64,000 nt of DNA, taken from contig JALGVJ010000004.1 of NCBI GenBank assembly GCA_029838195.1, positions 1 to 64,000 of the forward strand, written 5' to 3'. A program made the translations under genes and the position numbers. The DNA comes from Promethearchaeota archaeon. GTDB lineage: Archaea; Asgardarchaeota; Lokiarchaeia; Sigyniarchaeales; SOKP01. This document shows, one piece after another, positions 1 through 64,000 of the stretch. Numbering within the stretch: position 1 is the stretch's first letter; each line of letters starts with the position of its first letter. The notes under the pieces are model-generated. The model was not told where the DNA came from. It did no database searches and worked only from the letters and a program-made list of their open reading frames with translations.

Positions 1-319
1 TAATTGGTTTCTTAGCTGTCTTATTACTTCTTCAGAATATTGGAAGATTATATCCGATGCCAGCTCGTCCCGTTCACAATTTTTCGATTCATTAATATAT
101 AATGGATCGTCATGTTTTTTCAACTTTTTGGTGGTTTTGTCGCCAATCTTAGAGCTGGAGCGTAGTAACTGAGATTAATTTGCTACCTTATAAAAAAAAA
201 TAAAATTAATATCGATAATTCTAAAATTAAAATTCCTCAGAATCAGCGGAGTCATCTAGAGATTTGTCAACATACCGTTCTCGTGTTAACCTTTTTGAAT
301 GACAATATTCATGAGCCAT
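1..319 (-). pseudogene. possible decayed coding fragments at left edge
   Basis: Two short minus-strand frames look more protein-like than the surrounding sequence. One has an ATG at 319-317 and a TAA at 229-227 (30 codons). The other is open from a TTG at 123-121 to the window edge and reads as a lysine- and glutamate-rich helical segment. They lie in different frames, so they could be parts of one frameshifted gene or simply chance. I do not recognise a family. Nothing else is recognisable in the first 517 bases. Confidence 0.2.
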
Positions 320-517
320 AGAAATGGAGGATTGCCCCTGCCTTCACTAAATCATGCACGAACTGAAATGTAATGTCTCAGCATGACCGGAAAATGTTAT
401 GGAAATAAATTTTAATTAAAGGAAAGAAAAAGGCTCATCCATATCCCATGAAGGAAAAAAATTTCTTATAAAGAAGAAGCATTAAATTATTAAATAATAA
501 TAGGTAATAAAAAGACT

Positions 518-1684
518 ATGAACAAGAAAATAAAACCGATCACAAGTCCGCCTTCTAAAGAAGAATTGAGCACCCGCTTAGAGAACGTGCAAGCTCTCAT
601 GAAAGAGCATGACCTGGATTATTACGCGTGTTTTGATCCGGTTAACATTTATTATCTCACGAATTTTGCGTTTTATGTTCATGAACGTCCTTTTATTCTC
701 GTCATCCCCCGAGAGGGCGTGCCCACAATGTTAATTCCTAAACTAGAGAGAGGGCACGTGAAATCGAGAGCACGATGTGAATTAAATTTTGAGGTGTATT
801 TCGAATTTCCATGCAAGTTGGGTGAAAATTGGCATGACCATTACAGTAACCTCATTCCCTCAAGGGCGAATGTAGGAGTAGAGTCTACCATGCCGATGGC
901 AATCGTTAATCACACACCAGGGAAGATACAAGTTTTAGACCTCATAGAGGAAGTTCGAATAATCAAAACGGATTATGAAATCGGAAGGTGCGTTCATGCA
1001 TGTAAAGTGGTGAATAAAGGACATAAAGTGTTATTAAAAAATTGCAAGCCCAAAACCCTCTTATTTGCTCTCTATAAAGAAGCAACCAATGCAATGATTT
1101 CCTATATCATTAAAGATATTCCTAATGCGAATTTTAAGGTCACGGAAACCATGGGGATTGTTTGGCCGCCCTCTATATCCCATGATCCTCATTTAGTTCC
1201 TAAGATTTTTGATTCCATCGAAGAAGGGGGACCTCATGTTTCGATCGTGCAAGCTCAAGTAGATGGCTACGGAGTAGAGATTGAGCGAACATTTTTTATT
1301 GGATCCATACCAGAAAAGGCCATTAAGCCCTTTGAAACCATATTAAAAGCACGGGAATTAGCTTATAGCATGCTGAAGCCGGGAACACTCATGAGTGAAA
1401 TAGATATTAAAGTAAAAAAATTTATCGCGGAACAAGGTTATGGCAATTATATCCTTCATCGGACGGGGCATGGTTTAGGGATAACAGGCCATGAAGCTCC
1501 ATACTTGGCTGAGGGGTATGACCGTCCCTTACGGTCTGGAATGTTAGTTAGCGTAGAGCCCGGAATTTATATTCCCGGGATAGGGGGATTTCGCCATTCT
1601 GACACGGTTTTAATAACCGAAGAGGGATATGAGAAATTCACTAAGGCTCCTGAAACACGAGATGAGGTACTATTAAAAACGTGA
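518..1684 (+). CDS. M24-family (Xaa-Pro peptidase/creatinase-like) protein with altered metal ligands
   Basis: This is a pita-bread fold protein of the M24 superfamily (388 aa). The N-terminal creatinase-like domain spans about residues 15-140 and the catalytic-type domain about 150-380. The C-terminal hallmarks HRTGHGLG (314-321), HEAPYL and VEPGIY (346-351) are clear. M24 peptidases bind two metals through D, D, H, E and E. Here the first Asp position is not Asp, the second is Glu (E254), and the last Glu of the R-x-E-D motif is Ser (R359-H-S-D). Creatinase and some M24 lyases or hydrolases also lack the full metal set, so a non-peptidase activity is possible. It starts at an ATG and the stop is followed directly by a T8 run. 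Confidence 0.85.
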   Translation: MNKKIKPITSPPSKEELSTRLENVQALMKEHDLDYYACFDPVNIYYLTNFAFYVHERPFILVIPREGVPTMLIPKLERGHVKSRARCELNFEVYFEFPCKLGENWHDHYSNLIPSRANVGVESTMPMAIVNHTPGKIQVLDLIEEVRIIKTDYEIGRCVHACKVVNKGHKVLLKNCKPKTLLFALYKEATNAMISYIIKDIPNANFKVTETMGIVWPPSISHDPHLVPKIFDSIEEGGPHVSIVQAQVDGYGVEIERTFFIGSIPEKAIKPFETILKARELAYSMLKPGTLMSEIDIKVKKFIAEQGYGNYILHRTGHGLGITGHEAPYLAEGYDRPLRSGMLVSVEPGIYIPGIGGFRHSDTVLITEEGYEKFTKAPETRDEVLLKT

Positions 1685-1692
1685 TTTTTTTT
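1685..1692 (+). terminator. T8 tract directly after stop
   Basis: Eight T residues follow the stop codon of the M24-like gene. Archaeal RNA polymerase can terminate on U-rich stretches alone. That it acts here is inference. Confidence 0.35.
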
Positions 1693-1856
1693 GATCTTAA
1701 ATTGCTCAGTTCTAATGGAAAAAATAAAATTTCATGCACGCTTAAATTTTTATTAACCACTTTTATTATTATTATAACGAATTTTTTAATAGTTAAATTT
1801 TATTTATTGTTATTTTTAAACATTTCAAATATAAAAATAACTAAATAGAAAAAATT

Positions 1857-4358
1857 ATGAGCCTCAAGGAATTTTCTAAGGAGATTTTTACTCGATATGG
1901 ATTAAATGACCAGCAAATTCGGATATACTTGGGTTATTTAAGAGTTCCACGCGCAACGCCCAGTCAAGTCTATTTAATGTTTTCGGAGGAAGATGGTATT
2001 GATTATGAAACCGTCGTGGAAACGACTAATTTTTTGGAAGAAAAGGGATTTCTTAAAAAAATTGAGGGTGCAATTTCGGGACTAAATAGGTACATTCCGC
2101 TTGAACCTTATTTTGAATTATTCGTGAATGAATCGGCTGGATTTAGAGAGGAAATTGCTAAGATTAAAGACGACATCTTAATCGAGCAATCGACTCAATT
2201 TTCCCGCTTAGACGAGGTCCAACAAGAAAAAGTGGGAGAAATTGATTCGACAGTAAGAACTCAAATAAGCGAATTTTTCAAGGATGCGGATAATAAGAAT
2301 GCAGAAGTGAAAAATATCCTTAAGGAAAAAAATGATTTCTTTTCCGCCACGAATAAAACTATCGAAAATAAGCTTCATAAAAACTTGGAAAATACACATT
2401 CCGAACTGAAGGGAGATATTCAAGGTTTAGATACGGAATTAAGTTCCATTTCGGAGACCCACAAGAATTCATTAAAATCATTAGAACAAAAATTACATGA
2501 GGTAAAAGATCTCTTAAATGCGGATTTAAAAAATATATCGAAAGCCTTTGTCGAGGAAAATGAGAAGGAGATTAATTCTGCTAAAGAGGGCATCTCCAAT
2601 ATGGTTGCAGAAATGTTGAAGGATTTTAATGAGCGCACTAAGGATTTAGAGATTGAATTAAAGAAGAATTTAGAGGAGCACGTGGAGAGGCATGCGAGTA
2701 TCGCTAATGAATTAAAACCGCAAATGGAGCAGATTCTTGATAAATATTTGGAGCGCATGGAGAAAATCGTTACGGATTTAAAAAAGCAAATCTCTAAGCT
2801 CTTGAAAACTCATGAAAATCAAATTCAAAATTTCACGAATGCATTAGAAACCAATTTAAAAGCCAAGATTGAAAAACGGCACGAAATCTTGGTAGAGCAA
2901 ACCACTAATTTTAAAAATACTACTTTACGATTAATCGATAATTTGTTGGAACATGCAAACCGTTTCACGGATTTTTCTGAAGATATGGCAAAAAAAGGCT
3001 TTTTCTGGATTGGTAAGAAGCAAAAATATAAAGAAAGAAATGAAGGCGTGATTCGGGATGTACTCACCTATACAAAACCCATGCGTGAATCGTTTACCAC
3101 GGAATGCAATGAATACATGGATCAAACAAGGGCTACCAATAGTGAATTGAAAAATGAAATATCCACCACCTTATCAACTGAAAATGAAAAAATTTTCAAG
3201 GAAACGGAACAATTAAATGACGATGCTCAAAGATCCATTGAAGCTCAATTAGAGATCTTGGCTACAGACATGGCTTCGGAAATAGATACCACGCTTCAAA
3301 AAGGCGTAAAAGATTGTTCTGATACCACCGTTAAATTAAAAGATTCCCTCGAAAGTACCCTTTCGCAGTACAATAAGCAACATGGCGAAGAAATGAGACG
3401 ACATGAAGAAACCACTTTAAGGCATTATACTAATTTTGATAAAGATATTAAAATTAAAAATGAAGATTGGGTTAAAGATGCAGGTGTTAAATTTTCCGCA
3501 GGAAAGAAGGATGTCTCTAACCTCGTGGAATCCATCATCAGTGATATTGATAATTTTATTTCTAAGCGGAAAAAAGTGGAAGAAGAACGATTAAAAAAGA
3601 TACGCACGGATTTTGATGATTCAAAAGCGTTTGTAACAGAAAACATTAATTCACAAATTACCACGTGGAATGAAGCCTCTGCAGACATGGAATCTCAGCT
3701 CGAGAATCTTTTAAATGCCCATAAAACAACATGCCAAGAAAATGCTAGCACTCTCCAGAAGCAATTAACTGAAACGATAGGTAGCACGATTAATGCTGAA
3801 AAAGACATCTTTTCCGATTTTAATGCAAATTTTATCAAGGCAATCAATGACGCAACAGATATTGCAGAAACCAATGAAGAAAAATTAAAAGAAATCTATC
3901 GTGCGTCTGCGGCAATAGAAGAACCCACAAAAATTACCACCTGGCATACGGTGGGAATGAAAGCATTAATTTCTAACATAAAAGACATGATTTATCGCGT
4001 GAAATCCTCTATTATCATCGTTCTACCTGAAGTTATCCCCGAAATTCTTAAATTCGTATCTGAAATTGCTTATCAAAAGAAGGCGGCACGCTTCATGCTC
4101 ACGAGCAATTTTGATCTAAGCGTGTATGGTCCCATTCTTAATAAAATGAAACTCTTAGGCAACATTCAATTTCGCCAATTAGGAACACCCGGAGAATATT
4201 ATGCTGTAACCAGAGATGCTGAAGAAGTCATCATTGCCCCAGCAACTAAAGATGAAGCTCAACTCATTAGCATGGTATCCACTCAAGAATCCTATGCAAA
4301 ATTATATGCTCAATTCATCGGACCTATTTTTACTGCGAATAGTAGGCCAATCAGATGA
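1857..4358 (+). CDS. TrmB-type winged-helix protein with giant coiled coil and PLD-like C-terminal domain
   Basis: An 833-residue protein. Residues 1-85 resemble the TrmB family winged helix (helix, turn, recognition helix, then wing around LKKIEG). Residues from about 90 to 690 are almost entirely charged heptad-like sequence rich in E, K, N and S, with no membrane span, so a long coiled coil is predicted. Residues about 705-833 resemble the phospholipase-D-like effector domain of TrmB regulators (hydrophobic strand IIIVLPEVIPE), but no HKD catalytic motif is visible. TrmB regulators are normally about 250-350 aa, so the two ends look like a regulator split by a roughly 600-residue coiled coil. 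A DNA-bound structural or chromosome-organising role is one possibility. The ATG start follows an AT-rich leader. It stands alone on its strand. Confidence 0.75.
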   Translation: MSLKEFSKEIFTRYGLNDQQIRIYLGYLRVPRATPSQVYLMFSEEDGIDYETVVETTNFLEEKGFLKKIEGAISGLNRYIPLEPYFELFVNESAGFREEIAKIKDDILIEQSTQFSRLDEVQQEKVGEIDSTVRTQISEFFKDADNKNAEVKNILKEKNDFFSATNKTIENKLHKNLENTHSELKGDIQGLDTELSSISETHKNSLKSLEQKLHEVKDLLNADLKNISKAFVEENEKEINSAKEGISNMVAEMLKDFNERTKDLEIELKKNLEEHVERHASIANELKPQMEQILDKYLERMEKIVTDLKKQISKLLKTHENQIQNFTNALETNLKAKIEKRHEILVEQTTNFKNTTLRLIDNLLEHANRFTDFSEDMAKKGFFWIGKKQKYKERNEGVIRDVLTYTKPMRESFTTECNEYMDQTRATNSELKNEISTTLSTENEKIFKETEQLNDDAQRSIEAQLEILATDMASEIDTTLQKGVKDCSDTTVKLKDSLESTLSQYNKQHGEEMRRHEETTLRHYTNFDKDIKIKNEDWVKDAGVKFSAGKKDVSNLVESIISDIDNFISKRKKVEEERLKKIRTDFDDSKAFVTENINSQITTWNEASADMESQLENLLNAHKTTCQENASTLQKQLTETIGSTINAEKDIFSDFNANFIKAINDATDIAETNEEKLKEIYRASAAIEEPTKITTWHTVGMKALISNIKDMIYRVKSSIIIVLPEVIPEILKFVSEIAYQKKAARFMLTSNFDLSVYGPILNKMKLLGNIQFRQLGTPGEYYAVTRDAEEVIIAPATKDEAQLISMVSTQESYAKLYAQFIGPIFTANSRPIR

Positions 4359-4509
4359 GTTAAAAATGCGCAATTAAAAATATTTATTTAATTTTATTTT
4401 CTCTTTTACTTTTTGTTGATGAATTACACTCTAAAAATTGAGAAAAGAAAATTTTATTTATTGAATAAAATTTAGAAAGCCAGTAAAAATAATATAAAAT
4501 TATTCAAGG

Positions 4510-5796
4510 TTAATCCCATGTGGGCTTGACTGAGAGGTCGTCATCCTCCGAGTGAATTCTCTTTAGGTCAATGTCACTATAACCAGGTAATGTATTCAGC
4601 AATAATCTCATGGCATTTTCAATGTCTTTGGAAGAAGTCACGAATCTTCCAACGATTAGGATGTCAGCCTTCATATCGAGAGCATATTTTGCAGTTCTAT
4701 GGTCAATTCCTCCCGCTACGCCCACCAACACTCGATCTCTTCCGGAAACGAGTTTTAAATCCTTGTAGAATTCCTTAATTTTTGAAATGTTTTTCCATTG
4801 CACTTTTTGAGCTTCATCAGAATCCGCATTTCCAATTTCCACGTCGATCGCCCTATGAAGGATGATTACATTAGGAATTTGTTTTAACTGTTTTAATTTT
4901 TCAATGGGATCGTCAAGTTCCATGGTATCAATGAAAGCATAAATGCCCAATCGCTGCGCTTCGAGAATAAATTTGTCGAGTGATTTTGGAGAGGCTAATC
5001 CACTTGCGACTACGGCATCTGCTGTAGCATCAAAGGCAAAATCGACTTCTAATTTACCAACATCAAGTGTTTTCAAATCTGCCACGATGAATTTGTCTTT
5101 GGCTAATTCACGAATCTCACTTATGGCTTCCATGCCATATTTTTTGAGGAACGGTGTTCCGATTTCTAAAATGATGCGGTCGCTTTTAGGTAGTTGCTTG
5201 ACAACTTTTTTTTGGTGTTCCATGGAAGGATGATCTAGCGCAACTTGAATATAAGGAGGTCTCCATAGCCTTGGTACTCGCAAACCTGCCACGGGGTGTT
5301 TGGCCCGATCCTTATCATAAAAGATTTTCTCAATGGGAGGATATTTAGTTAATGCTCTTTTAATGGCCAATTTTGTGGCACCGTAATTATATTGATATAT
5401 TTTTCTATAATCATTGGCTTCCGGATGAATGAATACACTGGCAATGATTACCCATTCTTCAAGCTTGTCAAGAGGAATGATTCCCTCTTCTACAGCATCT
5501 GCAACACCCTTGGCAACAGCGGCTTGGGCCGGTCCAAATATTTTATTAGCATCCTCCATTTTTGAAATGGTTACTTTTGGGATGATGAGAGTATAAGGTT
5601 TCGAAATTAAGTTTGGTCGAATGCACGAGAGGAGGCCTCCGTGTCCCGTGCTAGGCGTGGAAATGCTATTAGCAAAAGAAATGCCAACGGGGCCATTTTT
5701 AGAACCGATTATCAAGTCAACGTGAGCTAAATTACATCCCTCTCCTATCAAGGCTTCTCCCACGTAATACTCCGCAGAGTCCATCATGATAAACAC
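4510..5796 (-). CDS. fae-hps: bifunctional formaldehyde-activating enzyme / 3-hexulose-6-phosphate synthase
   Basis: The N-terminal about 165 residues are Fae, which condenses formaldehyde with tetrahydromethanopterin. Visible features are the GEALIGEG opening, the conserved His in LAHVDL, and STGHGG. The C-terminal about 230 residues are 3-hexulose-6-phosphate synthase, a TIM barrel of the OMP decarboxylase superfamily with VADLKTLD and VGVAGGI. The fusion is known in archaea, where it usually runs in the direction of ribulose-5-phosphate formation and formaldehyde release in place of the oxidative pentose-phosphate pathway. The longest frame begins at GTG (5796). ATGs at 5787 and 5784 put the start closer to the Fae core and are equally likely. 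Confidence 0.93.
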   Translation of the reverse strand: MFIMMDSAEYYVGEALIGEGCNLAHVDLIIGSKNGPVGISFANSISTPSTGHGGLLSCIRPNLISKPYTLIIPKVTISKMEDANKIFGPAQAAVAKGVADAVEEGIIPLDKLEEWVIIASVFIHPEANDYRKIYQYNYGATKLAIKRALTKYPPIEKIFYDKDRAKHPVAGLRVPRLWRPPYIQVALDHPSMEHQKKVVKQLPKSDRIILEIGTPFLKKYGMEAISEIRELAKDKFIVADLKTLDVGKLEVDFAFDATADAVVASGLASPKSLDKFILEAQRLGIYAFIDTMELDDPIEKLKQLKQIPNVIILHRAIDVEIGNADSDEAQKVQWKNISKIKEFYKDLKLVSGRDRVLVGVAGGIDHRTAKYALDMKADILIVGRFVTSSKDIENAMRLLLNTLPGYSDIDLKRIHSEDDDLSVKPTWD

Positions 5797-6017
5797 GTAT
5801 TTATTTTTACAATTATTATAATTTTTATTACTTTATAATTTTCATTCATTAAGGCATTTTGATAAAAACATGTATTCCATGTTAAATATAAAAATATTTA
5901 GTTATTAAGATTTCCATATTTTCTATTTGATTATTATAATTTTTCACGAAGATTAAACATTCATTTTATAGTCCATTATTAAATTTTTTCACGAAAACAA
6001 GATCTTCTCAAAAATTC

Positions 6018-7370
6018 TTATTGAGGTGAGTAGTATTGTTCAATTTTTTTTACCTCTTTCTTTATTTCTAAGAGATCTGCATGAGTAAGCGTGTTAGTCT
6101 CAAAGATCACGTGTTCACAATCATATTTCCTGAAATTTTTTTCTATAATTTTAATTCCAAACTCCTTTTTTTCATTCCATAATCTCGAACCAGGATAAGG
6201 CGTAGCGAGGAAAAAATTAACTTTATCTTCTTTTGTCAAGGGAAGGGATTTAAGAAAATGGAGCGTTTCTTTAAGCGTATCTTTTGTTTCTCCTGGTAAA
6301 CCTACCACGAAATATGCTTGAATGGGAAGCTCGTGTTTTTTTAATAAAATTATTCCTTTTTTAACTTTTTGAGGGTCTTGCTTTTTCAAATTCATTTCTA
6401 ATACGGTTTTGCTTGCGGATTCGATGCCCGTTGCGATTAACTTGCAACCCGCTTTTTTCAACAATTTTACTTGAGGTTCGGTTAATTTGTCGACTCGTAA
6501 TTCGCATCCCCATGGAATGTTAAATTGATTCGTAATAAACATGTTGCAAAATGCTGTAAAAAAATCATTAGAAATGTTCAAATTATCATAGAAATTAATG
6601 TATTCATAAGTTTGCATGGATAATATATCTCTTATCTCAGCTTCAAGGGAGGAAATGCTTCTCAGTCTCACCCGATTCTTAAATAATTTTTGTCTGGTAC
6701 AAAAGGAGCATTGATAAGGACAGCCACGATTAACAATGACATTTGCCACGGTGTAAAAATAATTTTCCGGTTCTAACTTGTATCTTGCGGGTAGGGGTAA
6801 GGAATCCATATCAATTGTTTCATTAGAAAATCCAGTAAAAACGATCTTATTCTTGTCGCCCACGAAGGCCAGCCCCTTAATTTTATTTATCTTTTCTTTA
6901 AATTTTTGGAACATGGTTTTATAATTTGGCATGGAAAGTAGCAGTTTTGATAATTTCAAGAAGGAATATTCTGCCTCTCCAATACATATAAAATCTATTA
7001 TACCTCGATTTCCTCCAAATTGACGCAAGATTTGTTCATGTTGAAAAGAAGCATGGGGGCCTCCTAAAATAACGATTTTTTCCGGATGGTGGGATTTAAT
7101 AGTTCGTGCGATATTAATAGCTAAGTGAAATGTATTTGTTAAGCACGTGATACCAATGATGTGGTATTTTCTTGTTTTTTCTTTGATCAACTCATTTAGA
7201 GAGTTTATCTCAACGGTTCGATATTGCTCCAAATCTAATATATCCACGGGAATATCACGGGAATCGAGAATGGCTGCCAAGTATAAGAGCCCCAAGTTCG
7301 GTTCTCGAACGCAAACCTCTTTTTTGCTGTGATTCTTGCATGTTTTGGGGTTGATTAATAAAATCATCAT
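6018..7370 (-). CDS. B12-binding-domain radical SAM protein
   Basis: A 450-residue radical SAM enzyme. Residues 1-150 form a Rossmann-like cobalamin-binding-type domain (LLINP near the start, GGPHASF at 103-109), without the DxHxxG base-off signature. The 4Fe-4S site C217-x3-C221-x2-C224 sits in RGCPYQCSFC. The barrel follows (ATGIESAS, then VVGLPGET near residue 358). This subgroup includes many uncharacterised methyl- and alkyl-transferases, and I cannot assign a substrate. Its ATG overlaps the TGA of the upstream gelsolin-like gene by four bases (ATGA), so the pair is very likely co-translated. Confidence 0.88.
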   Translation of the reverse strand: MMILLINPKTCKNHSKKEVCVREPNLGLLYLAAILDSRDIPVDILDLEQYRTVEINSLNELIKEKTRKYHIIGITCLTNTFHLAINIARTIKSHHPEKIVILGGPHASFQHEQILRQFGGNRGIIDFICIGEAEYSFLKLSKLLLSMPNYKTMFQKFKEKINKIKGLAFVGDKNKIVFTGFSNETIDMDSLPLPARYKLEPENYFYTVANVIVNRGCPYQCSFCTRQKLFKNRVRLRSISSLEAEIRDILSMQTYEYINFYDNLNISNDFFTAFCNMFITNQFNIPWGCELRVDKLTEPQVKLLKKAGCKLIATGIESASKTVLEMNLKKQDPQKVKKGIILLKKHELPIQAYFVVGLPGETKDTLKETLHFLKSLPLTKEDKVNFFLATPYPGSRLWNEKKEFGIKIIEKNFRKYDCEHVIFETNTLTHADLLEIKKEVKKIEQYYSPQ

Positions 7371-8218
7371 TCATTTTCTTTTTTCGAAGATTTAATCTTA
7401 TTAAATAATTCCATTCGCTCTTGCTCTTCTACAGTAAATTCTGGAGGCGGCATGTGAAACGCTTCTAATAAAGAATTAAAATCTTGTTCCTTGGAAAATT
7501 TTTCTTCCTTATTAATGGGGATTTCTAATTCTAAAGGAGGAGGGATTCCTTCTTTTTTAATAAAGAGTTCGATAGCTTCAATTTTATTATTTTTTATTAA
7601 AATCCGAGTTGAATAATTTTGGTCATCAAAAAAGGTAAAGCCGTTATTTAATCTCCCTAATTTTTCCAGTTTTTTAATTAGTTTTTCCTCTTTAACGAAA
7701 TTTTTAAATATTTCTTCTTCAGAATGGATGGCACCTCCCATTATTATAAATGTTCTTATCATGTTTTCGGGAATGGGTAATTCTTGTAGTTGTTGTACAA
7801 TTTTTTGCATGTTTGAGCTTTTAAAAATGGTTAAATAAGGAGGATTCATTCGCAATTGATCTAAATCTCCAAAATCTTCTTTTTTAATATCTCGTGCTCT
7901 GCCTTTACCAATTTTGTTATTGATGATTTCAAGGAATTTTGGATCTTTTTCTGAAAGCGTGTTTAAAAAATATACTCTATAAAAGAGTTTTAATTGATTT
8001 CTTAATCTATTAGCCAATAACGCACCAAATACTTGAAGCTTGATGGAACTTCCGGGTCCATTCCATATCCAGATTCTTTTCATGATATGGTCAACAATCA
8101 GAAACACTTTTTCTTTTCCTTTTTCCATGATGACATCCTTGATGTATAACCCTTCTAATACCTCTCTGGTTTCCATGTAAGGATATTGGTCAATTTCGTG
8201 AACTTCAAAAACTTGCAT
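7367..8218 (-). CDS. gelsolin-like domain protein
   Basis: A 283-residue protein. Residues about 36-85 match the gelsolin/villin repeat core: a strand (VFLIVDH), a short hairpin ending in RIWIWNGPGSS, then a long helix with GALLANRLR. Asgard archaea are known to encode one- and two-domain gelsolin homologues that can bind actin. Only one repeat is obvious. Residues about 100-220 form a second mixed alpha/beta region that I cannot name, and the tail is proline- and glutamate-rich. No signal peptide or membrane span. It is translationally coupled to the downstream radical SAM gene through a four-base overlap. Actin regulation is inference; a sensor role using the same fold is also possible. Confidence 0.6.
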   Translation of the reverse strand: MQVFEVHEIDQYPYMETREVLEGLYIKDVIMEKGKEKVFLIVDHIMKRIWIWNGPGSSIKLQVFGALLANRLRNQLKLFYRVYFLNTLSEKDPKFLEIINNKIGKGRARDIKKEDFGDLDQLRMNPPYLTIFKSSNMQKIVQQLQELPIPENMIRTFIIMGGAIHSEEEIFKNFVKEEKLIKKLEKLGRLNNGFTFFDDQNYSTRILIKNNKIEAIELFIKKEGIPPPLELEIPINKEEKFSKEQDFNSLLEAFHMPPPEFTVEEQERMELFNKIKSSKKENE

Positions 8219-8333
8219 GATAGATTCTGACCCTTTTTTTCTATATAATTAGTAATATCAATACTCATAAAATTTTTATGAAAAAATACATTAAGAATAT
8301 TAATTGCGCCTTAGTTATAAATAAAAGATTATC

Positions 8334-8738
8334 ATGTCATCGAGAAACGTCGTTTATAAGCTTAACATCTCTGGTGGAAATTCTGGACCCGGTAAGGGGT
8401 TGAGTAAGACTATTCAAATCGATGAAAAGAAGTTTCGATTTGCCGGAATGAAAATTGGCGATGTGATTAAAGGCGAACTCATTGGTTTTCCTAATTATGA
8501 ATTTGAAATCACGGGCGGATCGGACTCCAGTGGTTTTCCCATGAGAAAAGATGTTCATGGTCCCGTGAAAAAAAAAATATTGGTTTCTAAAAGGGGAATT
8601 GGATATCGTCCAAAAAGAAAAGGACAAAAAAAAAGGAAGACCGTGCGAGGAAATGAAATTACGACAGATATGACTCAAATAAATCTAAAAGTCATCAAGT
8701 ATGGAGAAGCAGAATTATTTAAAAAGGAACAGGAATAA
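8334..8738 (+). CDS. rps6e: 30S ribosomal protein S6e (eS6)
   Basis: A 134-residue archaeal/eukaryotic-type small-subunit protein. The ISGGNS motif, DVIKGEL and TGGSDSSGFPM are hallmark eS6 segments, followed by the basic RPKRKGQKKRKTVRG stretch. The length is normal for archaeal eS6, which lacks the long eukaryotic C-terminal helix. It starts at ATG and is followed after 24 bases by eL24, so the two are probably one transcript. It is divergent from the gelsolin-like gene, with a short AT-rich intergenic region. Confidence 0.97.
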   Translation: MSSRNVVYKLNISGGNSGPGKGLSKTIQIDEKKFRFAGMKIGDVIKGELIGFPNYEFEITGGSDSSGFPMRKDVHGPVKKKILVSKRGIGYRPKRKGQKKRKTVRGNEITTDMTQINLKVIKYGEAELFKKEQE

Positions 8739-8762
8739 TAAGAAAGGAATGGGTGAAAATAA

Positions 8763-8945
8763 GTGGTAAAACAGCGTAAATGTAGTTTCTGCGGATATCA
8801 AATTCCAATTGGAATGGGTATCATGTACGTAAAACGAGATGGTCAAATATTAAATTTTTGCACGAATAAATGTCGAAAAGCTATGTTGAAATACAAGAAG
8901 AATCCGAGAAAAACCAGATGGACCGCATATTATGGAAAACAATGA
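8763..8945 (+). CDS. rpl24e: 50S ribosomal protein L24e (eL24)
   Basis: A 60-residue zinc-binding large-subunit protein. The four cysteines (C7SFC near the start and FCTNKC near residue 33) and the KNPRKTRWT tail are diagnostic. The start is GTG; no earlier ATG lies in frame after eS6. In many archaea eL24 lies beside L7Ae and eS28, and here those two are about 0.7 kb further on with rpoN in between. Confidence 0.96.
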   Translation: MVKQRKCSFCGYQIPIGMGIMYVKRDGQILNFCTNKCRKAMLKYKKNPRKTRWTAYYGKQ

Positions 8946-8954
8946 TTTTTTTTT
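8946..8954 (+). terminator. T9 tract at end of eS6-eL24 unit
   Basis: Nine T residues begin on the base after the eL24 stop codon, as expected for a U-tract archaeal terminator. The following 280 bases to rpoN are AT-rich and hold no ORF that I can support. Confidence 0.4.
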
Positions 8955-9238
8955 CTCAGTTCTTTAAATAACCCTTCATTCATTCCTAATTTGTCATTAA
9001 GTTAATTTTTTCCCGTTTTTCTTTCATTATTCCACATTTTCTTTCATTTTAAGGTATTCTTAAGAATAAAACGGCGATTAATCAAACCCATATTTTCCTC
9101 AATTTTTCTATTTTTGAAATTATAGAAGAATACTAAGGGGTTTTCCCGAAAATCTTTAAAACAACCATTCAAGAATAAAATTTTTTTTGAACCATTCTTT
9201 ATAATCCATAATTCTAAAATTCATGTTGTTGGAAAAAA

Positions 9239-9439
9239 TTGATAATTCCCATTCGTTGCTTTTCTTGTGGAAAATTAATTGCTCACGTGTATGAGCCTTA
9301 CAAGGAATTAATTGAAAAAGGAGAGCCTCCTGAAGAGGTGTTTAAAAAATTAGGTATAAAGAGGTTTTGCTGCAAGCGCATGATTATCGGTCATGTAGAT
9401 CTCATTGATGAATTATTAAAATTTCCCCGGTTACAATAA
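9239..9439 (+). CDS. rpoN: DNA-directed RNA polymerase subunit N (Rpb10-like)
   Basis: The 66-residue Rpb10 homologue, an assembly subunit of archaeal RNA polymerase. The RCFSCG knuckle near the N-terminus, the FCCKRMIIGHVDLID segment and the total length are characteristic; four cysteines bind zinc. The only plausible start is TTG, because the conserved MIIPIRCFSCG opening begins there. In many archaea rpoN follows L13 and S9, but here it stands alone between ribosomal genes. Confidence 0.96.
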   Translation: MIIPIRCFSCGKLIAHVYEPYKELIEKGEPPEEVFKKLGIKRFCCKRMIIGHVDLIDELLKFPRLQ

Positions 9440-9612
9440 AGCTGGTCAAGTACTTTCAAAATCTCTTCAGAGCAATTTTTTAATTCTATTCTCAAGTTCA
9501 TTCTTTTAGCCATTAATCATAAATTTTATTTTGTATAGTATACTTTAGTTCTTACAATAACATCAATGATTAATGAAAATATATTAATATACATATATTT
9601 GAATGAGAAATA

Positions 9613-9984
9613 ATGTCTTACGTGAAATTTAAAGTTCCGGATAAATTAAAAAATGTTATAAAAAATACATTAACCAAAATAGCCGAAACGAAGGATTCAA
9701 AAATTCGCAAGGGAATGAATGAAACGACCAAGAGCATTGAAAGAGGAGTGGCAAAATTGGTAATTATTGCTGAAGATGTTTCACCACCGGAAATTGTTTA
9801 TCATCTTCCTCTATTGTGCGAGGAAAAAGGAGTTCCTTATGGATACGTGTCCTCTAAAAAAGAATTAGGAAACGCCGTAAAAATTGGAGTTGCCGCTGCT
9901 GCCGTGGCGATTGAAAATGTAGGAACGGGAAATGAATCTGAATTAGAAAAAATCATTAAAGATCTTGAAAGTTTAAAAAAGTAA
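9613..9984 (+). CDS. rpl7ae: 50S ribosomal protein L7Ae (eL8), kink-turn RNA binder
   Basis: A 123-residue L7Ae. In archaea it binds kink-turns in 23S rRNA, box C/D and H/ACA guide RNAs and RNase P RNA. The [13 protein letters not shown] motif (RNA-contacting Asn and Glu), [13 protein letters not shown] and the [12 protein letters not shown] segment are textbook. ATG start. The upstream 50 bases contain several TATA-like AT-rich stretches. eS28 follows after 14 bases, the usual archaeal order. Confidence 0.97.
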
Positions 9985-9998
9985 GTGGTTAGGATAAA

Positions 9999-10244
9999 AT
10001 GGTAAAATTAAACACTTCAAAAGGCTCCGTAATGGAGGACATGTCCATTCCTGCCCAAGTTATCGAAATTATAGGGCGAACCGGCATGACCGGAGAAATC
10101 AGTCAAGTGAAGGTCCGAATTTTAGAAGGTCCTGATAAAAATCGGATCTTGACGAGAAATGTGAAGGGACCAATCATGGAAAATGACATAGTGATTCTAA
10201 GAGAAGTGGAACGAGAAGCGCGGAAATTGCGAAGGGGCAGGTAA
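9999..10244 (+). CDS. rps28e: 30S ribosomal protein S28e (eS28)
   Basis: An 81-residue OB-fold ribosomal protein. [36 protein letters not shown] and the basic C-terminus identify it. It follows L7Ae closely and is probably co-transcribed. About 175 bases of AT-rich sequence separate its end from the convergent bud32 gene. Confidence 0.96.
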
Positions 10245-10421
10245 GAGTAAATATTTAATTTTTTTAATTTATTGGATAAAAATCATCAAGAGGAGATAGC
10301 TCTTAAATTCTATTTAGCTCTTTTTGGCGAATTTTTTTTATTTTTAATTTCTTTAGAAGAAAGGGTTATTTCCCATATAGAAACATGAATTTCATGACTA
10401 ATTTAATTATAACGCTCAAGT

Positions 10422-11096
10422 TCAGGATCGTTCTTCTTTTTTAACATATCTTCCTCTCGTTTCTATTACAGAAACATTTTTTATTATTTGCTTAAACTCT
10501 TTAAATCCTAACTTTTCACTTTTCTTTGCATATCCTTCAAGAAAATAGTTAAAGCCTTTTTGGAAGACTTTTCCATGGGAAGAAAGAAGAACTCTTTTAA
10601 ATAAATGAAGATCTACGCTTTTATCCTCAATAGTATCGGAATATTCATGTAATCCAAAATCCAGCAAGAAAAGAGATTCGTTTTTTGTAACTATTATGTT
10701 AGACGTCGTGATGTCTCCATGAACATGTCCATTAAAATGGAGAAGAGCAATCATTTCTCCTATTTTAGTGAAATACATTTTTAATTTATCCTCGGATAGA
10801 ACATCTACGATGTCCCTTAATTTAATTCCTTCAATGAATTTCATGACAATGATGAAATTTTTCGTATCTATTTCATATACTTGAGGGACATTTACCCCTA
10901 ATTCTTTAATTTTAATGAGAGCTCGTGCTTCATTTAACGTGCGAGAAATCCTTATCCTCCGATCTAATTTCTCAATACGATATTTTTTGGGGATTCTGTG
11001 TTTAAAAATCACCTTTCTTCCAAACCAATATCCCTGAAATAAAGTAGCTTCAGCCCCTTTGCTTATAATCTCTTGTTTTTTTGCTACTGCATTCAT
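10422..11096 (-). CDS. bud32: Bud32 (PRPK-type) kinase/ATPase of the KEOPS complex
   Basis: A small atypical kinase that partners Kae1 in KEOPS, which makes tRNA N6-threonylcarbamoyladenosine. Visible elements are the KGAEATLF glycine-loop equivalent, a Lys in VIFKHR, catalytic HGDITTSN, and LLDFGL of the metal-binding DFG. The longest frame reaches back to 11171 inside kae1. The ATG at 11096 is chosen because it gives the standard N-terminus and lies one base after the kae1 stop. Archaea often have the two as neighbours or as a fusion; here they are adjacent and clearly co-transcribed. Confidence 0.94.
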   Translation of the reverse strand: MNAVAKKQEIISKGAEATLFQGYWFGRKVIFKHRIPKKYRIEKLDRRIRISRTLNEARALIKIKELGVNVPQVYEIDTKNFIIVMKFIEGIKLRDIVDVLSEDKLKMYFTKIGEMIALLHFNGHVHGDITTSNIIVTKNESLFLLDFGLHEYSDTIEDKSVDLHLFKRVLLSSHGKVFQKGFNYFLEGYAKKSEKLGFKEFKQIIKNVSVIETRGRYVKKEERS

Positions 11097-11097
11097 T

Positions 11098-12105
11098 TCA
11101 TTCGCTCCTCCATGGAATGGGAATGTTATCCATTCTTTCTTTGGGTTTAATAATGGTTTGATCAAGCTCATCTCCGCCGCGAGCTTGATATTGTAAAATT
11201 CCGGTCCATGCGATCATGACCCCATTATCCCCCGCATATTTTAAAGGTACCACGTGGAATTTAGCATCATGTTCCATGCTAATATATTCAATCATTTCTT
11301 GTAATCGCTTATTTGCTGCGACACCTCCCGTCAGTAAAACCTCTTCTTTCTTCGTGTGTGCTAATGCTCGCTCCGTGACTTCTGTAAGCATGGCAAATGC
11401 TGTTTCTTGAAGGGAATAAGCGATATCTTCTAAGTTATATTTTTTATTAAACTCTTCAGCCATGATTAAATGTTTTGTTGCAGTGTATAAGCCCGAAAAA
11501 GAGAGATCCATTCCTTTCACTACATACGGAAGCGGAAGGTAATTTTTAGAATTTAACGCTAATTGTTCAATTTTAGGGCCACCAGGATGAGTTAAGCCCG
11601 CATCGCGCGCGAAAGAGTCAAGCATGTTTCCAATGGGTAAATCTAACGTCTCTCCAAATATTTGATATCTTCCGGATTCAAAAGCACTTACGATGGTATT
11701 ACCTCCAGAAACATATAAAGTTAAAGGATCATCTACTTTACACATCAAGCGTCCAATTTCAACATGAGCTATGCAATGATTTACTCCCACGATAGGAATG
11801 TCATACAATTGACTCAACGTTCTCGCTATTAAAGCACCAATCTTTAGGACAGGACCTAATCCCGGGCTTTGACTAAAAGCAATTAAATCAATCTGGTTTA
11901 ATGAGATATGGGCACTCCGTAATGCTTTCAAAATTATTTCCTTGAAATTATTCATGTGGTGCTCTCTCACTTGGACGGGATGTAAGCCCCCAACTTCAGG
12001 AATATATACATTATTAATGGATGCTCTTACAATCCCTTTAGAATCTATTATCCCTACACCAAAAGTATGCGCTGTTGATTCTATTCCTAAAGCTATAATT
12101 TTCAA
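11098..12105 (-). CDS. kae1: Kae1, tRNA N6-adenosine threonylcarbamoyltransferase
   Basis: A 335-residue catalytic KEOPS subunit. It has the ASKHA-fold opening LGIESTAHTFGVG, metal-binding H110-x3-H114, the YVSGGNT nucleotide loop and KYAGDNGVMIAW near the C-terminus. The start is TTG: the conserved MKIIALGIEST begins exactly there, and the nearest upstream ATG runs into a stop after two codons. It is the first of the two KEOPS genes and lies about 0.7 kb downstream of the eS31 gene on the same strand. Confidence 0.96.
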   Translation of the reverse strand: MKIIALGIESTAHTFGVGIIDSKGIVRASINNVYIPEVGGLHPVQVREHHMNNFKEIILKALRSAHISLNQIDLIAFSQSPGLGPVLKIGALIARTLSQLYDIPIVGVNHCIAHVEIGRLMCKVDDPLTLYVSGGNTIVSAFESGRYQIFGETLDLPIGNMLDSFARDAGLTHPGGPKIEQLALNSKNYLPLPYVVKGMDLSFSGLYTATKHLIMAEEFNKKYNLEDIAYSLQETAFAMLTEVTERALAHTKKEEVLLTGGVAANKRLQEMIEYISMEHDAKFHVVPLKYAGDNGVMIAWTGILQYQARGGDELDQTIIKPKERMDNIPIPWRSE

Positions 12106-12811
12106 TCCCTCAAAGAATCATGAATAATTACGGACGACTAAAAAAAGGACTCTCAAGAAAAAAATAAATGTTTAATTGATAAAAAGAAGTATGGAAAAAA
12201 TTTTTTTGGAATTTGTAAATTCAAATAAAGTCAAAAAGACGTTATTTAATTTAGATTATACGTGCTTCAGATAATCTTCTATTATGAATTGAAAATGATT
12301 TAATCCATTTTAAATCTCAATTTATTCAAAATTGAGGGTACTAAAAACCTTTTTCCTAAAATATTTAACAAATTATTTGAATTTTACAAGGAAAATCATG
12401 AAGAAATCTTAACCAAGATTAATTTTTAAAAATTCTTCATCCAATATTCTATCTAGATCCCCTTATTTATGATTTTTTCATACCTATTAAAAAATTATAG
12501 CTTCTTTTTTGGATAAAATTAACAAATATTCTCAATTTCAGTTATAAGGCGTTTAAAATTAACGCTTATTGAAAAAATAAAAAAAGGATAAAACATGAAA
12601 ATGAGGAAAGAAAATTTAGATAAAAAATTTGAAGAGGTTTTACAATCCAAAAATATCGAATGAATTGATATAGGAGCGAAAGGATTGAATAATTTCATTA
12701 ACATGAGATTTACATTTTTAAACTAATATCTCTATAAAGAGCGTATTTTTTTTTTTCAAGAGAAAGAAGAAATGAGATTTTTAAGAAAATGAACGTACGT
12801 GGAAAATTTAT
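12106..12811. other. gene-free stretch between kae1 and rps27ae
   Basis: About 700 AT-rich bases with many stops in all frames and frequent A and T homopolymers. I see no supported gene or structured RNA. It should hold the kae1 promoter on the minus strand; an AT-rich element lies around 12150-12175. Confidence 0.5.
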
Positions 12812-13021
12812 TCACTTTGATTTCGTTCTTCTCCTGGGTGTTCTTTTTACCACTTTTTTAGTAGTTGTCTTTTTCTCTTTTCTCTTAAATATCGTATATT
12901 TGCAATTACCACAATGATATCTGTCGTAATGATTTGCCATGAACACGGATGGCCCACAAACTGGACATGTCCTGTGTGTTCGAATTAATTTTCCATCTTC
13001 AATTTTATAAAATTTTGACAT
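12812..13021 (-). CDS. rps27ae: 30S ribosomal protein S27ae (eS31)
   Basis: A 69-residue zinc-ribbon ribosomal protein. C-x2-C in RTCPVCG and C-x2-C in HCGNC bind zinc, and the tail is strongly basic ([11 protein letters not shown]). In eukaryotes this protein is fused to ubiquitin; no ubiquitin part is present here. It follows eS24 by 29 bases on the minus strand, the standard archaeal pair. Confidence 0.96.
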
Positions 13022-13050
13022 TTTCTGACCTTAGATAAGGGAATTTATCT

Positions 13051-13407
13051 TTATTGATAGTCAAATAATTCTTTATAGGAAGATCTTTTCTTCTTTAATT
13101 TATAAAGTTCTTCTCTTTTTTCTTGAGGAACATTTCTCACTTGAACGTGAAATGGTTCGTAGAATTGAAGTTCTTCAGGATCTTCATAAGCATGAACGAT
13201 TCCAATTGAATAGGCATGTCCAAAATGAGTTTTAATTTTTCTAACAATAGTCAATTTTTCTTTTGTTTGAAGTAAAGTAGCTATTTTTTTTCTAATTTCC
13301 AAGCGATTGGGCGTGCCTTGGCCAAAATGATTGATTTTGAACTTGACTTCCAGCCTATTTATCAAGGGATTTTTTTTCTTTTCAATAATTTCGATATCAA
13401 GCGACAT
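13051..13407 (-). CDS. rps24e: 30S ribosomal protein S24e (eS24)
   Basis: A 118-residue eS24. The IIEKKKNPLINR opening, the FGQGTPNRLEIRKK helix, KTHFGHAYSIGIVHAYED and the YKLKKKRSSY tail are diagnostic. ATG start. It forms the ribosomal part of the conserved rpoE-spt4-dephospho-CoA kinase-rps24e-rps27ae neighbourhood, here interrupted upstream by a small ORF on the opposite strand. Confidence 0.96.
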   Translation of the reverse strand: MSLDIEIIEKKKNPLINRLEVKFKINHFGQGTPNRLEIRKKIATLLQTKEKLTIVRKIKTHFGHAYSIGIVHAYEDPEELQFYEPFHVQVRNVPQEKREELYKLKKKRSSYKELFDYQ

Positions 13408-13516
13408 GCATAACCATGGTTTTATGGTGATTTTTACAATCCATTAAATTAAAGAAACATTCCATATTAAAAATTAAAAGATGGGATAAAAAATAAAATT
13501 TTTCTTTTTAAAAGGA

Positions 13517-13756
13517 ATGCTCATGAAAAAAAGCTTTGAAAAATCGGTAGAATTTATCGTGATAATGGAGAGTCTCCTCGTAATTTTTAATATTCTCTAT
13601 TATTATTGGATCAAAACAATCTTGGTTGGATTTTATTTGATCTTGTATTTTATTTCTTTATTCATGACGATTGCTTTATTAATAACCTTGCTATACATCT
13701 CATGGAAATACCGCTTAAAGAAAAGGAAAGAGCAAGCGGAAGGAAGAACTTCTTGA
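13517..13756 (+). CDS. small two-helix membrane protein
   Basis: A 79-residue ORF with two hydrophobic segments (about residues 13-30 and 35-61) and a basic tail rich in K and R. An AAAGGA element at 13511-13516 suits the second ATG at 13523 better than the first at 13517. I do not recognise a family. It lies head-on between rps24e and the dephospho-CoA kinase gene, which in other archaea are normally contiguous, so it looks like a lineage-specific insertion. It could be a chance ORF; its amino-acid make-up and Shine-Dalgarno-like site argue for a real gene. Confidence 0.45.
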   Translation: MLMKKSFEKSVEFIVIMESLLVIFNILYYYWIKTILVGFYLILYFISLFMTIALLITLLYISWKYRLKKRKEQAEGRTS

Positions 13757-13771
13757 GAAAAATTAATAAGG

Positions 13772-14353
13772 TCAAGCTTTATCCATTAATTTTAAAAATC
13801 TCTGAACGGTTTTCTTAATCCTTTTATCTACCACCACCATCACGATGCCTTCGGGAATGGGCGTTTCGGCGTCAGTAAGGGGAGGTTGTCCGTAAAATAC
13901 GAGATGAACTTGTTCTTTCTCTAAAGGTAGTTCCGAGATAAGGGGTAATACTAATAAGTCTTCTTCTCCCTCCGTGACCTTAATTAAATTTCTTTTTTTC
14001 GATTCTATGGCTGATTTTATACAGCACCATGCTTTTTCTTGAATCGTTCCGGCAGGGTTTTCAATTTCAATGATCGCATCAAATGCAGTAGGAGAAAATA
14101 GATCAATCTTTTTGCGCTGTGTTTTTTCATCAATAATACAGGTATGGATGAATTTTGATAAATAAGAATTTGAAAGAAAATCTTGAGCCACTATATCGCC
14201 GACCACGTGGATTTTAATATTTAAATGTGAAAACTTCTTCACGCGTTCGACTACAATGGGAATAGTGTCGGCACGGGTGCCCACGATTAATTCGCCCAAG
14301 GGCATGGAAAACATACTCCTTTTTTCTTTTGATATTTTTAGGTTTTTTTTCAT
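13772..14353 (-). CDS. GTP-dependent dephospho-CoA kinase (DUF359)
   Basis: An archaeal enzyme that phosphorylates dephospho-CoA with GTP, the last step of CoA synthesis. The PLGELIVG opening, IHVVGDIVAQDF, IIDEKTQRK and EIENPAGTIQEKAW match the DUF359 family, which is unrelated to bacterial CoaE. The longest frame starts at TTG (14362); I prefer the ATG at 14353. Its place beside spt4/rpoE and rps24e is the conserved archaeal context. Confidence 0.9.
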   Translation of the reverse strand: MKKNLKISKEKRSMFSMPLGELIVGTRADTIPIVVERVKKFSHLNIKIHVVGDIVAQDFLSNSYLSKFIHTCIIDEKTQRKKIDLFSPTAFDAIIEIENPAGTIQEKAWCCIKSAIESKKRNLIKVTEGEEDLLVLPLISELPLEKEQVHLVFYGQPPLTDAETPIPEGIVMVVVDKRIKKTVQRFLKLMDKA

Positions 14354-14486
14354 CTCTCTCAATTAAAAAGGACTATTAAATGTTAAAAACATTCACTTCA
14401 TATAAATTAAGAAGAAACTGCATTAAAAAAAGATAACAGGACTTGTAGCTATTTCTTTAATGACACGGATAAAAAAGTAAATAGAA

Positions 14487-14675
14487 TTATCGTACCCTTA
14501 GTGCATATTTTCCAGGCACGCGAATTTTCAAGTATTCCGCGATTTTTGAATCCGCAGGCTTAATTATAATGACTTCTCCGCTATAATCCTCTGATAATGA
14601 GTGTGTCTTGCATTTAGGACAAATATCTTGGTTCTTGGTTATTAAATGGCAATTTTTACACGCTTTTTCTTTCAT
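14487..14675 (-). CDS. spt4: transcription elongation factor Spt4 (RpoE'')
   Basis: A 62-residue zinc-ribbon partner of Spt5 that stimulates processivity. CKNC and CPKC supply four cysteines and the GEVIIIKPADSKIAEYL strand-helix is the Spt5-binding part. A frame extension to GTG at 14687 runs through the ribosome binding site, so the ATG at 14675 is the start. It directly follows rpoE as in most archaea. Confidence 0.94.
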   Translation of the reverse strand: MKEKACKNCHLITKNQDICPKCKTHSLSEDYSGEVIIIKPADSKIAEYLKIRVPGKYALRVR

Positions 14676-14683
14676 GACACGAT

Positions 14684-14692
14684 TCACCTCCT
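14684..14692 (-). promoter_or_regulatory. strong Shine-Dalgarno site of spt4
   Basis: AGGAGGTGA on the minus strand, with 8 bases between it and the spt4 ATG at 14675. It decides the start and shows that this organism uses leadered, Shine-Dalgarno translation at least within operons. Confidence 0.8.
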
Positions 14693-14695
14693 AAT

Positions 14696-15283
14696 TCAAG
14701 CTTTTTGCTCTTTTTTAATTCCTTCTTTTTGTTCTGCATATTCATCTTCAATATCTTCTTGGATCCAATCCAATTTTCCGAGAAATTTTTGCCGCATGGT
14801 TAATCCTAATTTCCCGCTTCTCCCTGTTCCTAAAGATACGGCGATTATTCGCGCTCTGACAATATCATTTACTTCCAAGACTTTTCCCGTTTCTTTTCCA
14901 ATAAATCGATTTCCAACTTGCTCGTAAGAAATAAAATCATCGCAGATTTGTGAAACGTGAATGAGGCCATCTAAAGGCCCTAATCGAAGGAAAGCACCAA
15001 AATCTACAATCTCTACGATCTCCCCCTCCACGATTTCTCCAATCATGGGCTTAAACGTGAGAATTCGAAATTCCACTTCGTGAAAGGTATTAGGATTTCC
15101 GGGAATCACAATACCTGCCCCCACATCTAAAACATCCACGACGGCAATGATGAACCCGTACTCTTTCGTGATGATCCCTTCATAATCTTCTGCTAAAATG
15201 ATCCGTGCGGAAATATCTTTCTCTTGATCAAAAAGAAAAGGGGGTATCTCGACTCTAGAAACTAATGTAAATAATTTAAAAAT
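14696..15283 (-). CDS. rpoE: DNA-directed RNA polymerase subunit E' (Rpb7-like), apparent non-canonical start
   Basis: The stalk subunit that pairs with RpoF/Rpb4. The C-terminal S1/OB domain (EGEIVEIVDFGAFLRLGP, LIHVSQI) is obvious. A conventional start exists only at GTG 15139, but the frame stays open upstream and encodes the rest of a normal Rpb7 N-terminal domain: FKLFTLVSRVEIPP, then DYEGIITKEYGFIIAVVDV. The in-frame stop is at 15313-15311 and no ATG, GTG or TTG lies between it and the Rpb7 opening. The best homology-based start is an ATT at 15283-15281 (195 aa, the usual size). Either translation begins at ATT, or a base error hides a start. Confidence 0.85.
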   Translation of the reverse strand: MFKLFTLVSRVEIPPFLFDQEKDISARIILAEDYEGIITKEYGFIIAVVDVLDVGAGIVIPGNPNTFHEVEFRILTFKPMIGEIVEGEIVEIVDFGAFLRLGPLDGLIHVSQICDDFISYEQVGNRFIGKETGKVLEVNDIVRARIIAVSLGTGRSGKLGLTMRQKFLGKLDWIQEDIEDEYAEQKEGIKKEQKA

Positions 15284-15640
15284 GGCACATGCACCAATAA
15301 CTTCGATAAACTATAGTTAGAGGAGGAAATGTACCATGAAATTAATATTTTTCTCTTAACATTTCATGTGTGGAAATTCAAGATAAGCCTTTAATGAACT
15401 TTTGCTAAAGATTTTAATAATGTGAATCTCACCTCATTCCATAAAGATAGCATGAAAACCAAGCGAAATATAAATTCATGCTAACCACGTGCATCATTAA
15501 TTTTGTAAATTTAACATTTATAAAAAAAGAACCCAACAAAATATTACTCATAAAAGATAATAAAATGAAATGAGAAGATTTCTATTCAGTAAAAAGATAT
15601 CACGAAAAGATGTTTATTTAATGCTTCTGGTGCTTGTTCA
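15284..15640. other. gene-free stretch upstream of rpoE
   Basis: About 350 AT-rich bases between the Roadblock gene and rpoE. It must hold the rpoE promoter. A plus-strand AGGAGG lies at about 15320-15326 next to ATGs, but only a 20-odd-codon frame follows. No gene supported. Confidence 0.45.
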
Positions 15641-16015
15641 CTAAATCAATTTTGCGATCTTTTCGCATGTTCTACGACAATCCAAGAAAATTAATCCCAA
15701 TTTGACATCACTAGTCGTGGAAACTGTAAGCACTGCATTCATGCCCGCAGCTAACACGAGCAAATAGCCATCCGAGCCCTTGACGAGGAGCTGCTCAAAT
15801 TCACCTTTTTTCATCTCATGAACAGCCCTCTCGGCGAGGCTAAGCAAGGCAGCGGTCATTGCTGCAATGCGGGTCTCGTCAACATCATTTGGGAGTGCAC
15901 TTGCGATGGGAAGCCCTTCTACGCTCACGATTGCGGCAGAGATTATTTCCGGGATCCCCGTGGAAAGATTTTTTAAAATTTCTTCGAGAGTTTCAGTTGT
16001 ATCCAAATTCTCCAT
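15641..16015 (-). CDS. Roadblock/LC7 domain protein
   Basis: A 124-residue single-domain protein of the Roadblock/LC7 family. It has the N-terminal helix ETLEEILKNLST, the strand-turn IISAAIVSVEGLPIASALP, the helix with MTAALLSLAERAV, and the LLVKGSDGYLLVLAAG strands. In bacteria (MglB) and eukaryotes (Ragulator, dynein light chains) such proteins dimerise and regulate small GTPases. Asgard genomes carry many. No GTPase gene is adjacent; the nearest, Rab-like, is about 5 kb away. ATG start, with a TATA-like AATATTATAAAT stretch upstream on the minus strand. Confidence 0.92.
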   Translation of the reverse strand: MENLDTTETLEEILKNLSTGIPEIISAAIVSVEGLPIASALPNDVDETRIAAMTAALLSLAERAVHEMKKGEFEQLLVKGSDGYLLVLAAGMNAVLTVSTTSDVKLGLIFLDCRRTCEKIAKLI

Positions 16016-16421
16016 ATTTCATGACCAGAACATAATTAGATTTATAATATTAAAAATATATGATGAGTAATAAATTAAATAATTTAATCATGTCTATTTA
16101 ATCTTTACTAAGTATACATTGTTATAATTATTATAATTTTCTTTTAAATAAACTTTATGTGATAGGTCATTTAGAAATAGGTCTTTATTCTTAATTTGAT
16201 AGTATTAGATAAATAACCTTGAACATATTAATAAGAAATTCTATAAATGCGGAGAAATTTTATTTTTTCTGGTGATAAGTTTAGAAGTCTTAATGAAATG
16301 AAAGAGATCTTTGGCAAACTTCAATTCATACATTATGAGCTTTAATTTTGTGAGCGCATTTATAACTTTTTAAAAATAAGAATATTTTAGTGGATTAAAC
16401 AGAAATTGAGAGAAGTTAAAA
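16016..16421. other. gene-free stretch
   Basis: About 400 AT-rich bases between the Roadblock gene and the MFS gene, with stops in every frame. Apart from the TATA-like element for the Roadblock gene I see nothing to report. Confidence 0.4.
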
Positions 16422-17999
16422 TTACTTGAAATATTTCAAGATTAATTGTTCCGTTGCTAAAAAGGGTTGAATATTGCCATTAAAATATTCTAATTCTTTC
16501 GAGAATTGTTTTTCAAAAGCCTTTGTAAATAATTCAAGTTTTTTAAACAAGACAGGTAAGATTTTGGTCGAAATTAAGGCGATAATGACATGTTTTCCGT
16601 AAGAAAAATAGATTTTTGAGCCTTCTTTATCTATTATTCTGAGATGACGCTTCTCTTTTGTAATTTCAGAAATTAGATCGATAATGCCCTTGAAACCTGA
16701 GGAGATTAAATCTTCGTTAAGAGTTTGAGTACAAATTGAAGGTGAAGGTTGAATGAAATCTTTCGCATAAAGACACGTGGAATTTTTGTAAATCACGTAT
16801 AAATTTTTTAGGGTCACCGCCCAATCAGCCTCTTTTGAGGTTAAAATTTCTGAAAGGGGCATGATCCACACTAACAAGCCAATTAATAAAAGAGAATTAA
16901 TTCCATTAATTAATTCAGGAATCCAATAAAATTGCGGATTGAGCACGTAATATAAGGTTAAAAAATATCTTAAGAGAATCCCCCCGATGAATCCAATAAT
17001 AACAAAAAGCAAAAACATACTTGTTATCCTTCCTCTATATTTGAGCGTCATTCTTTCCGTGGAAAAATCTCCCGTTAGAGTAAATAAGATAATGAAGATG
17101 ATGGGAATGGAAATTCCAAGGAAAATCTCTGAATAAAGTTCTTTAAAAATTCCTGAAAAAATGATTAAAGAAGATAAAATTAAAATACCGATAGTGAAAC
17201 TGGTTTTTCTTCCAAGATTATCCAAGCTAATTCCAGATAAGAGGAAGAAAAAAGTCAAGATTAAGATAAAAAGAGTTGGATTGATCAAGATTTTAACATC
17301 AAGAGGATATGCATTCCCCAAAACAAATCCAAGAACTAAAAAACTCATTATATATCCAAAAATGGGAGGCGTGAAAATCACATGCCAAAATCGTTTATCA
17401 CTTCTTAATCGCTCTTCCGTTTCTTTATATTCATATTGTAAGGAAATTAATAAAAGACTTAAAAAAATGAAACTATTTAAGAAGAAAATAATGATATAAT
17501 TCCTATCGGTAAAAACAATAATTAGATGGGCGCTGAGTAGGGAAAGAGAAGAAACATATCCGAGGAGTCGCCCTCTATTTAGAATGGTGGATTCGTGGGT
17601 AAGGATGGTAAGCAAATCAATTAAATACAATCCAACAAAAAAAAGCATCAAGGAATATCCAATTGTTTCAAAAATAGTTCCAAAATTAATTAATATAAAT
17701 CCTAAAAGCGTGAAAAAGGAACAAATTACGAGTAATTTCACTCTATCTTTTATTTTATCTACGATGAATCCCGAAAAGATGATAGATAATAAAATGGTAA
17801 GAAGCGAGTTTACTCCTAATATTGATAATAATTTTTCAGGATTGAAACTTAAAAAAGAGAGATATACATAATCGATGATAAACATGCTAAACAGGAAAGC
17901 TAATAAGAAATAGATGAATCCTTGGGGGGTTATTGCCATATCCCGAATGAATCCCTTGAAAAAAATTCTTCTTGCCGATAGTATAAATGACTTTTTCAT
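16422..17999 (-). CDS. MFS-type membrane protein with C-terminal longin/Roadblock-like domain
   Basis: A 525-residue protein. Residues about 25-375 hold some 11-12 hydrophobic helices with an MFS-like layout, including a loop with DKIKDR and a second-half LDNLGRKT in the position of the MFS loop motif. Residues about 385-525 are soluble and read like a longin/Roadblock (profilin-like) domain: strand NLYVIYKNS, helix FKGIIDLISEITK, strands RIIDKEGSKIYFSYG and HVIIALIST, then a long amphipathic helix. The fold assignment of the tail is my inference. A sensory or GTPase-binding tail on a transporter would be unusual. Substrate unknown. Confidence 0.7.
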   Translation of the reverse strand: MKKSFILSARRIFFKGFIRDMAITPQGFIYFLLAFLFSMFIIDYVYLSFLSFNPEKLLSILGVNSLLTILLSIIFSGFIVDKIKDRVKLLVICSFFTLLGFILINFGTIFETIGYSLMLFFVGLYLIDLLTILTHESTILNRGRLLGYVSSLSLLSAHLIIVFTDRNYIIIFFLNSFIFLSLLLISLQYEYKETEERLRSDKRFWHVIFTPPIFGYIMSFLVLGFVLGNAYPLDVKILINPTLFILILTFFFLLSGISLDNLGRKTSFTIGILILSSLIIFSGIFKELYSEIFLGISIPIIFIILFTLTGDFSTERMTLKYRGRITSMFLLFVIIGFIGGILLRYFLTLYYVLNPQFYWIPELINGINSLLLIGLLVWIMPLSEILTSKEADWAVTLKNLYVIYKNSTCLYAKDFIQPSPSICTQTLNEDLISSGFKGIIDLISEITKEKRHLRIIDKEGSKIYFSYGKHVIIALISTKILPVLFKKLELFTKAFEKQFSKELEYFNGNIQPFLATEQLILKYFK

Positions 18000-18186
18000 G
18001 AAAAATACTCTTTTTCTTAATTTCGCTCGTTAATTCAAAAAATTTTATGCATTAGAAAAATTCTCATATTATATATCTATCTCGTGAGAAATGCCATATC
18101 TTACAAGAGTAAAAATCTTTTAAGAATAATAAATTTACTAACAAAATTTTCGAAGATTAATTATTGAATGAAATATTTTTGTAACA

Positions 18187-19332
18187 ATGGAGTCGTGGTT
18201 AATAGCAGACCGCATTTATTCTAATATTATTACAATCTTTTTTCTAATATTCGCATGTATTTTATTTTTCATCGCTAATAAGGGGTTTAAATCCGAAAAT
18301 CGTTATGGTGCCAGCTCCACCATCGCATGTGGCATTATTTTTATAATATTTGCGTTATATAATGCCTTTATAGGATTTTTCGTCCACCCCTTTAATGGAT
18401 TTTTAGTCTTTTGGATTGGAATCATTGCCGTGATAAATCTCATTTTTATCTTCCTCATTAAAATAGAAATTAAAAAAATCAATCAAGAAAATAATACCAT
18501 ATCAACGGAAGCAGAAAAATTAAATTCTAAATTTCGTAAATATGTGAGGTATCTCATTAGTGAAAACCCTTACAAGGAACATACATCTTTAAAAACTGAA
18601 GTAATTAGAAAATCATTTCATTTATTGGGTTTCCTTATCGTAATTGCCTATTATGGTTTTTTTTTCATACCTCCCATCACCATGCTCATTAATAATGGGA
18701 TTCTTGATTTCATTCAAGAAACACGGTACTTGTATTCAATTCTCTGGGGAGATATTTCCACGTATCCTTATGGACGCGATGATTTTCGAGCGGTGATTGA
18801 TTTAACGTTATTTATCTTAGTAGGCGCTTTATTTTTTGCCATTATCATTGATTCTATTAGAAATCTATTTGGCCCCCAATACTCCATTTTAAACATTTTA
18901 ACGAGAGCAGTTTTAAGAAAAAAAGAATTAAATTCTTCAGGACCCCAAATCCATTTAATTTCGGGCGTACTCTTTAGTTACATCTTGTATTTGATTGGAT
19001 TCGTAAGTGCCGCCGTGGTTTTTTCTGCGATTACGATTGCCTGCATATCTGACGCTTTAACCGCAGTGGTAGGTAAAAAGTGTGGAAAACATAAAGTCCG
19101 ATGTTTAAATGGTCAAATTAAATCCGTCGAGGGTTTCTCCATCGGATTTATCAGTGCGTATATTTTTGCATTGTTTTTCATGGGCCCTATATATGCCTTA
19201 ATTGCTGCGATTGTTTTCTTATTAATTGACTATTTCCCACTATATATTGCCGATAACATTTTAAACCCAATAATCCTAACGGTAAGTATTGGTTTATTTC
19301 ACGTGATAACCGGCATTCCTATTGGATGGTAA
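18187..19332 (+). CDS. dolichol-kinase/diacylglycerol-kinase-like (SEC59/DGK1 family) membrane protein
   Basis: A 381-residue polytopic protein. An N-terminal membrane part (residues 1-95) precedes the conserved core: RKSFHLLGF near residue 140, SDALTAVVGKKCGKHK at about 279-294, KSVEGFSIGF and ADNILNPI near the end. SEC59/DGK1/VTE5 enzymes use CTP to phosphorylate polyprenols, diacylglycerol or phytol, and an isoprenoid substrate is likeliest in an archaeon. It probably forms an operon with the HAD phosphatase 58 bases downstream. The PlsY fusion near 28.3 kb carries a related domain. Confidence 0.8.
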   Translation: MESWLIADRIYSNIITIFFLIFACILFFIANKGFKSENRYGASSTIACGIIFIIFALYNAFIGFFVHPFNGFLVFWIGIIAVINLIFIFLIKIEIKKINQENNTISTEAEKLNSKFRKYVRYLISENPYKEHTSLKTEVIRKSFHLLGFLIVIAYYGFFFIPPITMLINNGILDFIQETRYLYSILWGDISTYPYGRDDFRAVIDLTLFILVGALFFAIIIDSIRNLFGPQYSILNILTRAVLRKKELNSSGPQIHLISGVLFSYILYLIGFVSAAVVFSAITIACISDALTAVVGKKCGKHKVRCLNGQIKSVEGFSIGFISAYIFALFFMGPIYALIAAIVFLLIDYFPLYIADNILNPIILTVSIGLFHVITGIPIGW

Positions 19333-19374
19333 ATGAGAAAAGCTATAAATTTCTAATAAAATAGTTTTAAAATT

Positions 19375-19380
19375 AGGAGG
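19375..19380 (+). promoter_or_regulatory. Shine-Dalgarno site AGGAGG of the HAD gene
   Basis: AGGAGG with 10 bases to the ATG at 19391, fixing the start of the second gene in this two-gene unit. Confidence 0.7.
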
Positions 19381-19390
19381 AATAATCATC

Positions 19391-20218
19391 ATGAGAGAAT
19401 TAATTGAGGAGTTAAAAAATATTAAATTAGCGATTTTTGATTTAGATGGCGTTATATATCGAGGTCAAAAATTAATTGGAAATGCAGATAAAGTTATTCA
19501 AGAATTAAAAGAGCATTCTATTAAAATAATTTATAATTCCAACAATTCTACCCTTTCCAGGGAAATGTACGTTGAGAGATTAAAACGATTTAACATTCCA
19601 AGCACGATTTCCGATTTTTATACCAGTGCGTATATCACAGCTGCAGAAATCAGCAAAATAAAGAAACATGCTAAAATCTACATCATTGGGGATGTAGGAT
19701 TGAAGAAAGAATTAAAACTAATGGGCCATGAAGTCATTTCCCATCCCGGTGATTATAACATGATAGATTTCGTGATTGTTGGTTTAGATGTCAAATTTAC
19801 ATATAACAAATTAGCCATTGCTCAAAAATGCATTTTGGATGGAAATGCCCAATTTTTTGCTACTAATTCTGATGCGACCTTACCTGCAGAAAACGGATTA
19901 ATGCCGGGAGCAGGAGTAATGGTTAAGGCTGTGGAAGTTTGTACGGGAAAAAAACCTGTAAAAATATTTGGTAAACCCAATCCATACGGAATCCAACTCA
20001 TATTAAACGATCATGGAATTTCCCCCGAACAAGCGTGCATTTTTGGAGATAGATTAGAAACGGATATTTTAGCGGGGAATCGTGCTGGCATCATAACCAT
20101 AGCAGTATTAACGGGGGTTTTATCAAAAAGCATGGCAGAAAAAGTTAAGGATTTGGAAGATAAACAATGCATTCCCGACTTAATCGTGAATTCCTTGGAT
20201 GAAATCTTTAAAAATTGA
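19391..20218 (+). CDS. HAD-IIA (NagD/4-nitrophenylphosphatase-like) phosphatase
   Basis: A 275-residue haloacid-dehalogenase phosphatase of class IIA. Motif I is FDLDGVIYRG (nucleophile Asp), motif II NSNNST, motif III Lys in FGKPNPYG, and motif IV GDRLETDILAG. The cap lies between motifs II and III. Relatives dephosphorylate p-nitrophenyl phosphate, glycerol phosphates, phosphoglycolate or nucleotides, and the substrate cannot be fixed from sequence. A glycerol- or lipid-phosphate substrate would fit its CTP-type kinase neighbour. Confidence 0.9.
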   Translation: MRELIEELKNIKLAIFDLDGVIYRGQKLIGNADKVIQELKEHSIKIIYNSNNSTLSREMYVERLKRFNIPSTISDFYTSAYITAAEISKIKKHAKIYIIGDVGLKKELKLMGHEVISHPGDYNMIDFVIVGLDVKFTYNKLAIAQKCILDGNAQFFATNSDATLPAENGLMPGAGVMVKAVEVCTGKKPVKIFGKPNPYGIQLILNDHGISPEQACIFGDRLETDILAGNRAGIITIAVLTGVLSKSMAEKVKDLEDKQCIPDLIVNSLDEIFKN

Positions 20219-21346
20219 GAATTCGGTGGCCCGGATTTAAAATTTTTACTTTTCAAATTAATTATAGTTAAAATTTTCTAGTAAACTAAGTTTCAGTCAT
20301 GAATTGAAAAGCAAGCTTGATAAACAATGAAAAAAGTCCTTTTTTTGAATCTTGTTTTTATCTCCTCATATCTCACGATTTATATCCTATTAAATTCAAC
20401 TTGTTAAAAATTTTCATTATTTTCTCATAAAATTTTCAAGATTTCTTTTATTTTTTAAAAATTCTGGCTAATTAGTCATGTAAAATTCACGTCTTTGTTA
20501 AAAATGATTAAAAATAATCACGGAACCGACATATTTCAAAAACATCATTCTAATTATAATGAGATCTTTTATATTTTGAATTTTTTACTATTTAAGGACA
20601 CTAGAGTCCCATTTAGCCCTTAATAATAAATTAATTAAAATTTCAACTTGAAATTTTATAACAATTTTTGAATCATTTTTGACATTTTATTAACCGATTA
20701 TTGAAGATATATTGAACAGACGGGATGTTCAATCAAAAATAAAAAATTTTCTTTCAAAAAAACGCTCCATTAGCTAATGATTGAATTATTATAAGTCATC
20801 TTAGAGAAATAGGGAATTTGCTTATATTTTTTAATTCCTAGCTGATGTTAATTTCATAAAAAAATGAATTGTGACTTTTTCTGTCAATTAAATTGAAAAA
20901 CTTAAATTTAGTTGAGAAAAAAATTTAGTATTTTAATAAGATATCCTTTTTACTGGAAGATTATAAATTTTTCATGAGTTTTCCGATTTCCTGATTAAAA
21001 ATTCTATTTAAGTTGGATAAAATTTATTTTAATTTAATTTTAGCATGTCTGAATTTTTTTCATGATGATATATTAAGCATTTAACATGAATTTTTTATCC
21101 CATAAAAATATTTGAATATAAGGTTTTTTTAAAACAATAATTTTAAACATATTTCTAACATGAGGTTCATTCTTATTGAAGGCTTTTTCTATTTTAGGTT
21201 TTCATAGGAATAAATTCAATTAAAAAAAACATGCGTGATTTCTTACTTTAAAACCTAAAAGGCATGGTTAATTCCTAATATCTTGTTAAAAAATCGAGAA
21301 TGAATGAGCCCAGATTCCTCTCTTATTATGGAATTAAGCCCCTTAT
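20219..21346. other. 1.1 kb gene-free AT-rich stretch
   Basis: The longest non-coding region of the window, between convergent genes. Every frame is broken by frequent stops, and I found no tRNA-like or GC-rich structured segment. A short dyad (GGAC-A-CTAG-A-GTCC) lies at 20596-20609. No origin-associated gene such as orc1/cdc6 is adjacent, so an origin is not supported. Confidence 0.5.
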
Positions 21347-21886
21347 TCATAGGAATCCCGCATCTTTCATTACCAATCGCGTGATCATCAAGAAAACTTC
21401 TTCAACACCCTCACCTGTTTTAGATGAACATTCAATATAACCATTTAACCCGTTTGATTCGGCAATCTCTAATGCAGCCTCTCGACTAATAGATCTCCTC
21501 TCATTTAGATCTAATTTTCCTCCGACCATTATGATTGGAATTCTCTTTGGTATTTCTAAAGATCTCTTATTCACAATTTCCAGCCAATTTTTAAAATTTT
21601 TTATGCTTGAATAACGCGTGATATCATACATAAAAATTCCTCCATTAGCACCAATCATGTAGCTTGGCAATAGAAATCGGAATCTATCTTCTCCGGCGAA
21701 ATCCCATATTTGCAAAGAAACTTTTTTTCCATTTATTTCCACCCGTTTAATATGGAAATCAACACCGATTGTCATCTGAGAGCTTTCTTTAAACAATCCT
21801 GTTAAAAAGCGGTTCAGAAGTGTAGTTTTTCCCACCCCGCCATCGCCGAAAATACATATTTTAAACATGTAATCTAAGGGCGCCAT
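21347..21886 (-). CDS. Rab/Ras-like small GTPase
   Basis: A 179-residue single-domain GTPase. G1 is GDGGVGKT, switch I carries TIGVDF, G3 is WDFAGED, and G5 is ECSSKTGEG. G4 reads VGGKLDL instead of the usual VGNKxDL, so the guanine-contacting Asn is Gly. There is no C-terminal cysteine for prenylation, in common with most archaeal members. The longest frame starts at TTG (21895); the ATG at 21886 is preferred, and a start at the MFKICIFG methionine (21868) is possible. Asgard archaea have large families of these GTPases, presumed regulators of membrane or cytoskeletal processes. Confidence 0.93.
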   Translation of the reverse strand: MAPLDYMFKICIFGDGGVGKTTLLNRFLTGLFKESSQMTIGVDFHIKRVEINGKKVSLQIWDFAGEDRFRFLLPSYMIGANGGIFMYDITRYSSIKNFKNWLEIVNKRSLEIPKRIPIIMVGGKLDLNERRSISREAALEIAESNGLNGYIECSSKTGEGVEEVFLMITRLVMKDAGFL

Positions 21887-22014
21887 TTGTATCAATAGTT
21901 AATATAAAATTTTTTCATGATAATGTTAATTAACATATAAGAGAAACATTATAAAAATTTTAACAAACAAGATAAAGAAGAAAAGAGTTCTTGATTCAAA
22001 AACCATATCTTCCT

Positions 22015-23400
22015 TTATTCCATTTTTAAATGATTCGAATATTCCATTAAAAAATAATAATAAGACATGCGCATGGGAAGGATGGATTCCAATTGAATGA
22101 ATTCATTGGGACCATGGGCATGCCCTCCTATTCCCAATCCTCCGACTAAGAAATCTTTTCCGAGTTTCTTTTTGATAACGCTCAAAGGAGCTGCTGCAGC
22201 ACTAAACGGCCAGATTTCTGTAGAGTATCCCATGATTTCAAAACTTTTTATCAAACTTTTTACGAGAGGAGATTCCATATCAGTTCTGGAACCCTCGTAC
22301 CCGCTATTTTTAATCATTTCTACATGAAAGGGATGAGAACTTTTAAATTTTTTAACTTTTTGAAAAATTTCGTCATAAACTTCTTCAATCGAAAAATTGG
22401 GAGGAAGACGAATGTCAAGATTACAGGTGGCAGTATTAGGAACTATATTTTGGATGCCGGTTCCCAAATATCCGGCTTTAAATGTGGAAATATTGAAAGT
22501 AGGTTGGTATAAATATTTAATAAAAGCTTGTTCGAAATCTCTTTCAAGGAGCGTGTTAATTCCAACTTTTTTTTTAAATTTTTCCAAGCTAATTCCGTTA
22601 ATTATGTTTTTAATCATTGCTAGATCCACCTCTGAAATTTTCAGGGATTGGTTTAAACATTTGAGGTGGAATTGGCCATCATCGTAAATTATTTTTAATA
22701 GAGAAAGTAATTCAGATGCAGCATTAGGAATCATGGGTTTAAAAGAAGAATGGGTGATATTATTCAATGTATCCAGGTTAAAGGAAAGAGAAAGAATTCC
22801 CTTGTATCCTAATTTTAATACAGCTTTTTTATTAAGGGATTGTTTTGCTGCAGGATAATAGGCGCCCGAGCAATGAGTAAATGATAATTGATTTTTTTCA
22901 AGAAGATCAAGCAAAGTAGGAGAGCCAAGTTCTTCTTCTCCATCAAAAATGATGTAAAGGGTAAGGGGCAGCACCTCATGGTGTTTTAAAATTTTAACAA
23001 TATTTAGGAATGCTAAAAGAGGCGTTTTGGAATTATACGCCCCCCGAGCAACCACGCATTTACCCAAAGAGTTAAGTTCGGGTAAAGTTAAAATTTCTGC
23101 TCCAAAAGGAGCACTAACCCAATCTTTTTCATTGTTAATTGGTTGAGTATCGTACATGGTATAGATTATTAATCCTTTTTCACCGGTACCTTGAATTTTG
23201 GCTATCATTAAAGGGTTGATTTGAGGAGGATATTTGATAATTTCGGAGGCAATTTCTTCAATATATTCTAAGATGAAATTTTTAGCACGTTTAATCCCCT
23301 CATGATTATGTGTAAAACTCGGAATTCTCAAAAATGGGCGCAATTCTCTTTCAATGAACTCTTGGTTTGATTCTCTAATAGCACCTTCAATTTCGTCCAT
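22015..23400 (-). CDS. M20-family peptidase homologue with altered zinc ligands
   Basis: A 461-residue protein with the M20 dipeptidase layout: catalytic domain, dimerisation lid at about 195-330, and a second catalytic part. The zinc-site motifs are partly degraded. The H-x-D motif reads YTMYDTQP (His replaced by Met82), the bridging Asp after ARG is Asn (RGAYNSK, N123), while FDGEEE (155-156) and the late GHAHGPNE histidines survive. The gene is intact and long, so it is probably selected for. It may be a non-hydrolytic or mono-metal homologue. Confidence 0.8.
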   Translation of the reverse strand: MDEIEGAIRESNQEFIERELRPFLRIPSFTHNHEGIKRAKNFILEYIEEIASEIIKYPPQINPLMIAKIQGTGEKGLIIYTMYDTQPINNEKDWVSAPFGAEILTLPELNSLGKCVVARGAYNSKTPLLAFLNIVKILKHHEVLPLTLYIIFDGEEELGSPTLLDLLEKNQLSFTHCSGAYYPAAKQSLNKKAVLKLGYKGILSLSFNLDTLNNITHSSFKPMIPNAASELLSLLKIIYDDGQFHLKCLNQSLKISEVDLAMIKNIINGISLEKFKKKVGINTLLERDFEQAFIKYLYQPTFNISTFKAGYLGTGIQNIVPNTATCNLDIRLPPNFSIEEVYDEIFQKVKKFKSSHPFHVEMIKNSGYEGSRTDMESPLVKSLIKSFEIMGYSTEIWPFSAAAAPLSVIKKKLGKDFLVGGLGIGGHAHGPNEFIQLESILPMRMSYYYFLMEYSNHLKME

Positions 23401-23764
23401 TTTTTTTCACTTAAGTGTCTTTTATTAAACACATTAATTATAAAATTATAACGGGAATTGCCTATAAAAATATAATGATTAATTAATGAATGATGAATTA
23501 AAAAAAATACAAGCTTAATTTCTTTAATAAAAAATTCAATATATTTTTGTTATTCAAGAACTCCTTTATTACTAGTACCCTTTCTTTTTGTCTTAAATTT
23601 CCTTTCTTAATAATTCTCTTTACAAGGAGTTTAGTTTTATAAAGAATGGAAAATTACATTTACATGTAAAATTTTAAAACAATGTTTCTGGACCCATTTT
23701 CACTTAAGTATCATGTATTAGAAGCGGGTTTTTATAAAAATTTAAAGAAAATAGGCTAATACAC
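23401..23764. other. gene-free stretch with a 12-bp palindrome
   Basis: About 360 AT-rich bases between divergent genes, so promoters for both should lie here. The only distinct element is the perfect palindrome TTTACATGTAAA at 23659-23670, about 95 bases before the Roadblock-like gene. Confidence 0.4.
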
Positions 23765-24115
23765 GTGAATGTTAACACTGACTTAAAAAATATCTTAAAA
23801 GAACTCTCTGAAAAAGCCAAGTTAATGGGTGCTTTTTATATTTCTCAAGATGGTTCCATTATAGATCATTTCTTTAGGGAATCCGTCAATCTTAACTCCC
23901 TTCCTGAAAATTTAAGTAAAATTATACAAAATTCAAAAGAATTGGGAATCCTCATAGGAAATGAAAGCTTCAAGCAAATCATTGCAGAATTGGATAATAA
24001 TACCATCCTCTTGTCTAAAATCACGGACGCCCGCTACTTAATATTAATATTAACGAGAAAATCCATCCTTCATGGAATTATAGACCCCTATTTAGAATAC
24101 CTTAAAAATTTTTAA
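23765..24115 (+). CDS. divergent Roadblock/LC7-like protein
   Basis: A 116-residue protein with the size and layout of a Roadblock/LC7 domain: helix DLKNILKELSEKAK, strand GAFYISQDGSIIDHF, a middle helix, strands around TILLSKITDARYLILIL and a final helix. It is much more divergent than the copy at 15.6 kb, so the family call is tentative. The start is GTG; no in-frame ATG precedes it. It stands alone between two minus-strand peptidase-like genes. Confidence 0.55.
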   Translation: MNVNTDLKNILKELSEKAKLMGAFYISQDGSIIDHFFRESVNLNSLPENLSKIIQNSKELGILIGNESFKQIIAELDNNTILLSKITDARYLILILTRKSILHGIIDPYLEYLKNF

Positions 24116-24227
24116 TAATTAAGAGGATTTGCTTTCAATTTACTTTTACTTCAAAAAAAAATTTCTCGGGCGAATTATTGAAATTTAGGCTGTTTGGAGT
24201 GCTTTTAAATAAAAAAATTAAATAGAT

Positions 24228-25481
24228 TTATTTATCTATTCGTTTTAAATATTCAAGGCAAATTTTTAAAAATTGCCCCAACGCTTCTTTTTCCACGACA
24301 TCGGGCGTGTCTAATCGCGTGTGATAATAAGGAACTAACTCATCTACTAAATTCAAAGAGCCCAATGAGGCGCATGGAATGCTCGCTTTAGAGAAAGTTG
24401 CCCCATCCGTGGCACCAAAGGGCAATGGAGCAATTTTGACGCTAGGATTAATTTTCTTAGCAATATCATATAGTTCTTCATACACTCGTGGGTCATGCTT
24501 AGCACCAATCCCCGATTCCTTATCGTGAATGATTATCACCTTGGTGCTACCAATGCTATCCATGTTAACGACAACCGCATTATTTTTTTTCAATTCATCC
24601 TCATGAGCCCGAAGATAACGCTTGGAACCTCGAAGCCCCGCCTCTTCTCCCGCAAAACTTACCAGTAAAACACGCGTTGACTGGGGAAAAATTGAGGGAT
24701 CATTTTTTTTCGAAGCTAAATAATTTCCGATTCCTAATAATACCGCAACTCCTGATAAATTATCGAATGCTCCAAGGACGGGTTTATATCCATGGAAAAA
24801 CACGTAAACAAAAACTATGGGTGTAAAACAAGCAAAAACGATCCCAAGAACTAGAAATAGCAAGGGAAGAGAAATATCTAAGAAAAGAAAAATTACTTTC
24901 AAGATGATACCAATTAATACAACGGCAACGCCGACATATCCCACGTTGATGATGACCTGTCCGAATCGCTTTAAATAATAAAACGTATTGAATTCGAAAG
25001 CAGAATCATGATGTGTGGAAAAAATCATGTCTCTTTTTGCCTCTCCGGAAGGATTAATGATGCCAATCACGTTTCTTGATTTTCTTTTCGGAAAAAATAT
25101 GTCAAAAACTTCATAATATTTCATGACTTCTAAAATGAAATAACTCACGGCAATCAAGATGAGAATGATGGCAAGGATTAGAAATGTCACCTCTAAGAGA
25201 GAGGATAAAAAAATCATGCTCAAATCATTTAATAGAACTAACCAATATAAGATTATTGCTACAAGCACCAAAAGAGCATTATACCTTATTCCGCCTAAAA
25301 ATGCGTGCGGACTACTCATGTATTCTTCTTGATTGGTCGTATCGCAAAATTTCTTGAACTCCGCTTCTATTTTGTCTCCTGCTAAAAGTTCTTGCTCCGT
25401 TCCTGCCTCTCGCGGCCCAATATTCTCGCAAATATCTTTTATGAAATCATACATGTAATCCATTAATTTCTCATCAATCAT
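24228..25481 (-). CDS. membrane-embedded M28-family metallopeptidase
   Basis: A 417-residue zinc aminopeptidase homologue with all five metal positions visible: His in THHDSAFEF, Asp in GAFDNLSG, Glu-Glu in SFAGEEAGL, Asp in NMDSIGS and His in YYHTRLDTPD. About four to five membrane helices are inserted: two around residues 65-120 before the first ligand, and two or three around 185-235 between the first and second ligands. This keeps the catalytic domain at the membrane. Membrane M28 proteins include Fxna-like and glutaminyl-cyclase-like enzymes. Substrate unknown; peptides or acylated amines are possible. Confidence 0.87.
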   Translation of the reverse strand: MIDEKLMDYMYDFIKDICENIGPREAGTEQELLAGDKIEAEFKKFCDTTNQEEYMSSPHAFLGGIRYNALLVLVAIILYWLVLLNDLSMIFLSSLLEVTFLILAIILILIAVSYFILEVMKYYEVFDIFFPKRKSRNVIGIINPSGEAKRDMIFSTHHDSAFEFNTFYYLKRFGQVIINVGYVGVAVVLIGIILKVIFLFLDISLPLLFLVLGIVFACFTPIVFVYVFFHGYKPVLGAFDNLSGVAVLLGIGNYLASKKNDPSIFPQSTRVLLVSFAGEEAGLRGSKRYLRAHEDELKKNNAVVVNMDSIGSTKVIIIHDKESGIGAKHDPRVYEELYDIAKKINPSVKIAPLPFGATDGATFSKASIPCASLGSLNLVDELVPYYHTRLDTPDVVEKEALGQFLKICLEYLKRIDK

Positions 25482-25628
25482 TGTTCAAATAACTCCTTTT
25501 TTATCCAATTTTTTTTGATGTTAATAAATGTTCCTCTAAAAATAATACTTTCTTACCTTGGAGAAATAAAACGTCATGGAGAAAAATAAAGGAATAGAAA
25601 ATAAAAAAAAATTAAAAGAAGAATCTCT

Positions 25629-27344
25629 TTATTTCCGTGCCTCTTCTTCTCTTAAAGCTTTTTTCAACACCTTTCCAACTAATGTTAACGGAAGCTCCTC
25701 GCGAAATTCCCATATTTTCGGTACCTCGTATTTAGCAAGATTTTCTTGCGCAAATTTCTGTATGCTTTCCTTCACCTCTTCCGTTGCTTCAATTCCTTGC
25801 TTCAATTGCACGATCGCCTTGACAATTTCACTGCCCGGACGATTTGGATCCGGTACCCCAATAATGGCTAACAATTGGATGGCCGGATGTTTTGTCAAAA
25901 CTTCCTCTACATGGACACTATAAACCTTGAATCCGCTCACGCTTAGCATGTCTTTCGTGCGGTCTATAATTTTTAAATAGCCATCTTCGTCAAAGATTCC
26001 CACATCGCCCGTGTGGAGCCATCCATTGATCCAAGTTTGCACCGTTGCTTCAGGCTTTTTATAATATCCGTGAGTAATTTGAGGACCCTTAAGACAAATT
26101 TCACCCGGTTGTCCAACTTCAACTTCTTCTCCTGTTGAAACATCTACTAGTATGACTTCCGTATCCGGAAGAGGAAGCCCGACAGAGCCAATGCGTTTCT
26201 CTCCTAATGCGGGATTGACCGTTACGAGTACCGCAGATTCCGTCATACCATAAACCTCCACGAACTTATTTTGTGTATAAAATTGCTTTTCAAATTCTTT
26301 AATAGCTTCAGGTGGAAACGGTGCCGCCCCTGACACGTATAACGATATATTTTGTAATATCTCCGGAGGAATTTCCTTGGACTTGGGATTTCTCATTAGC
26401 ATCAAGTATAATGTGGGAACATTTCCAAAACAAGTTATCTTTTTATCGATGATTTCATGAATGATATGGTCCGTATCTCGTGGATTGGCAATGATCACGT
26501 GAGAAGATCCTATATATGTGAGAAAAAGCCCAATGAATAATCCGGCAATATGAAAATAAGGAAAAGCGGAAAGAGTTATGTCAGTTCCCTTCTTCCTGTT
26601 AAGCCACGTGTCAAATTGCTGCATATTTGCGTGCAAGTTAAAGTGAGTTATTTCAACGCCTTTTGGCTTGCCCGTCGTGCCCCCTGTATATTGGATTTGA
26701 GCTAAATCATTTTTTGGGTCGATTTCTACTTTCTTCAAATCAATGGGAGTTTCCACGGCTTCCAAAAAGGGTACCACTTTCTTACCCGGCCAGGGCTTGA
26801 TTTTTCCCGAAGGAATCTTCTTTATGAGTTTTCCCATGAACACTTTAAATTTCGAAAAGCCCATGAACTCGGAAATGTTGGTAGGAATGATCACTTCAAC
26901 TTTGGGCAATTTATCCAAGATTTTGCTAAAGATTTTTTCATAGACAATATCCATAGTTACGACAAACTTAGTATCCGAGTCATCTAATTGATAGGCAATT
27001 TCAGGAGGGCTTAATAGAGGTGAGCAGCCAGAACATATCCCTCCAGCAATATAAGTTCCATATACTGTGATTAGATATTGTGGGCTGTTTGGAATGTTCA
27101 CGGAAACTACGTCTCCTTTTTTTAGGCCATTTTTTTGGAGAAACGTTGCAAATTTTTGGGATAGATTTAAAATTTCGCCGTAGGTCATGGCTCTATCCAT
27201 GAAATAGAATCCGATTCTATCTTTAAACGTTTCCATGGCGTTGGTAAGGCACGTTCCCAAGTCCTCTAAGACATAATCAAGGGAGGGGGGAACATGCTTA
27301 TCATAGGATTTCAACCAGATTTTTTCTTTACTTGTAAAGGTCAT
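25629..27344 (-). CDS. long-chain acyl-CoA ligase (AMP-forming, FadD-like)
   Basis: A 571-residue adenylate-forming enzyme that activates fatty or other carboxylic acids to CoA thioesters. It has the P-loop YTGGTTGKPKG, VEVYGMTE (A5), the GWLHTGD motif, and the C-terminal lysine region VGKVLKKALREEE. The length and motif set fit medium- or long-chain acyl-CoA synthetases rather than acetyl-CoA synthetase, which is encoded separately at 35.8 kb. It is divergent from the lysoplasmalogenase-like gene and close to the PlsY fusion, which needs acyl-phosphate or acyl donors. Confidence 0.9.
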   Translation of the reverse strand: MTFTSKEKIWLKSYDKHVPPSLDYVLEDLGTCLTNAMETFKDRIGFYFMDRAMTYGEILNLSQKFATFLQKNGLKKGDVVSVNIPNSPQYLITVYGTYIAGGICSGCSPLLSPPEIAYQLDDSDTKFVVTMDIVYEKIFSKILDKLPKVEVIIPTNISEFMGFSKFKVFMGKLIKKIPSGKIKPWPGKKVVPFLEAVETPIDLKKVEIDPKNDLAQIQYTGGTTGKPKGVEITHFNLHANMQQFDTWLNRKKGTDITLSAFPYFHIAGLFIGLFLTYIGSSHVIIANPRDTDHIIHEIIDKKITCFGNVPTLYLMLMRNPKSKEIPPEILQNISLYVSGAAPFPPEAIKEFEKQFYTQNKFVEVYGMTESAVLVTVNPALGEKRIGSVGLPLPDTEVILVDVSTGEEVEVGQPGEICLKGPQITHGYYKKPEATVQTWINGWLHTGDVGIFDEDGYLKIIDRTKDMLSVSGFKVYSVHVEEVLTKHPAIQLLAIIGVPDPNRPGSEIVKAIVQLKQGIEATEEVKESIQKFAQENLAKYEVPKIWEFREELPLTLVGKVLKKALREEEARK

Positions 27345-27477
27345 GATTATCCCTTTTGAATTTATTAAATGGAATTATATAATATTGATTGGAACCTTTT
27401 TAAACCTTATCATGGAATAGAAGAATGGGTAAAAAAGGATGTAAAATTTAAAACGATTAAAAGATTTACCAAATATC

Positions 27478-28161
27478 ATGATAACTATTATTATTCTAAT
27501 AATATATTTGATAATGGCCGTTGCAGATATAATCGTGGTAGAAAAGAGACTCAAGAAGCTGGAATATGTCTTTAAGTGTTCTTTAATGCCTCTTTTAATC
27601 TTTTATTACGTGGTAAGCACTGTGGGAACTGCCATGATGGACGTATTGATAATTCTGGCACTTATTGGGGGTTTTTTTGGAGATTTTTTCTTAGTATTGG
27701 AAAATGAGGAGAAATGGTTTATTTTTGGAATGCTTGCATTTTTATTGGGGCACGTGTTCTATATTCTTTCCTTCATGTTTTCTCTTTGGAGTTATTTTGT
27801 AGCAGGGATTTCAATTAATTTAGTTTTTATCATACTACTCTTGTTCATTCCGGTGGTCGTCCTTATTGGATTTACTTATCCGAAATTTAATAAATTTTTA
27901 GGAGAGATGAACATTCCCGTACACGTGTACATGATAGCGATCTTGATAATGCATGTTTTTGCGACTTTGCGCGTGATTAGATTTGGCGTTTTCAGTTTCA
28001 TTTTAACGTGGCTGGGTTCCATTTTATTCATATCTTCTGACTCGCTGATTGCAATCAAGACTTTTAATAAAGAGTTAAAACTAAGGCACGTAGATGCCGT
28101 GATAATGGCAACTTATATATTAGGCCAATTTTTCATCATTCAAGGGCTTCTCATGGCGTGA
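27478..28161 (+). CDS. YhhN/TMEM86-family lysoplasmalogenase-like membrane protein
   Basis: A 227-residue protein with about eight membrane helices. The family features are a Lys-containing second helix (KCSLMPLLIFYYV), a GDFFLVL acidic motif, GMLAFLLGHVFYI, and a last helix with YILGQFFIIQG. YhhN/TMEM86 enzymes hydrolyse the vinyl-ether bond of lysoplasmalogens; an archaeal substrate could be another ether lipid. It lies between the acyl-CoA ligase and the PlsY-kinase fusion. It starts at ATG after an AT-rich leader. Confidence 0.72.
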   Translation: MITIIILIIYLIMAVADIIVVEKRLKKLEYVFKCSLMPLLIFYYVVSTVGTAMMDVLIILALIGGFFGDFFLVLENEEKWFIFGMLAFLLGHVFYILSFMFSLWSYFVAGISINLVFIILLLFIPVVVLIGFTYPKFNKFLGEMNIPVHVYMIAILIMHVFATLRVIRFGVFSFILTWLGSILFISSDSLIAIKTFNKELKLRHVDAVIMATYILGQFFIIQGLLMA

Positions 28162-28260
28162 ATTAAACGAGATCTTGAAAAATGGTAAATTAACTTTTTT
28201 TTCACATCATTTTTTTGAAATTTTAAATTACAAAGTATAAAATAAGAATAAAATGATGAT

Positions 28261-29478
28261 TTAGAGGCCAAAAAATCGTGTCACTTCCATAACCACAGCT
28301 GAAATTAGAGGAACGGTGAAATTATCATTTATTCCCCGGGAAATGAGTTCCGTGATGGGGGCGGTTATCGCTCCTATGAGAATTATATACGTGGAGATAT
28401 TTATTAGAACATTAGACAGCACGTACCAACAAATGAGAACGGCTCCAAAATAGGCTAAAGTACCTTCAAGCGTCTTGTCGAAAATCGGGTGCTTTCCAAA
28501 ACCTAATCCAAAGATTTTACTGAAGAGATCACCAAATATTGCGAAGGCTACGGCAGTAATAGCGATATCTTTTTCAAATAGCAAGAGAACAATGAAAGTC
28601 CCTACTAAGAAGGCGCTCATTGAAGAGAACTTTTCTTCTTCTCCTTTCCTGAAAATGGTTTTTATACGTTTCGTAAGGAGTTCTTGAGTTGATTTACTGA
28701 GTATTTTAGAGAGGTCCATGAGGATAAAAGCTAATGAGACGGCTCCAATGATAATGATGGACGCGGGTTTTTCCAAGTAATAATGAAAGACAAGGAAAAG
28801 TACCGCAAAAGGCCGCAAGCCGGTACGCCACCAATGCGTCTTGAATTCTTCATTTTCGATGATAATATATTTCCGGTCGATGATGTTGTAAATACCGATG
28901 GTCATGATGTGAGCTAAAAGGATCCAGAGAAAAAGATTATAACTATTTCCTGGAAAACTTATAAGCACGTAAAATCCCAACAAGGGCAAGATGAGCACGG
29001 ATAGGAATTCTCCCACTCTGGTGATATAATAAAAAATTGCGACTAATACCAAGCAAAAAGCAATGAAGAGAAAAAAGTCCGGCCATTGTGTAATGAGGAG
29101 ATAATTGACCAGGTAAAAGAGCATGATTCCCACGGCACATGCCACGCCTTGTCCCCCTTTAAATTTAAGATAAAAGGGAAACACGTGTCCTACGATTGCC
29201 AGCAAGCCTGCTATTTGAATGAAATAAAAATTAGCTCCTAAAAGCGAAGCAATCCCCATGGCTAATAATCCTTTTAACGTATCGTAGATAGCTGTAGGGA
29301 TCGCATATATTAATCCTAAAGACCGATAAACGTTCATGGTGCCTGCGTTACACGTTCCCACGTTTCTGATGTCCACGCCTTTTAAGCGACCAAATAAATA
29401 AGCGGGTAAAACAGAGCCGATAAAATAGCCAAGAATGACGCTAATTATATTTGAAAACATTAAATTAATTGATTCCAT
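28261..29478 (-). CDS. fusion of PlsY-type glycerol-3-phosphate acyltransferase with a CTP-type lipid-kinase domain
   Basis: A 405-residue polytopic protein. Residues 1 to about 205 are PlsY-like: GYFIGSVLPAYLFGR, then DIRNVGTCNAGTMNVYRSLG (canonical GSGNxGAxN here GTCNAGTMN), then GHVFPFYLKFKGGQGVA (canonical GGKG here GGQG). PlsY transfers acyl groups from acyl-phosphate to glycerol-3-phosphate. Residues about 225-405 match the DGK1/SEC59 core: FGDLFSKIFGLGFGK, KTLEGTLA, then a late acidic NDNFTVPL. I do not know this fusion from characterised enzymes. It might acylate a glycerol phosphate and phosphorylate a lipid, or recycle a polyprenol. Confidence 0.82.
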   Translation of the reverse strand: MESINLMFSNIISVILGYFIGSVLPAYLFGRLKGVDIRNVGTCNAGTMNVYRSLGLIYAIPTAIYDTLKGLLAMGIASLLGANFYFIQIAGLLAIVGHVFPFYLKFKGGQGVACAVGIMLFYLVNYLLITQWPDFFLFIAFCLVLVAIFYYITRVGEFLSVLILPLLGFYVLISFPGNSYNLFLWILLAHIMTIGIYNIIDRKYIIIENEEFKTHWWRTGLRPFAVLFLVFHYYLEKPASIIIIGAVSLAFILMDLSKILSKSTQELLTKRIKTIFRKGEEEKFSSMSAFLVGTFIVLLLFEKDIAITAVAFAIFGDLFSKIFGLGFGKHPIFDKTLEGTLAYFGAVLICWYVLSNVLINISTYIILIGAITAPITELISRGINDNFTVPLISAVVMEVTRFFGL

Positions 29479-29491
29479 GGTAATTCCTCAT

Positions 29492-29511
29492 TGAGAATAA
29501 TTATTTTCTCA
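29492..29511. promoter_or_regulatory. inverted repeat upstream of the PlsY fusion
   Basis: TGAGAA and TTCTCA arms separated by 8 bases, 14-33 bases upstream of the PlsY-fusion ATG. The position would suit a repressor operator. The role is inference from position only. Confidence 0.3.
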
Positions 29512-29675
29512 TGCTAAGTACATCAACATTTTATAAAAACATTATGTTACATTTTTTAATGCTTACCTTAATAGAAATTCAAAAGATAGCTTCAAAAACA
29601 TGAAACTTCATGATTTAAAAGTATTTTTAATTAAATTTCCACCCTTCTCTTAAATAATATTAGAAAAAAAACGTG

Positions 29676-30626
29676 TTAAATCAAAACCTTTCCCTCCTCT
29701 ATTATTTCTTCACCATCGATTTTAATTGTAACTTTTTTCATGACTCCATCGTGGTGGATATTGCTATATGTATTTCCTCCAATGTTTATGTTTTTTCCGA
29801 TTGCTAAATGAGCAGTTCCTTTCATCATTTTATCCCCAATCGTGCCGGTTGTTAATTTTAAGCAATGATTTGTTCCAATTCCTAATTCTGCTATATTATT
29901 AGCATTTTCATCTGCCGCTTGGATTATTGCCTTAATTTTTTCTGCCTCCTTTCCTCCTGAAATTTTCACGGCTCTACCCTTCTCGATCTCTACTTTAACA
30001 GGCGTCTTAATTGCTCCTACTTTTTCAAAAAATACATCGATGATCCACGTGCCTTGCGCAGTACCTTCTACAGGAGCAATGGCAGCTTCTGCATAATCTG
30101 GAACTGCACCCCATGCTCCGGATACAACATGCATGACTCGTAAAGGGGCAGATATTCTTCCTTTAATGGACAGGGAAACATCAGTTCCTTTTTTCGTACG
30201 AATGATTGCCTCATTCCCCTTGGTTAAAATTTCTGCTAATCTTTCCGTTAATTCTGTAATTTCTATTATGTCTTCTTTCGTAATGTCATATTTTATGTAG
30301 GGAACACCCCCGACTCTCGCTCCTAAATCAGTTGCAGCCCGTCGAGCGTTAGTATGTAAAAAAATTTGAATTAAACTAAAAGGTAAGGTGGCTAAAATCA
30401 CATCCGAATTTTTCATTTCTTCTTCGACGTGTTGAGGAGGTTCTATTTTCATTTCTTCATCCTTGACACGCATCACTTTTACTTTAGCACCTAATCTTTT
30501 TGCTTGTTCCGCCAAGATTTTTGCTTTATTTGAAAACAAGGGGGTAGTAATGATAAGCACTTTTTCATTCGGATTAATGCCCATGCACGTTTCTACTATT
30601 ACACGAGCTCCTTTTTTCACGCTCAT
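29676..30626 (-). CDS. M29-like aminopeptidase-family protein (COG2309 type)
   Basis: A 316-residue protein resembling aminopeptidase T/II and the related ring-cleaving NicX family. Recognisable segments are the N-terminal NPNEKVLIITTP Rossmann-like part, AELGIGTN (metal-ligand Glu region), GTAHLAIGKN and the late NIHHDGVMKK with His and Asp. These place the metal site in the C-terminal half. M29 enzymes are metallo-aminopeptidases; shorter archaeal members like this one are uncharacterised and could act on other amides or aromatic rings. It lies alone on its transcript between the PlsY fusion and the GH4 gene. Confidence 0.8.
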   Translation of the reverse strand: MSVKKGARVIVETCMGINPNEKVLIITTPLFSNKAKILAEQAKRLGAKVKVMRVKDEEMKIEPPQHVEEEMKNSDVILATLPFSLIQIFLHTNARRAATDLGARVGGVPYIKYDITKEDIIEITELTERLAEILTKGNEAIIRTKKGTDVSLSIKGRISAPLRVMHVVSGAWGAVPDYAEAAIAPVEGTAQGTWIIDVFFEKVGAIKTPVKVEIEKGRAVKISGGKEAEKIKAIIQAADENANNIAELGIGTNHCLKLTTGTIGDKMMKGTAHLAIGKNINIGGNTYSNIHHDGVMKKVTIKIDGEEIIEEGKVLI

Positions 30627-30740
30627 GATTCCTTACAAGAAAACATGATGATTGTATTTTAATAAAAAGAGAGAAGGATGAGATTTAAATCAATTGGGTT
30701 TTTTTAAGAAATAAATGTTATAAAAATCTCTAAACAACAA

Positions 30741-32045
30741 TCATTCTAAATAAATATACTCGGATTGAACGTCTAACATCCGATCCAAAATGTTTTTTGC
30801 CTGCCAATACGTTTCAACCACCGGATCGACCAAAAGCGCTTGCAATGCCAGTTCTTTTGATTGCCGTAATACGGCTTCTACGACTAAATCTTGAACGGAG
30901 TACTGATTTCGTAACAAGCTCGCCAAACCTTTTGGAAATTCACCTAATTTAATTCCCTTTACCCCTTCTTTAGTTACTCTTGCCGGACATTCCACGATAG
31001 CCTCTTCAGGTAGATTAGAAATAATATTTTCATTTGGAATGTTCACGGAGGCCTCTACATGGTTAGAATTTGTCAAAATGCCTTCGATAATGGGAATAGC
31101 ACGTTCATCATCCGGTTTTACCATTTTATACGATTTTCCTTTTTCCATGAGTTTTTTTAGTTTAATATAACGATTGCTGGTAATTACCCTTCCATGAGAT
31201 TGCCAAAAATGCCTAACTGCAGGGATATCTGCCTTTTCCCATGCCCAATGGATGTATTCTCCAAAATGGCTGTCCGTAGTATAGGGACAGTAATTAAAAA
31301 CCTTTAAGATGAAGGCAATGAGCTTGAATCCATCATATGATTTCAGTTCATGAAGCAATTTCGGTCCTTTTTCCCGGATAATTGGATACAAATCTTCTCC
31401 TGTATGTTTTTCTTTTACTTCCAAAAAAATTCCAAAATGATTCAATCCCCCTCCTTTAATTTCCAACTCTGATGCCGATTTTTCCACGATTTTTTCTAAT
31501 ATGGGTAAAAAATGATAATACTCATGACATAACCCCACAAACTTTAATTTGGGATATTTTTTATGAATCGCCAGGCATATTCGGCTCATGGGATTGGAAT
31601 AATTTATTAAAAATGCTTCGGGGCATGTTTTTTGAATGTCCTCACAGATTTTTAAAATGGGCGGAATGACCCGTAATGAATGAAAAAGGCCCCCTGGGCC
31701 GCCGTTCTCGCCAGAAATCTGCTTGTTTCCAAATTCTTGCGGGATTCTAAAGTCCATGTCCAATAGGGGGTATCTTGGAGTAACTTCTATGGAATTAATT
31801 ACGAAAGTGGCCCCTTCTAAGGCCGTTTTTCTGTCAAGGGTGTGCGTTAATTCAAAATCTAAATTTTTCTTCTCAATAGCGGATTTGCAGGCTTGATACG
31901 CTAAATTTAAAGCCTCTTGGTTGATATCATGGAGGCAGATTTTAAAACCGCTTAGAATCTTACTTTGTAAGATATCTCCCATCGTGCCTAAAGCAAACGA
32001 AAGAGAACCGGCTCCAATTAAGACTATCTTTTCTTGTCTTGTCAA
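30741..32045 (-). CDS. family 4 glycoside hydrolase (NAD- and metal-dependent)
   Basis: A 434-residue GH4 enzyme. The N-terminal NAD-binding loop is LIGAGSLSFALG; NYSNPMSRICLA and the metal-binding Cys-His in GLCHEYYH follow, then the LNHFGIFL motif. GH4 enzymes cleave alpha- or beta-glycosides by an oxidation-elimination mechanism using NAD and Mn. The subfamily resembles alpha-glucosidase/alpha-galactosidase/glucuronidase (AglA/MelA types); exact specificity unclear. The start is TTG. An MFS sugar-type transporter lies upstream on the same strand, so the pair may import and hydrolyse a disaccharide. Confidence 0.9.
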   Translation of the reverse strand: MTRQEKIVLIGAGSLSFALGTMGDILQSKILSGFKICLHDINQEALNLAYQACKSAIEKKNLDFELTHTLDRKTALEGATFVINSIEVTPRYPLLDMDFRIPQEFGNKQISGENGGPGGLFHSLRVIPPILKICEDIQKTCPEAFLINYSNPMSRICLAIHKKYPKLKFVGLCHEYYHFLPILEKIVEKSASELEIKGGGLNHFGIFLEVKEKHTGEDLYPIIREKGPKLLHELKSYDGFKLIAFILKVFNYCPYTTDSHFGEYIHWAWEKADIPAVRHFWQSHGRVITSNRYIKLKKLMEKGKSYKMVKPDDERAIPIIEGILTNSNHVEASVNIPNENIISNLPEEAIVECPARVTKEGVKGIKLGEFPKGLASLLRNQYSVQDLVVEAVLRQSKELALQALLVDPVVETYWQAKNILDRMLDVQSEYIYLE

Positions 32046-32241
32046 TTTTGATTCACATATTCTTGAAATTTTATTAAATGAAAATAATTTCTACTAATTA
32101 AAATTTCATGATTTTTTATTTGATTTTTTATTTTCTCCTTAACTTATAAAGAAATAACATTATAATAAGTCACCATGTAGAATTCCATCAGAATTTAAAA
32201 AAGCCTAAAAATAAAAAAATAATGAGTGGTTAATTAAAATT

Positions 32242-33708
32242 TCAAGAAGTTGAAGCTGTTTTTCCTTTAATTCTAATAAAGAATACAAAAGCCACGATAA
32301 TACAAAACGAGATAAACGGAAACATTATAATATATCGATAATCTCCCATAGAAATTAACATAGATAATATAGCTCCAAATAAGATGGGGGCAGTAGTGTA
32401 TGCTGCTTGATTAAAAGTATAATAAATCCCTGTATACATTCCTTGTTTTCCCTCGGGCGCTAATTCCCACAAGAAGGCAAAGCTATTTACGATGAAGCCC
32501 ATCCATGGAATGGAAATTAACATGAGCATGATAATGATGAGAAAGGGTTGATAATCATGATAAATATTTGGAACTACGATAAATGACATGACTAATAGCA
32601 TGACGATCATCCAGCCAAGATAAATTTTAATTGCATTTTTCCGTCCTATTCTTTTATTTTGCCCTAATAACCCTACGAAATAAGCGCTTGCGATCATGGG
32701 ACCTGAATATGCAAGAAACAAGGTGCTTGCTTGCGATTCGGCAATTTTTTTGGCTTCCGCAAGGTCTCCGGTTTGTTGAAATGCAGTTTGAAACAAGCCT
32801 AGATATTCAATTGCGAAGCTGGAGAAAAAGGACTCCACGGATGCGAATGCTAAATACATGAACACCACGGTGGCTAAAAAATAAGCAAAATCACGATGCC
32901 CTTTAATGATTTTTCCGGCATCTCTGTACGATTTTAATCTGCCTTTTGCGTTTTCGGTACTCCCCGCCATCTCTTCTTCTAATTCAAGGACTTTAAAGGT
33001 AGTTTTATCAATTTCTAATTTTTTATTTACAAATCCAATAAATTTATCGCCCGTGGGGGTTTCTTTAATATAAATTAATTGTAATGCCAAAAGTACTAAC
33101 ATCACTAAAGCGATGATGAGAAATCCCAAGGCGTCAATCCATTGAACAGTGATGTTTGGAATAAATCCAATGATGATGGGAATAATGAACCCTATTAAGC
33201 CCCCCATATTGGCGATGAATTGTTGGATCGCACTGGCCTTGGAATACATCTGTTCTGAAGTATAATCGGGTAAAATTGCAATGGAGGCAGAACGATAAAT
33301 AGACATGGCCAAATCAAATAAAAATACGATTAAAATTAATCCTGCTAACACCTGCATCCAAGGAATTAAAATAAAAAAGAAGGCAGAACTTATAGTTCCT
33401 ATAGCGATAAAAGGCATACGCCTGCCAAATCGACTGGTCGTTCGATCGCTCAAATCTCCAAAGACGGGTTGTAAAAGCATTGCTATGATATTATCCAGGG
33501 CCATAACGAATCCTTTTATCAAATCCTTATAGGGATTAGCTCCTAATACATCATTCAGTAATAAAGGTACTTTAAAATTAAAAAAGCTCCATGCTAAAAG
33601 CACCGTCATAAAAGAAAATGAGAAGAAAATGGTTCTTTTCACGTTTATCTCATCAGCTTTCGTGGGTTTCATGCGAGGTTCAAACGGCAAAAAATCTTTT
33701 GAACTCAT
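32242..33708 (-). CDS. MFS transporter, SLC45/GPH-like sugar transporter
   Basis: A 488-residue membrane protein with about 12 hydrophobic helices. The loop DLSDRTTSRFGRRMPFI is the signature of the glycoside-pentoside-hexuronide and SLC45 sucrose-type carriers. A roughly 70-residue cytoplasmic loop lies mid-protein. It precedes the GH4 glycosidase gene by about 200 bases on the same strand, which supports sugar uptake. Direction and substrate are not fixed. Confidence 0.85.
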   Translation of the reverse strand: MSSKDFLPFEPRMKPTKADEINVKRTIFFSFSFMTVLLAWSFFNFKVPLLLNDVLGANPYKDLIKGFVMALDNIIAMLLQPVFGDLSDRTTSRFGRRMPFIAIGTISSAFFFILIPWMQVLAGLILIVFLFDLAMSIYRSASIAILPDYTSEQMYSKASAIQQFIANMGGLIGFIIPIIIGFIPNITVQWIDALGFLIIALVMLVLLALQLIYIKETPTGDKFIGFVNKKLEIDKTTFKVLELEEEMAGSTENAKGRLKSYRDAGKIIKGHRDFAYFLATVVFMYLAFASVESFFSSFAIEYLGLFQTAFQQTGDLAEAKKIAESQASTLFLAYSGPMIASAYFVGLLGQNKRIGRKNAIKIYLGWMIVMLLVMSFIVVPNIYHDYQPFLIIIMLMLISIPWMGFIVNSFAFLWELAPEGKQGMYTGIYYTFNQAAYTTAPILFGAILSMLISMGDYRYIIMFPFISFCIIVAFVFFIRIKGKTASTS

Positions 33709-34067
33709 GGAATCATCCTTTTTTTTTATTTAAGAGTGTTTTAATTTTTATATTCATAATTCATTCAATATAAACTTAAATGATTTATATTGTTAGGAAA
33801 AAGTAAGATCTTTTTTACATTATAAAATAACTTCTTTTTCCAATTGAATTTCTAAGATAAGCCTAAATGATAAAATCTTTCCTATTTTACAAATAAATTA
33901 GAAACTTTAAAATGGAGTTGTATTTACATATCAACATTTTTAATATAATCATGTTTTTCTAAAAATATAATAAGAAAGGAGTGTGAATTTTATTCTAATA
34001 TGTATTATACATATTAAGAATAATACGCCGAATACTTGGAAAAATAAGATATTCACGAGTTTAACAC
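33709..34067. other. gene-free stretch between divergent genes
   Basis: About 360 AT-rich bases, presumably with divergent promoters for the MFS gene and the helical-repeat gene. I see no ORF or structured RNA. Confidence 0.4.
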
Positions 34068-35555
34068 ATGTTTTATCAAAATAAAGTTTTGGATAAATTG
34101 AGAAGAGGCTACACGCCCACGGAATTTGGAAAACCAGCAATTACATCCATATACAATGAGGTTTTTAAACCGTTAGTGAAAAGAAGAGAATTAGAGTTCT
34201 TTATAAATTTATATGGTACAAACGAGAACGTGTTAAAAGCATGGAGCTTTTTAGGAATTTACGAAATTTTAAAAGAAAATCCCCATATCAAGGAAGATTT
34301 AAAACCGCCTCTTCAAGAAATAATAAAACAATTATTAGTGGACGAATCCTTGATCACTTATCAAGGGGGTAACACGAAAATTGAAATACCTTTAAGAGAA
34401 CATCATGTTAGCAGAATTTGTGAATTGAAAAGGGATTTAACATTCCTCCCGGTATTTGAATACGTTTCTCATTCAATAAAAAAAAAAGATGATGTTATCG
34501 GAGAATTACTCGAAAAGGTATTGTCAAAAACGGGGGATCCTCGAATTGAAGATTTAATTTTCCAATTGGCCCACAAAATAAGTGTTCATGATACAAAATT
34601 TAAATCCCATATCATTAAAGCTCTCATAAATTTACAAGAAACCACGGGAATCAATGATAAAGAACAGGTGAGACAAATCTTACTATCTTACTTGGAGAAT
34701 ATTAATGAGATTAATGAAAGCATCCTCTCTAAGTCAAATGCCTTGGACCAATCTTCAATGATTTCCCAATTAAATAAATATCGATTATTACATGAAAAGA
34801 TTTTAAAAGCTGCCGCAATTTTAGATTTAAATTTTGAACGTGAAACTCTTGAATATTTAGAAAATTTGAAATATCCCTTTCCCTCCTTGTCAGAAATTGC
34901 TGAAAAATATAAAAATAATGAAAAATTCAGAGAAATCCTTTTGAAAAAATTGGAAAGTACTTCTAACCCTAATTTGATCAAGGATCTTCTCCTCTCCATC
35001 CTCGCCTTGAAAAATATCATTCCTAATTGGAAAGAACTCGTCATGAAAAATTTAGAAAATTATCAACTTAATGATGGCGAGCTAATCGTTAAATTAGAAG
35101 AAGAGAATCTCTATGATGAAGACATGGTAACCGCCTTTCTAAAAGAGGGGGAAGAATGGCAGCTGGAATTTATAAGAGAATTTCTCCTTTATTTTCCGGA
35201 AAAATTAGATGAATGGAAAAAATTCAGAGACCAATTTGTTTTAATTTTAAAATCCCTTCCTTCTCTTGAGCAAGATTTAAAAGAGAAAGAAGAGCTCTTA
35301 AAAAAAAAAGAAATCATTTTTAAAATCTTAATTGAATTAGGTCCTAAGGACATGATCGAACCTTGCTTGGAAAATTTTAAAAATTTAAAAGATGAGCATC
35401 TAAGGAAAATGTGTCTGTTTATCATGACGAAATACGGGGAACAACCTTTACTTTTAGACTTAAAAACCTTCTTAAAAACTGATAACGATGCAAACGTGAT
35501 ATTTAAAAAATTTTGGAAAGAATTAGAACGAAGGGATGGGCAATTTTATTATTAG
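34068..35555 (+). CDS. all-helical repeat protein of unknown function (HEAT-like)
   Basis: A 495-residue protein without signal peptide, membrane span or catalytic motif that I recognise. It is composed of paired amphipathic helices (for instance residues 40-90, 135-200 and 300-350), typical of HEAT/ARM-like solenoids, with leucine, lysine and glutamate dominating. Such proteins are usually scaffolds. It stands alone on the plus strand, and its neighbours (MFS transporter, acetyl-CoA synthetase) suggest no partner. Confidence 0.6.
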   Translation: MFYQNKVLDKLRRGYTPTEFGKPAITSIYNEVFKPLVKRRELEFFINLYGTNENVLKAWSFLGIYEILKENPHIKEDLKPPLQEIIKQLLVDESLITYQGGNTKIEIPLREHHVSRICELKRDLTFLPVFEYVSHSIKKKDDVIGELLEKVLSKTGDPRIEDLIFQLAHKISVHDTKFKSHIIKALINLQETTGINDKEQVRQILLSYLENINEINESILSKSNALDQSSMISQLNKYRLLHEKILKAAAILDLNFERETLEYLENLKYPFPSLSEIAEKYKNNEKFREILLKKLESTSNPNLIKDLLLSILALKNIIPNWKELVMKNLENYQLNDGELIVKLEEENLYDEDMVTAFLKEGEEWQLEFIREFLLYFPEKLDEWKKFRDQFVLILKSLPSLEQDLKEKEELLKKKEIIFKILIELGPKDMIEPCLENFKNLKDEHLRKMCLFIMTKYGEQPLLLDLKTFLKTDNDANVIFKKFWKELERRDGQFYY

Positions 35556-35769
35556 AACTTCCTCATAAATATAAGGCTCCATTTAAAAATCGTCAAGAAG
35601 AACATGGTTTTTAAGCAAATAAATGAATGATCTCTAAACTTGCTCCTCCATGATAAAAAATATATGTCATCCTAAAGGTTTCTTGAAGCTAAAGTTACCT
35701 CTAATCGAAAACAAGTTGGATTTTTTCTAAAAATGAAAAAAAATATAAAATCGTTAAAAAATTTAAAAA

Positions 35770-37749
35770 TTAATCAAATTTAATATCCATTTTCTTTCTT
35801 TCCTCCAATAGAACATTTACTATGGAAGGATCTGCCAATGTTGTCGTGTTGCCAATATCGGTCCCTGAAGCAATTGCCTTGAGAATTCGCCTCATGATCT
35901 TACCGCTGCGCGTTTTTGGCAAATCATCAGCAAATTGAATCACATCAGGTTGAAATACCGGCCCGATCTCCTTGCGCACGTGTTGGATGATATCTTTTTT
36001 TAGCTCTTCTGATTTCTCTACCCCTTGAATTAATGTAACGAATGCCCAAATGGCATTTCCCTTTATTTTATGAGGAAAGGGCGCAACCGCAGCTTCCGCA
36101 ACTTTTGGATGCGAAACAATAGCAGATTCCACCTCCATTGTCCCAATTCGATGCCCCGATACTTTTATGACATCATCTAATCGCCCTAAAATCCAATAAT
36201 AGCCATCAGCATCTCTTCGCGCACCATCTCCCGTGTAATATGTACCCGGATAACGGCTTAAATACGTGGAAATAAATCGCTCCGTATCTCCCCATACATC
36301 TCTTAACATGCCAGGCCATGGTTTTTGGATACAGAGATATCCTCCTTCATTGGGTTCTGTAACTTCTTCACCTTCCATATCATAAATTACCGGTTTAATA
36401 CCAAAGAATGGAAAGCAACATGATCCTGGTTTTGTAGGGGTCGCAGTTGCTATTGGTGTCATGATAAACCCTCCGGTTTCGGTCTGCCAATACGTATCAA
36501 TAATGGGGCAACGCTCTTTACCAATTACCCTAAAATACCATGTCCACGCTTCAGGATTAATGGGTTCTCCCACAGTGCCTAAGACTTTTAAGCTACTTAG
36601 GTCATGCTTTTTTGCCGGTTCGTCTCCGTATCTCATTAATGCTCTAATGGCGGTCGGTGCGGTGTAGAAATGCGTGACTTTATGTCTTTCGACTATATCC
36701 CAGAACCTGTCTACATCAGGATAAGATGGGACGCCTTCGAACATCAAAGAGGTGGCTCCATTTGCCAATGGGCCATAAACAATATATGAATGTCCCGTTA
36801 TCCACCCAATATCAGCAGTACAAAACCAAACATCTCCTTCATGGTAATTAAAAACCACTCTATGAGTATAAGAGGTATATAATAGATATCCCGCAGTCGT
36901 GTGTTTAACTCCCTTGGGCTTGCCCGTCGTTCCCGAGGTATATAAAATAAATAACGTATCTTCGGAATCCATTTCTTCGCATTCGCATTCATCGCTCACA
37001 TCCTTGATGAGGTCATCATACCAAATATCTTTAGAAGTATGAGGAATCTCTCTTCCCGAGCGTTTTACAATTATCACGTGCTCAATTGTGGGTACATCTT
37101 CAATGATCTTTACTACATCAGCCATTTTGGGATAAAATTTACCCGCTCTTACAGTTTCATCGCTCGTAAATAATAAACGGGAGTCGGAATCATAAATTCT
37201 ATCTTTTACAGCCTCTTTAGAAAAGCCCCCAAAAACGATGGAATGGATGACACCAATTCTTGCACACGCTAGCATGATTATGGCAAGTTCGGCGATCATG
37301 GGAAGCCAGATCGTCACGCGATCTCCCTTTTTTAAACCTAATTTTTTCATTCCGTTTGCTACTTTTGATACTTCTCTTTTCAGGTCATTATACGTGAATG
37401 TTCGGACTTGTCCGGGCTCATCAGCCTCCCAAATTAATGCAATTTTATCTCCTTTTCCAGCTTCAACGTGTCTATCGATGCAATTATAGCAGACATTCAA
37501 TTTTCCTCCCATGAACCATTTTCCCGGGAAGAGATCGGTTTTTTCCCAGACTTTTTCAAAAGGCTTGAACCAACTCAAAGATTTTGCTTGTTCTCCCCAA
37601 AACCCTTCCATGTCTTCAATGCTTTTTTCATACAATTTTTTGTATTCATCCGGGGTGATTCCCGTTTTTGCAAATTCGGGGTTTATTTTAACGGGGTCAA
37701 ATATGCGGTCTTCAGTTAAGATACTTTCCATTTTTTCTTCTTTTGACAT
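35770..37749 (-). CDS. acs: acetyl-CoA synthetase (AMP-forming)
   Basis: A 659-residue enzyme converting acetate, ATP and CoA to acetyl-CoA, AMP and PPi. It has the P-loop LYTSGTTGKPKGVKH, DTYWQTETGG, YYTGDGARRD, the VSGHRIGT hinge, and the acetylatable lysine region TRSGKIMRR near the C-terminus. Full normal length. It is divergent from a CoA-transferase-GNAT fusion; both handle acetyl- or acyl-CoA and could be coordinated. GNAT-type acetyltransferases regulate Acs by acetylating that lysine in other organisms, so the neighbour is suggestive. Confidence 0.96.
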   Translation of the reverse strand: MSKEEKMESILTEDRIFDPVKINPEFAKTGITPDEYKKLYEKSIEDMEGFWGEQAKSLSWFKPFEKVWEKTDLFPGKWFMGGKLNVCYNCIDRHVEAGKGDKIALIWEADEPGQVRTFTYNDLKREVSKVANGMKKLGLKKGDRVTIWLPMIAELAIIMLACARIGVIHSIVFGGFSKEAVKDRIYDSDSRLLFTSDETVRAGKFYPKMADVVKIIEDVPTIEHVIIVKRSGREIPHTSKDIWYDDLIKDVSDECECEEMDSEDTLFILYTSGTTGKPKGVKHTTAGYLLYTSYTHRVVFNYHEGDVWFCTADIGWITGHSYIVYGPLANGATSLMFEGVPSYPDVDRFWDIVERHKVTHFYTAPTAIRALMRYGDEPAKKHDLSSLKVLGTVGEPINPEAWTWYFRVIGKERCPIIDTYWQTETGGFIMTPIATATPTKPGSCCFPFFGIKPVIYDMEGEEVTEPNEGGYLCIQKPWPGMLRDVWGDTERFISTYLSRYPGTYYTGDGARRDADGYYWILGRLDDVIKVSGHRIGTMEVESAIVSHPKVAEAAVAPFPHKIKGNAIWAFVTLIQGVEKSEELKKDIIQHVRKEIGPVFQPDVIQFADDLPKTRSGKIMRRILKAIASGTDIGNTTTLADPSIVNVLLEERKKMDIKFD

Positions 37750-37761
37750 GCATTCTCACGA

Positions 37762-37776
37762 TTTTTTTTTTTTTTT
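37762..37776. repeat. T15 homopolymer in the acs leader
   Basis: Fifteen consecutive T on the plus strand (A15 on the acs strand) 12 bases before the acs start codon. The longest homopolymer I noticed in the window; it could be slippage-prone or a sequencing weak point. Confidence 0.6.
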
Positions 37777-37995
37777 CTTTTGTATAAGATGTGCTTATCA
37801 TATTGTATATAAATGGTTAAGTGGTACAAACACCTTAAAATTTCTTTTCTAATCAAAGGTCTTGCTTTTTCATGAGCAATTCCTCTCTTAAAAAGATTAA
37901 GAACAAATGATTTTTAAAGATTATATTTTTAAATTATTATTTCTTCAAATTTTCCATTTATACCCTCAAAATTTTAACGTATAAATATTCTAAAG

Positions 37996-38006
37996 GTATA
38001 AATTTT
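37996..38006 (+). promoter_or_regulatory. TATA-like element of the CoA-transferase gene
   Basis: GGTATAAATTT lies about 40 bases before the ATG at 38043. Archaeal TATA boxes sit about 26 bases before transcription start, so a short leader would result. Position and composition are the only evidence. Confidence 0.35.
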
Positions 38007-38042
38007 ATTAGTACAAAAAATTATTCTTTTAGTGGGTTTGAG

Positions 38043-39959
38043 ATGGAACACGTGGATTTATTGGATATGGAATGGAGAAAAAAATGGAAGGATAAAGAAT
38101 TAACACCAGAAGAAGCCATACATAAAATAGCCCCGGGAAATCGAGTATTCATCCATACAGGCTGCTCAGAGCCTCAAGCATTGACAAATGAACTGATAAA
38201 ACAAGCAGAAGCCCTTTATGATATTGAAATCATTCATTTCTTAACGATTTGGCCAAAAAAATATTTTAAAGAAAATAGTTCCGAGGACCTATTTCGGCAC
38301 AATGCTCTTTTTATTGGAGACACGCTTCGAGAAGCAATTAATAAAGGAATGGCGGATTACACCCCCATTCATGCCAGCCAAATCGCAAATCTCTTCATTT
38401 CGGGAAGACGTTATATAGATGTTGCCCTCCTTCAAGTATCTCCCCCTGATCGATATGGTTTTTGTTCTTTTGGAATAAACGTCGATATTTCCAAGCCCAT
38501 TGCCCAATCCGCATACATGACTATTGCTGAAATTAATCCTCAAGTGCCACGCACGTTAGGAAATAGTTTTATCCACATGAAGGAAGTAGATTATTATGTC
38601 TATAATGATGCACCGTTATTTGAATATGTTTTTAAAGATGAGGAGCCTCCTGACGTAATAGAAAAAATAGGACGAAATGTGGCTTATTTAGTGCCTAATA
38701 AATCCACCATCCACGTGGGATTCGGAAACCTTCCTAATGCTTGTTTAAAATATTTAGAAGGTAAAAAAGATCTTGGCATGCACAGTCATTTCATTACGGA
38801 TAATATCATTCCTTTAATTGAAAAAACCGTATTAACATGTAGGAAAAAAAATTTTCACCCCGAAAAAATTATTGCGAGTTTTTGCTTGGGTAGTAAAAAA
38901 TTATATGATTTTGTCAATAACAATCCTTATATCGAATTCTATCCCTCTGATTATGTTTGCAATCCTAAATATATAAGCATGAATAAAAACATGGTTTCTA
39001 TAGTTCAAGGGCTTCAAGTAGATTTAACGGGACAAGTAAATGCGTCCAGCAAGGGATATAATTTTTATTCCGGTATAGGGGATACGGTTGATTTCATAAG
39101 AGGAGCTGCCTATTCTAAAGGAGGAAGACCTATTATCATCCTTCCATCTACTACGAATAAGGGAAAGGAGTCATCCATCGTGTCTCATTTAGATGAGGGC
39201 GCTGGCGTGGTTCTGACTCGTGCCGACGTGCATTATGTTGTCACGGAATGGGGAATAGCGTATCTCCACGGTAGAACGATACGTGATCGCGTGATTGAAT
39301 TGATTTGTATTGCCCATCCTAAATTCCGGCAGCAATTATTAGAAGAAGCGAAAGAACTAAATTATATTTATAAAGATCAAATGCTTTCTTGCGATGTGAA
39401 AGGAAATATTTGTTTGTACCCAAAACATTATGAAACTGTTTTTAAAACTAAAAATAATGTAGAAGTTTTCATTAGACCCGTGAAAACTACCGATGAGTCC
39501 TTATTACGGGAATTATATTATTCTCTGGATGAAAAAGACAGGTACTTGCGATTTTTTGAAGTTAAAAAGGAATTTCGACATTCAAGAACGCAAAAAGAAG
39601 TAAATATCGATTATGAGAACATCTTCTCTTTAGGAGCCTTTGTTGGAGATATTTCTGATCCGGAAATGATTGGAAATGCTTCTTATCACTATAATCCCAA
39701 TAATAACATGGCGGAATTTGATTTTATAGTGAAGCGGGAATGGCGAGGCATGGGGATAGGCTCTTATCTCTATCATTATTTGATCATGATTGCGAAGGAA
39801 AAAGGAATTCGTGGATTCTATGGAAATATTCACATCCAAAATAAAAGAACGGTAAATATCATCAAAAAGGGAGGCTATACAAAAATTACACCTCCGGAAT
39901 TTGGGGAAAAAGAGCTATTTTATCAAGTGTTTTTCACTAAGGAAAATTCCATGGATTAA
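38043..39959 (+). CDS. acetyl-CoA hydrolase/CoA-transferase fused to GNAT acetyltransferase
   Basis: A 638-residue two-part protein. Residues 1 to about 440 are a family I CoA transferase/acetyl-CoA hydrolase (4-hydroxybutyrate CoA-transferase type): the VSPPDRYGFCSFGI motif, GIGDTVDFIRGA, and VVLTRADVHYVVTEWGIAYLHG. Residues about 450-630 are a GNAT fold with the acetyl-CoA loop WRGMGIGSYL. Similar fusions occur in bacteria, where the GNAT part may acetylate enzymes or the protein itself. The gene is divergent from acs. Whether it uses acetate, butyrate or succinate as acceptor cannot be read from sequence. Confidence 0.92.
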   Translation: MEHVDLLDMEWRKKWKDKELTPEEAIHKIAPGNRVFIHTGCSEPQALTNELIKQAEALYDIEIIHFLTIWPKKYFKENSSEDLFRHNALFIGDTLREAINKGMADYTPIHASQIANLFISGRRYIDVALLQVSPPDRYGFCSFGINVDISKPIAQSAYMTIAEINPQVPRTLGNSFIHMKEVDYYVYNDAPLFEYVFKDEEPPDVIEKIGRNVAYLVPNKSTIHVGFGNLPNACLKYLEGKKDLGMHSHFITDNIIPLIEKTVLTCRKKNFHPEKIIASFCLGSKKLYDFVNNNPYIEFYPSDYVCNPKYISMNKNMVSIVQGLQVDLTGQVNASSKGYNFYSGIGDTVDFIRGAAYSKGGRPIIILPSTTNKGKESSIVSHLDEGAGVVLTRADVHYVVTEWGIAYLHGRTIRDRVIELICIAHPKFRQQLLEEAKELNYIYKDQMLSCDVKGNICLYPKHYETVFKTKNNVEVFIRPVKTTDESLLRELYYSLDEKDRYLRFFEVKKEFRHSRTQKEVNIDYENIFSLGAFVGDISDPEMIGNASYHYNPNNNMAEFDFIVKREWRGMGIGSYLYHYLIMIAKEKGIRGFYGNIHIQNKRTVNIIKKGGYTKITPPEFGEKELFYQVFFTKENSMD

Positions 39960-40072
39960 CCCTATTTTCGAGGAGGTTTACTTATTTTAAAAAAATTAAG
40001 GTTTTATATTTTCTAACCTTTCTTTTTTTAAGGAATTTTAACGTTTACCGCACGCCAATTTTATCTTTTACC

Positions 40073-40864
40073 ATGAAATTTAAACATACGGATTTTCACG
40101 TGCATACCAAATGGAGTCATGATATTGCTAAGAACGGGCCTGATTTCAATGATTATGCAAAATTAGCTGAAGAATTGAATTTAAACGTCTGTTTTTTAGA
40201 CCACTACGAATTATATCATGTGAAGCATGATAAAACTTATCCCTTTTACGGCGGAGAAGAAATATTAAATAAGTACCTAAAAGAAGTAAGCCAGGTCAAA
40301 GAAAATCATAATAATGTGCTAAGTGGCCTTGAGGTAGATTATTATGTAGACATGGAGGAAGAAATCGGAGAGTTTTTAGATCTTCATGAAAAAGATTTTG
40401 ATTTTATCGCAGGAGCGTTCCATGAAACGGATCATTGGTTTCCTTTCACGACACGCTCCAAACTAAAGGAACTCTTGAAAAAAAAGAAGCAAGAAGATAT
40501 CATTAATGAGTTTTTAGAGATAACTCGGAAAATGATTGATTCAAATTTATTTAAAAATATCTGTCACGTGGATGGCGTTTTTAGGTATCTTAATGATAAT
40601 GATATAAAATTAGATCGCTCCATTGAAATGAATGATGAGTTTTTCATCGCCATCGGAAAAAAATGCGCTAAAAAGGGTATAAAATTAGAATTTAATCTCT
40701 CGGGAGTTCGATATCCCATACAGAGGCCTTTTCCCTCACGAGACTTGGCATTAAAACTTAAACAAGAGGGGGTTCGATTTTTTATTGGTTCTGATTCACA
40801 TTCCCTTGAACATTTCATGTATCACGCGGCGCAAATTAAAGAAATGACCGATGTTTTAAAATAA
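40073..40864 (+). CDS. PHP-domain phosphoesterase (HisJ-like)
   Basis: A 263-residue PHP metal-dependent phosphoesterase. The metal sites are visible: FHVHTKWSHD (HxH), FLDHYE, GAFHETDHW and the terminal GSDSHSLEH. Length and layout resemble histidinol-phosphatase HisJ, but no his gene lies nearby, so the substrate may differ. The PAP2 phosphatase gene follows 40 bases downstream and is probably co-transcribed. Confidence 0.85.
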   Translation: MKFKHTDFHVHTKWSHDIAKNGPDFNDYAKLAEELNLNVCFLDHYELYHVKHDKTYPFYGGEEILNKYLKEVSQVKENHNNVLSGLEVDYYVDMEEEIGEFLDLHEKDFDFIAGAFHETDHWFPFTTRSKLKELLKKKKQEDIINEFLEITRKMIDSNLFKNICHVDGVFRYLNDNDIKLDRSIEMNDEFFIAIGKKCAKKGIKLEFNLSGVRYPIQRPFPSRDLALKLKQEGVRFFIGSDSHSLEHFMYHAAQIKEMTDVLK

Positions 40865-40904
40865 AATGTAATGAATCTCAAATCTCGAAGCATTACCCAT
40901 ACCC

Positions 40905-41606
40905 ATGAAAAATATTAAAAGAATAATCGATTGGGATAAGAAAATGATGGTTAAATTTAACGGAAAAGGAGGTACGCTTGGAATCTACATGTTCAAGTTC
41001 TTTTCCTTTTTCGGGAGAGAAACAATATGGTTTCTAACCATCGCATTTTTCATTTTTGTGTGGTATGACCCTCGTATCTTCTTGCATGTTGGCTCTTCTT
41101 TTTTAAATGGGTTATTTTTAGTACTCCCTATCAAGCGCTACGTTAATAGAGCCCGTCCTTTCGAAGAAAATCCGGCCATCAAGATACTTGAAATCCGCCC
41201 TACTTCTAGAAGCTTCCCCTCGTGGCATGCGTATAACGTATTCTCGCAAGGATTAACGCTGGGGTATTTAATAAATTCTCCACTTTTAGCAAGTTTGTTC
41301 TTATTGGGTGCTTTCATAGTGTCTTTTTCTCGAATAGTTTTAGGTGCTCATTATCCTTCAGATGTCATTACCGGAGCCCTATTAGGGTTTATTGGATTCT
41401 TCTTGACAATATATTTTTTCGCTCCCTTGTTTTCACGATTAATTAATGTAGTAGAATCAATGTTTCCTCATGAAATACAAAAACAGCAATTAAACTCCCG
41501 GATATTTAATAATCCGTTCTATTCATTCTCGTGCATCCTTATATTCTCTGTCATTATCTTATCATATTTTAACAAGAAAATCATGAACAAGCTATTTAAA
41601 AGATAA
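40905..41606 (+). CDS. PAP2-family membrane lipid phosphatase
   Basis: A 233-residue protein with about six membrane helices and the three PAP2 signatures: KRYVNRARPF (K-x6-RP), PSWH and RIVLGAHYPSD (R-x5-H-x3-D). Such enzymes dephosphorylate undecaprenyl or dolichyl diphosphate, phosphatidate or phosphatidylglycerophosphate. With two CTP-type lipid-kinase domains in the same window, a polyprenyl phosphate cycle is a reasonable guess. It lies directly after the PHP gene. Confidence 0.9.
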   Translation: MKNIKRIIDWDKKMMVKFNGKGGTLGIYMFKFFSFFGRETIWFLTIAFFIFVWYDPRIFLHVGSSFLNGLFLVLPIKRYVNRARPFEENPAIKILEIRPTSRSFPSWHAYNVFSQGLTLGYLINSPLLASLFLLGAFIVSFSRIVLGAHYPSDVITGALLGFIGFFLTIYFFAPLFSRLINVVESMFPHEIQKQQLNSRIFNNPFYSFSCILIFSVIILSYFNKKIMNKLFKR

Positions 41607-41672
41607 TAAAGATTGTCGATCTCTAACGATTTTACCTCAGGAAAAATGAAAGTTAATAAATTGAGACCTCAA

Positions 41673-42905
41673 TCAGAGATTTAATTTCCTTTTCTTCTCA
41701 AATAAGTCTTTTAGCTCGTTTAATACTTGTGCACGAACATTTTCTTCTCTCTTCTCTTCAGAAATTTTTGGAGCTTCAATTTCTAAGGGCATGTCTTTAA
41801 TGGCCAAGGTAGAGATTGCTCCACTTTCAATTGCTTTGAGCCGATGTTCTAGCATTTCCAATTGATTTGAGAGGCTCTCTGATAATTTAATTATCATATT
41901 AATTGTTTGCTCTAAAATTTTCCCAAGACCATCAATTTTCCTCGTGAGCGGATCTGACAAGGAATAATTCACATTCAGGACTTCCTTTATCATTTTTGAA
42001 AAAGAAGGCTCGATAAAGATGAGAGAATAAATTGAGGTACAATACACTTCGTGATTAAAACTCCTCCCTTCCTTGTTTAATACCTCTGATAAACGTTCTT
42101 TTAAAAATTCTATGTTCAATAAAATCTCGGGGCTTGCTTTTATTTCGGGGTCATATTTATGGATGAAAATCAGAATGTACGGGTTCTCTTCCAGCATTGT
42201 CAAAACGTTCAAAACTTCCTCCAAATATTTAATCGATTCCTCAAATTTCTCCGAATCTTGGACGTCAATCACGTACACCAATAAATCAATATCCATGAAA
42301 TAGAGCTCCGGGTCTTTAAGATATCCCTCCCGATACTGTCGCTGACCCCCCATATCCCATATAATGAGCTCAAGATTTTCCGTTTTTATTTTTTTCCTTT
42401 CTACACCCTTAGTAGGTTTTAAGGATGCTAAATCTGCGATGCCCAATTTGCCCCCTAATTTTGATATAATTGCCGTTTTTCCTGCTTCACATAAGCCTGC
42501 GATGAGGATTTTTTGCTTCTTGGTTTCCATACTTTGAGGCTCTTTTTCTATTTCCACTAAAAGGGAGCTGATAGTTATGGCTTTTTTTATATTAAATTCA
42601 AGAGCGTGGTTTGTTTCCCTCAATAACGCGATTTTTTCTTTCAAGTTTGATTTTTTTTTAGAACTTAACTTCGGATTTGAATACAATTCACTAAAGGGAT
42701 TATTCTTATTCAACCGGGATGCTTCTCCAATGGTGGATACTTTTAATACCTCCTTCATTACTTTTACTTCATTATTTCCTAAAAACTTGAATGAATCAAT
42801 GGGGAACTCTAAAATTTCCTTGATCGAGTTAATATCTTTTTTTAAATAAGAAGGATCGATGAATTTTAAAAATATTTTCATCCCTCTTTGGACTTCGAGA
42901 CTCAT
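41673..42905 (-). CDS. Arf/Gtr-like GTPase with N- and C-terminal extensions
   Basis: A central GTPase domain (roughly 180 aa): G1 GLCEAGKTA, G3 WDMGGQRQYRE (Arf/Gtr-type DxGGQ), and G4 HKYDP in place of NKxD. An N-terminal helical segment of about 125 residues and a C-terminal coiled-coil-like tail of about 100 residues surround it. The tail has EQTINMIIKLSESLSNQLEMLE heptads. Rag/Gtr proteins pair with Roadblock-fold partners, and Roadblock proteins are encoded at 15.6 and 23.8 kb. The frame is open back to a TTG at 42986, which would add a hydrophobic stretch. I chose the ATG at 42905 because GGTG precedes it and the extra segment has promoter-like composition. Confidence 0.8.
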   Translation of the reverse strand: MSLEVQRGMKIFLKFIDPSYLKKDINSIKEILEFPIDSFKFLGNNEVKVMKEVLKVSTIGEASRLNKNNPFSELYSNPKLSSKKKSNLKEKIALLRETNHALEFNIKKAITISSLLVEIEKEPQSMETKKQKILIAGLCEAGKTAIISKLGGKLGIADLASLKPTKGVERKKIKTENLELIIWDMGGQRQYREGYLKDPELYFMDIDLLVYVIDVQDSEKFEESIKYLEEVLNVLTMLEENPYILIFIHKYDPEIKASPEILLNIEFLKERLSEVLNKEGRSFNHEVYCTSIYSLIFIEPSFSKMIKEVLNVNYSLSDPLTRKIDGLGKILEQTINMIIKLSESLSNQLEMLEHRLKAIESGAISTLAIKDMPLEIEAPKISEEKREENVRAQVLNELKDLFEKKRKLNL

Positions 42906-43163
42906 TATACACCAAACTATAATAATTATGAACATTATTAAATTTTTTCTCATTTTTTTCTCATTCCATGAAACATCATCATGCAACCCCTTCCAAAATA
43001 TTTAAAAATCCTAAATATGCCTAAAAATCTTATAAATATCCTTGTTTCTATCAAAAATATACAATTGCATGGTAAGGTTCGAATATGTATCTTTAGATCT
43101 CCCTCCTTAATCCAACATGTTTCCCCTTTTTCTCATCAAAAAAAAATCCCATTATGAAGAACA

Positions 43164-43172
43164 TTTATATAA
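43164..43172 (+). promoter_or_regulatory. TATA-like element of the TFB gene
   Basis: TTTATATAA about 70 bases before the TFB start codon, the best TATA-like match in that leader. It implies a leader of about 45 bases. Composition evidence only. Confidence 0.35.
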
Positions 43173-43241
43173 GTGTTCCCATATAGATCTAAAATATAGA
43201 AAAAAATTTATTCCAATATAATTAATTGCTTATTAGGGCAC

Positions 43242-44180
43242 ATGCCATCTTCCGATCTTAATGATGATGAATTCCTTGACTCGAATGGCAATCCATGTTG
43301 CGACGCTCCTAAAATTAGTAAAGAGGATGGCTTCTATACTTGTTTAAATTGCGGATTTGTATATTCCCGCATTTTGGACAATAGCCCTTCAAGAGCATTT
43401 ACCCAAGAAGAAATACAAAAACGGAAAAGCAATGAGCGTGTCTATTCTCCCATAGGGCCGCGCACCGTTATTAAAGCCACCAGAGACGCCCGCGGCACCT
43501 TACTTAGCCCAAAACATAAATCCAAATTTAATAGATTGGCAAAAATCCACCGCTCTCTTACCACCAGTTATGAAAGAAACTTGTGGATTGCCCTCCCTAA
43601 TTTACAGCGCCTACAAAAGAAATTAGGCCTTCCCGAAACCGTGGCAGAAGATGCCCTTCGCATTTATACCCAATCCGTGAAAAAAAAATTAACCATGGGA
43701 AGAAGTATCGATACGCTACTCGCCGCCGCCATTTTTTGCGCTCTGAGAATCCATGGCATCCCCCGTACGATCGAAGAAATTACTAACGCCGCCCAAATTC
43801 CTAAAAAAAAGGTCATCAAAAGTTACCGCCTCATCCTCTATGACATCCTCCCCCACATGCATCTTAAAGTTCAACATTTCGACGCTCAACGATACGTCGA
43901 TAAATTCAATGATGATTTGAAATTGTCCATGAAATGCAGGAACCTCGCCGTGAAAATCATTCAGACCGCCAAGGAACAAGGATTTAATTCTGCAGGTAAA
44001 GATCCTAAGGGCATTGCTGCTGCGGCTATCTACATCGCAAGTAAAATGTGTTCTGAAATAAGAACGCAAAAAGAAATCTCATGCCTCGCTCAAGTCACAG
44101 AGGTAACACTTCGAATGAGGGTTAAGGATCTTGCTGCTAGGCTCGAAAAGTCCTCTCTCTTGAAAGATATTCAGAAGTGA
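43242..44180 (+). CDS. tfb: transcription initiation factor TFB (TFIIB homologue)
   Basis: A 312-residue TFB that bridges TBP-promoter DNA and RNA polymerase. The zinc-ribbon region has C34-x2-C37 (YTCLNCG), but the first pair is adjacent cysteines (C19, C20 in PCCDAP) instead of C-x2-C/H. The B-reader/linker (RAFTQEEIQKR) follows, then two cyclin folds (about 105-195 and 205-305) with LAAAIFCALR and IAAAAIYIAS. The gene is richer in C/G at third positions than its neighbours, consistent with high expression or different ancestry. Monocistronic. Confidence 0.93.
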   Translation: MPSSDLNDDEFLDSNGNPCCDAPKISKEDGFYTCLNCGFVYSRILDNSPSRAFTQEEIQKRKSNERVYSPIGPRTVIKATRDARGTLLSPKHKSKFNRLAKIHRSLTTSYERNLWIALPNLQRLQKKLGLPETVAEDALRIYTQSVKKKLTMGRSIDTLLAAAIFCALRIHGIPRTIEEITNAAQIPKKKVIKSYRLILYDILPHMHLKVQHFDAQRYVDKFNDDLKLSMKCRNLAVKIIQTAKEQGFNSAGKDPKGIAAAAIYIASKMCSEIRTQKEISCLAQVTEVTLRMRVKDLAARLEKSSLLKDIQK

Positions 44181-44276
44181 GCGATTCTCCTCCTTGATCT
44201 AACTTTTTTTCTGCCTTCTTTTATGAGTAAGAGATCCCCATGCCTTTTTCCTAGAGGCAATTCTCGTTGAGCTTCC

Positions 44277-44400
44277 TTTATAAATAAAGCAATCCGTTGG
44301 AGTGGCTCGAGACCCCCCGAAAAAATTAAGATCGAGGAAATAGGTGATTACCTTGAATGCGCTTGATAATCATGCGAGTCAAGCTAATTTAAGGAAAAAT
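44277..44400 (+). ncRNA. candidate non-coding RNA downstream of TFB
   Basis: Within the 500-base region between TFB and the next gene (44181-44687), a TATA-like TTTATAAAT (44277-44286 area) is followed by an unusually GC-rich stretch for this genome. That stretch has a CTCGA...TCGAG pair near 44307-44335 and an imperfect dyad TTGAATGCGC/GCGAGTCAA near 44353-44382. No protein frame spans it and it is not a tRNA. The rest of the gap is ordinary AT-rich sequence. Confidence 0.25.
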
Positions 44401-44687
44401 TAACGAGTTTAGAGGAAGTGAGAGGGTAAAAATAATAAAAGAATTTCATTTAGAAGATTGAAACAATACATCGATTAATTTTAGTTTTTTATTTTTCCTA
44501 AGAATCGAAAGGACTAAAGTTTCTTGTAAAAATTGAAAGGTGAAGGTTTTTTGGATAATCACGTGATTAGGTCATGATAAATAAGGTTCTTGAGGATGTT
44601 TGAACAATTTATAATGATTTAATTTTAATAAAACAAGAATCAAATGAAATTTTAGAACATGGGCAGAATTCATAGATTATTGGAGAG

Positions 44688-47600
44688 TTAAGGGAGGTTT
44701 TGCAGTAGGATTTTTTCTTCGTCTAGGAGGGGTAATGCATTCAAGAATTTTTCAATTTGGCGGTGGAATTTGGTGATATGGTTGATTTTGGTTGTTATTA
44801 AGATGGAGAGGAGGGTCATATAAAAAGAATTTTCGATGATGGAGCGAGTTGAGCCGAGGTCTTGAAGGTATCGCTCGATATTTTTTTTTATAGTGGTTGC
44901 GGGGGTATTTATGGCGAAGAGAGAAAGTCCGTAGAGGGACAACAGGAGAGGGGAGGTTTGGTAATCATTTTTTTCCAAGTGTTTTATAGTGAGTTTTTCG
45001 TATTCTTCAGGGATTAAATTGAATGAGTGATTTGTATAGAGAGATAAGAGTTTTTGATAGATTCTTTTTTTGAGTGCTTTTCTCTTCCTGATTAACTGTT
45101 CAAATTCTTGTTTAGAGGTGTTAAATTTTAAATTGAGTTTTTCGAGCATTTGTTCAAGTTTAGTATTTAATTCGGGAGGAATTTGTTGAACTTCATATTC
45201 TTTTTTCCGTACGGGTGTATCTTCGAATGGTGTTGATTCAATGGTGGAAAAGAGTTGATTTAGAAGATTTTTTTCGGCTACAAAGAGATACCAATTTTGG
45301 AGCCAGGAATTGATGATTAATTTCGAGAGCCGGGAATTTTCATGGTCGAGGGCATTGAGGAAATGAGTTAATAATTGGTATTCAGGCGTTGAGATAAGAT
45401 CATTTTGGAATCTTTTTGCCATCTCATTTAGGACAGTTCTTGCGGAGTTTTTAGATTTATCCAAGGTAAGTATGAGAATGCCGAGCGTTAAAGCAAGGAG
45501 AGCTTGCTTATTTAGCTTTTTATTAAATAATACAGCAGAAGATTGTAGATAAGCCGTGGAGGCTTTATCGAGGTCATTTTCTTCAAGGGCATTTATGGCT
45601 TCTTCCCAATATTTTTTTTTCATTAATCTTCTTTTTGCTTCTTCGCTTTCATCCATTTTGAGGGATGGAATCAGGGCGTTTATTTCTTCCAAGATTTTTG
45701 ATTCATCGATGGTGGAGGTTAATTTTTCTTCCAGAATTACTTTTTCTTTTTCCCATCCCATGAGCTCACGGAACAATTCCGTTTCTTGGGGGAATAGAGG
45801 GAGGTATTGGAATAGTTCTAAAATATCTTGCTGAAGGGTCTCCTCTTTTAGTTCCATGGCGGTGGAGAGGAATCTGACGAGTTTTACGGGAAATGTTTCG
45901 GTGAATATCTTTTGATTCTTGGTGTGAGTTTCTAGGGTTGGTTTTATTAGGTGTGGGTTCTTCTCGTGAAGGTAGAGCAAGGCAAGGATAGCAAGAGATA
46001 CTCCTGCGAGGTTATATTTTTGAACGCCGATTAATTTTTTCAAGCTTTCTTCATACAGCTTTATTGCTTCGGGATATTGTTTTTGTTCGAGATTGTTAAG
46101 GGCTTGTTCGAAAAAAGCTCTTTTATATCCTAGCCGCTGTTTCATTTCTATTTCTTTATTTTGCCGGATATCTTGCAATTCTTGTCGCATGGAACCGATG
46201 CTTGCTATCAAAGTCTCTCGTTTCAAGGATTGTTCCATTTCTTTCGAGAGATGGGCTTCATATTTTTGGATTTTCTTGAATAGTTCAGATTTAATGGCAG
46301 AATCATCGATCTTATCGACGTATTCTTGCGCAGCAGAGATATCGCCGAGTTTGATATATTTTTCAGCGATTTTTTCGTGGATCTCATTAAAATTAAACAA
46401 TTCAGAACTCAAGTAAGTTTCCACGACCTCATTGGCTTTTCTTAATAGGGGTAAGATTTTATTTAGGAGTTCTTCCTCATCGTCAGTTTCTTGAGTTAAG
46501 AGAACAAGCATCTGATTTTTCAAGTATTTCACGTAAAAGCTTGATAGATTCTTTGATTCTTCGTATAAGGATAGATCTCGTAAAATGTTATTGAATTCTT
46601 GGAAAATTTTATTCATTTTAAAATAAACTATATTTGGAGCTTGAGTTTTTAGAGACTCGAGTAATAAATGAAAATTTTGGGTTAATAATTCTTTTTTGAG
46701 CTCGGCATCTAATTTATCATAAAATTTGAAATAAAATTTGAAAAATAGTGAGATGAGATTTCCTTTTGCGACAATGGACATTAAAAATTGAGCTAATTGA
46801 ATGATGAGTGATTTAGGTTTATCAATTTTGAGAAGAAAATCGATTTGGTTCTGGATGAGATGGTAAGCTTCAAGGAAATCCCCTTGTTTAATCTGTTGGT
46901 TTGCTCTTTCGATTATTTTTGTATTGTATTGTTCAATCAAGGAATTTTCATGGGTGATAAAATCTTGAAGGATGGCAATTCTTTCTTTCAATTTTGCTTG
47001 TTTTTGTTCCCTCCTTAATTTTTCACTCTCTTCTTCTTTTTTAGATGCTAAGTCTGCTAATTGTTTTTGTAACTCAAAAGAATTTATTTTATTAATTAAA
47101 GTGGAAGCTAATTCAAAACGGGAATTTTTTACGGCAAGATGTACGATTTTTTCAAGCATGAGATCGAGATTGACTTTCTCGATTTTATAAGTTGTCCATA
47201 AACGTTCTAATTCTTCTAAGAGGGTTTTTGAAGCCGAAAGATTTCCGGATTCAATTTCTTTTTCTAAAAGTTGTATTAAAAGTTGTTTGTGAAGGTTAAC
47301 AAATTCTTTTAAACTTTCAAATAATCCCTCTTGTTGATATTTCTTAATTGCGATTTCCAATTGAGTTTTAGCCAAATATAATTCATTAGAAGAGCGTAAA
47401 GAAGAAATAATGCTAAGAATTAATCCATCCATTTCAATTAAAAAGGATCTTCCCACGGCATGAGGAAGACGTTCTAAGAGAGCAAATGCATTTTCAAACT
47501 CATGGGCATGAATCCAGGATTTCATGGCTAATTTAAAAGCGCGAAAAATAATTTCATTTTCCATTAATTCTAGGGAGGCTATTTGTCCTGCTTGGGTGAA

Positions 47601-48407
47601 TTGTAAGGCAGAAGCTTCATATTTTCCCTTTTGGAATAATTTCTCTCCTTTTTCAATTTGAGATTCAATATATCTTTTTTTGTATTCACTTGCTTTTTTA
47701 TCATTAATACCCTCCAAGATCTTGCTAGCTTCTAAAAATAAATTAGAAAGGGCAAACAGATGAGCACATTTTTCAGAGATCACGTATAACTCATCTTTTT
47801 GATAAATATCTGCGATCATGGCAGCTTTTTTTAACGCTCGTGCGGCTTGGGAATAATTTTTTTCTCGATAAAATTTGTTAGCATCTCTCAAGAAAAACGG
47901 GAATCGCAACCAAGCATTTTCAATATTCAAGGGGGTCTCTCCATTTATCATTGCCAAGCAAGAGCATTGAAGAGCTTGGTAAAATTCATGTGGGGGTAAA
48001 TTAACGAAAGCTTCCATTTCAGGATAATTCAACCAAATAGCTTGGAGCAAATCAAGAGAATTAAAGGGAAGGACTCCATTATCATCATAGAAAATGATGA
48101 TGGTAGGAATTTCTCTCTTCATTGCTCTAATGATGGATATATTCATTTGAAATAGTTCTAATTCTTCTTCGTTGGTTGGATTAACGAAATAGAAGATTCC
48201 ATCAGAAATGGAAATGAGCATGTCATAATCTACATTAATGGGATCAGTTATGATATCTATATCAACTTCACACGTATCTTCTAGGATTTGGACCTCTTCG
48301 TGCCATTCCCAATACATGTTCAAGATTTCTGCTCTCTTTTCTCCATAGATAAGGGAAAAATAATTTATCAATTGGTCTGGATTTCCAAGAACTAAGATTT
48401 TAAACAT
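44688..48407 (-). CDS. giant TPR-like helical solenoid with N-terminal degenerate GTPase-like domain
   Basis: A 1239-residue protein. Residues 1 to about 165 resemble a small GTPase fold (start MFKILVLG, strand VDIDIIT, DGIFYFVNPTNEEELELF, strand IPTIIIFYDD), but the P-loop reads GNPDQLIN without GKS/T and the NKxD motif is missing, so nucleotide binding is doubtful. The remaining about 1070 residues are helical pairs, some TPR-like (NYSQAARALKKAAMIADIY; GKYEASALQFTQAGQIA), with charged coiled-coil segments. The longest frame begins at TTG (48416), but the ATG at 48407 matches the Rab-like gene's MFKICIFG opening. It recalls eukaryotic coat or scaffold proteins in build only. Unknown function. 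Confidence 0.8.
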   Translation of the reverse strand: MFKILVLGNPDQLINYFSLIYGEKRAEILNMYWEWHEEVQILEDTCEVDIDIITDPINVDYDMLISISDGIFYFVNPTNEEELELFQMNISIIRAMKREIPTIIIFYDDNGVLPFNSLDLLQAIWLNYPEMEAFVNLPPHEFYQALQCSCLAMINGETPLNIENAWLRFPFFLRDANKFYREKNYSQAARALKKAAMIADIYQKDELYVISEKCAHLFALSNLFLEASKILEGINDKKASEYKKRYIESQIEKGEKLFQKGKYEASALQFTQAGQIASLELMENEIIFRAFKLAMKSWIHAHEFENAFALLERLPHAVGRSFLIEMDGLILSIISSLRSSNELYLAKTQLEIAIKKYQQEGLFESLKEFVNLHKQLLIQLLEKEIESGNLSASKTLLEELERLWTTYKIEKVNLDLMLEKIVHLAVKNSRFELASTLINKINSFELQKQLADLASKKEEESEKLRREQKQAKLKERIAILQDFITHENSLIEQYNTKIIERANQQIKQGDFLEAYHLIQNQIDFLLKIDKPKSLIIQLAQFLMSIVAKGNLISLFFKFYFKFYDKLDAELKKELLTQNFHLLLESLKTQAPNIVYFKMNKIFQEFNNILRDLSLYEESKNLSSFYVKYLKNQMLVLLTQETDDEEELLNKILPLLRKANEVVETYLSSELFNFNEIHEKIAEKYIKLGDISAAQEYVDKIDDSAIKSELFKKIQKYEAHLSKEMEQSLKRETLIASIGSMRQELQDIRQNKEIEMKQRLGYKRAFFEQALNNLEQKQYPEAIKLYEESLKKLIGVQKYNLAGVSLAILALLYLHEKNPHLIKPTLETHTKNQKIFTETFPVKLVRFLSTAMELKEETLQQDILELFQYLPLFPQETELFRELMGWEKEKVILEEKLTSTIDESKILEEINALIPSLKMDESEEAKRRLMKKKYWEEAINALEENDLDKASTAYLQSSAVLFNKKLNKQALLALTLGILILTLDKSKNSARTVLNEMAKRFQNDLISTPEYQLLTHFLNALDHENSRLSKLIINSWLQNWYLFVAEKNLLNQLFSTIESTPFEDTPVRKKEYEVQQIPPELNTKLEQMLEKLNLKFNTSKQEFEQLIRKRKALKKRIYQKLLSLYTNHSFNLIPEEYEKLTIKHLEKNDYQTSPLLLSLYGLSLFAINTPATTIKKNIERYLQDLGSTRSIIENSFYMTLLSILITTKINHITKFHRQIEKFLNALPLLDEEKILLQNLP

Positions 48408-48536
48408 GTAACGCAAAAATGCTCACCTTCAAGTACCCATGAAAAACTTTTTAAATTCTCCTTTCGACATTTATTTTTAATTTAAAACATTATAATATTT
48501 TAATTGTATTAATAAGATCGTTTTATAATGATTTAA

Positions 48537-49217
48537 ATGGATTGCATTGAGGAAAATTGCGTTGAGAGAAATGCTCGATTGATTGAAGAGAGAATGATAG
48601 AGCAGATGGAACAATCCCTTGCGATAGGTAGGAAGTTAATCGATTCTGAATTAAATGCGGGAATTTTTGATTTTATTGTCAAGCCCATTGTTAAAACGTT
48701 TTATGATTATTGGAGTGAAAATGATGCACGGGAAGGTACCTTAGAACAAATTAAAGTCACTTTGGAATGCGGAAAGCTTTTATTACGTAATGGACTTTCT
48801 GAGGAAAATTTCAATAGCGTGATTGAGGAATATTTTCCGAAGTATTTGGCAGGAGACCAAACTTCCCGGCAGTGCAAGAAAAACCATAAAAATTACAAAA
48901 AATTAAAAGAAATCACGAAAAAAACATTTATTTCCCAAGTAAAAGAAGTCATCCCTCTTTTAAAAGTAGATCAGAAAGAAGGAGTGGAATCTTATGATGA
49001 TTTATGCAGGATCGCTTTAAAGACAAAAGAGAATGCTCATGAGAAATTAAGTCAACAATTTGAATTTACAGAAGAAGCCATTCAAATCGTAGAAAGAGAC
49101 ATGTCCATTTTGAAAATTCCCACGGGAAAAAAAATCATTTGTAAATCGTTGCGAAAAGGTTTTGAGCATACTAAAAAGGAATTAATGAAAGAAGTAGAAC
49201 GAATTTTTAATCAATAA
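48537..49217 (+). CDS. helical protein of unknown function
   Basis: A 226-residue soluble, almost wholly helical protein, rich in K and E, with several cysteines (C3, C8, C78, C117 and others) but no clear zinc motif. I do not recognise a family. It is divergent from the pseudo-GTPase solenoid gene with only about 130 bases between them, so they may share regulation. ATG start. The downstream DUF2085-like gene follows after 37 bases and may be in the same transcript. Confidence 0.6.
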   Translation: MDCIEENCVERNARLIEERMIEQMEQSLAIGRKLIDSELNAGIFDFIVKPIVKTFYDYWSENDAREGTLEQIKVTLECGKLLLRNGLSEENFNSVIEEYFPKYLAGDQTSRQCKKNHKNYKKLKEITKKTFISQVKEVIPLLKVDQKEGVESYDDLCRIALKTKENAHEKLSQQFEFTEEAIQIVERDMSILKIPTGKKIICKSLRKGFEHTKKELMKEVERIFNQ

Positions 49218-49254
49218 ATTTATTATTCCTTGGTCATGAGTTAATTACATTACC

Positions 49255-50337
49255 ATGAGACACGTTCAATCTAAATCCAATGATGTATCCCCACGTGCGA
49301 TTTTTTTAAATCTGTTTACCATTTCCTTTATTATCATGGTCTACGTATCCTTATCTAATTTATTTGGCTCTTCTTCCACCTATTTCATTGAAACGCCGAA
49401 CGCACCACTGCTATTTGGAATATCCCTCATGATCTTTGCTTTTTTTTCTAATCTCGCCGGCCCTTATAGAAGCCTCATTGCCGGGGTTTTAGGAGAATTA
49501 TTATATCAATTTGCTTATTTAAACGTGATTCATGTAGAATGGTGCATTCTCATGGGCATATTTGGATTTATTTGTGGATTAAATGAATATAAACCTTTAA
49601 AATATCTTAAATTAAAGAATATTGTGGTCATGATACTTGTATTTTTCTTGGCTTCTCTGGGAGGCGCTTTAATTCTATTCCTTTTTAATCTTTTTTTGCC
49701 AGAAGGAGGAAGCTCGCCCGGCTCATCAATTTTTGACTCAACAGGGTATTTTATTCTTCATGGATTCATTTCTACAGTATTAGTATCCTTACCACTTTTA
49801 ATAGTCTATGATTTCTTTTTATCAAGGAAAGAACGCATTATTTATAATGAATTATTGACTCATCACTTGCCTTCTCAAAGTGATCATGCTTTCTATTTAC
49901 AATTTGGGAGAACTTATATTTTTTTTTGCTCTAGATGTTCAGGAGTCATTATTGGAGGATTATTTTCTATTTTCATTACCACGTTATTGGAAAATGGATT
50001 TAATATCATGATGAGTCCTGATTTCGCCGTGCTTGTTTGCATGCTACTCCCCATCCCTGGAATGATTGATTGGGGCACGCAAAGATTATTATACCGCACG
50101 AGCAATACGAGATTAAGACTCCTAACCGGATTCATTTTAGGTATTGCTTTGCATTTCATGTCATTTACAGCTAAATACGCATTATTCATGTTATTCTTAC
50201 TCATCTTTTATTTCAGTTTATTAGGAATATTAATTTATTTTGGACATAAAAGAGAATTAAAATTATCCCAAGAAAAAGAAGATAAAGAAGGTTTAAATAA
50301 TTCACCATCATTTGATAAAAATTTGATGGACCCATGA
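49255..50337 (+). CDS. DUF2085-like multi-pass membrane protein
   Basis: A 360-residue protein. The first about 190 residues hold five to six membrane helices. The second half resembles DUF2085: HHLPSQSDHAFYLQFGRTY, FCSRCSGVIIGG (paired cysteines), then GMIDWGTQRLLYRTSNTRLRLLTGF. The conserved His, Cys and Asp suggest a metal site near the membrane, with function unknown for the family. Its stop codon overlaps the start of the alpha/beta-hydrolase gene by four bases, so the two are translationally coupled. Confidence 0.75.
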   Translation: MRHVQSKSNDVSPRAIFLNLFTISFIIMVYVSLSNLFGSSSTYFIETPNAPLLFGISLMIFAFFSNLAGPYRSLIAGVLGELLYQFAYLNVIHVEWCILMGIFGFICGLNEYKPLKYLKLKNIVVMILVFFLASLGGALILFLFNLFLPEGGSSPGSSIFDSTGYFILHGFISTVLVSLPLLIVYDFFLSRKERIIYNELLTHHLPSQSDHAFYLQFGRTYIFFCSRCSGVIIGGLFSIFITTLLENGFNIMMSPDFAVLVCMLLPIPGMIDWGTQRLLYRTSNTRLRLLTGFILGIALHFMSFTAKYALFMLFLLIFYFSLLGILIYFGHKRELKLSQEKEDKEGLNNSPSFDKNLMDP

Positions 50338-50813
50338 ATTTGATTTTTATTCACGGATTAGAAAGTTCGGGAAAAGGATTTAAGGGGAGATTTTTCCAAG
50401 AACAATTACCCGGTATTTTAACGCCGGACTTTACGGGATCTTTAAAACAGCGAATGGAACAGCTTCATTTTATTTTAGAAAAAAAAACTTCATGGGTAAT
50501 TATTGGTTCTAGTTTTGGAGGATTAATGGCTACATTATATACTTTTCATTATCCTCAAAAAGTTTTTAAACTAATTTTATTAGCACCACTTCTCACGGTT
50601 CCTGAATTAGAGCCGAGTAAATTATCTTCCATTGATACTCCTGTTATTTTATATCATGGAAAAAAAGATGAGATTATCCCTTGGAAAAAAACCTTCACGC
50701 GTGCAAAACAGCTTTTTAATAATTTAACATGCAATCTCGTTGAAGATGACCATCTCCTTCATGCAACGATAAAAAATATCGATTGGAAGCAATTAATTTA
50801 TCAAGGATCGTGA
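50334..50813 (+). CDS. alpha/beta hydrolase (YqiA-like esterase)
   Basis: A 159-residue small serine hydrolase. IFIHGLESSGKGFKG opens the fold, the nucleophile elbow is GSSFGG, the acid is Asp in GKKDEIIP and the histidine is in DDHLLH. The length fits YqiA/UPF0227-type thioesterases or esterases. It is coupled to the DUF2085-like gene by an ATGA overlap, so it may act on a product of that membrane protein. Confidence 0.85.
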   Translation: MNLIFIHGLESSGKGFKGRFFQEQLPGILTPDFTGSLKQRMEQLHFILEKKTSWVIIGSSFGGLMATLYTFHYPQKVFKLILLAPLLTVPELEPSKLSSIDTPVILYHGKKDEIIPWKKTFTRAKQLFNNLTCNLVEDDHLLHATIKNIDWKQLIYQGS

Positions 50814-50916
50814 AAAATGCTTGAATTAATTTAAATTGATTATTAGTCAGAAATCAAGGAAAAAAGAAATGACGAAAATTCCTTTTCCCAGGCTAAATTT
50901 AGGATTTTTAAATAAA

Positions 50917-50966
50917 ATTCATGATTAATGGACTCCACTTGTTTTATTAGTCATGAATAGTTTTTT
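50917..50966 (+). terminator. 13-bp hairpin followed by U6
   Basis: Arms 50917-50929 and 50946-50958 pair over all 13 positions if one U-G pair is allowed, with a 16-base loop, then AG and six T. This is the classic intrinsic-terminator shape, rare in archaea, about 100 bases after the hydrolase stop codon. It may instead be a protein-binding dyad. The surrounding 50814-51216 region holds no gene that I can support. Confidence 0.5.
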
Positions 50967-51216
50967 CATTAGAGAGTACTACAATAAAATAGAAATACGG
51001 TTTTATTAGTAATGGAATACATGGTTCATTGTGTAAGGAAAGAACTGATAAGATATTGATCGCTTAAAGAAGGTTATCAAAATAAGAAATAAGAAAAAAA
51101 TATTAATGCACGGATTACAAGCACTGGTTTTTTTGAAAAACAAAAAGGTTAAAAAGGTTTATAATGAAAAATACAAATCAATTTAAATTATTTTAAATAT
51201 ATTAAAGTGAGAATTA

Positions 51217-52752
51217 ATGGGAACAAAGGAAAACCCAAAAATTTACATTTGTTCGGAATGCGGCTATGAATTTCCCCTCGAATTGTCAAAATTAATAGAA
51301 AAAAACATCCAAGTCTATTGTGAGCAATGTGGAGCCCCTTTTGATTTAGAAGGAAAGACTTTTAGAGAATTGCCACGGGGATACTGGGAAGAAGAAAAGC
51401 GGGAAAGAATAAAAAGAAAGAGGGGGGAAAGTTTAGATAAAACAATTCAAGTCTTAAATAATATTTCTTTTATCCCCATCGTTATTTTTTCAATTATTGC
51501 TGTACTTTCTTCAATACAATTAATTCTAGCCCAACCCGAACAGTGGCTCTTGCTATTTTTATCTCGCATGATGGTGGGAGCCACAGGTTTGTTAATTTTT
51601 TATTATGATGCTCAATTTATTCATCCTAGGGTTAAAGATAAGATTTATACGGGAATCATTACCGATGCTTTCATTTTAGGGATATTGGGATGCGTGATCT
51701 ATGGAACGGGGGTAATCCTACTTATTAAGGGCGTATTCATTCTCATTAAAGTCGTCTCCGATGAGGAAGTAAGGAAAAAAGGGGTATTTGATTTTGGATT
51801 ACGATTAAAAAATTCACTTAATAACATTTCTGCTAAAGGCGGATTCTTGATAATTTTATTAGGATGGCACGATTTTTTATCAAATGCCTCTCGAATACCC
51901 GCGAAACCGTTGCTGCCCTTGTTTTGGGCATATTTATCCCTCACTATCATTTCCTCAGTGATTTTAATCCTTGATTGGAGCTTGTTAAGCAAAATAAGAA
52001 AGAAGAGCCAATTTAATTTCATGGATGCATTTGGACTAATGGTCCTGGGAATTTTAGCATGTTCATTTTACGGAGCAGGCGTCTTGATTTTATTGAAAAC
52101 AGCTGTTATTTTTGGATTGAGTTTTGGTACGCCGCCGCCACTTCCAAAAGAATCTAAAATTCCAGCAGTTTCGCCACCTCCTAAAGAAGCAATGGTGCCA
52201 GAAATAGAATATAGGAGGAGAGAAATCGAAGAGCCCGTGATAAAAGAACACCCCGTAGAACCCATCACTAAAAAAGAATCGTTTCCCCCTAAAGATGTAA
52301 GTCCTACCCTTCCCTCTCAAAAGGAGCCGATATTAGAAGCAAGAATCGAACAGAAAGAAATCCAGCGAGAATTAGATTATCAATTGAAGCTACATGAGTC
52401 TCTTTTACCCATTAAAAATGAAAAGGATAAAAATTTAATAAAAAAGTATTTCACGAAAATATTTACGGTTGTTTCAAAAGATATAAGAAAAAGAATGAAT
52501 GAATTAGATATTTCGAAAAAAGAGAAAAAAGAGCTCCTCCGAGAACTTGCATTTTTAACTCGTGAACAACAGATAAAATATTTGGAGGAGCTTTCTAATT
52601 TATACAGGGAAATTCCCGGCAAGTTAATCAACCGAATAAGAAAGCTTCCTAATTTGAAACCAGAATATCATGAACAAATAATAGAACAATTAAAATACAT
52701 GGATGAGGAAGAGCAAATAAATTTCATAAATTATCTAGAAAAAAAAGCGTAA
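51217..52752 (+). CDS. zinc-ribbon, multi-pass membrane protein with helical tail
   Basis: A 511-residue protein. Residues 10-45 are a zinc ribbon (ICSECGYEF and VYCEQCGAPF). Residues about 80-300 contain seven to eight hydrophobic helices. A Pro/Glu-rich linker (about 305-370) and a charged helical C-terminal domain (about 385-511) follow. I do not recognise the whole architecture; it looks like a membrane-anchored signalling or scaffold protein. A winged-helix regulator gene starts 31 bases downstream and is probably co-transcribed. Confidence 0.65.
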   Translation: MGTKENPKIYICSECGYEFPLELSKLIEKNIQVYCEQCGAPFDLEGKTFRELPRGYWEEEKRERIKRKRGESLDKTIQVLNNISFIPIVIFSIIAVLSSIQLILAQPEQWLLLFLSRMMVGATGLLIFYYDAQFIHPRVKDKIYTGIITDAFILGILGCVIYGTGVILLIKGVFILIKVVSDEEVRKKGVFDFGLRLKNSLNNISAKGGFLIILLGWHDFLSNASRIPAKPLLPLFWAYLSLTIISSVILILDWSLLSKIRKKSQFNFMDAFGLMVLGILACSFYGAGVLILLKTAVIFGLSFGTPPPLPKESKIPAVSPPPKEAMVPEIEYRRREIEEPVIKEHPVEPITKKESFPPKDVSPTLPSQKEPILEARIEQKEIQRELDYQLKLHESLLPIKNEKDKNLIKKYFTKIFTVVSKDIRKRMNELDISKKEKKELLRELAFLTREQQIKYLEELSNLYREIPGKLINRIRKLPNLKPEYHEQIIEQLKYMDEEEQINFINYLEKKA

Positions 52753-52783
52753 TAAATCAAACGTAAGAAAAGTTCAAGAAAAC

Positions 52784-53710
52784 ATGTCGCTTGAGAAAAA
52801 ACGAAATTCAAAAGCGGAAAAACAAAAACAGAAATTAGAAGACTCCACGTATCGTCAAGAAGATTTCAAGCCATTAGCGGAACGAATCCAAGTTACGCTA
52901 GAAGAGCCAAAAAAAGAAGAAATCATTGAAATAAAAGAAATTCCGAAAGAATTAGTAGACACGTTATCCGAAATTGAAAAAGATGTGTTAGAAATTGCGA
53001 AAGATATTTTAAAACTCAAGCGATATGATGCTGAATTTGATGAAATTAAGTCAAAAACTCAAATCCAGCGGTTTCCCATTATTGAAAAATTATATGCGAC
53101 ATGCATTTCAAAATTAGCTTATAATAAGGGATATGGAAAGGAAGAGATTTTCCTTGCCATTCGCAGCTTGGAAGAAAAACATTGGATCGTTACGAATGAA
53201 CGGAGAACCAAGTTAGAAGTATTAAACAATGAAAAATTAATGAACATTTTAAATTTCATAAAAAAACACCCGGGGATTCACGCTCGAGATGAGCGAATCG
53301 AGAAAGAATTGAATATTACTCGGACACCTTTCTTGAAACATGTCATGACCTTAGAGAATTTCAAATTAATCCGTTCAAAAAAAATCGGCAAAACCTTACA
53401 TTATTTCTTGGAGGAGATTCCCGATGATTTGGATAAATATCGGGTCATTTTCATAAATCCCCTTATACCAAAAATCATTAAAGAATTATTTAAAGACGAG
53501 ACAATATCCATTTCCACGCTTGCTTCAAATTTGGATGTCTATGCCGGCACCGTCCAATATCATTTAAAAAAGCTCAAGGAACTTAACATCGTGCGATCGC
53601 ATAAAAAGGAGGATGGAACCAAGTATTATTTAGTGAATATTGAGCTTTTAAAAAAATATAATGAAATTTTTGAAGAGCCAAATTTTTCCTCGTTGTTAAA
53701 AGGGCTTTAA
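52784..53710 (+). CDS. tandem winged-helix transcriptional regulator
   Basis: A 308-residue protein. After a charged N-terminal part come two winged-helix modules: residues about 150-215 (IHARDERIEKELNITRTPF as helix-turn-helix, then a wing) and about 225-295 (ISTLASNLDVYAGTVQYHL, then KLKELNIVRSHKKEDGTKYYL), the latter ArsR/MarR-like. No ligand domain is evident. It lies directly after the zinc-ribbon membrane protein, so a membrane signal passed to a DNA-binding partner is conceivable. Confidence 0.75.
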   Translation: MSLEKKRNSKAEKQKQKLEDSTYRQEDFKPLAERIQVTLEEPKKEEIIEIKEIPKELVDTLSEIEKDVLEIAKDILKLKRYDAEFDEIKSKTQIQRFPIIEKLYATCISKLAYNKGYGKEEIFLAIRSLEEKHWIVTNERRTKLEVLNNEKLMNILNFIKKHPGIHARDERIEKELNITRTPFLKHVMTLENFKLIRSKKIGKTLHYFLEEIPDDLDKYRVIFINPLIPKIIKELFKDETISISTLASNLDVYAGTVQYHLKKLKELNIVRSHKKEDGTKYYLVNIELLKKYNEIFEEPNFSSLLKGL

Positions 53711-53786
53711 TTCCCATGAGCGAACAATTTAATTTCATTCGCGTGTAATAAAAGCCAGAAAGAAAGAATAAAAAATTTAACTCTTT

Positions 53787-54665
53787 TCATTGTAAGAGTT
53801 TCTGGATTCTTGGTAACGCATCCAGGAGAATTTCCATGGTTCTTTTAAGACCGTTTTCTAGTTCAGGATGAATAGTATTCGTTTTAAATAAATCATGTTG
53901 AGGATGCCCCGGTAAATCTGATACGGCTAAAATGGACGCTACATTTAGATTAAATAATTTTCCCAGTAAGAATAGAATAGAAGATTCCATATCAATCGCT
54001 TGAATCTTGATCGATTTTAGCGCAGATAGTACCTCTGTTGTTTCGCAAAATAAAGCATCAATTGTATATAGATTTGCTTCTTTCACGTATCGCTCATGCT
54101 TGGATTTCCCCGCTTGTAGGAGGAGGTTTTTTAATTGATCATCAGGTTCAAATATCGGTAAAGTATTTATCCCCGAATAAAAAGTAAAAATTTCATTTAA
54201 TGGGTTTGAAATGAAAGAAAAGGTATCCTGTTTTTGTTTATATACGTTCAAATAATAGAGACAAGTACCATCTCCACCGCAGGCGGATTTAGGAATTATT
54301 GTATCTCCCACGCTAATTTCCTCATTGTGGACATTTAATCCTCCGCAATAATCTATTCGAATAACTATTTTTGCATTGGTGCGTTTCAAACATTCCATCG
54401 TGATGGCCATGTTTGGACATCCTACAAAAGAACGGATGACACTCACGGGAACCCCATTTAACGTCCCGTTAAAAATTCTTCCATGAGATGTTTTATTTTT
54501 TAACTTAAGGAGAAATTGTTTCATTACAGATTTTATGGCAGGTAAAATAACAATATCCCTTACATGCGAAGGGGCGGCTTCAAGAAAAATTCTTACTATT
54601 TTTTCATCCACGCTCATGAATTTTAATCCAAAATTTAATAATTCTGCTTTTATTCGGTTTAACAT
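53787..54665 (-). CDS. nucleoside phosphorylase (PNP/UDP family)
   Basis: A 292-residue phosphorylase of the uridine/purine nucleoside phosphorylase superfamily. The visible core is RIDYCGGLNVHNEEISVGDTI, the ribose-binding AIDMESS, and the base-pocket Asp in AVSDLPGHP. It cleaves a nucleoside with phosphate; uridine or a purine nucleoside is likeliest. Length and the extra helical N-terminus (about 50 residues) resemble uridine phosphorylase-like archaeal and eukaryotic forms. Divergent from taw1 with 150 bases between. Confidence 0.85.
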   Translation of the reverse strand: MLNRIKAELLNFGLKFMSVDEKIVRIFLEAAPSHVRDIVILPAIKSVMKQFLLKLKNKTSHGRIFNGTLNGVPVSVIRSFVGCPNMAITMECLKRTNAKIVIRIDYCGGLNVHNEEISVGDTIIPKSACGGDGTCLYYLNVYKQKQDTFSFISNPLNEIFTFYSGINTLPIFEPDDQLKNLLLQAGKSKHERYVKEANLYTIDALFCETTEVLSALKSIKIQAIDMESSILFLLGKLFNLNVASILAVSDLPGHPQHDLFKTNTIHPELENGLKRTMEILLDALPRIQKLLQ

Positions 54666-54817
54666 GGTATTTAATTGCGATTATAAAATATAAGTGTATA
54701 AATAAATATTAGCGAACTTATATTTATTAATAGCAGATTTATTATATTTTGTTGTAATCTAATATTATATACTCTTGCGAGATAGTAGTTAATAAAAGAA
54801 ACTAAAGAGCGGTATTC

Positions 54818-56104
54818 ATGAGTAATCGTTATATCATTGATAACAAAATTACGAATGAGTTTGTTGAGGCATATACAAAAACCAATTATCGAATTGTAGG
54901 ACCCAATAAACACAGTGCCATTAAGCCATGCCACTGGTTAGAACAAAAGTTATTAACGGGTAGAGCAAATAGAAATTGTTATAAAGGCATATTTGGAATA
55001 GAAAGTCATAAATGCTTGCAAAACACCCCCGCCTTACCGTTTTGCAATCATCAATGCGTATTTTGCTGGAGAGATGTCGAAAAGGGGAATTTAGGCAGCA
55101 TGTTCTTAGTTGAGTCTGATGAGCCTAAGGCTCTCATTGATGAAATGTTATCTCATCATCGAGATATCATCAAAAATCATCTTCCTTTACGGCGATATTT
55201 AGAAAATTATGAAATCATGATTGATCTCCTTTATTACATGCTCCACCATGAGGGATGCCATGATCCTAATTCGCTCTCCAGAAACATACATGTTTCAAAA
55301 AATAAAGTAGAACGTGCCCTTAATTTATTGAAAAACCAAAAATTCATTCACCCCATTGAAAATTCCAGCAATCGATTTGAAATAGATAAAGAAATCAGGG
55401 GTTGTATTACTTCCCGAGAAGAAATAGAATTATTAATTAATAGGGAATTAACTACACCGGACGAGATAATGGCCGTTCATGCTGAGGCATTAACTCCAAA
55501 TCATGCGGCAATTTCCTTGGATGGGGAACCCTTGCTTTATCCCATGATCTCGGAATATGTGGATGAATTTAAGGAAAGAAATTTCACGACCTTTATTGTG
55601 ACAAATGGCACTCTTCCCGAAATTTTAGAACAGTTAAATCCCTTACCTACTCAATTATACATCACTTTACCAGCCCCTAATGAGAAAATTTACAAAAAAA
55701 TTTGCCGCCCTATGATTAAGGATGGTTGGAAAAAAATAAAAGAATCTTTAAGTTTGATTCCAAGCCTTTCTTGTAGAACGGTCATCAGATTAACTGCCGT
55801 AAAAAATTTAAACATTGATTCTGCATATTTAAAAAATTATGTATCTATCGTTAAGGAAGCAAATCCCAACTTTTTTGAGATTAAAGGATTTACGCTACAA
55901 GCTAAGGCATTAAAGATTTCTGAACGATTAAAGAAAGCAGAATCCGTCCAATATTATTTTCCCGAATATTCCTTCCTAGAAGAGTTTTCTGAAAAATTCC
56001 AAGAATTAAGCGGTTTTCCTTTAATTTACAAGAATGAATCGAGTCGGGATTTTCTATTCACAGTAAATTGGGATGAGGATAAAAGTCCAAAAATTAAAAA
56101 ATGA
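54818..56104 (+). CDS. taw1: tRNA 4-demethylwyosine synthase Taw1/TYW1 with inserted winged-helix-like domain
   Basis: A radical SAM enzyme making the tricyclic base of wyosine at tRNA-Phe G37 from pyruvate. The second-cluster cysteines C38, C53 and C66 and the radical SAM C76-x3-C80-x2-C83 (FCNHQCVFCWR) are all present, as are EALTPNHAAISLDGEP and FIVTNGTLPE. At 428 residues it is about 100 longer than the usual archaeal enzyme. The extra about 85 residues (about 122-205) sit between the iron-sulfur motif and the EALTPNHAA motif and resemble a winged helix (NSLSRNIHVSKNKVERALNLL, then a wing). ATG start. Confidence 0.93.
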   Translation: MSNRYIIDNKITNEFVEAYTKTNYRIVGPNKHSAIKPCHWLEQKLLTGRANRNCYKGIFGIESHKCLQNTPALPFCNHQCVFCWRDVEKGNLGSMFLVESDEPKALIDEMLSHHRDIIKNHLPLRRYLENYEIMIDLLYYMLHHEGCHDPNSLSRNIHVSKNKVERALNLLKNQKFIHPIENSSNRFEIDKEIRGCITSREEIELLINRELTTPDEIMAVHAEALTPNHAAISLDGEPLLYPMISEYVDEFKERNFTTFIVTNGTLPEILEQLNPLPTQLYITLPAPNEKIYKKICRPMIKDGWKKIKESLSLIPSLSCRTVIRLTAVKNLNIDSAYLKNYVSIVKEANPNFFEIKGFTLQAKALKISERLKKAESVQYYFPEYSFLEEFSEKFQELSGFPLIYKNESSRDFLFTVNWDEDKSPKIKK

Positions 56105-56346
56105 ATTTAAATTTAGAAATTTTCTCAAACAAGAGCGTTTTGATACTCATTTTATTTTTCAATTAATTTCCTAATAATGTTTAGATATTTATTATTTGGC
56201 CAATTTAATTCAATATAATCTGTAGATTTTTAAGCCATGGTGGTGGTTTTGAAAATAGAAGAAATATGTGGCTGGTTTAATAAATAATTTCAATCTTTTA
56301 GAAATTAGGAATCTTAAAATAGGATAAAAAATTACATTGCACGATC

Positions 56347-56955
56347 ATGTTCATTATTTGCTTAGATCTTGAAGGCGTGTTTACTCCCGAAATTTGGATT
56401 GAAGTTTCCTTGAAAACTAAAATAGAAGAATTGAAGATCACCACTCGAGACGAACCCGATTATGATAAACTCATGAAAAAGAGATTAAAAATACTGAAGG
56501 AACACGGAATTTCACTAAAAAAGATTCAAGAGATCATTTCTGAAATGGAGTTATTACCGGGAGCAAAGGAATTTCTGGATTGGTTGAGATCGAAAACTCA
56601 AATAATTATTGTGAGCGATAGTTTCATAGAATTTGCCATGCCTTTTATGAAAAAATTAGGATATCCTACCTTGTTTTGCCATGATCTAGAAACGGATGGT
56701 AATGGCATGATCTCGAATTATCGCTTACGCCTTGATGACATGAAAAGAAAAACGGTGCTTGCATTAAAAAAGTTAAATTATGAGGTTATTGCCATTGGAG
56801 ATTCTTATAATGATATGGGAATGATAAAAGAAGCAGATCATGGTATTTTATTTAAACCGCCTGAAAATGTTGTAAAAGAATTTCCTCAATTTCCGGTTAC
56901 TCATGAATATTCGGAATTAATAGAGATCCTCTCAAACCATTTAAATTTAAAATAG
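56347..56955 (+). CDS. thrH: ThrH-like phosphoserine phosphatase / phosphoserine:homoserine phosphotransferase
   Basis: A 202-residue HAD enzyme that matches bacterial ThrH across its full length: CLDLEGVFTPEIWI (motif I), TTRDEPDYDKLMKKRL, VSDSFIEFAMP (motif II), GDSYNDMGM (motif IV) and GILFKPPENVVKEFPQFP. ThrH moves phosphate from phosphoserine to homoserine or water, feeding serine and threonine synthesis. The closeness to the bacterial (Pseudomonas-type) sequence, recalled from memory, suggests horizontal transfer. It stands alone, with an ATG start. Confidence 0.92.
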   Translation: MFIICLDLEGVFTPEIWIEVSLKTKIEELKITTRDEPDYDKLMKKRLKILKEHGISLKKIQEIISEMELLPGAKEFLDWLRSKTQIIIVSDSFIEFAMPFMKKLGYPTLFCHDLETDGNGMISNYRLRLDDMKRKTVLALKKLNYEVIAIGDSYNDMGMIKEADHGILFKPPENVVKEFPQFPVTHEYSELIEILSNHLNLK

Positions 56956-57023
56956 AAAGGCAGAGTAAGCTTAAAAAAATCCTTTTATTAAACTACTTTT
57001 TTTATCAAAATTGAGAAACGAGT

Positions 57024-57911
57024 TCAAATCTTTAATTTTTCTAATTTTACTTGTCTTGAACTAAGCAGAAGCGTACTAATTATGATTGCCAACAATCCTA
57101 AAACTAAATATATCACGGATAAAATAGTTGGCGGAGATAATTTAAAAACTAAAAAATAGGTGATTGCGGGAACTACTTGTCCAGGCACTCCTATTAATGG
57201 AGAAAGAAGATTCGCCTGACCCTGTTGATAAGCTTTCTGAGCAAAAATTATTCCAAAGGCAGTAGATAAAATTATAACACAAAGAGCAGGTAAAAACAAT
57301 AATAATTCTCCGAATAATATAGCATTTGAAAATAAATGGGTGAGAAAAGTAATTAAAGGGGCAATCCAGACGGAATTTAAAGAATAGCTTAATCCTGATT
57401 CCATTGCAAAAACAACGCCTTTACCCTTTAAGACATGTCTTGAAACTAGTTGAATCGATAATAAACTAAACACTATTATTATAGTAAAAATCATTAACCT
57501 TATCAAAAAACCTTGATCCAAGATATCATATGATGCCATATCAATAGAGAGTCCACTCAGACTAAAGATTATAATCCCTATCCCCATGAGAAAAATACCA
57601 AGTAATTCCATCCATCGCAATCTTTCCTTGAGAATTCTTGTGGAGCCTATTACTAAAACGATTAATCCCGCACTCATTAAACCCGGAACAAGTGTGGGTC
57701 CGATAAGTACTTGAGCTATCATGTATAATATTGCTCCACCAATCACGAGTTGTAATAGGAGCCCGAATACCCAAGTGGGATTTTTTATCAAGCTTTTTAA
57801 GAATTCTGGATCTTCCACATGATCATTTATAACTTTTTTTTGAAAAAGTACACCTAAGTTATTAACGGCCCCGCTGGTGATGGCTAAAATTATACCAAGC
57901 GTATAGCTCAT
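57024..57911 (-). CDS. DMT-superfamily (EamA/NIPA-like) transporter
   Basis: A 295-residue protein with about nine to ten hydrophobic helices. The N-terminal SGAVNNLGVLFQKKVI resembles NIPA/DMT transporters, and RILKERLRWMELLGIFLMGIGI matches the EamA-type mid-repeat helix boundary. NIPA proteins carry Mg2+; other DMT members export metabolites. The substrate is open. It stands alone on the minus strand. Confidence 0.7.
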   Translation of the reverse strand: MSYTLGIILAITSGAVNNLGVLFQKKVINDHVEDPEFLKSLIKNPTWVFGLLLQLVIGGAILYMIAQVLIGPTLVPGLMSAGLIVLVIGSTRILKERLRWMELLGIFLMGIGIIIFSLSGLSIDMASYDILDQGFLIRLMIFTIIIVFSLLSIQLVSRHVLKGKGVVFAMESGLSYSLNSVWIAPLITFLTHLFSNAILFGELLLFLPALCVIILSTAFGIIFAQKAYQQGQANLLSPLIGVPGQVVPAITYFLVFKLSPPTILSVIYLVLGLLAIIISTLLLSSRQVKLEKLKI

Positions 57912-58025
57912 TTTAATAATCCTCTTGAGGACGTTTATTAATTGAATAAAAAAGTTTTTTGATTGGTCCCCGTATATTTTTTAAAATTTATAAACATGAT
58001 GATACTTCAATTATTTTTCTTTCTT

Positions 58026-58259
58026 TTAATAAATAAAGATTCGCATGATGAGATAAAAAAGATATAAGGCTCCAAGTGCTGCGAATAAGAGTTTAAGCCA
58101 TGGAAACGTCCATTTCTTTTTTTCTTGAGTATTTCTTGGATTTTTAAATATTTCTGGGGATATAATTGCCTCACAAGCTTGGCATTTATAAAGAGAGTTT
58201 TCAGCAATATATTGAATTTTCGCTCCGCAAATTAAACAATATTTCGATTTTTTTTTCAT
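58026..58259 (-). CDS. small zinc-ribbon membrane protein
   Basis: A 77-residue protein with an N-terminal zinc ribbon (CLICG and CQAC) and one C-terminal membrane helix (about residues 54-75). This zinc ribbon plus single helix layout is common in Asgard and other archaea but uncharacterised. It precedes the DMT-type transporter on the same strand by about 115 bases. Confidence 0.6.
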   Translation of the reverse strand: MKKKSKYCLICGAKIQYIAENSLYKCQACEAIISPEIFKNPRNTQEKKKWTFPWLKLLFAALGALYLFYLIMRIFIY

Positions 58260-58566
58260 TTTTTTACCATTGAACGTGTTTATTCCTATAATTTTTAAAG
58301 ATAAAAGTAATTATCTTTTTTGATTTTCAATAAGTTGTTGAAACCTGCTTTTTTAATTCTTCCTTATTAAATCATTCATTCACGCATTTAACCATGATGT
58401 TCAATGCTTATAAGAAAATATGAAATCAATTAAATTAAACGCTTGAAAGTGGATTACATGTTTAATCTTCAAGGAAGTCCTTTCAAGCACGTGAAATTTT
58501 ATATGAGAGATCATTAAAGGAAGGAAAAGAAAAATAATAAATTATTATTAAGGCTAATATATTATC
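58260..58566 (+). promoter_or_regulatory. leader of the GH57/38-like gene with inverted repeat
   Basis: A 307-base gene-free region. A perfect 9-bp inverted repeat (GCTTGAAAG at 58441-58449, CTTTCAAGC at 58480-58488) encloses a 30-base loop with an inner GATTA/TAATC pair. It lies 79 bases before the GTG of the downstream gene. It could be an operator or an RNA leader structure. The remainder is ordinary AT-rich sequence. Confidence 0.4.
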
Positions 58567-60600
58567 GTGAAAGGAATAAAAAGGAAAAAAAATCATGAAC
58601 TTTTCCGTTCTATCGCACTATCTTCTATTATTCTTAGCATTTTAAATTTAATCATCGTGGGAAGCATGGGAGGTGTTCCGAGCTTGCTTCCGAGATGCAC
58701 TACCCTTTTCTATCATTTCAATATTGATTATCGTTTGGGACTTGAAGAAGTGGAAGATAGAATCATTCGAGAACCTTATCATGAGTTATTAAAACTCTAT
58801 GACAGGCATCCGAATTGGAAATTTACCATTGAATGTCAAGCGGAAATGATGTTTAAAATTTACACCAATCGAGATTATGAAGAGATTAAAGATCTCACGA
58901 ATAAATTATTGGAAAGGAATCAAATGGAATTAATGTGTGCTTTACAATTTAGCCAATTATTTTATGCATATCCTAATGATGTGTTTGAATTGAATTTAAA
59001 ATTAGCCAATGAAACGTTAGAGAGCTTGGGATTGCTTAACAAGAGGAGTAATTGCATCCTATTTCAAGAAGGACAATATGCGCCGGGATTGGTAACGGCT
59101 TTGAATTCTCCTCATGCTTTCAATATCGATACAGTCTTAGTTTCTGTACAACAAATAAGGGGGTTTAGAAACCCAAATCGGCTTCATGAGGATTATCCCG
59201 TATATGTTGTTCAAGATGAAAACTTGGGGAAATCAATAAACTTATTGCAATATGACTATTTTCCGAGAAAGGAAGCCGGGTATTTTCACACGTGGAATTA
59301 TCTATATGATGCTGAATTAGCATTTGAAGATGAACAAGCAGAAGAAGAGTTTACGGTCTCTCAAGATAAAGTGAAAGCTTTTGAAGAAGAAATGCTTCTT
59401 TTAGAGCAGCAAGGAAATGAATTTTTCACGTGTTCCGAATGGTTAGCTCACTGCGAGGATGTTGGAGCCGTTGGCTTGCTTGATTATTACATTCCTGAAT
59501 CTAATTGGAACACTGCAGATTATAATTCGAGTTATACGTGGTGTTCAAATAATAGGGGTTCCAGCGATGATGGAGAGGTGTTGGCTAATAATTATCGCTG
59601 TCGGCAGATAATTCGAGCCACCCACACGATTCATGAAAAATATAAAAATGTCATATCTATAAAAACTCAAAGAAGAATTGAAGCTTTATTTCTTGAAGCA
59701 GAAAGAGCATGGTTGCAAGCCACGTGTACGGATTCAACAGGATTAACGCCTCGATATTATGAGAGGCAAAAAGCTGAAGATAACATTTTATTTGCTCAAA
59801 AAAAATGCGCTCAAATCCTACGGATTTTAGGAAATAACGTGAACTTAATAAATAGGAGTCGCATTCAAGTAGACTTAAAAACAGGAGACATATATCGTGA
59901 GGAGAGAAACTTTATCTCCTTGTTCCAATTTGAGAAAGGAAACATTCCTTTATCAACGCTTCCTTTAAATATACAAGTCCTTGTTATAAATGAAAGCGCT
60001 TCAGATAATAATATTTTACAACCCTCAATTACCTTTCTGAAATATCAATCTCTGGATGCATTAACTTTAATTGAAACTTTTCATGTGTATAGAGTTGACG
60101 TGTTCATTCGTGGTTCTCATGATTGGGCGGATGATTCTATTAAAAAAATATCAATAAAAATTCAATTTAAGGAGGAAACAAAAAACTTCAATTCTATAAT
60201 GTATTCACCTTCTCTCAAGGAACATGAGGTCAAATCCCTTAATAGAGGAGATTATGACGCAAAACCCCTTTATATCTTTTTACCTTTAAGCAATGGACTC
60301 GTTTTTATTCCTTTCTCGGAGAATTCCAATGAAGGCATTGCATTAATTAAAGATATTTCAAAAAGACACGTTTCATGGCTATGGGAGAAGGATTATATAG
60401 AAATATTAGAAACGAATGGGCTTCATATGGATGCTCATCATCGATTTTACATTTTAGAAAACGTTACCATTCAGCGCGCCTTAAAATTTGCAAATAGAAT
60501 TAATTTGTATCCTCCTTGGATTGTTAGTAAAGATGTTTCTTTAATGCAAGGAAATGAAATATATCAAGCATATGAAAGCATGAAAAACAAAGAATATTAA
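58567..60600 (+). CDS. membrane-anchored GH57/GH38-like carbohydrate enzyme
   Basis: A 677-residue protein with one N-terminal membrane anchor (about residues 14-34) and a large outer domain. Residues about 45-190 resemble the seven-stranded barrel of GH57/GH38: YHFNIDYRLGL (ligand His and Asp region), NWKFTIECQ and LFQEGQYAPGL. Residues about 370-430 are helical (GH57/38-like bundle), and the C-terminal about 230 residues look like a beta-sandwich. The family call is by pattern, and I cannot place the catalytic pair with certainty. The start is GTG. A six-helix membrane protein gene follows after 32 bases and is probably its partner. Confidence 0.55.
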   Translation: MKGIKRKKNHELFRSIALSSIILSILNLIIVGSMGGVPSLLPRCTTLFYHFNIDYRLGLEEVEDRIIREPYHELLKLYDRHPNWKFTIECQAEMMFKIYTNRDYEEIKDLTNKLLERNQMELMCALQFSQLFYAYPNDVFELNLKLANETLESLGLLNKRSNCILFQEGQYAPGLVTALNSPHAFNIDTVLVSVQQIRGFRNPNRLHEDYPVYVVQDENLGKSINLLQYDYFPRKEAGYFHTWNYLYDAELAFEDEQAEEEFTVSQDKVKAFEEEMLLLEQQGNEFFTCSEWLAHCEDVGAVGLLDYYIPESNWNTADYNSSYTWCSNNRGSSDDGEVLANNYRCRQIIRATHTIHEKYKNVISIKTQRRIEALFLEAERAWLQATCTDSTGLTPRYYERQKAEDNILFAQKKCAQILRILGNNVNLINRSRIQVDLKTGDIYREERNFISLFQFEKGNIPLSTLPLNIQVLVINESASDNNILQPSITFLKYQSLDALTLIETFHVYRVDVFIRGSHDWADDSIKKISIKIQFKEETKNFNSIMYSPSLKEHEVKSLNRGDYDAKPLYIFLPLSNGLVFIPFSENSNEGIALIKDISKRHVSWLWEKDYIEILETNGLHMDAHHRFYILENVTIQRALKFANRINLYPPWIVSKDVSLMQGNEIYQAYESMKNKEY

Positions 60601-60632
60601 AAAATAATTTAAAGGAGCATGAAATCAATCAC

Positions 60633-61442
60633 ATGAAATTTAAAAACCTCCGTGAGAAATTATTAGACAATAAAACTGAGAGGGATTATCTCAATTTTCT
60701 TGCTGCTGGTTTGTATCAAGTTCATGTAGGCATAATTTTAAATCAATTAATTAAAATTCTTAATAGTTTATCAATCATCATTTTTTATCCATTCATTACG
60801 GCTCAACTTTTAAATTTTCTCCTCTATTTCAGTTTTTTTCTCATGATTGTTGGATGTTTGGTTTTACTACTTCCTTTTTTAAAGAACTTCATTAAATCTC
60901 AAGGAAGGTCATTAACCATTTTGAAGGGAGTGACTAAAATACTCGCAATTATAACTTTTATCTCATTCCCTATTGGAACCTTTTTAGCAGTGTATTTATG
61001 GAACGATATAAAAAGACCCCGAAGAGAAAAAAACCAAGATAATAATTATCTATTGGATGAGGAAGGAAAACTATTATTTATTTTTCAACTAACTTGTGGG
61101 ATTCTCCTCTCTTCTTTTGGCATAATTCTCATGGTTGCCATCAACTTAGTTATTTTAGAGGAAATTGCTTTCTTGTATCCTTACATAACCTATGACATCA
61201 TAGCATTTTTAATCATTATTACGTGGTCAAGTCTAATTCTCGGGATTCTACTTCTTTTTTTTGCTACGTGGATGAAAAAAAATCGAATCATTAACCGTGA
61301 AGAACTTAAAAAACGAGGGGCAAAATGGGTTTGTAAATTATATTTATTAACACTTATCTTTCTCTTGTTTCTCTATCCCGTGGGTACTTTTTTTGGATTG
61401 ACAATTCTGATTTATAATTCCCCGAAAGATAAGACAAAGTAG
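60633..61442 (+). CDS. multi-pass membrane protein of unknown function
   Basis: A 269-residue protein with about six to seven hydrophobic helices and short charged loops, without a motif that I recognise. It follows the GH57/38-like gene by 32 bases with an AAAGGAG upstream of its ATG, so both are likely translated from one mRNA. It could anchor or export with that enzyme; this is inference from position. Confidence 0.55.
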   Translation: MKFKNLREKLLDNKTERDYLNFLAAGLYQVHVGIILNQLIKILNSLSIIIFYPFITAQLLNFLLYFSFFLMIVGCLVLLLPFLKNFIKSQGRSLTILKGVTKILAIITFISFPIGTFLAVYLWNDIKRPRREKNQDNNYLLDEEGKLLFIFQLTCGILLSSFGIILMVAINLVILEEIAFLYPYITYDIIAFLIIITWSSLILGILLLFFATWMKKNRIINREELKKRGAKWVCKLYLLTLIFLLFLYPVGTFFGLTILIYNSPKDKTK

Positions 61443-61465
61443 AGGGAAGATTTTAGGATTTATCT

Positions 61466-62104
61466 TTATATTTTTCTTCTCTTCCAACATTCTTCGATCA
61501 TCCATTTAAGCTTTCTAATATTGATTTTCTTTAATGCCGAGAATTCCAAATAGGGAACGACTCCTTTTTTTTCGAAATCATGGTCATTCAAGTGAATTAA
61601 TTGAATGCCATGCTCTCTGGCTTGCTCGATAAAAAAATTAAGTACACGTACGGAATCTCTTTTAGAAAGTTTATCAATTTTATTAAAAAGGATTAAATGA
61701 GGGATGTGAAATTCAGAGATAAAATTAATCAGTTCAAAACTCAATGGGATGGTATCTTTCCTCATTAAATTATACTTTACCAATTCATCCTCGATTCTCA
61801 GTACATTTATCACGATGAGTGCGAGAAAATATTTTGCATGATGCTTCTCCACGTGAACTACGATTTGTCTCTTTACATGTTCTTCTCTTCTTTTACTCGA
61901 CGATTTCATGTAGCCGAATCCTGGTAAATCAACAATTTGATATTTCAAGCCAGGTTGTGTAATTGGGCGTATTAATAAAGTGCTACCAGGCTTTTTTCCC
62001 GCTTTTCCCTTAAATTTACTCGGATGAGGTAATAATAATCTCGTTATGGAGCTTTTACCCACGTTAGAATTTCCAATAATGAGAAGAGAAGGTTTTTCTT
62101 TCAT
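61466..62104 (-). CDS. EngB/YihA-like TrmE-Era-EngA-YihA-Septin-like GTPase
   Basis: A 212-residue GTPase. G1 is GNSNVGKSS, a basic KAGKKPGST segment carries the G2 Thr, G3 is DLPGFGYM, G4 NKID and the G5 region FSALKK. This set is typical of EngB, which assists large-subunit assembly in bacteria and has archaeal homologues. A basic C-terminus ends the protein. A repeat protein gene lies 57 bases upstream on the same strand. Confidence 0.88.
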   Translation of the reverse strand: MKEKPSLLIIGNSNVGKSSITRLLLPHPSKFKGKAGKKPGSTLLIRPITQPGLKYQIVDLPGFGYMKSSSKRREEHVKRQIVVHVEKHHAKYFLALIVINVLRIEDELVKYNLMRKDTIPLSFELINFISEFHIPHLILFNKIDKLSKRDSVRVLNFFIEQAREHGIQLIHLNDHDFEKKGVVPYLEFSALKKINIRKLKWMIEECWKRRKI

Positions 62105-62161
62105 GATACTTAATAAGATTCTAATACTTTATTCTTTTTTTCTCATCCTAATAATACAAGT

Positions 62162-63001
62162 CTAAATAAAATCAGAGAAATCCTCTTGCAAAAATTCCTT
62201 GAACATCTTTTTTTTCTCATCTTCTTTTATAACCGGTCTTGTATCAATCGGTTCTCCAACCTTTTTTAAAATGTCTTTTAAAAGTTCCACGTCCACATTA
62301 ATTTTAAATTTGCCTCCCAACATGTATCGTATTACCCGTACGCCATTAATCTCTAATTTCAAGAGATGACCCAAACCAAAATAAAATTTATGCGATTCAA
62401 TGGGATCAATAGGACTTTTACTTACTTTTTCTTTCAACATTTCATACAATAACTCCTTACTCGCCACGTGATCTTCTACATTAAAAGTCAAGTAATAAAG
62501 CGCATGATAATAAATCTTGTTTCTTTTATTTTTTAAATATTTCAAGAATTGTTCTGGTGTCCATTCTTCTTTTTCTACGCTTTTTTTCCTTTTTATGAGC
62601 TCATCTTCAATTTTCTTTTCGATGAGAGTTTTTGCACCATTTTTGATGCTTACGCTCTTTTCTGCCGTTTCGTTCTCCATCATTTCTCCATATTTTACCA
62701 ATTCAATTGCTTCTTTCATTTCTCTTAACTCATCTAGATCCATTTTTCCCAAATCAGAAAAATCTGCTATTAAATCGGTTTGATATCCCCTTTTGGCTTC
62801 TTGATCCCGTTTAATTGCATCTATTCCATCATTTCGGGGCTTTCCATTCATTTTTTTGACTTGTTCTATTGCTTCTTGTATTTCCTGAATTTCTTCGATG
62901 TCCAATTCTTCCAGATCAGAGAAGTCCGTTTTAAGTTGCTCCATCTCGTTGATATATTTTTTATAATCGCTTTCTTCATGATCTTCTTCATCTTCATTCA
63001 T
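62162..63001 (-). CDS. acidic protein with repeated DFSDL motifs
   Basis: A 279-residue soluble protein of unknown family. Two copies of a helical repeat stand out: residues 26-49 and 80-103, each DFSDL-x2-(L/M)D followed by an E-rich helix ending EAIExVK. A third partial copy (EDFSDF) is at the extreme C-terminus. Between repeat 2 and the tail, residues 145-255 form a helical domain (WTPEQFLKYLKNKR, YYHALYYLTF, FYFGLGHLLKL). The DFSDL segments could be docking peptides for a partner. It probably shares a transcript with the EngB-like gene. Confidence 0.65.
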   Translation of the reverse strand: MNEDEEDHEESDYKKYINEMEQLKTDFSDLEELDIEEIQEIQEAIEQVKKMNGKPRNDGIDAIKRDQEAKRGYQTDLIADFSDLGKMDLDELREMKEAIELVKYGEMMENETAEKSVSIKNGAKTLIEKKIEDELIKRKKSVEKEEWTPEQFLKYLKNKRNKIYYHALYYLTFNVEDHVASKELLYEMLKEKVSKSPIDPIESHKFYFGLGHLLKLEINGVRVIRYMLGGKFKINVDVELLKDILKKVGEPIDTRPVIKEDEKKKMFKEFLQEDFSDFI

Positions 63002-63187
63002 GTTATTATCACCTTGTGAATCCTTTCTTATGGTTTATTTTTTAAGTGAAGTGCTTTCAAAAAACAAATTAATCTTGTTCTCTTCTATATTTATCATGAA
63101 GCTCTTAATAATTAAAATTAAGCACATCTAACTAAAATGAGGAAATAAAGAATTATTTAAATTAGAACAGAAAAAAATGACAAGAAT

Positions 63188-64000
63188 TCAAGTCCTCTTG
63201 TATATGAATCGTTCCCAACTCGATTTGTTGGGGAGTTCCTCCTTCATGCCCTTTCTCTTGCGTATTTCAAATATTAGATCCTTTTCAATATTAGCAGGAA
63301 CTTTTTCAAATCCTTTAAATTCATAACCGAAGAATGCTCTACCTTGCGTGGTGCCTCTAATTTCATCTGCAATTCCAATCAATTCAGCAGCAGGAAGCTC
63401 TCCTTTTACTCTAACAAATTCTCCTTCAGGAATCACGTCAATAACTTGCCCTCGATGTTTATTTATGGTTGAAATAACACCACTTTCAGTACCTTGGGGA
63501 GTTTTAACATCTATAATTTGTATGGGTTCATATAAATGAGGATCTGCATCAAGCATCGCTAAAGAAAGAGCGGAATACGTCATACTGGCAGTTTGAGCAA
63601 ATTGCGTGTGGCGAGGATCTTCGTGAATTGTTAAATCCGTGAACACGGCTTTTATTCCCATGGCTGGTTCCCGTGCTAAAATGCACTCTTCCGTCCAACT
63701 TCGAAAGGCACTCACCAAATCGTTCTTAATTCGATCGAATCGTTGTAATCCGGAAGCTCCATTAACCAAGGCATTTCCTTTATACACGTCAACGATTCTT
63801 CTAGCTTCTTTCATATCCCATCCCGCTTCTTTATTAAGAATTTGGGCACGTTCTTTTTCATTCATCAAATCCGTGATCTTTCCCGTTTCAATTAATTTTT
63901 CTGCAACGGGATCAAGGGGTTCTACGTATAAGAGAATACGATTATGCGCATTAGAAGATTTTGTATAAAATTCTCGGCTTTTCTTGGTAACTTTTTCCCG
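63188..64000 (-). CDS. translation elongation factor 2, C-terminal part, with altered diphthamide loop (partial)
   Basis: The frame is open to the right edge (270 codons seen). It encodes domains IV-V of EF-2: NAHNRILLYVEPLDP, then GWDMKEARRIVDVYKGNALVNGASG, then TPQGTESGVISTINKHRGQVIDV and EIRGTTQGRAFFGYEF. The C-terminus KRKGMKEELP resembles eukaryotic EF-2. The tip loop, normally DxxLHADAIHRGGGQ with the diphthamide His, here reads DLTIHEDPRHTQFAQ (63593-63637): the His position is kept but the RGGGQ part is gone. Lokiarchaea and some Heimdall-group archaea are reported to have EF-2 paralogues with lost diphthamide sites, and this could be one. Without the G domain I cannot say whether it is the main EF-2. 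Confidence 0.93.
   Translation of the reverse strand, partial: REKVTKKSREFYTKSSNAHNRILLYVEPLDPVAEKLIETGKITDLMNEKERAQILNKEAGWDMKEARRIVDVYKGNALVNGASGLQRFDRIKNDLVSAFRSWTEECILAREPAMGIKAVFTDLTIHEDPRHTQFAQTASMTYSALSLAMLDADPHLYEPIQIIDVKTPQGTESGVISTINKHRGQVIDVIPEGEFVRVKGELPAAELIGIADEIRGTTQGRAFFGYEFKGFEKVPANIEKDLIFEIRKRKGMKEELPNKSSWERFIYKRT

Follow-up and report, generated by a model that had tools for sequence, protein, structure and literature searches.

Characterised kinases of the DGK1/SEC59 family phosphorylate alcohols, those of the DGK1 type using CTP on lipid alcohols, and we know of no case in which this fold phosphorylates a carboxylate. In the solved structure of the acyltransferase PlsY, glycerol-3-phosphate (G3P) is bound by a clamp of Ser35, Arg45, Lys104 and Asn180, together with Ser142 and His177, and in catalysis the acyl-phosphate itself serves as the base (PMC5700162). 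The PlsY and PlsC homologues of Lokiarchaeota have repeatedly been cited in favour of bacterial-type or mixed membranes (PMC6431249, PMC6737245, PMC13400652), and their role has been called unresolved in a review (PMC9385802). No characterised fusion of PlsY with a CTP kinase type was found, and a literature search returned no paper on PlsY with dolichol kinase, nor on DGK1/SEC59/VTE5 together. Here such a fusion is described from the window, meaning the whole stretch of 64,000 nucleotides that was analysed; its architecture is a conserved one that has not been characterised and that did not originate in archaea. The reading preferred here, at a probability of roughly 0.4, is that two coupled membrane sites would serve an acceptor other than G3P, the kinase half acting first and its phosphorylated lipid being consumed by the PlsY-like half.

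Results

A preliminary description of this DNA had proposed that a PlsY-like half is joined to a CTP-kinase-like half. This was borne out by a single open reading frame (ORF) of 405 codons, which spans 28261-29478 (minus strand) without interruption, with PF02660 in its first half and with PF01148 relatives and an hhalign alignment for its second. The boundary drawn earlier between the halves, 28864, corresponds to residue 205 of the ORF, and the altered motifs reported there are present, GTCNAG at residues 41-46 and GGQG at residues 108-111. The features of the locus are as follows.

28261-29478, minus strand: fusion ORF, 405 aa, ATG start, stop codon at 28261-28263
28864-29478, minus strand: PlsY-fold half, residues 1-205 (PF02660, E 6.7e-32; Foldseek match to PlsY)
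29323-29358, minus strand: motif 1 GTCNAGTMNVYR, residues 41-52 (residue roles from PMC5700162)
29140-29190, minus strand: motif 2 GHVFPFYLKFKGGQGVA, residues 97-113 (Gln110 in place of Lys104; His92 and the Gly-rich loop for acyl-phosphate retained)
28264-28863, minus strand: CTP_transf_1 or DGK1/SEC59-like kinase half, residues 206-405 (PF01148 in relatives; hhalign; model pLDDT 90)
28462-28533, minus strand: presumed CTP-binding signature GDLFSKIFGLGFGKHPIFDKTLEG, residues 316-339
28309-28326, minus strand: C-terminal DNFTVP segment, residues 385-390, standing where a CDP-diacylglycerol synthase signature would be
25629-27344, minus strand: neighbouring long-chain acyl-CoA ligase (PF00501, E 3.9e-84)
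27478-28161, plus strand, opposite to the fusion: neighbouring YhhN/TMEM86-like protein (PF07947, E 2.5e-33)

An assembly artefact was rejected as the source of the fusion, since the full-length architecture recurs in many independent Lokiarchaeia assemblies at 48-57% identity and in bacteria at 30-50% identity. In the window protein PF02660 is matched at residues 16-190 with 111 bits against a Pfam cut-off of 24, and the predicted structure of the PlsY half (pLDDT 93) matched PlsY 5xj7 in a Foldseek search of the PDB (E 3.8e-6, TM 0.68 by target). In motif 1, Ser35 has become Thr42 and Thr41 has become Met48, with Asn37 and Arg45 kept. The acyl-phosphate pocket (His92, the GG-G loop and Asn37) is present in the window protein, which retains only Arg45 of the G3P-binding set Ser35, Arg45, Lys104, Ser142, His177 and Asn180.

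These positions were followed through 67 distinct fusion relatives, which belong to Lokiarchaeia and to some ten phyla of bacteria. On the acyl-phosphate side, His92, Gly102, Gly103 and Gly39 are each found in all 67, Asn42 in 66 and the oxyanion residue Asn37 in 48. On the acceptor side His177 is found in none and Lys104 in six, with Gln in its place in 51; Arg45 (16/67) and Ser35 (9/67) are, like Asn180 and Ser142, replaced or variable. The alignment was guided by Aquifex aeolicus PlsY; the result is independent of the last ~25 residues of that guide, since an H-x-x-N motif occurs in all canonical PlsY compared (26 bacterial and 30 Asgard sequences) and the only conserved His in the PlsY half of the fusions is His98. 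Because the residues that hold G3P are lost, the window fusion is probably an enzyme other than a G3P acyltransferase, as judged from its sequence. PlsY activity proper is further opposed by a score of 88.3 bits against TIGR00023, the NCBIfam PlsY equivalog, under the cut-off of 137.2; the changed acceptor that had been suggested from the altered motifs is supported, with the G3P-binding residues replaced and the acyl-phosphate pocket retained. Since the acyl-phosphate itself serves as the base, the donor site could in principle function without the residues that bind G3P.

The kinase half of the window copy has no Pfam match of its own, being below detection for PF01148 (CTP_transf_1), which is matched by 16 of the 39 aligned relatives of this half (best E 3.4e-5); it aligns with a stand-alone kinase-like family at an hhalign probability of 99.8. 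The DGK1/SEC59 type was assigned by PF01148 and by the signature. This signature, presumed to bind CTP as in the CTP-kinase family, is found in every Lokiarchaeia copy and in most bacterial copies. CDP-diacylglycerol synthase was rejected as the identity of the C-terminal half, the signature HGGxxDRxD being missing from all 67 fusions. The best structural match of this half in the PDB by Foldseek was CdsA 4q2g, a weak one (E 0.13, prob 0.57); a sequence-profile search of the PDB gave no match, and tblastn among plasmids found no labelled relatives.

Of the 17 invariant columns of the fusion family, 14 fall within the PlsY half, which is therefore under constraint and not decaying, and a dead PlsY half was rejected for most copies on this ground. 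Asn37 is missing from 12 of 43 Lokiarchaeia copies (GxG[IV]AGT type), so that in these copies the PlsY half might be non-catalytic. The fusion could also be a salvage kinase for polyprenol, phytol or diacylglycerol, the PlsY half then being no acyltransferase but a module that binds lipid phosphate and helps to deliver, orient or release what the kinase half makes. The widely kept kinase signature, these losses of Asn37 and a phosphate pocket that is the best-conserved portion of the PlsY half would all fit such a role; we consider it quite unlikely, however, as Asn37 is present in 48 of the 67 copies and one would not expect invariant residues to cluster in the PlsY half if it were only an adaptor.

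In the tree, the Lokiarchaeia fusions form one clade nested inside the bacterial ones; the fusion is bacterial, not an archaeal oddity, and appears to have been acquired by Lokiarchaeia once. Grouping of the PlsY half with non-acyltransferases, raised earlier as a point against an acyltransferase, holds in so far as this half lies outside the canonical PlsY clade (SH-aLRT 97); its companions there are paralogues without assigned activity.

The lipid gene inventory of Lokiarchaeia was compiled by family searches in 83 genomes of the class. PlsX was found in none of the 83, DegV/FakB in none bar one 43-aa fragment, and PlsC homologues in 76. Within the window's own Lokiarchaeia family every near-complete PF02660 protein is a fusion and no canonical PlsY was found; the protein that earlier work listed as "PlsY" in Lokiarchaeota is most likely the fusion enzyme. 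Most fusion-bearing bacteria have a separate canonical PlsY too. Other Asgard lineages have canonical PlsY with FakB alongside in 37 of 37 genomes, in some as a fakA-fakB-plsY cluster; these genomes lack PlsX as well, so that its absence by itself does not single out the fusion. Earlier surveys assumed a functional G3P acyltransferase for ester or mixed ether/ester phospholipids in Lokiarchaeia, and a divergent one acting on G3P or G1P would be in keeping with the PlsY fold, the PlsC homologues, the acceptance of both G3P and G1P by bacterial PlsY (PMC13400652) and the residual activity of single PlsY substitutions (S35T 17%, H177A 6.5%; PMC5700162). This reading is nevertheless highly improbable, given a joint loss that takes in His177 and, in most copies, Lys104, Asn180 and Ser142, the sub-threshold equivalog score and position outside the canonical clade, the separate PlsY of most fusion-bearing bacteria and the lack of PlsX or FakB in Lokiarchaeia.

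In two bacterial genomes the fusion is replaced by an overlapping gene pair, one gene per half. These split pairs keep Ser35, Arg45, Lys104 and Asn180, and the acceptor residues missing from them are just His177 and Ser142, so that a phosphorylated acceptor is possible there. This bears on whether acylation might come first, the PlsY half acylating an acceptor that carries no phosphate (a polyol, a mono-ether glycerol or glycerol itself), after which the kinase half would phosphorylate the product with CTP to give a lysophosphatidic-acid-like lipid without any G3P. The loss of most phosphate-clamp residues in the fusions would suit an acceptor without phosphate, and lipid alcohols are known substrates of DGK1-type kinases. 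In published surveys, a gpsA-type G3P dehydrogenase was not found in either Loki- or Thorarchaeota (PMC6737245, PMC6431249). Acylation first is somewhat unlikely, however, as an acyl-phosphate source would still be needed in Lokiarchaeia, where PlsX and FakB are both missing, and the split pairs retain most of the clamp.

PlsY-like domains are also paired with a PEP-synthase-type dikinase, and in one Aminicenantes genome FakA/FakB adjoin the fusion. In several Aminicenantes the fusion lies upstream of GAPDH, PGK and TIM. In the window, the flanking acyl-CoA ligase and lysoplasmalogenase-like (YhhN/TMEM86) genes described earlier are present; the three genes do not form one operon, since YhhN intervenes between ligase and fusion on the opposite strand. 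Neither neighbour occurs in any other fusion locus fetched, and the archaeal lipid gene cluster proposed from them was rejected on both grounds. Beside Lokiarchaeia fusions, the genes for prolyl-tRNA synthetase and TFB are the commonest; a further conserved neighbour encodes an uncharacterised protein.

Discussion

In the preferred reading, with the kinase half acting first, the C-terminal half would be a DGK1/SEC59-type lipid kinase that uses CTP to make a phosphorylated lipid, in the simplest case the acyl-phosphate of a free acid, fatty or isoprenoid. The PlsY pocket retained in the N-terminal half would grip the lipid acyl-phosphate and support attack on its carbonyl, and the acyl group would be handed to an acceptor other than G3P, as expected since the second-substrate site has been rebuilt. 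We infer catalysis by both halves, the order of the steps and the substrates. If the kinase half supplies the acyl-phosphate, the enzyme would be independent of PlsX and FakAB. A self-contained enzyme of this kind, in which a CTP-dependent membrane kinase makes lipid acyl-phosphate and the fused PlsY-like half acylates a non-glycerol-phosphate acceptor, as a new acyl-phosphate pathway acquired by Lokiarchaeia from bacteria, is possible but doubtful.

Counted in favour of two steps in series, phosphorylation first, were the conservation of the acyl-phosphate side with loss of the acceptor side across the 67 fusions; the coupling of the halves, by fusion in Lokiarchaeia and in some ten phyla of bacteria and by gene overlap in two bacterial genomes; the question of donor supply, PlsX and FakB being missing in Lokiarchaeia and canonical Asgard PlsY occurring with FakB; and the other pairings of PlsY-like domains, with the dikinase and with FakA/FakB. 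Counted against it were the alcohol, not carboxylate, substrates of characterised DGK1/SEC59 kinases, the 12 Lokiarchaeia copies without Asn37, the clamp residues of the split pairs and the lack of PlsX in Asgard genomes with a canonical PlsY as well.

Since the near-complete PF02660 proteins of the window's family are all fusions with the G3P site gone, the "PlsY" argument for bacterial phospholipids in Lokiarchaeia needs re-testing. A better place to look for such lipids is among the other Asgard lineages, with their canonical PlsY and FakB.

Among known systems, PlsY (YgiH; PF02660/TIGR00023; acyl-phosphate:glycerol-3-phosphate acyltransferase) shares with the fusion its fold, the acyl-phosphate pocket (His92, GG-G loop), the motif 1 skeleton G-x-x-N-x-G-x-x-N and DxxKG; the fusion differs in lacking the G3P site (His177, Asn180, Lys104, Ser142 and usually Ser35 and Arg45), in carrying a second membrane domain and in falling below the equivalog cut-off. 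With the CTP_transf_1/DGK1/SEC59/VTE5 kinases it has in common a GD-(6-7 residues)-G-x3-G-x-n-K-[TS]-x-E-G signature and a C-terminal DN-x-[TS]-V segment without the CDP-diacylglycerol synthase signature, whereas the PlsY-like partner sets it apart, as does WWR-x-x-x-RP in place of the first-helix RK-x-x-H of the stand-alone relatives. FakA/FakB, the fatty acid kinase that feeds PlsY, is a soluble two-protein system of an unrelated kinase family whose FakB is missing in Lokiarchaeia; its genes cluster with that of canonical PlsY in a number of Asgard genomes and lie beside a fusion in one Aminicenantes genome. As in the fusion, the principle is that a kinase is teamed with a PlsY-type protein which consumes acyl-phosphate.

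Results and Discussion

Architecture of the fusion

The preliminary description had proposed a PlsY-like half joined to a lipid-kinase-like half, and this joining was borne out by one open reading frame without a break.

28261-29478, minus strand: fusion reading frame, 405 residues

The first half carries a Pfam match to PF02660 (residues 16-190, E 6.7e-32), and these residues also matched PlsY of known structure (E 8e-18). Structure prediction, one of the checks proposed at the outset, gave an AlphaFold2 model from a 43-sequence input with mean pLDDT 93.1 and pTM 0.88. Its top PDB matches were five PlsY entries (E 3.8e-6 to 1.3e-4, TM-score 0.64-0.68 by target length), beyond which the search returned no significant match.

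Residues 206-405 of the window copy gave no family match; CTP_transf_1 was matched by 16 of 39 relatives (best E 3.4e-5). A stand-alone kinase-like family in Lokiarchaeia could be aligned to this half (probability 99.8; 174 columns), in an alignment that also included the two split-pair kinases described below. It carries the motif GD..S..FG..FGK...F.KTLEG and, at its C-terminal end, a DNFTVP segment; beyond the Pfam relation we take it to be putatively DGK1/SEC59-like on the basis of such motifs. The strict kinase signature pattern was not matched in six divergent bacterial fusions, and the CDP-diacylglycerol synthase signature was found in 0 of 67 distinct fusions.

The proposed lipid gene cluster around the fusion did not hold up: the adjoining acyl-CoA ligase and YhhN-like genes in the window are both genuine, but YhhN lies on the opposite strand and neither gene occurs near the other fusions examined. 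Other Loki fusions have different neighbours, most commonly prolyl-tRNA synthetase, TFB and one uncharacterised protein, and the neighbourhood therefore says little on function.

Distribution and origin

PF02660 was present in 34 of 83 genomes of the window's class. All full-length matches in the window's own family lay within open frames of 392-433 aa, the exceptions being short or truncated matches; each genome had between one and three copies, frequently arranged in tandem. Other PlsY-like proteins were present in two genomes from a sister family. By extension from the whole class, we infer that the PlsY gene of Lokiarchaeum GC14_75 is this fusion. Relatives with 48-57% full-length identity were present in many Loki assemblies, and bacterial fusions in WOR-3, Latescibacterota, Aminicenantes, KSB1, Hydrothermota, Pseudothermotoga, Calditrichota, Bipolaricaulota/Acetothermia, one Spirochaetaceae bacterium and others. 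Nearly all of the genomes are metagenome assemblies, so absences hold for sets and not for single genomes.

When full-length fusions were placed in a midpoint-rooted tree, Loki sequences formed one clade (bootstrap 100, SH-aLRT 99) that adjoins WOR-3/Latescibacterota and is nested among bacterial sequences (98/86, 97/88, 100/99), a placement that indicates a single transfer from bacteria. Tandem pairs at loci L004, L006, L027, L031, L036 and L037 have Asn37 in one copy and Ile in the other (GxGIAGT), which hints at a division of labour or a heterodimer. In two bacterial genomes these parts are encoded by separate but overlapping genes, the PlsY-like one preceding the kinase-like one, which is independent evidence that they work jointly.

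Locus L163: PlsY-like 1831-2433, kinase-like 1247-1852
Locus L166: PlsY-like 2034-2648, kinase-like 2620-3204

Donor and acceptor sites

In the solved PlsY, whose numbering is used here, the G3P phosphate is clamped by Ser35, Arg45, Lys104 and Asn180 and the 2-hydroxyl is held by Ser142 and His177; acyl-phosphate, itself the base, is held by His92 together with the main chain of residues 104-107, and Asn37 probably stabilises the oxyanion (PMC5700162). Among the 67 fusions, His177 was found in none, Lys104 in six (Gln in 51), Arg45 in 16 and Ser35 in nine, and the Ser142 and Asn180 positions were variable. On the donor side His92, Gly102 and Gly103 were present in all 67, Asn42 in 66 and Asn37 in 48. 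Since single-site PlsY mutants stay partly active (S35T 17%, H177A 6.5%; PMC5700162), the claim of G3P-site loss leans on the combined losses. At 88 bits the PlsY half falls short of the 137 required by the PlsY equivalog cut-off, and a branch of SH-aLRT 97 divides fusions from canonical PlsY. Of 23 bacterial genomes that encode a fusion, 18 yielded one or more additional PlsY-type genes in the same search; in 17 the best match, within full-coverage frames, had an E-value of 6e-44 or lower. Fourteen of 17 invariant alignment columns fall in the PlsY half, which, judged by sequence, is under strong constraint. We read it as having kept the donor site, with the acceptor site apparently replaced.

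Acyl-phosphate supply and kinase partners

PlsX was absent from all 83 Lokiarchaeia genomes and, in a separate test, from 27 Asgard genomes, two of them from the window's class; DegV/FakB was likewise absent from the 83, save one 43-residue fragment. Across 228 Asgard genomes, DegV occurred in 37/37 with a high-scoring canonical PlsY versus 12/191 others (Fisher p 1.6e-32, uncorrected for shared ancestry), and at credible score in none of the 31 fusion genomes among them. Within one Asgard family, FakA-like, DegV and PlsY genes adjoin in two genomes, the DegV frame of L194 being interrupted by a stop. This joint occurrence looks like an archaeal route to acyl-phosphate that does without PlsX. 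PF02660 and DegV show an unusual expansion in Asgard family f17 (genomes G161-G169), where a genome has 4-13 PF02660 paralogues and as many as 24 copies of DegV. A sister family of Loki has a PlsY-like domain with degenerate active-site residues next to a PEP-synthase-type dikinase (PPDK_N, PEP-utilizers) or joined to it in a single protein of 1025 aa.

L192, 3281-6063: fakA-like, DegV/FakB and canonical plsY genes, Asgard genome G162, without PlsX
L194, 1513-4266: fakA-like, DegV/FakB and canonical plsY genes, Asgard genome G165, without PlsX
L160, 1869-4943, and L161, 260-2499: PlsY-like domain and dikinase, sister Loki family
L054, 5989-10268: four consecutive genes of an Aminicenantes genome, namely the fusion, a PlsY-like gene standing alone, FakA and DegV/FakB

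The recurring partner of PlsY-type domains is thus a kinase, and for this reason we prefer, with modest confidence, an order in which the kinase half would provide phosphorylated lipid for the PlsY-like half. In the main alternative the PlsY half would acylate an alcohol and the kinase half then phosphorylate the product, an order that agrees better with the known chemistry of DGK1-type kinases.

Relation to other PlsY and PlsC proteins

PlsC-type domains were present in 76 of 83 Lokiarchaeia genomes; most of the homologues (G000:C67:3981-5168 and relatives) have two domains in tandem and a length of 550-580 aa. Stand-alone PlsY-like paralogues (loci L167, L168, L169, L170 and L179), mostly without His177, adjoin family 2 glycosyltransferases, of which the one examined resembles HpnB/CruG; these paralogues may acylate glycolipids.

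Surveys report PlsY in Lokiarchaeota and discuss bacterial-type or chimeric lipids (PMC6431249; PMC6737245), and a review considers the function of Lokiarchaeota PlsY and PlsC homologues still to be elucidated (PMC9385802). A 2026 paper argues from such homologues that the Asgard enzyme PlsY could function in the absence of G3P (PMC13400652); searches of the open-licence literature turned up no paper that treats the fusion or G3P-site loss. Single-domain PlsY proteins (26 bacterial and 30 Asgard) have His177, Asn180, Lys104, Asn37 and His92 invariant.

Follow-up and report, generated by a model that had tools for sequence, protein, structure and literature searches.

The window examined here, meaning the whole stretch of DNA that was analysed (64,000 nt of contig JALGVJ010000004.1, assembly GCA_029838195.1), ends inside a gene for elongation factor 2 (EF-2) whose domain IV tip loop departs from the canonical sequence at the site that bears diphthamide. 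Diphthamide is a costly modification that is kept in many archaea and eukaryotes, and the reason for keeping it is debated. The question raised by this locus is whether the gene encodes a main EF-2 that works without diphthamide or an EF-2 paralogue, both of which were offered in the original prediction. The genome containing the window was a 4.5 Mb bin of 94 contigs, with 96.6% completeness and 7.9% contamination, and its nearest relatives with names were Candidatus Lokiarchaeota. The features of the gene were as follows.

63188..64000, minus strand: C-terminal 270 of the 750 codons of the probable main (window-type) EF-2, by ORF translation; the gene extends past the window to 65440 of this contig
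63593..63625, minus strand: domain IV tip loop HEDPRHTQFAQ, residues 606-616, by translation; compared in 171 genomes
63608..63610, minus strand: codon of His611, the diphthamide-bearing position in canonical EF-2; invariant in 157/157 genomes read without a dph1/2 match
63605..63607, minus strand: codon of Thr612, replacing the Arg of canonical HRG; Thr in 156/157 genomes read without a dph1/2 match

The minus-strand frame at 63188-64000 translated to an EF-2 C-terminus of 270 aa containing FTDLTIHEDPRHTQFAQTASM. When the gene was followed beyond position 64000, as had been advised, it was recovered whole and intact (C22:63188-65440), encoding 750 aa from an ATG start with no internal stops. 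Pfam matches to GTP_EFTU, EFG_III, EFG_IV and EFG_C followed the EF-G/EF-2 domain order, including domain IV; domain II had no Pfam match, yet the alignment to 5h7j spanned it. TIGR00490 (aEF-2 equivalog) was the best family in its library at 639.9 bits, below its curated cut-off of 738.45, and both EF-2 copies of the window genome scored under that cut-off. The loop was located in domain IV as predicted, at 63593-63625 on the minus strand; the predicted span of 63593-63637 includes four extra codons before it. Both histidines and the aspartate of the loop were retained, and His611 was followed by Thr at +1, Gln at +2 and Phe at +3, so that the sequence reads HEDPRHTQFAQ and not the HxDxxHRG of diphthamide-bearing EF-2. 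In an AlphaFold model built from relatives, the first sequence of which was 82% identical to the window protein with an identical loop, the mean pLDDT was 71, blocks of residues 591-630 reached 86-93, and the loop lay between a strand and a helix.

A eukaryote-like C-terminus had also been proposed. The protein ends in FIYKRT, the same as related main EF-2s, which rules such a tail out; the five Hodarchaeal-type copies examined end in DKL. With an HT loop and a FIYKRT end, versus an HRG loop and a DKL end, the protein is not of the eukaryote type.

Upstream of the window-type EF-2 were two ORFs followed by a 611-aa ORF that we take to be aIF5B, with ORFs beyond it that are presumably UvrA- and UvrB-like. 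Downstream, a small GTPase of the MMR_HSR1 kind was encoded at 61466-62104 (minus strand) and a 279-aa protein at 62162-63001 (minus strand); the latter had no Pfam match and showed two copies of an acidic stretch (DFSDL...) close to its N-terminus.

The window genome was searched for the diphthamide enzymes, whose presence the original prediction had named as a deciding point. Profiles PF01866 (Dph1/2), TIGR00522 (Dph5) and PF01902 (Dph6) gave no match there at E 0.001, and each was positive in four archaeal control genomes. For PF01866, zero candidates were seen in the window genome even under a loose first look. The PF01902 search covered the window genome and the archaeal controls. Across 227 Asgard genomes, PF01866 matched in 21 and TIGR00522 scored above its cut-off in 24, with none of either in the window's family, f1; one f1 genome (G113) had a single Dph5 match below the TIGR00522 cut-off. 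The dph1/2, dph5 and dph6 genes that accompany a diphthamide-bearing EF-2 were thus not found in the window genome. Nor was a second EF-2 with a canonical loop found in it, at 96.6% completeness. Such a gene may lie in the missing 3.4%, against which stands the finding that no f1 genome has a PF01866 match.

To compare the tip loop across the phylum, 172 of the 227 genomes were attempted and 171 were read; the EF-2 fragment of G068 stopped before the loop. This census covered 14 of the 21 PF01866-positive genomes, G045-G049, G052 and G165 being left out (G165 had no EF-2 match), and G159, a bin with 9% contamination and dph genes, was counted among the 14. Genomes G044 and G050, which are Hodarchaeal-type with no PF01866 match, fell outside the census and might be exceptions to the split that it revealed. 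All 14 genomes with dph1/2 carried HxDxxHRG. Among the 157 without a dph1/2 match, the loop was HxDxxHT in 156 and HxDxxHI in one (G033). Positions 1, 3 and 6 (H, D and H) were invariant in these 157, and positions 2, 8, 9 and 10 differed between families. Position 8 was occupied by G (98 genomes), Q (30), S (19), R (6), K (2) or T (2); in other words, 59/157 loops carried a residue other than Gly two places after the modified His, with Arg in six. The residue beside the target His changes according to whether the enzymes are present, and such a large set of relatives shows which residues may stand in for diphthamide. On the gene tree the 156 HT genomes go back to a single origin, and their number is a gauge of breadth, not of independent events.

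The full loop peptide of the window was read in 7/171 genomes, encoded by five different DNA versions, and every one of its 11 codons showed synonymous change. A sequencing error, which had been named as a possible refutation, was therefore very unlikely and was ruled out as the source of the loop. Judged from this counted synonymous variation, the loop looks to be under purifying selection, preserved rather than broken. The peptide had been regarded as distinct, which did not hold, as it was shared within this group of seven and the HxDxxHT pattern by nearly all genomes without dph1/2. The retention of the His was borne out; the loss of RGGG was correct for the window and too broad for the group, where the Arg was replaced in 157/157 and the next Gly was kept in 98.

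Outside the Hodarchaeal-type families, dph1/2, Dph5 and an EF-2 with an HRG loop were observed together in f19 (G072, G074 and G075), f20 (G077-G079) and f8 (G001), at loci L168-L173 and L176. Bins G159, from the window's order, and G165, from f23, contained dph genes and had 9% and 12% contamination, respectively. The EF-2 of G159 grouped tightly with those of f20, so this bin may be mixed. In G009 (L325), which has no dph1/2 match and whose EF-2 has an HT loop, Dph5 matched over the cut-off; this match may be contamination or a relic.

The only other EF-2-like gene found in the window genome was the following.

C54:46610-48799: second EF-2-like gene, 729 aa, sharing 22% identity with the C-terminal portion encoded in the window

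At the loop site, its protein aligned without gaps as NDIDEERLFTE, with no histidine and with the conserved loop residues gone. It lacked a Pfam match to EFG_IV (domain IV), which the window-type protein has. With its loop residues lost and its grouping with other loop-lost copies, the C54 gene belongs to EF-2p, the loop-lost copy. The window gene does not, as it keeps both the loop and EFG_IV and lies outside the loop-lost group in the tree; it has the characteristics of the main EF-2 in dph-lacking Asgard archaea, namely no dph genes found, an altered loop with the His, and grouping with such copies. On one side of the C54 gene were ORFs that we presume to be V-type ATPase-like.

The distribution of the two copies was then compared within f1. 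The loop-lost copy was not found in 8/8 relatives of 92-99% completeness (G105, G111, G112, G114, G135, G136, G155 and G156), which were chosen because the match strengths of an earlier search hinted that it was absent; in these, the best match to the second copy was the window-type gene, at 33-35% identity. The window-type gene was not found in G131 (100% complete), G125 (94%), G128 (83%) and G098 (74%), which showed the loop-lost copy only (L331-L334). Missing contigs could explain these four relatives, which represent either a binning gap or a real loss. By hand count, among 42 f1 members at least 90% complete, the loop-lost copy was not found in nine and the window-type copy in two; the nine absences rest on match strengths, with eight of them confirmed by search. 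This pattern leans towards the window-type copy being the indispensable one, and we infer that EF-2p does some other job. The loop-lost genes of G149 (L064), G101 and G102 each contained a single in-frame TAG and no insert, which may reflect an error, decay or recoding.

For an EF-2 tree, which the original prediction had advised, 79 sequences were collected, of which 54 entered a first, quick tree. A second tree of 39 rows was built with the LG+C20 mixture and a careful search, after 15 rows were dropped (eight loop-lost, mostly long-branched, and seven window-type). Loop columns were kept in both alignments, and the non-Asgard EF-2s numbered only four. In the 39-row tree, the window-type copies formed one clade (100/100) on a stem of 0.73. 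The loop-lost copies formed a group (91/91) that joined the canonical f19/f20 copies, with G159, and the Hodarchaeal-type copies (99/98). The canonical f8 copy was placed apart, and the non-Asgard 8hl1 adjoined the larger canonical/loop-lost group (94/92). The 54-row tree agreed, except that the long-branched loop-lost L237 fell outside. In AU tests, placing the window-type and loop-lost copies together was rejected (p 0.0085), which excludes the two as sisters from one recent duplication. Placing the window-type copies with the canonical f19/f20/G159 copies was also rejected (p 0.0083), and a single clade of all Asgard copies was not (p 0.051). The long stem of the window-type clade could distort its placement. 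The term paralogue applies to the window gene in a deeper sense, its divergent clade being separate from the canonical Asgard EF-2s sampled. The simplest reading of the sequences would be that the loop of an old copy was rewritten a single time and that the canonical copy lost its loop residues where dph is absent. Trees of archaea and eukaryotes that use EF-2 as a marker would combine paralogues if the two Asgard copies were mixed.

Between the two options originally offered, the evidence favours a main EF-2 that functions without diphthamide: no dph match and no second EF-2 with a standard loop were found, and the one other EF-2-like gene has lost the conserved loop residues. On sequence evidence, the product of the window gene is probably the main translocase on the ribosomes of a Lokiarchaeon unable to make diphthamide (probability about 0.74). 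During translocation, the tip of domain IV would enter the decoding site carrying a plain, unmodified histidine. The Thr, Gln and Phe at +1, +2 and +3 would hold the loop in a shape suited to use without the modification, and a loop so held could still push the decoding bases aside while stabilising the pairing of codon and anticodon.

The roles of the two copies could instead be reversed, with the C54 gene as the main translocase and the window gene as a specialised side copy. Such an arrangement is consistent with the tree, in which the loop-lost copy falls with canonical EF-2s, with its higher identity to the canonical copies of G077/G078 (46%, compared to 41-42% for the window copy), and with the four f1 members, one rated 100% complete, that show the loop-lost copy only. 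We consider it unlikely, however, as the supposed main factor would have neither an EFG_IV match nor any conserved loop residue, was not found in 8/8 near-complete relatives tested that have the window-type copy, and was likewise not found in nine of the 42 more complete f1 members, compared to two for the window-type copy; its lineage also evolves faster, with end branches of 0.17-2.16 versus 0.08-0.57 in the 54-row tree. Another explanation is that the His on the HT loop is still modified, either by enzymes too divergent to be matched or by other chemistry. The His is more strictly conserved than most neighbouring positions (157/157), and the Dph5 match of G009 in an HT-loop genome would suit this explanation. 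Against it, all three enzyme profiles were without a match in the window genome and the residue beside the target His differs exactly by the presence of dph1/2, making continued modification improbable.

The variation between families at positions 2, 8, 9 and 10 might suggest that the loop became dispensable once diphthamide was lost and then decayed neutrally, but positions 1, 3 and 6 do not vary and all but one of the 157 genomes have Thr at position 7. The window's group varies synonymously at every loop codon with the peptide unchanged, and the loop region of the second copy illustrates what real loss of constraint looks like; decay is accordingly given very little weight. A more elaborate form of the preferred reading, in which the main EF-2 works without diphthamide, is put forward tentatively and is perhaps a one-in-three prospect: HxDxxHT would be a genetically encoded replacement for diphthamide that arose in an ancient EF-2 copy, one that diverged before the Asgard radiation or early in its course. 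That copy would have displaced the canonical translocase, after which dph would have been lost and the canonical copy would have become EF-2p. The loop sequence alone would do the job of the modified His, through the Thr at +1 and, in the window's group, through a bulkier residue at +2, where the vertebrate eEF2 G717R substitution lies.

In many relatives, the region of an EF-2-type gene that encodes the GTP-binding part was interrupted by an insert of 29-31 nt that brought in a stop or broke the frame. The window's own EF-2 had no such insert. The inserts lay at five sites, and at two of these the position differed by 4-6 nt from locus to locus.

Between TDSD and DEEQ, or 6 nt before: L008, L009, L011, L012, L013, L099, L109, L110, L113, L122, L120
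Between AH and IDHGK: L108, L158, L120
Between DHG and KTT: L221
Between RRG and ITIK: L180, L181
Between DTPGH[V] and DFTG (site DTPGHV, DFTG): L171-L173, L175, L240

The inserts occurred in window-type, canonical and loop-lost copies, and the second insert of L120 was recognised by eye. Each locus was scored for bulge-helix-bulge geometry, defined as a central helix of 4 bp, a pair of 3-nt bulges with the cut behind the second base of each, and a distal helix of at least three pairs. In 18/21 loci tested, the top junction was the one that restored the conserved protein. For the remaining three (L171, L172 and L221), one restoring junction had the 4-bp central helix with a distal helix of 0-2 pairs. 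The background frequency of this geometry was 493/313,176 position-and-length combinations (0.16%) over 20 loci, true sites included. Splicing endonuclease genes (PF01974) were present in 14/14 genomes checked, with at least two genes in 12. The inserts in these 21 related EF-2-type genes fit archaeal bulge-helix-bulge introns, as far as sequence and predicted pairing indicate. A window-type EF-2 fragment at G113:C42:15-1055 (L328) had three stops and ~30 extra nt, which are probably another such insert. In 2009, the authors of the archaeal cbf5 intron study stated that cbf5 was the only gene with confirmed pre-mRNA splicing, introns elsewhere being predicted (PMC2738675), and intron-rich tRNA genes in Asgard archaea have been described, according to the portion of the report available (PMC11291895). 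No report of EF-2 introns was found in the literature, as judged from titles and visible abstracts.

The window EF-2 aligned over nearly its full length with the canonical archaeal EF-2 structures 5h7j, 6q2d, 8hl1 and 9ou7, the loops of which read HEDNVHRGPAQ, HEDAVHRGPAQ, HEDPAHRGPAQ and HEDAIHRGPAQ, compared to HEDPRHTQFAQ in the window. The Hodarchaeal-type EF-2s (f15/f16, a label assigned from sequence) are likewise Asgard EF-2s with a His at the same place, but the five examined have an HRG loop, a DKL end and genomes with dph1/2, none of which applies to the window gene. In yeast eEF2, the accessible text of one study reports that the modified His699 packs against a mimic of the codon-anticodon pair, holding back the decoding bases, and that the factor without diphthamide is wild-type-like in ordinary tripeptide synthesis and defective on a viral IRES (PMC4861600). 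The modified His of mammalian eEF2 is His715, as given in the available part of PMC7591051. Dph1-null mouse cells show reduced proliferation, and the vertebrate eEF2 G717R variant is described as a mimic of diphthamide-modified eEF2 that largely rescues DPH1-knockout mice, in the portion of the report accessible (PMC11053169). The altered site of G717R is two residues after the modified His, the position of Gln in the window and of Arg in 6/157 loops. It differs in being a vertebrate mutant, and Gly is retained at that position in 98/157 genomes without a dph1/2 match; the parallel is a resemblance that may serve as a lead.

Eme 2023 (PMC10307638), with reference to Narrowe 2018, states that many archaea without diphthamide genes have a further EF-2 paralogue from which key residues are missing, and also that among Asgard archaea only Hodarchaeales have dph and a single canonical EF-2. 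The last statement is in apparent conflict with the dph genes and HRG loops of f19, f20 and f8. As cited there, diphthamide loss in this group and EF-2s of this kind are already known in print. The HT signature itself was not encountered in literature on archaeal or Asgard diphthamide, judged from titles and abstract openings, and neither the HT/HRG split nor the grouping of loop-lost with canonical copies appears in the available account of Narrowe 2018 given by Eme 2023 (PMC10307638). The strict split is possibly an addition to published work, as is, possibly, the topology in which window-type copies form one divergent clade and loop-lost copies fall with canonical ones. The system itself matches the Asgard EF-2s of Narrowe 2018 (Genome Biol Evol), as summarised in the accessible text of PMC10307638, in having no dph and two EF-2-type genes, one without the modification residues, and to this system the window adds one more genome.
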